This document shows positions 1-64,000 of a stretch of 64,000 bases of DNA, piece by piece. The DNA is from Myxocyprinus asiaticus (lineage: Eukaryota; Chordata; Actinopteri; Cypriniformes; Catostomidae), in the NCBI RefSeq assembly GCF_019703515.2, contig NC_059346.1:13733001-13797000 (forward strand), written 5' to 3'. Position 1 is the first letter of the stretch; the number at the start of each line of letters is the position of its first letter. A model generated the notes under the pieces. That model did not search any database. It was not told the DNA's origin and saw only the letters and a program-made list of their open reading frames with translations. Position numbers and translations under genes: made by a program.

Positions 1-250
1 ATTATGCAAATGTGTTACATAGTGACGTAGATACTTTATGGAAGAAATGGCTGGACTACAAGCAAGATGTTTCTTTTAGTTCTTGAGCAATGTTGTCTGT
101 GGGAGAGAGTAACTCCCTTTTGCGTGGACTTTGTACTTTGTAACTTTGCAGACCTTTTACATGCACAAACAGCTATATTACGCACTAAAGGAAAGGTAAA
201 ATCCCCAAAATCATAACAGGGCCTCTTTAAATCTGAACGATGGGGGTTAC

Positions 251-45661
<45,411 letters not shown>

Positions 45662-45880
45662 GATCGGATGACACGCGCCTGTAAATCCTGAATAACCTAT
45701 GAGGAACGATTGAAACGCGCTACAGTAATGGGACGGAACGGTTCGGCGATTGTGTACTTGTGCACACACGTACAGTCAAGTAGGTCAGACACATGGACCA
45801 CTTCCGAGCGTCAGCGGCACATAATCAACCAGCGGCAGCAGCTTTAGCCCCGCCCACAAAGCAAACGCACACCACACTGT
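45662..45880 (-). promoter_or_regulatory. aacs: Probable aacs promoter/5' UTR
   Basis: It lies directly upstream of the aacs ATG and has far more CpG than the surrounding AT-rich sequence (for example GAAACGCGCTACAG and the GCGCC stretches on either strand). No TATA box is evident. The assignment is by position and composition only. Confidence 0.45.
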
Positions 45881-46095
45881 CACTCTCCTCGTATCCATCC
45901 GCAAAGATTATTTTCTCACAGATATTAAGTAATATAAATATTTTAAGTTGATACATACGTTTTACACTGTTGAATATTTTTTTTAAGTAATTAAAAACTG
46001 AAATTTGAAACAAAAAGCTCCTTTTTGTCAAAATTACACAGAAACCGTTTATCATTTATTTTGGTCATGACACTACAATAGCTACAGTATGGAGA

Positions 46096-46545
46096 GACAT
46101 TAAAGGAATATTCTGGGTTCGGTACAAGTTAAATTCAATCGACAGCATGTGTGGCATAATGTTGATTACCACAAAAATGTATTCCGACTAATCTGTTAAA
46201 AAATACAAATAAAAATAAAAAAGGTTACAGTAAGGCACTTACAATGGAAGTGAATGGGGCCAATTTTTTGAGGGTTTAAAGGCAGAAATGTGAAGCTTTT
46301 TTTTAACATTAATTCTTCTGTTATAACTCATGTGTTATCTGAGCTGTAAAGTTGTCATGGCAATGAAGTTGTAAAATTGGCTATAACTTTACACAGAAAG
46401 GGCCAGTGAGTGATTTTATCAAACTAAAATCATGTTTACACACATACCCTATTGTTTACGTCTTGTGGCTATACTTTTGAAATAGTGAGTATTTTAACGT
46501 GTATGGATTGGCCCCCTTCACTTCCATTGTAAGTGCCCAGATTTT
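46096..46545. mobile_element. MITE related to the 29057 hairpin
   Basis: It starts AAAGGAATATTCTGGGTTCG and continues with the TCGACAGCATGTGTGGCATA segment seen at 29057-29215. It then runs on to CCCTTCACTTCCATTGTAAG. The inner CACTTACAATGGAAGTGAAT near 46240 is the complement of that right end. It is intergenic, upstream of aacs. Confidence 0.65.
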
Positions 46546-46751
46546 GGCTTTTATTATTATTATTATTATTATTATTAATTTCTTTTATTATTTATTTATT
46601 TTTATTTATTTTGTTTGAAGAAAAGGAGGGGAAAGTCAAAATTATTTTTTTGTGGAAATCAATATTGTGGCTATTTTTAAATTGGTCCCCTCGAAAGAAA
46701 GTGTCTGTGTTTATATGAATTTAATTTATTAAGCAAATTTTACATTTATGA

Positions 46752-48738
46752 AAGGTGCACTCAGTAACTTGGACTTACACTGACACCTAGCGGCTTGGAT
46801 GTAGCATCATTTAAAATCAATAGTTTTCGGTTTCAGATGCCATTGAAGAAATTTTGTATTCACAGTCAGCCATGATTACTTTAATCAATGAGTGAAAGTG
46901 TCAAATAACAGGATTGTTACTGAAATTAAGCGAGTAGTATTCAGCTGGTCATGTGATTCTAACATGGCAGCCCCCATGTGCGGACCCTCTCCATGTAGAC
47001 TAAAACAGCTTTTATAAGGTTCCAGATATGACTGGAGTGTTCATTTTAATGTGAGTGGTCATGATTTCCTACATACAGTTGTGCTCAAAAGTTTGCAGAC
47101 CCTTGGAGAATTGGTAATATATGTACCATTTTTAAAGAAAACATGAGTGAGCAGGCAAAACACATTTCTTTTATTTCTTATGGGATTCATATTCAACTGT
47201 AGGTTATAACAGAATGGCACAATCATAAAACATAACATGGCAACAAAGAAAAAAATGAAATGACCCCTGTTCAAAAGTCTGCATACCCTTAATTCTTAAT
47301 ACTGTGTATTGCCCCCTTTAGCATCAATGACAGCGTGCAGTCTTTTGTAATCGTTGTCTATGAGACCCCAAATACTTGCAGGTGGTATAGCTGCCCATTC
47401 GTCTTGGCAAAATGCCTCCAGGTCATGCAAAGTCTTTGGTCGTCTTGCATGAACCACACGTTTGAGATCTCCCCAGAGTGGCTCGATGATATTAAGGTCA
47501 GGAGACTGTGATGATCTCTCTAGAACCTTCACCTTTTTCTGCTGTAACCACTGGAGGGTCAACTTGGCCTTGTGCTTAGGGTCATTGTCATGCTGGAAAG
47601 TCCAAGAGCGTCCCATGTGCAGCTTTCGTGCAGAAGAATGCAAACTGTTGATAACATGCTGCATTCATCTTGCCATCAATTTTCACAAGAATTCCCGTGC
47701 CTTTAGAGCTCACACACCCCAAAACATCAGTGAGCCACCACCATGCTTCACAGTGGGGATGGTATTCTTTTCACTATAGGCCTTGTTGACCCCTCTCCAA
47801 ACATAACGCTTATGGTTGTGACCATAAAGTTCTATTTTGGTCTCGTCACTCCAAATTACAGTGTGCCAGAAGCTGTGAGGCGTGTCAAGGTGTTGTTGGG
47901 CATATTGTAACCAGGCTGTTTTGTGGCATTGGCGCAGTAAAGGCTTCTTTATGGCAACTCGACCATGCAGCTCATTTTTGTTCAAGTATTGTCACCATCT
48001 TTTTCCAGAGCAGCCTGTATTTCTCCTGAGGTTACCTGTGGGTTTTTCTTTGTATCCCGAACTATTCTTCTGGCAGTTGTGGCTGAAATCTTTCTTGGTC
48101 TACCTGACCTTGGCTTGGTATCAAGAGATTCCAGAATTTTCCACTTTTTAATAAGTGATTGATCGGTACTGACTGGCATTTTCAAGGCATTGGATATCTT
48201 TTTATATCCTTTTCCATCTTTATAAAGTTCCATTACCTTGTTATGCAGGTCTTTTGACAGTTCTTTTCTGCTCCCCATGGCTCAGTATCTAGCCTGCTCA
48301 GTGCATCCACGTGAGAGCTAACAAACTCATTGACTATTTATACACAGGCACTAATTGCAATTTAAAAAGCCACAGGTGTGGGAAATTAACCTTTAATTGC
48401 CATTTAAACCTGCGTGTGTCACCTTGTGTGTCTGTAACAAGGCCAAACATTCAAGGGTATGTAAACTTTTGATCAGGGCCATTTGGGTGATTTCTGTTAT
48501 CATTATGATTTAAAAAGGAGCCAAACAACTATGTGATAATAAATGGCTTTATATGATCACTATCCTTAAATAAAGATCATTTTGCATGATCAGTCATATT
48601 TTCAAAATCAATGCCAAAATTTCACCATTTCTGCCAGGGTATGCAAACTTTTGAGCACAACTGTATATTGCAAAATTACAATTCATGTCTTTAGGAGTTA
48701 AACTTTTTTAATGAGGAAAAAAATGAATGAGTGCACCT
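46752..48738. mobile_element. Older repeat split by a Tc1 insertion
   Basis: The left edge TGAAAGGTGCACTCAGTAAC and the right edge TGAATGAGTGCACCTTTA are inverted ends of one element, now separated by the Tc1 copy at 47076-48663. Removing the Tc1 leaves about 400 bp. The right edge matches the fragment at 17655-17707. Confidence 0.7.
47076..48663 (-). mobile_element. Tc1-like transposon, full length, broken transposase, copy 2
   Basis: The ends CAGTTGTGCTCAAAAGTTTG and the inverse GCAAACTTTTGAGCACAACT then G are flanked by TA (47074-47075 and 48664-48665). The minus-strand transposase begins MGSRKELSKDL at 48278 and ends DAKGGNTQY at 47296. It has a short deletion near 47990, the frame change at about 47708 shared with copy 1, and another shift near 47650. 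The first Asp (WSDETKIEL) and second Asp (FQHDNDPKH) are readable, as is the Glu (DLNIIEPLWG). It is 1588 bp, intergenic. Confidence 0.93.
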
Positions 48739-48739
48739 T

Positions 48740-49330
48740 TAAACACTTCACCTTAGTCGATGTATTAATTAGGGTTTTATTCTTTTTTGTCCATCTTTAC
48801 TTACTTTGAGTTATATGTCCTTGTTACTCATCTGGTATTTGTTATTTATTTAATTAGTCTTATCATCCATATGTACTGTGACAAGTTCATAGTTTTTTTG
48901 CGGATTGTTATTGTATGGTTCTATGCTAGCAATAAAAAGATCAAAACAAACAACAACAAAAAATACCCATCTGGTTATAAAAAATAAAATAAAAAAAAGT
49001 TCTGAGGTTTTCTGTTCAAAATCGAGACACATTTTATTTATCTCTTTTTATCTATTTTATTTATCTTTTTTATTAATATTTTTGTATATTTTTACAATGT
49101 CCATCAATATTAATGAACAATATTATGTTCAATATTTTGAACAATATATACGTGTTAGTGCCATTTACATTGATTTTAATTACATTTTGAAGCATGTTAC
49201 ATAATACCTCACACAAGTAGAATAAATGTGGCCTCCTGACCACTAAATTTAAATGGGTTGGAATAAAAAAGCATTACTGTCAGTTACTGTCTGTCTTTGG
49301 CGGAGGGATATATGACTGCGCCGCGATTAG
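48740..49330. other. Intergenic AT-rich sequence, no gene
   Basis: Very AT-rich, with ATTT/TTTA repeats around 49030-49090. The short open frames here have no coding character. Confidence 0.5.
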
Positions 49331-49334
49331 CATA

Positions 49335-49510
49335 TCTTTTATTTCATTGGCTGCTAAAACTGGTCTCACATCAGCTGAGACGGCGGCACGAGAGACAGCA
49401 ACATGGACAGACGGACAAATGAACCAATCAAAAGTCACGCAACCGTTTCGCCGATTCCGCCCACAGTGGCGTTTGGCCAATAGAAGGCAGAGAACTGATG
49501 GAGCATTTTA
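49335..49510. promoter_or_regulatory. CCAAT-box cluster, candidate orphan promoter
   Basis: Three CCAAT motifs lie within about 130 bp: ATTGG on the plus strand near 49347, CCAAT near 49425 and CCAAT near 49477. The block is GC-richer, with CpGs (CGCAACCGTTTCGCC, GACGGCGGCACGAG), amid AT-rich intergenic DNA. No adjacent exon was recognised on either strand. Confidence 0.35.
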
Positions 49511-52500
49511 GAGGTGTGCCCAATCCCGTGCAGGGCAGCCAGGCAGTCTGCAGACTGACTTGATGGAAAAATCCATGTGTGACAGATGTCTCTGAATACT
49601 TCTCATACATTGCGTTTGAATTATATGCAGCATACATCACTTTAAAACGTGTTTAGTGCCAGAGGGGAATAATAGATTGAATACAAAGAGACGCTCAGAC
49701 CTTTTAATGTTTCTATATAATTTTGGGAGTTACATGTGTTGCTTCACAGATTCAAGTTAGGACATTAGTCAAGTTTATCTGAAGCCAATCGAAACAGACA
49801 AATGAAGCAATGTTCAACCATGAATCTTTGTTGCACCACACACAAGCTCGCGTGTCCAAATTATGAGGTGAAGCAACCTTAAAGTTCAAAAACCAAGAAC
49901 TGCAATGTGAGCACATGTAAAGGATGACACTGTTTGTCTTAGTAAGGGTTGGGCTCTCATTTGAAGAGACTTTGGGCAAAAAAAGTATGGAAATAAATCT
50001 CAAGAATTTCTGTAATATACATTAAAACACACAAGACTTGTTGGTCAAATCATATATTCTGTTTATTAAATAATTTTTGGACTACTGTTTCATTTTAGAG
50101 AAAATCATTTAACAAGTTGCATAAACACAAAATATGACACAGACAGCACAAATAATACCACAGCAAGCAACACTGTAGTTGAACAATCCTGATGAAAGTT
50201 ATACAGTACAAAAGCAGACCAGATTTAGAAATCTAGGCATTTAGACTTCACATATAGATTCAGTGCTTTCTGTTAAAATCAATCAAATAAAAAATCCTCA
50301 ACACACAACACTTGGCACTGGCGCAGTAAATGGGATACATAAAAAAGAGAGAGAGAGAGAGAGAGTTTTAAACTGGATCTTTGCAGTTATTATCTCAGTA
50401 TATTTCCCTTATGTTTAATGCAGATGATATACTAATACAAAACACAATATTCCACAACTATGCAGTATCAATCCAAGATTTAAATTAATTTGCAAGAAAG
50501 TGTAGGTTGGAAAATAGCTCTGATATGAACAGAAAATAGCTCTGATATGAAAAAAAAAAAAAAAAAAGCACTGCAATTCCAGCACAAATCATGGCTGCAC
50601 TGCTAAAGAAGTCACATTCATTCTGCATGTCCTACACTTGACATTACGGCAAAAATAGATTCATCTCACAGTGTATTGCTGTGGCTTCTCAAAACAGTTA
50701 CAACTGCAGAAATGTGAGTACATTGGCACAAGCCTGTTTTATATAATGGAGTGTTTGCTAAAAAATGTAGAAGTGTAATACTTAGTTGTTCCCAGTACTT
50801 TTACAACAATGCTGGTACTTTGTAATTACACATGAGTGTTTGCCATTTGGATAGTTACACAAAAGTTGGTGCTTGTATTGTATGATTTAAAGACCAGGTA
50901 ACATCCTTCACACATACACACAAATAGGGCCTTCTTGACATTAGTGCATCACATAACTATCGCAATCAACAGCAGGCTGGAGACATCTATACTAACAAAA
51001 CATAATTTAGAAGAAATTAAGTAAATGAAAATTAGTAACACTGATTTGAAAATCTACACAATTGTTTTCAATACGGCACATGAAATGTTCCCAGTCTTCA
51101 AATGTGAAAATTGACTTCCAAAGTATTTACTTAAATATAGGAATATTAATGTTTAATAAATTAAAGAAAAATGTACTTTATATTTTAAAAGTAAAAAGAC
51201 AATTTAAAAAATTGTCAAATTACAATAATATTTCATCTTTTGAGCAGGGTGAAAACAAAGGTGCTTTTTTCATGGAAAGATATACAAAAAATTGTCCTAC
51301 TCCCAGAAAAATATTAATGAAATAAGTGTCGTGAGACATCTCACCTGTCTCTGTGACAGCTCTAGACTCTGTAAACGGCAAACAAAAATGTGTCTGTGGG
51401 CTGCGTCCAATGACACTTTCTGCCCGTCAATCATTTTGCGCGTTCTCATAGTATTGTATTTGCAGCGAATTACTGAGGCTTAATGCCATTTTTATGCCAT
51501 GTTGCTCATAACAGCAGTCAGTTGAGGGCGCTATTTTTCTGCTGTTGTTTTTGACAACTGCTTCTACTCCAGACAGTCTTAATAAAGCTCATTTGGTGTC
51601 TTTGGAGTGTTGTGTTTGGAGAAAGGGGTGTGGCTAATCCAACAGCTCAACTTGTGGAAATTCTAGAAAAGCTAAAATCGCTTACAGCACCTTTAAGAAG
51701 GGTGTGTAATTATAAGAGCATGATAAGGCAAAAGACAAAAAGTGGAATGGACATTAAAACAAACAGGAAGGAGTGAATTCTCAATGAGACTGCACAAGTT
51801 AGATTGATTCATATGATAACTGAATAATAAATAATATGACAACCTAGAACAGTAGTAAGCTGGTCAATAGATAATTGAGAATTTAGAGGGCTTATCTAGT
51901 AAACAAAATGTGCAGTGAACCACACACACACACACATTTCTTACAAAAACAATTAAGCAGCACTAACTATTAGATCATCATATCAGTAGTGGGATTATAT
52001 AAATATTCAATTGATCCCTTTCTATATGCATACATATGAAAATTGTATAATACACAGAAAAGCATTGCATCCACAGTATAGCCACAACTTCAATTGATAA
52101 AATTACAATTAACCTAACAAAAACCAATCAGATTCAATGTTACTCATGAGCTCATGCTGAGAACAAAATGCATGACCAGGTTTTACCCTGCTCATACTTA
52201 TCTTACCACATGAAAATTTGGACAGAGAAACCATGTACATTGATGACTAGCTGCTTTCTGAACGTGATTTCCACATACATCTCTATCCCTGATAGTGCTG
52301 ATCGGTCCTGAACTCAGAGTGACCTCTGGTGACCTTATGATTCAATGAGACAAATGAAGTGATACTTATTATCCTTCACACTTTGAGTGTTTCCGAATCA
52401 ACTCTCAATTGCATTGCCTTTATGACGAATAAATATACACAGACAAACACACTTACGGGTGTGTGTAGCAAACAATGACAAAACACTGCGCAATGGACTA

Positions 52501-53248
52501 ACACACTCAACTCAAGGCCAAGAAACCCTTGCAGACACTGAGTTGCTATTACACACAGATCCACAGTATACAAAAACGTCCTGATATTTACTTAGAGAAA
52601 TGGGCAGCTACAGTGGATGTTGGACTCTAATAATACATTCTACTACAATATGGCAAATGTAATGGAAACTTTCTTCAGTCTATCAACTTGCGAATTAAAA
52701 GTACATACAAAATAAGAGGGTTCATATCAGAACTAGCTGTTATTGTTCATGTCGAAAAAGAAAATCGAATCACAAACAATTCTTGCCTGACTAAAAGGTC
52801 TATTGGCATTGAAGATGCTGGGATATCCTGAGAAAAAAGGGGCAAAAAAGGAATCGAAGTGATCGTAATTTTTTTTCTCACCTAATCTTAACCGCAGCTT
52901 TGACATTATGTCCTAACCAGACGCGACACAATAACGTGACAAGCGCTAAAAAGTATTACTTCCATGTTAGCCAGAGTTTTTGTCCAAACCAGCTACGACA
53001 GCAACATTTTGTTGATCACTTGGTTTCTATTTTCTGTGGCCTTGCCACCTGTGAACTCTCAGTGGTCCAAAATGCCACTCCTCATAACTGTATATTTAAC
53101 ATCAAATATGTTCTGATTGGCTGTGATTGTGCCATGTCGCACCGCAGTTTCGCATTCAGTGTGGACAGACAAATTGCTTGTCGCCGGAAAGGTATAGCAT
53201 CGCGTTTGGTTAGGATACACTGTTAGCCTGCGGCAAAATCCCGTCCCT
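49511..53248. other. Intergenic / possible bri3bp 3' UTR, no gene seen
   Basis: No coding segment was recognised. On the minus strand AATAAA-like signals occur near 50060-50070 (TTTATT on the plus strand), so part of the region may be a long bri3bp 3' UTR. This is inference. There is a GA microsatellite at about 50345-50365 and a poly-A run near 50550. Confidence 0.4.
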
Positions 53249-53670
53249 TTATTGGTCACTAGAGCGTTCCAGGTTTTCAATCACTCTGCTCAAACGAATG
53301 TTGAGAAGTCGGATCTGGGTGTCCAGGTGGTCAATCTTCTCTTCCAGAGTTCCGGCTCCGCCCCCTTTCCACCAGTAAGCTCCTACCGGTCCAGTCATGA
53401 AGTACACTGCCATGATGAAGCACAGCGGTATCACCGCCTTTTCAGGGTCGCCCTCAAACTTCTGTAGAACGTACAGGCATGAGAGAGTGAAAAGTGCCAC
53501 ACGGGCAAGCCAGAAGAAACGGCCAAACACAGCATGGAGGATGTAAAAGAAGCCGCTCAGGAACAGGGACAAGAACCAGTAAGCTACCAGCAAGGCTGCC
53601 ACCAGAAGGAGAGCACGAGCCGGAGAACTGGATACGGATGATGGGCTGAAGTAGTGAGTCAGGTTAGAGG
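53249..53670 (-). CDS. bri3bp: bri3bp exon 3 (stop codon)
   Basis: It encodes the three membrane segments and the charged C-terminus ending ERSSDQ. The acceptor CCAG follows a CT repeat (53673-53720 region, GA on the plus strand). Confidence 0.94.
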
Positions 53671-54708
53671 CTGGAGAGAGAGAGAGAGAAGGAAGGAAAG
53701 AGAGAGAGAGAACCAAAGATAGAGAAATAAAACCAGATTGGAGGGAACAGAGACAGAAACAGAAGAGGAAGGAGGGAGAGAAATTAAGGAGGTTTTAAGG
53801 ACTTTGTTTTGCATTAGACAAACTCTGCAGTAAGACACTGTTGTCATTAACATGAATAAATAAATCAATAAATGAAGCAATTCTGATCCAGACTTACAGT
53901 CAATCCCCATAACATCCAGCAGATCCACCCAGAGTTTCCACAAGGTGTCCAATATTGAATCAACTCCATTAACAAACCTCTCTGTGGTCTTTGAAAAGAA
54001 CTGCAAAAAAATAAAAATAATTGTATTATTATTATTATTTTTTAATAACTGAAGACTGGAAGAATTGCAAATATATATTAGGGTTAATCTAAATGTAAAA
54101 CATTTTTTTTATATATAATTATTCATATACATGAAGGACTGATTTGTTAAGAATTATATAATGCATGTGATTGTATTATTAATTAAATTATTATAAAGTG
54201 TTCCCAAAATCTTAATCTAAACCTGGATGATATAGTAGCAGGTTCTTCACCGATCAGACACTGGTTACATCTTAAACCTAATGACCTACTACCAGAATTT
54301 TGGAAATCACAAAAGTTTGAACGGTTTTATTTATCCCAAAAATTCGCATCGAACGCGCGTATCATGCCCGTATGTTCACTAGGTAGGCAGCTCAGCAGGT
54401 GATGAGACACAGCCACTGATAGCTGGTACTCTCTGTAGGCCCTTATTAAATGCAACTTGGAAAAAAAAAAAACTGCGTGTCTAAGTTTTAAATGACTACA
54501 TGAGATTATTGCATGATCTTATGTGGACCTTGTAGAGAGCCCTGATGTTATCCTCTCCGAAGACATTACTGAGGGTTTGGTAGAAGCCGCTGGCCGCCCT
54601 CCTGAAGCTGTTCTGGCTGCTGGAGTCTTTCCTGCTCCGCGCTGCTTCAGACAGGAAGACACTTGCCAAAAGCACGCTCAAAACCACGGCCAACCTCGCT
54701 CTTTTCAT
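53249..54708 (-). CDS. bri3bp: BRI3-binding protein, complete, 3 exons
   Basis: BRI3BP is a small multi-pass membrane protein of ER/mitochondrial membranes, linked in mammals to apoptosis sensitivity; its biochemical role is not settled. Exons are 54529-54708, 53898-54000 and 53249-53670. The phases join, giving 234 codons. Residues 1-22 form a signal-like hydrophobic start (MKRARLAVVLSVLLASVFL). SNVFGEDNIRALYK (exon 1) and ERFVNGVDSILDTLWKLW (exon 2) match the family. Hydrophobic segments lie at about 114-139, 146-163 and 174-195, followed by a charged heptad-like tail (about 203-230) that probably forms a coiled coil. FGRFFW and YFMTGP are conserved family blocks. The exon 1 donor GTCCAC is weak after the GT, but the phase demands it. 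The start is the ATG at 54708, just before the signal sequence. Confidence 0.93.
53898..54000 (-). CDS. bri3bp: bri3bp exon 2
   Basis: It encodes residues 61-94: FFSKTTERFVNGVDSIL, then WVDLLDVMGID. The acceptor is TTGCAG and the donor GTAAGT. Confidence 0.93.
54529..54708 (-). CDS. bri3bp: bri3bp exon 1
   Basis: Sixty codons: the signal-like N-terminus followed by SFRRAASGFYQTLSNVFG and DNIRALYK. The phase is zero at its end. Confidence 0.9.
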
Positions 54709-54912
54709 CCTCAAAGACGATCTGCAAACCGGCGATGTGTAACGGAGAAAATGCTGGACGGGACAGAGCTTATAATGGCCTGAATAATAGTGATACAATG
54801 TGCCCAGAAAGAGATGCTTCTTACAGATGGAGGAAGCAACGCAGGATTACACTGTGAAGCAATACGACTTTAAGAGGTACCGGAAATACAAATATAATAA
54901 AATAAAGGCTTT

Positions 54913-55765
54913 AAAGGAATAGTTCACCCAAAAATGAAAACGCATTCATTATTTACTCACCCTCGTGTTTTTCAAAACCAATATGACATTCTTATTTTTT
55001 TTCTTTGGTACACAAATGGATACATTTTGATAAAATGTTATGCTTAATGATGTCACACAATGGCAGTGGATGCTGACCACCTCTTCAAGCTTCAAAAAGA
55101 CACCAAAATATACTTCAGATGTCTAATAAATGATTCCACGCGACTCATGCCTTGTACTGAAGGCATACATTTAGGTATGGTGAGAAAGAAACAAAAATCG
55201 AATTGATTATTCTTGACTGAACATTGCACTCCTGTGTGCGTTCATGAGATTGAACGAGAGCAGCAGTTAAGTGGCCCCGCTTGCGATATGGGACGTTCAA
55301 GCAAAAACTCGCTTTGTGGGAACAATCGGACCACCACAGAGATATTAAAAACAGAAAACACAACACAGCTGCACACAAACAAGAGAACCAAACTTACAAA
55401 ACATGTCTGAAGAGTTTGTATTCAAAGAGGAGATGCATTTCAATACCCAGCCTTATTTGTATTAACCGGAGTACTCAGAAATCAAACTAAATAATAAATT
55501 AGATTTCTGTCTGTTTCTCACCAAACCTTATTGTATGCCTTTATAACAAGACATGAGTCTCATTGAATAATTTATTAGATGTTTGAATTATACTTTTGCA
55601 TCCTTTTGAATCTTGAAGAAGTGGTCACCATTCACTGCCATTGTATGACATCACTGAGTAGATTTTTTTTTTTTATTTCTCCCTTTGTGTACTGAAAAAC
55701 AAAGTCATATTGCTTTAGAACAATACCAGGGTGAGTAAATACTGAATGAAATTTCAGAATTTTCA
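54913..55765. mobile_element. Foldback MITE, third copy, degenerate
   Basis: It starts AAAGGAATAGTTCACCCAAA and near its right end has GGGTGAGTAAATACTGAATG. Inside and just beyond the right end, complementary arms occur: GAATTATACTTTTGCATCC near 55585 and GGATGCAAAAGTATAATTC near 55826. It lies between bri3bp and the poli relic. Confidence 0.65.
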
Positions 55766-56308
55766 TGAATTTCACATTTCACGTTTTTCTTCTACACCCT
55801 TTTCTTCTAACCCTTTTAGCTTCAAAAGGATGCAAAAGTATAATTCAAATATCTAATAAATTATTCAGTGAGACTCATGAACTACATGAATGCAGAAGTG
55901 TCACATTTCAAATACTAATGTATGGGAATATACCATTTAGACAATATAGGATTAAAAAGTTCAGTAAGCTCTCTGGGCTTTATAAGAAGAAAGTGTACAT
56001 TTTAAACATTGTGATGTCCCCTAAAAACATACTAAGAACTATAACACGCCAGAGCGCTTTTAAAACACTGTTTTTGTTAAATATTCAAACCTTCAATTCT
56101 TAATGGTTCCTAAAAATGAATATAGAGGTGGAAATTATATATTTGGTTTATTAACAAAGTGCAATGAATTACAACAGTTTTTCTAAACGAAACAAAATAG
56201 ATCTGAAATCCTTAAGATAGCTTATTTAAAATGTATACATATGGTTTACATTGGTTTAACAATTTCTCACATCATATACAGGCACTCAAGTGACACTCAA
56301 AAGTGTCC

Positions 56309-56750
56309 TCAGTTGGATTTGAAATATTTCAGTATGTTGTGACACTGGCTGCTTTGAGAAGCAGTCTTCTTGTCTCTGGTATTGGAGATTTTTTGTGAGT
56401 GTTTTGTGGGGATTTTTAGGACAGGTTTCTGTGGTCTTCACTCTGTCAGTAACTCTCTCTGCACATCAGCAGGAAGTTGAGAGAATACATAAGGGTCCAC
56501 ATTCGGAGGCACATCTGATTGAGGGGGGTGGGAGGGATACCACAGCATTCTGTGGCTTTCCCATACTCAGAATTGACTTCCATGGAGGAGTGGGGTGTGG
56601 AAAAGGTCTCACTGAGTTCACAATTATGAGAAGCAGGATTTCTGCTATAATTCAGTGCTGACTCACAAAATGCTGATGCTCTTGGTTGGCTGAAACCCAA
56701 TATAGAGTGATCTGTGGGGCTGGAGCCAATCCCAACTACCTCAGGCTGAA
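56309..56750 (-). pseudogene. poli: poli relic last exon (ubiquitin-binding motif 2, PIP-like tail)
   Basis: After a run in one frame ending GIPPTPLNQ, the frame shifts near 56520 into SDVPPNVDPYVFSQLPADVQ then RELLTE and TGA, where human has LLAEW (a Trp codon turned to stop). The old frame continues to KKTASQSSQCHNILKYFKSN and a terminal stop at 56309-56311. The tail resembles a PCNA-interaction sequence. The 5' edge of this exon is uncertain. Confidence 0.85.
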
Positions 56751-57493
56751 GGCAGGAAAACACCTTAAACAGGTAGAATCTCACTAACACCTACTGCCAA
56801 TTTAGAGTTTCCAATTGACCTGACCTGCATGTTTTTGGACTGTGGGGGAAACCAGAGCATCATGATACATGAACATGGTAATCGTTCAGTACCATGGTAT
56901 AGACACCAGTCTGGTTCCGGAAGTAAAAATCCCATGAATTTATCCCATAGACGAATTGGTTTTCAACGATAACTTATAAACCTTTAAAGTCAGACATACC
57001 TTGACCTCCGACGTTGTACATCGATGGTATCGGCTTCTGTTGAAACCATCCATCTGCGTTATTTTAACTTCATTGTTTAAAAATTAACAACTATTACCCA
57101 TGGTCCAGCAGAGAAAGCTTTACCAGTCAGAAAACCGCAGCAAACGAAGACAACGAAACATGCTTTATTTGCAATGCTTCATGGGATTGTAGTCCATGCC
57201 GTCATGAATGATGGTAAGTACACAGCCTTGTACCTTTATGTCTTTTTGTCCAATAATTTTTTGCCTCAAAACAAAGTTTGTGATGTTGTGATTTACCTTA
57301 GAGCTGGTTGGTTTGGTTCATGGCTTACAACACTTTTATGAAGAATTTAATGAAAAGTCTATGGGAAATGAATTGGAACCCAGAGGACTGAATAAGTGGC
57401 CAGGCACTGTTGTGCTCTATTACCACCACAGTACTTTTTGGTAATGGTAGGACTAACAAATCAGTAAAAAGGGAAAGCAGAGATGGAGAATAC
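56751..57493. other. poli relic intron; expected exon(s) not found
   Basis: Human POLI encodes the little-finger domain between exon 6 and the last exon. No trace of it was recognised on the minus strand here. The stretch near 56880-57230 resembles dispersed fish repeat DNA. Confidence 0.5.
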
Positions 57494-57672
57494 CTGAGGA
57501 GGCCCTGACGGTGTGACTGGAGAGTCATCAATGCCACAGGCGAGGTTCTGAATTCTTTTAGTCATTACTTCCCCAAACTCCCTCACTAGTTAAGGCAGAG
57601 GGAATAACTGCAGATCTTGCACACTGACTAGACCCAGAGCCGTCTACTTCTCACCTGTCCTGTATCCAATTC
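57494..57672 (-). pseudogene. poli: poli relic exon 6 with two stops
   Basis: It reads GIGYRTGEK, TAG, then TALGLVSVQDLQLFPLP, TAA, then LVREFGEVMTKRIQNLACG and IDDSPVTPSGPPQ. It aligns without shift to the helix-hairpin-helix/thumb part of human POLI (GIGYKTAK, then SPVILSGPPQ). The acceptor AAAG and donor GTATTC survive. Confidence 0.92.
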
Positions 57673-57726
57673 CTTTAAAAACACAGCCAATTCCATGAAA
57701 CACAGATTTTTATAGAACATCCACAG

Positions 57727-59012
57727 TAGTGCCCAACCGATATATCAGTCGGCCGATATTAGCCTTTCACCGATATATCGGTATCGCCATATATTTTACC
57801 GATATGCACCGATATGAAAACTTCAGAACATATAATGCAGAAAACAATGCTTTAGAATTGGTGTTATAGCGTAGTTTGTCCAGCAGAGCACCCTCCGACT
57901 CTATTGTTTACAGAGCTGACTCTGAACTGACGGTGGCTCTGCAGACAGGGTGGAGTTCAGCGGTGTCATCACAGTATGTTGTTAACTAGTTTGTTAAATA
58001 CATACTAGAAACTTAATATACAATGACCTAATCATTTTCCCTTTTCAATATAACTAATGTAACATTAACCTTGTCCCTGACAACCATGTCACTCATGTCT
58101 GTTTGCTGTTAGCCAGCTATAGTTTGTCAGTGCAGTCAGTAATGTAGCAGATTGAAAGGTAAACATCAGAGAATCTTTTTGCAGCTCAGCAGACAACGGT
58201 GCGGTAGTGGATTGTGTCTGCTGAGTGTTGATTTCACGCTATGTTATTACATTGGTGAGACAAAATGCTGGAAAGTAAAATAAACAATGTCTGTCTTTTA
58301 CTCTCCGTGACAACGAGCTTATAGCTAACTGGCTAATCACGTAGCTTCTTTCATTGTTGTCAGCTGAGTGGAAGCTAATGAGTAAACATGTATTCACCAA
58401 ACTGTTTTCTTCAGGATTCACAGTTTGGTACCCCCTTCAACCGAACAATTCCAGTCATAGCATTTATAAAATGTAATATTTAAAAGTCTGGTTTTCCACC
58501 GTTGAAAGTTTCCCCTGAACCTGTATAGCAGAATACGGTGTAACACTGCTGCTTATCTGTTTATCTTGACTCAGCAGTGTTAATATAGTCAGCATTTGAC
58601 TGATACTAAACAGTAGTACTGATGTTTATTTAGCTATTTATTTTATTTTTATTTATTCTTTATTTTAATGGTCTGCAATTGACTGATAATAAACATACAG
58701 TACTGATGTTTATTTAGCTATTTATTGTATTTTTATTTATTCTTTATTTTCTCAGTGTTCATTTCTAGAATTTGTTGACAATGTATAATAATAATGTCAA
58801 ATATTCTTTGATAAAAATATTTAAGAAATCAGCCTTCTGAGTACCTCTGTATAGTCATATCGGTGTAAAATTGGTGAAAAATCCACATAGAAAAGGTCTG
58901 TTTTCATTCCAGCTCAAAAATTATATATATCGGCCACCATATCGGTAATCGGTGAATTTTCCCTCTCTAAAATCGGTATCGGTCTCAAAAATCCCATATC
59001 GGTCAGGCTCTA
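57727..59012. mobile_element. Non-autonomous hAT-type element, family A copy 3 (inverted)
   Basis: Reverse orientation relative to copies 1 and 2: it starts TAGTGCCCAACCGAT and ends ATCGGTCAGGCTCTA. Perfect 8-bp duplications ATCCACAG flank it (57719-57726 and 59013-59020). About two copies of the internal minisatellite remain (58595-58760). It is 1286 bp and inserted in a poli intron. Confidence 0.92.
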
Positions 59013-59140
59013 ATCCACAGTATGACATGCTTGCCATGGGTAGCACCAGAGGTCTAAGAATCACATAAATCCCAACTATCGTTGGTACATCGTCTTGCAT
59101 TAACAAGATCATGGCTTGTGAGTCATTCTTAACAACTTAA

Positions 59141-59380
59141 CAGGCAATTTACGTGGTGCTGTGAGGCTGCTTATGAGCTCTGCAATGCTGTATGGCATAA
59201 GTGTGGTCTGCTGGTTGGGTATAAAGGTGCCTGACACCAGCTTGGCTAAGAGTTTGTTGTGAGCAATACCAGCACAGCCAGTTAGTCCCAGTGTGCTGAA
59301 CATGGCCTGCCTGGCCTCTGCTGCTACCATAGAGCCAACAGCCAACCAAGCATTCTCCTCGTTAATCACCACATCCGAAG
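59141..59380 (-). pseudogene. poli: poli relic exon 5 with lost splice donor
   Basis: An open exon reading SDVVINEENAWLAVGSMVAA then EARQAMFSTLGLTGCAG, NKLLAKLVSG and PNQQTTLM. The next exon starts one base into a Gly codon, so the exon should end CCTG followed by GTAAGT. The sequence is CCTG then TTAAGT, which implies a G-to-T change at the donor. Confidence 0.9.
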
Positions 59381-59572
59381 CTGAGTAAAGAGTTCATCAT
59401 TTAGCAGAAGCTTTCTTACCCAAAGTGGCATGCAATACACGACAATACAGTACATCTATAGCAACTAGAGTATCTTTTGGTTGCTCAAGGGCACAATTAT
59501 GATTAGGTGATCCCAGTAATTCTCCAGTTCATCAATCATAGATTATTAGATCCATTACCACTAAGCTACCCC

Positions 59573-60548
59573 TAGAGGTCAACCGATATATCCGTTTTAA
59601 GGCACAGTCAAATTTAACTTTGCACGGTGAAATTCCACAGGCGAAATACAGACATCTCAATGGGAATCCACAAAATGGACTTCCAGTGGCGAAGAATTTC
59701 CCCTAACGGATTTCGCATGGAGTTCAAGTTTGGTGATCTTTGACAGGCGAATTTGCCGAGCTGACCAGTAGTAGGTTGCTTGGTTTGGCAGTGACCTGTG
59801 TGGGTGAAGCTTCGTACACAGCTACACTGAATATTCACAAAAGAAAAGGATATAATTTTCTTTTTAACTTAACTTACACAGAGTATAAAGTCTAGCATTA
59901 AAAAGCAGCAGCTTGGCTACTTGTTCTTTGCTGGTTTCACACGAGTTCAACATCTGCCCACGCCTTCTTCGCCCACGGTATTCTGCGTGCAAAGGTAAAT
60001 GTGATTGCGCCTTTACCGATTAATCAGTGCCGGATTACTTTTTGGAAGTATCAGTTATCTGCTAAAATCAATGCCGATAATTGTGAAAGGTTTTATTTTA
60101 TTATTATTATTCCTCTGTGTTCCTCTGGAACTTATTGCTCATTCAGAATTTATAGCCCATATGACAGTGTTTATTTTATTGTGTTTCTATTGTAATACAT
60201 TGTAGAGGTAGATGATTGTAAGAACTGGAAACTCACACTTTTCAAAATAAGAGTCCCTTTAAGAATCTTAAATTTCTTTGGTTATTATTGGGATTCTAGT
60301 TGCACAATAAACTGCACCTGAGATATTATTCATTTTGGACTCTTGTTGCCTCTATGGCTGTGCCCATTACAGTAATTAAAGATTAATATACATATATAAA
60401 TATATATATATATAGATATATAATATTTTATTTTTTATTTTTTTTACATTCAATAAATAGATTTTTCAAACTATCGGCTGATTAATCGATTATCTTTACC
60501 ATCAACTTAGTTATTGTATCTGCAAAATCCACTATCGTTTGACCTCCT
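59573..60548. mobile_element. hAT-like element, second family
   Basis: The left end TAGAGGTCAACCGATATATC and right end (inverted) ATCGTTTGACCTCCT pair. The flanking octamers GCTACCCC (59565-59572) and GCTACCAC (60549-60556) match at seven of eight. Internal TTACCGATTAATCAG and CTATCGGCTGATTAATCG blocks are sub-terminal repeats. It is 976 bp, non-coding, and lies between poli relic exons 4 and 5. Confidence 0.82.
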
Positions 60549-60603
60549 GCTACCACCACTGATTTTAAAACTATAAATGTGTGCTTATGGGGCTCATATT
60601 CAC

Positions 60604-60744
60604 ATTCGTGCTTTTATATGTTTCCGCTGAAGGAGAGATCTGAAATAAGAGTCTGCTTCAGTTATCTCTCCATTTCTGTAATTTCCATGAAGTTCTCATC
60701 AAATCCCAATTTCTCCACCAGGGGGCAGTATGACATCAGCAGTC
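60604..60744 (-). pseudogene. poli: poli relic exon 4 with two stops
   Basis: It reads LLMSYCPLVEKLGFDENF then MEITEM, followed by a deletion in the usual VEKR block and TAA (60662-60664). LKQTLISDLSFSGNI then reaches a second TAA (60614-60616), where the human protein has SGHVYNN. The acceptor is ACAAG. Confidence 0.9.
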
Positions 60745-60913
60745 CTTGTGAAAATAAAGTAAACTATATAACTTACAAGTCACTATAATATATTTCTGCT
60801 GTATACCCAAGAAACAAAAGATATAGACAGAAATTAATATTACAGCACACTGGGTGTGTAATAGGGGTTCTACTTCAATGAGTTTTTTTTTTTTTTTTTA
60901 TATTGTCACTTTT

Positions 60914-61341
60914 GGGGGCCTGGGTAGCTCAGCAAGTAAAGACGCTGACTACCACACCCGGAGTCGCAAGTTTGAATCCAGGGTGTGCTGAGTGACTCCA
61001 GTCAGGCTTCCTAAGCAACCAATTGGCTCGGTTGCTAGGGTGGGTAGAGTCACGTTGGGTTAACCTATTCGTGGTCATTATAATGTGGTTCTTGCTCTTG
61101 GTGGGGTGCGTGGTGTGTTGTGCGTGGATGCCGCGGAGAATAGCTTGAAGCCTCCACACGCGCTAGGTCTCTGCTGTAACGCGCTCAACAAGCCACGTGA
61201 TAAGATGCGCGGATTGATGGTCACAGGCACGGAGGCAACTGAAATTTGTCCTCCGCCACCCAGACTGAGGCGAGTCACTACGACACCAGGAGGACCTAGA
61301 GCACATTGGGAATTGGGCATGCCAAATTGGGGCGAAAATAT
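60914..61341 (+). mobile_element. tRNA-derived SINE, cypriniform type
   Basis: It starts GGGGGCCTGGGTAGCTCAGC. Pol III box A (TAGCTCAGCAAG, 60925-60936) and box B (AGTTTGAATCC, 60969-60979) are correctly spaced. A roughly 350-bp unrelated body follows, ending near CCAAATTGGGGCGAAAATA. I recall this sequence type as highly repeated in carp-like fishes. It occupies the interval where poli exon 3 should lie. Confidence 0.85.
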
Positions 61342-61467
61342 TGACACTTTTGATTGCATTAGTGATACTGGTGTTTTGTTAAAATGTTTTTACAAAAAGA
61401 CAAATTCCTTGTATATCTTATACTTGATGATTGAAGTCTAATGTCTTTTAAGTCTATGGTGTTATAC

Positions 61468-61582
61468 CAAGAGGTTTGTTCCAGAGTGCTGGATTTCAGA
61501 TCATCTCAACTTGTGCATAGCAGCAGTCCAGGTCAAAGTGCAGGATCACTCTGAGAGATGGCTGGAACTCTTTCAGTGCATC
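61468..61582 (-). pseudogene. poli: poli relic exon 2 with stop
   Basis: It reads LKEFQPSLRVILHFDLDCCY then AQVEMI, a TGA stop (61496-61498), then NPALWNKPLG. The human protein continues MISNPEL through this point. The conserved DCFYA has become DCCYA. The donor GTATAA follows the family's usual exon end. Confidence 0.93.
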
Positions 61583-61849
61583 CTGAAATGACAAGTCAGT
61601 CACAGTTAAAATAGTCAGCTGAATATACCAAACAGAGGCTGGTCACTATGAGGAGGTCTATTAATATTGACTGCAGAATAAAGCTATCATGAAATATTGA
61701 GCTGTGCAGCTGGACTGCCTCATAAACCACAGATAAATAAGAGTACCCCAAAAACCTTTTTAATAAAGCTCATACATTATTCTAAAATGAGAAACGGTCT
61801 ATAAATCATGCATTATAACATGGTTATCCAGCTGTAAGCCAGTGCCCAC

Positions 61850-61916
61850 CTGTCTCCAGCATGTCTGGCTCTAAGCTGCTATCCAACTCATTATCTTCAC
61901 CCGCGTCAGTATCCAT
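61850..61916 (-). pseudogene. poli: poli relic exon 1
   Basis: ATG at 61916, reading MDTDAGEDNELDSSLE then PDMLET, an acidic N-terminus as in polymerase iota. The donor is GTGGGC. With the nearest exon 2 acceptor (61582) the phase is off by one. It fits if splicing uses the AG just downstream (after GCACTGAAAG), so a frameshift here is not proven. Confidence 0.7.
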
Positions 61917-62710
61917 CTTTACTACACAACAATCAGAGACAGACACGTGAATATATAATACACACAAACAAAATGACACACCACTTTTTATCAACAGCAA
62001 AAGACGTCGCCACCTAGTTCAAAACATTAACATACTGCTAATGTTCCTCTGCTGTCGTTTTACTGCCATTTATAGGACTGGAGCAACATATACAACTGAT
62101 GAAATGCATTAGTTTAGTTTTATAAGACAATTAACCAGTGGTGTATCACCGTGGTGTATGTACCACGATTTATTAGACTCCAAAATATTTTTCGTTTGTC
62201 GAGTTGCTTGAATATGGAGGGATATAAGTGACAAAAACACACACATATCAAATAATAAATATATCATAACTATACATAGTATCAAAAGTTGCATTAATTA
62301 AATAAAATATAATGAAATATGAGGAAAAAATCGTTAAATATTGCACGACATGTATTTAATTATCTGACAGAAAGATGTCACTTTTAGACAATTATACCAG
62401 AGGCTTTTATTTTGACAGGTTCAAAATAAATACTCCTTATTGTTTCTGTCTTCACTAATCTAGTCGTGACTTTACTATTGGAATTATTTTGTATCTAAAG
62501 AGGATATTTCTGGAGTGTAAATACACTTTCACTGATGGTTTGGACAGAAAACCCCGTATTTGTCATGATGGGACATCAGTGAAAGGTTATTACTGTCTTT
62601 TAGGGTGTTTGAAAGGAACGGTGGCACTTCCTCAGCAGAGTGACTCATTGTGCTTAATAACGGTGAAGATCAGCCGTGATTCCTCCGTATAGTCACTTCT
62701 CATTTGAGTC
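61917..62710. promoter_or_regulatory. Divergent poli-relic/pgam5 promoter interval
   Basis: The pgam5 ATG and the poli relic ATG face away from each other across about 0.8 kb. The interval is mostly AT-rich with no TATA box I trust. The last 100 bases before pgam5 contain few CpGs. Function is inferred from position. Confidence 0.4.
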
Positions 62711-62895
62711 ATGTCGTTTCGGAGGGCAGCCAGACTGGTGTGCGGGTTCGCCGGCGGTTCTGCGGTGCTGGTGTTCGCGGCGGTCGTTGCAGACAAGCAC
62801 GGATACTTGAGAGAGCGTTTTCGCCTCAGAGAGACCCCGACTGCCTTGCATGCAGCATGGCTCGCTGCGAACGGCTGGGACTATAACTGGGACAA
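62711..62895 (+). CDS. pgam5: Mitochondrial phosphatase PGAM5, exon 1 only
   Basis: PGAM5 is a Ser/Thr/His phosphatase of the phosphoglycerate-mutase fold, anchored in mitochondrial membrane and involved in mitophagy and cell-death signalling. The exon encodes 61 codons plus two bases from an ATG at 62711. [20 protein letters not shown] is the N-terminal targeting and membrane segment (hydrophobic from about residue 8 to 27). Residues 56-61 are WDYNWD, the WDxNWD motif needed for PGAM5 multimer assembly. It ends GACAA before donor GTAAGA, so the next residue should be Lys or Arg, as in the human WDPNWDRRE. The catalytic RHG domain lies in later exons beyond the window. Confidence 0.92.
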
Positions 62896-63165
62896 GTAAG
62901 AAATAGGGGGTTTATTTCTTCATTGTTAATTCGTTATTGAATCTAAAGTTTCATCCCAGGTGATTTCAAATACGCATTCAAGCACTACGGTGGTGTCATG
63001 GAAATGTATCAATGTTAATACCATTGTACTTTGTATATTTATCTTGGTACTACTAAATAAGTACTACTAAATCATTTCCAAATTCATGTACCATGGTTTG
63101 CATGGTATTTCAAAGCAGGGACTAAAAACGAAATGTTTTTCATTTAGTTTAGTTCTGAGCAGAAA

Positions 63166-63212
<47 letters not shown>

Positions 63213-64000
63213 TATAATATTATAAAAAATGTATAAAATATTATAAAAATTTTTTCGTTCCGTTTCCTTCGTTCCGCAGACTCCTTTCCAAATGGTAACC
63301 GGTTAATAACGTTAATTTTAAAATGACAGTACAGCGTGCTTAGTGTGCCAGTTGCAGTGTTGCCAGATCTCACAAGAGAAATATGCGACCTGGTCTGGAA
63401 AAACAAGCTCAAAATGAAGGACTCACCTCACCCAAAATAAGCGAATATATATATATATGCTTTTTTATTATTATTATTATGTGGGGGAATTATCAGCATA
63501 AAATACAGTAGCCTATGTAAAATATCGTCTTTTCAATAAATGTATTCTTAATATAAAATATATGCCCCAAAACATTCATATATTTCAAATGTACATCTAA
63601 AATTAATTAGTAGCCTAAATCGCTCCCTCCTGCATACACACACACACACTGCATGGGCACATTTGGACTAAACATCATCTTATGTTAATTATTTATTTAT
63701 TTGAATTTTTTGGCCAGGAGGAAGTGGCGTAATTTTGAAAATGTACTGCGATAAACCCTTTGGTCTTTTGGTTTCATAAAAAAATGAACAGAACAAAATT
63801 AACTGGTTATTAATCGATAGGGATGGGTATTGATACAGATTTCTCGAAATCGATTCGATTCCAATTCACATGCTCTCGATTCAATTCAATTCCGATCTCG
63901 TTTTGATTAGATTCTATATCGATTCATAAGGGTACATTTCTGTTACAATGTCCATTTTGCTTACGTAAAAGCAATTCTGTCAGCTAATGCTCTTAATTAT
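62896..64000. other. pgam5 intron 1 start, repeat-rich
   Basis: It contains a (TA)n block at about 63170-63203, an ATT repeat near 63465-63480, and a segment starting GGACTAAAAACGAAATG (63119) typical of a dispersed fish repeat. From about 63818, GATAGGGATGGGTATTGATA followed by repeated CGATTCGATT-type motifs looks like another dispersed element running to the edge. No exon was seen. Confidence 0.5.
63170..63203. repeat. (TA)n microsatellite
   Basis: About 16 TA units, followed by shorter TATATATTATA runs. Confidence 0.93.

Follow-up and report, generated by a model that had tools for sequence, protein, structure and literature searches.

A stretch of 64,000 nucleotides of Myxocyprinus asiaticus DNA (the window) contains, on the minus strand between positions 56309 and 61916, the relic of a gene for DNA polymerase iota (poli), which is dead but has kept its introns and lies beside pgam5 and bri3bp. 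We consider it very probable that this relic is one of two poli homeologs produced by the whole-genome duplication of the sucker family (Catostomidae), and that it has decayed while the homeolog on another contig, C4, remains structurally complete. Loss of one homeolog after that duplication is favored because an intact copy is present on C4, its neighbors are collinear with those of the relic on contig C3, the synonymous ages of the gene pairs are similar and the relic holds the corresponding position in a protein tree. Decay of a single homeolog is nothing unusual here, and it does not mean that the enzyme has been lost.

Identity and lesions of the poli relic

A single relic exon matched human Pol iota structures with an E-value of 3.6e-21, compared with only 2.1e-07 for the best Pol eta, and the three best-matching rows were cyprinoid Pol iota, identifying the relic as Pol iota and not another Y-family polymerase. 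An earlier note on this DNA had named the gene as poli with cypriniforms as its nearest relatives, and both statements hold. When Pol iota of the razorback sucker (Xyrauchen) was compared with the region by tblastn, the matches were strongest at exon 10 (6e-46), followed by exon 5 (4e-36), exon 6 (8e-29) and exon 4 (2e-16), a degree of homology that lies far beyond chance.

Nucleotide alignment to the intact C4 copy defined the span of the relic exactly, from an ATG at 61916 to a terminal stop codon ending at 56309. Remnants of seven of the ten poli exons are kept, and 389 of 719 codons can be aligned with the intact copy from the same genome. Relative to this homeolog, the relic carries six in-frame stops, two frameshifting deletions, a lost donor, a lost acceptor and two larger deletions, the stops within the aligned codons being exactly six in number (R52, R145, Y161, L254, E272 and W677). 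The lesion list of the earlier note was right about the six stops and the lost exon 5 donor and gave one frameshift instead of two; the six exons that it read are real, but it missed a seventh, the start of exon 3. This remnant was recovered by tblastn (12/13 amino acids) and by nucleotide alignment (52/54, including 15 nt of intron). The exons reported missing are indeed gone, and two deletions, of ~0.69 kb and ~6.0 kb, account for the missing parts, having taken most of exon 3, exons 7–9 and half of exon 10. At the smaller deletion the C3/C4 blastn blocks break, leaving C4 49915723-49916409 without a counterpart; C4 49919866-49925865 lacks one at the larger. Because of the six stops, two frameshifts, two lost splice sites and absent exons, the relic is unable to encode the enzyme.

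Introns and gene order are retained, with intron stretches that can be aligned to C4, as in an unprocessed pseudogene. A processed pseudogene is ruled out, since the relic has introns and still sits among its neighbors; decay in place, head to head with pgam5, was therefore correctly recognized from the start. The insertion in relic intron 5 may be hAT-like, judging by the length of its target site.

Features of the poli relic and its neighbors (window coordinates)
Feature	Position	Strand	Description
bri3bp	53252..54708	-	three exons, open; last exon PF14965 E 2.7e-44
poli exon 10, 3' half	56309..56719	-	7-nt frameshifting deletion 56525/56524; stop W677 TGG>TGA 56440; original stop codon retained
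~6.0-kb deletion junction	56719..56721		removed exons 7, 8, 9 and first 401 nt of exon 10
extra stretch, relic intron 6	56900..57416		missing from C4 site
poli exon 6 remnant	57494..57672	-	stops L254 TTG>TAG 57646, E272 GAA>TAA 57592
insertion, relic intron 5	57729..59013		missing from C4 site; repeated 8-bp flank CCACAGTA
poli exon 5 remnant	59141..59380	-	frame open; splice donor GT>TT at 59140-59139
extra stretch, relic intron 4	59600..60011		missing from C4 site; 33-nt inverted ends
poli exon 4 remnant	60604..60744	-	3 nt deleted; stops R145 AGA>TAA 60664, Y161 TAC>TAA 60616
~0.69-kb deletion junction	60760..60768		removed remainder of exon 3 and almost the whole of intron 3
poli exon 3 start	60768..60806	-	acceptor AG>GG at 60808-60807
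extra stretch, relic intron 2	60876..61335		missing from C4 site; related copy (72%) at C4:49927007-49927381
poli exon 2 remnant	61468..61582	-	2-nt frameshifting deletion 61553/61552; stop R52 AGA>TGA 61498-61496
poli exon 1 remnant	61850..61916	-	ATG and GT donor intact; nucleotide alignment to C4 exon 1
pgam5 exon 1	62711..62893	+	head to head with relic; later exons past window, to C3:13802734

The C4 copy and the collinear block

A complete poli is present at C4:49915044-49926283 in the same 2.34-Gb assembly (2.58 Gb is given for the published Myxocyprinus assembly in the accessible part of PMC8412299), with 10 exons, 719 codons, a stop solely at the end and AG/GT at all nine introns. The earlier note had suggested that this lineage has lost Pol iota, provided that the relic was the only copy, and had named beforehand a whole-assembly search for another poli as the test; that search turned up an intact poli on a second contig, within a collinear block, and the suggestion has to be dropped. 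A protein search of the fish's own genome yielded 18 matches, of which five fall in the relic and nine in the C4 gene, the remaining four having E-values of 0.66 or more. A six-frame search of the assembly with the PF11799 profile gave no match at any locus, which we attribute to the limit of such searches on intron-split genes rather than to absence, because the C4 gene matches PF11799 once its exons are joined. As far as can be judged from its sequence, the C4 copy retains the complete gene structure of Pol iota (frame, splice sites and domains), and it is presumably expressed.

Both poli copies are flanked by pgam5 and bri3bp in identical order. When ~34 kb of C3 (the window after position 50000 plus 20 kb beyond) is compared with 50 kb of C4, the two contigs, which are 67 and 63 Mb long, show collinearity in inverted orientation across bri3bp, poli and pgam5. 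The flanking pairs are open on both chromosomes, without a stop in 289 PGAM5 and 234 BRI3BP codon pairs.

Separately, the second ubiquitin-binding motif (UBM2) was observed to be altered at conserved residues in the surviving C4 copy and not in the relic. The C4 changes E672D, L674Q and T675R are common to the razorback sucker, and the relic retains the ancestral ELLTE as far as its stop codon. It is conceivable, if rather doubtful, that suckers fixed a UBM1-only Pol iota, the duplication having allowed the ancestral enzyme to be superseded by one that responds less to ubiquitin; this reading holds if the UBM2 change weakens ubiquitin binding.

Age of the duplication and competing explanations

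Synonymous divergence (dS) between the relic and C4 poli is 0.199 (95% bootstrap 0.143-0.264), similar to that of the BRI3BP (0.182) and PGAM5 (0.220) pairs, and the intervals of the three overlap, consistent with the equal divergence of homeologs. K2P distances between relic and C4 range from 0.141 to 0.187 in the eight intron or flank stretches measured. The poli value is near the Ks peak of 0.184 reported for the sucker duplication (Cat-4R) in the accessible part of PMC8412299. In the protein tree, C4 and Xyrauchen Pol iota group together (support of 0.999) with the relic as their sister (0.998 for all three), and the duplication is older than the split from Xyrauchen.

The dN/dS ratio of the poli pair is 0.40 when stops are left out and 0.44 when they are counted; the neighboring pairs have ratios of 0.17 and 0.19. 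Replacements number 37 on the relic branch (five of them stops) and 20 on the C4 branch, with 13 unresolved; of 160 sites that are conserved across 16 outgroup proteins, 22 are replaced in the relic and 8 in C4. Under a rough model, the replacement excess gives a neutral fraction of 0.36 (0.06-0.8) for the relic branch, and a similarly rough expectation of 3.7 stops on a wholly neutral branch, compared with the six found, favors early loss (at least 0.6). We give the loss no date because the model is rough and the two estimates agree poorly, overlapping only at 0.6-0.8.

The lesions that keep the relic from encoding an enzyme would also suit a unitary pseudogene, in a lineage wholly without Pol iota. 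Yet the complete open poli on C4 in the same assembly, with which the annotated 715-aa Pol iota of Xyrauchen texanus (P0252) groups, makes this exceedingly improbable. Equally hard to credit is an artefact of assembly or base calling on C3, in favor of which we saw no evidence. The lesions are unlikely to stem from poor sequence because the PGAM5 and BRI3BP codon pairs on the same contig are stop-free; deletions of kilobase size, the insertion flanked by an 8-bp repeat and the excess of replacements at conserved sites in the relic over C4 also speak against it. A decayed segmental duplicate of poli, independent of the genome doubling, gains some room from a C3/C4 comparison that spans only ~34 kb of C3, but is very unlikely given that collinearity extends to both neighboring genes and links separate contigs, that the three genes have similar dS (0.18-0.22) near the published peak (PMC8412299, accessible part), and that the duplication is older than the Xyrauchen split.

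Under the favored explanation, homeolog loss, the Catostomidae genome doubling would have left poli homeologs on C3 and C4. In the C3 copy, the reading frame and splice sites would have been destroyed, two deletions would have removed exons and insertions would have entered the introns, with the C4 homeolog kept complete and pgam5 and bri3bp retained as pairs; redundancy, not any advantage, probably underlies the loss. These findings correct a would-be striking claim, namely that a vertebrate lineage lacks Pol iota, and show the need to check pseudogenes of polyploid genomes against their homeolog. They also add a well-mapped gene loss, very probably subsequent to the sucker duplication, that struck a gene for DNA-damage tolerance and left both of its neighbors as pairs.

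Pol iota in other fishes and known parallels

Among the best 120 of 1015 matches, annotated Pol iota of ~690-730 aa is found in Misgurnus anguillicaudatus, Triplophysa rosa and several cyprinoids. These proteins counter a wider cypriniform loss of Pol iota; the accessible part of PMC5831811 describes Pol iota activity as undetectable in Misgurnus fossilis extracts. Searches of open-licence papers found nothing on polymerase iota gene loss in teleosts and, in the portions of text available, nothing on topic for a polymerase iota pseudogene in fish or for pgam5 with bri3bp. From the literature on polymerase iota and zebrafish, the available part of PMC11832743 names Pol iota in its reference list only.

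Like cypriniform POLI (Xyrauchen P0252, Cyprinus P0245 and Misgurnus P0253), the relic has its exons in a recognizable order and still shows the thumb region, the second UBM as far as its stop, and the C-terminal ILKYFK tail; unlike them, its frame is unusable and it lacks the deleted exons and exon parts. Sucker homeolog decay has already been published for RAG1, RAG2 and IRBP2 (PMC11673241, as far as the accessible text goes), and the poli relic is very probably a further case of this known process. As in those catostomid genes, one duplicate has gathered indels and stops and the other has been kept, within the same family; unlike them, the gene concerned encodes a Y-family DNA polymerase, and its lesions are mapped against an intact partner in one assembly.

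Identity and lesions of the relic

The minus-strand relic reads as a decayed DNA polymerase iota (Pol iota) gene, poli, an identity proposed in the earlier note and borne out here: one exon taken alone (59140-59384) matches human Pol iota structures at E = 3.6e-21, versus only 2.1e-07 for Pol eta. When the relic was read through, the three best matches (best 120 of 434 proteins, E <= 0.001) were cyprinoid Pol iota proteins, and Xyrauchen texanus (razorback sucker) ranked top by summed tblastn bits among 14 fish proteins picked from the hits.

Lesions were called by base-by-base comparison with a second copy on another contig (C4; the window is C3:13733001-13797000), for which the relic has a counterpart to 1189/2160 coding bases and 389/719 codons. 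Six in-frame stops (R52, R145, Y161, L254, E272 and W677, in C4 codon numbering) and a lost exon 5 donor (GT to TT) confirm the at least six stops and the lost donor noted earlier; the exon 3 acceptor is also lost (AG to GG). The frameshift described earlier is present, but as two deletions rather than one, of 2 nt in exon 2 and 7 nt in exon 10. The exons reported missing are accounted for by two larger deletions, seen as breaks in the C3/C4 alignment: one of ~0.69 kb removed the greater part of exon 3 together with almost the whole of intron 3, and one of ~6.0 kb removed exons 7, 8 and 9 and 401 nt of exon 10. The relic introns also hold four stretches (0.4 to 1.3 kb) without counterpart at the matching C4 sites.

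Coordinates of the relic, the intact copy and transposon-related features
Feature	Location	Strand	Description
Decayed poli (as read from sequence)	window 56309-61916	-	
Insertion in relic intron 5	window 57729-59013		1.28 kb; CCACAGTA at both ends, single CCACAGTA at C4 site
Intact poli	C4:49915044-49926283		10 exons; Xyrauchen-guided resolution
UBM2 changes E672D, L674Q, T675R	C4:49925465-49926283		exon 10 of intact poli; common to Xyrauchen
Tc1-type transposase frame	window 25831-26877	+	open, 348 aa; DDE_3 2.9e-18, HTH_Tnp_Tc3_2 6.1e-13
Transposase-like pieces	window ~30123-31029, 35961-36443, 39394-40417, 47296-47664		judged by eye

A structurally intact homeolog

P0122, a Pol iota protein from a cypriniform, served as query in a six-frame search of the assembly (2,340,685,280 bases, 345 contigs; E <= 10). 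Two poli loci held 14 of the 18 matches, five in the relic and nine at C4:49915047-49926280; the other four had E >= 0.66. One C4 match (49920066-49920167) contains a TGA; it extends beyond exon 7, whose last base is 49920160. An earlier PF11799 family search of the same assembly gave no match. Resolved with the Xyrauchen protein as guide, the C4 gene has AG and GT at 9/9 introns and 719 codons whose sole stop is terminal, and its product carries IMS, IMS_C and Pol iota thumb domains above Pfam cut-offs and one ubiquitin-binding motif (UBM) barely above (23.4 vs 23.3 bits). By structure, the C4 copy reads as intact, and the loss of Pol iota that the earlier note foresaw for a sole copy is not borne out.

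C3 after window position 50000, with 20 kb past the window, was compared with 50 kb of C4. The order bri3bp, poli, pgam5 is the same on both, inverted, and both neighbours keep an open frame on either contig, with 0 stops across 289 (PGAM5) and 234 (BRI3BP) codon pairs. Values of dS are close (PGAM5 0.220, BRI3BP 0.182, relic/C4 poli 0.199) and lie near the Ks peak of 0.184 published for the genome duplication of suckers (PMC8412299). The 389 relic codons were used to build a FastTree tree with 19 sequences, namely 17 selected fish proteins, the relic and C4; it grouped the relic with C4 and Xyrauchen (support 0.998) and C4 with Xyrauchen (0.999), placement of the three relative to loaches being unsupported (0.051). 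Of the 64 non-stop differences between relic and C4, Xyrauchen shares the C4 state at 53 and the relic state at 5, and has neither at 6. The C4 and Xyrauchen (P0252) proteins differ at many sites, so the source is probably a fish other than Xyrauchen. Inverted collinear neighbours, similar dS and the tree indicate that the relic is the homeolog of C4 poli, its polyploid partner standing intact in the collinear block.

P0252 itself reads HFDQDC at a site where C4 and 16 outgroups have L. This site adjoins the catalytic aspartate, and the difference may reflect an allele, a real change or a record error.

Decay history and UBM2 of the surviving copy

With stops excluded, relic/C4 dN/dS is 0.40 (0.27-0.61) versus 0.17 and 0.19 for the neighbour pairs, the intervals overlapping slightly. 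Polarisation with 14 outgroup proteins places 37 changes (including 5 stops) on the relic branch and 20 on the C4 branch, and leaves 13 unresolved; among 160 sites invariant in 16 outgroups, the relic changed at 22 and C4 at 8. Because the replacement excess is moderate, the relic was probably constrained for part of its history; two estimates of its time of death disagree.

The second motif (UBM2) reads DLQREW in C4. The relic, as far as its stop, has ELLTE, as do 14 further proteins, 12 of them from named cypriniforms and 2 from unnamed sources; E672 and L674 are invariant in 16/16 aligned outgroups. As Xyrauchen also carries the change, it is not an assembly error. Pfam finds one UBM stretch, UBM1, in each of C4 and Xyrauchen, two each in Culter, Cyprinus, Triplophysa and Chanodichthys, and one, UBM2, in Misgurnus. 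By our own mapping, E672 would correspond to human E698, which is described as salt-bridged to ubiquitin (PMC8468184); the human residue matching L674 is not listed among the contacts there. E to D at 672 is a mild replacement.

Misgurnus anguillicaudatus has an annotated Pol iota of 728 aa (P0253), in contrast to the undetectable Pol iota activity described for Misgurnus fossilis extracts (PMC5831811).

Homeolog decay in suckers

A literature search of open-licence papers found no report of poli loss in fish. Sucker RAG1, RAG2 and IRBP2 have been described as carrying stop codons and indels, with one homeolog possibly lost (PMC11673241), and return of genes to single copy is common, since 54.7% of complete BUSCO genes are still duplicated in Myxocyprinus (PMC8412299).
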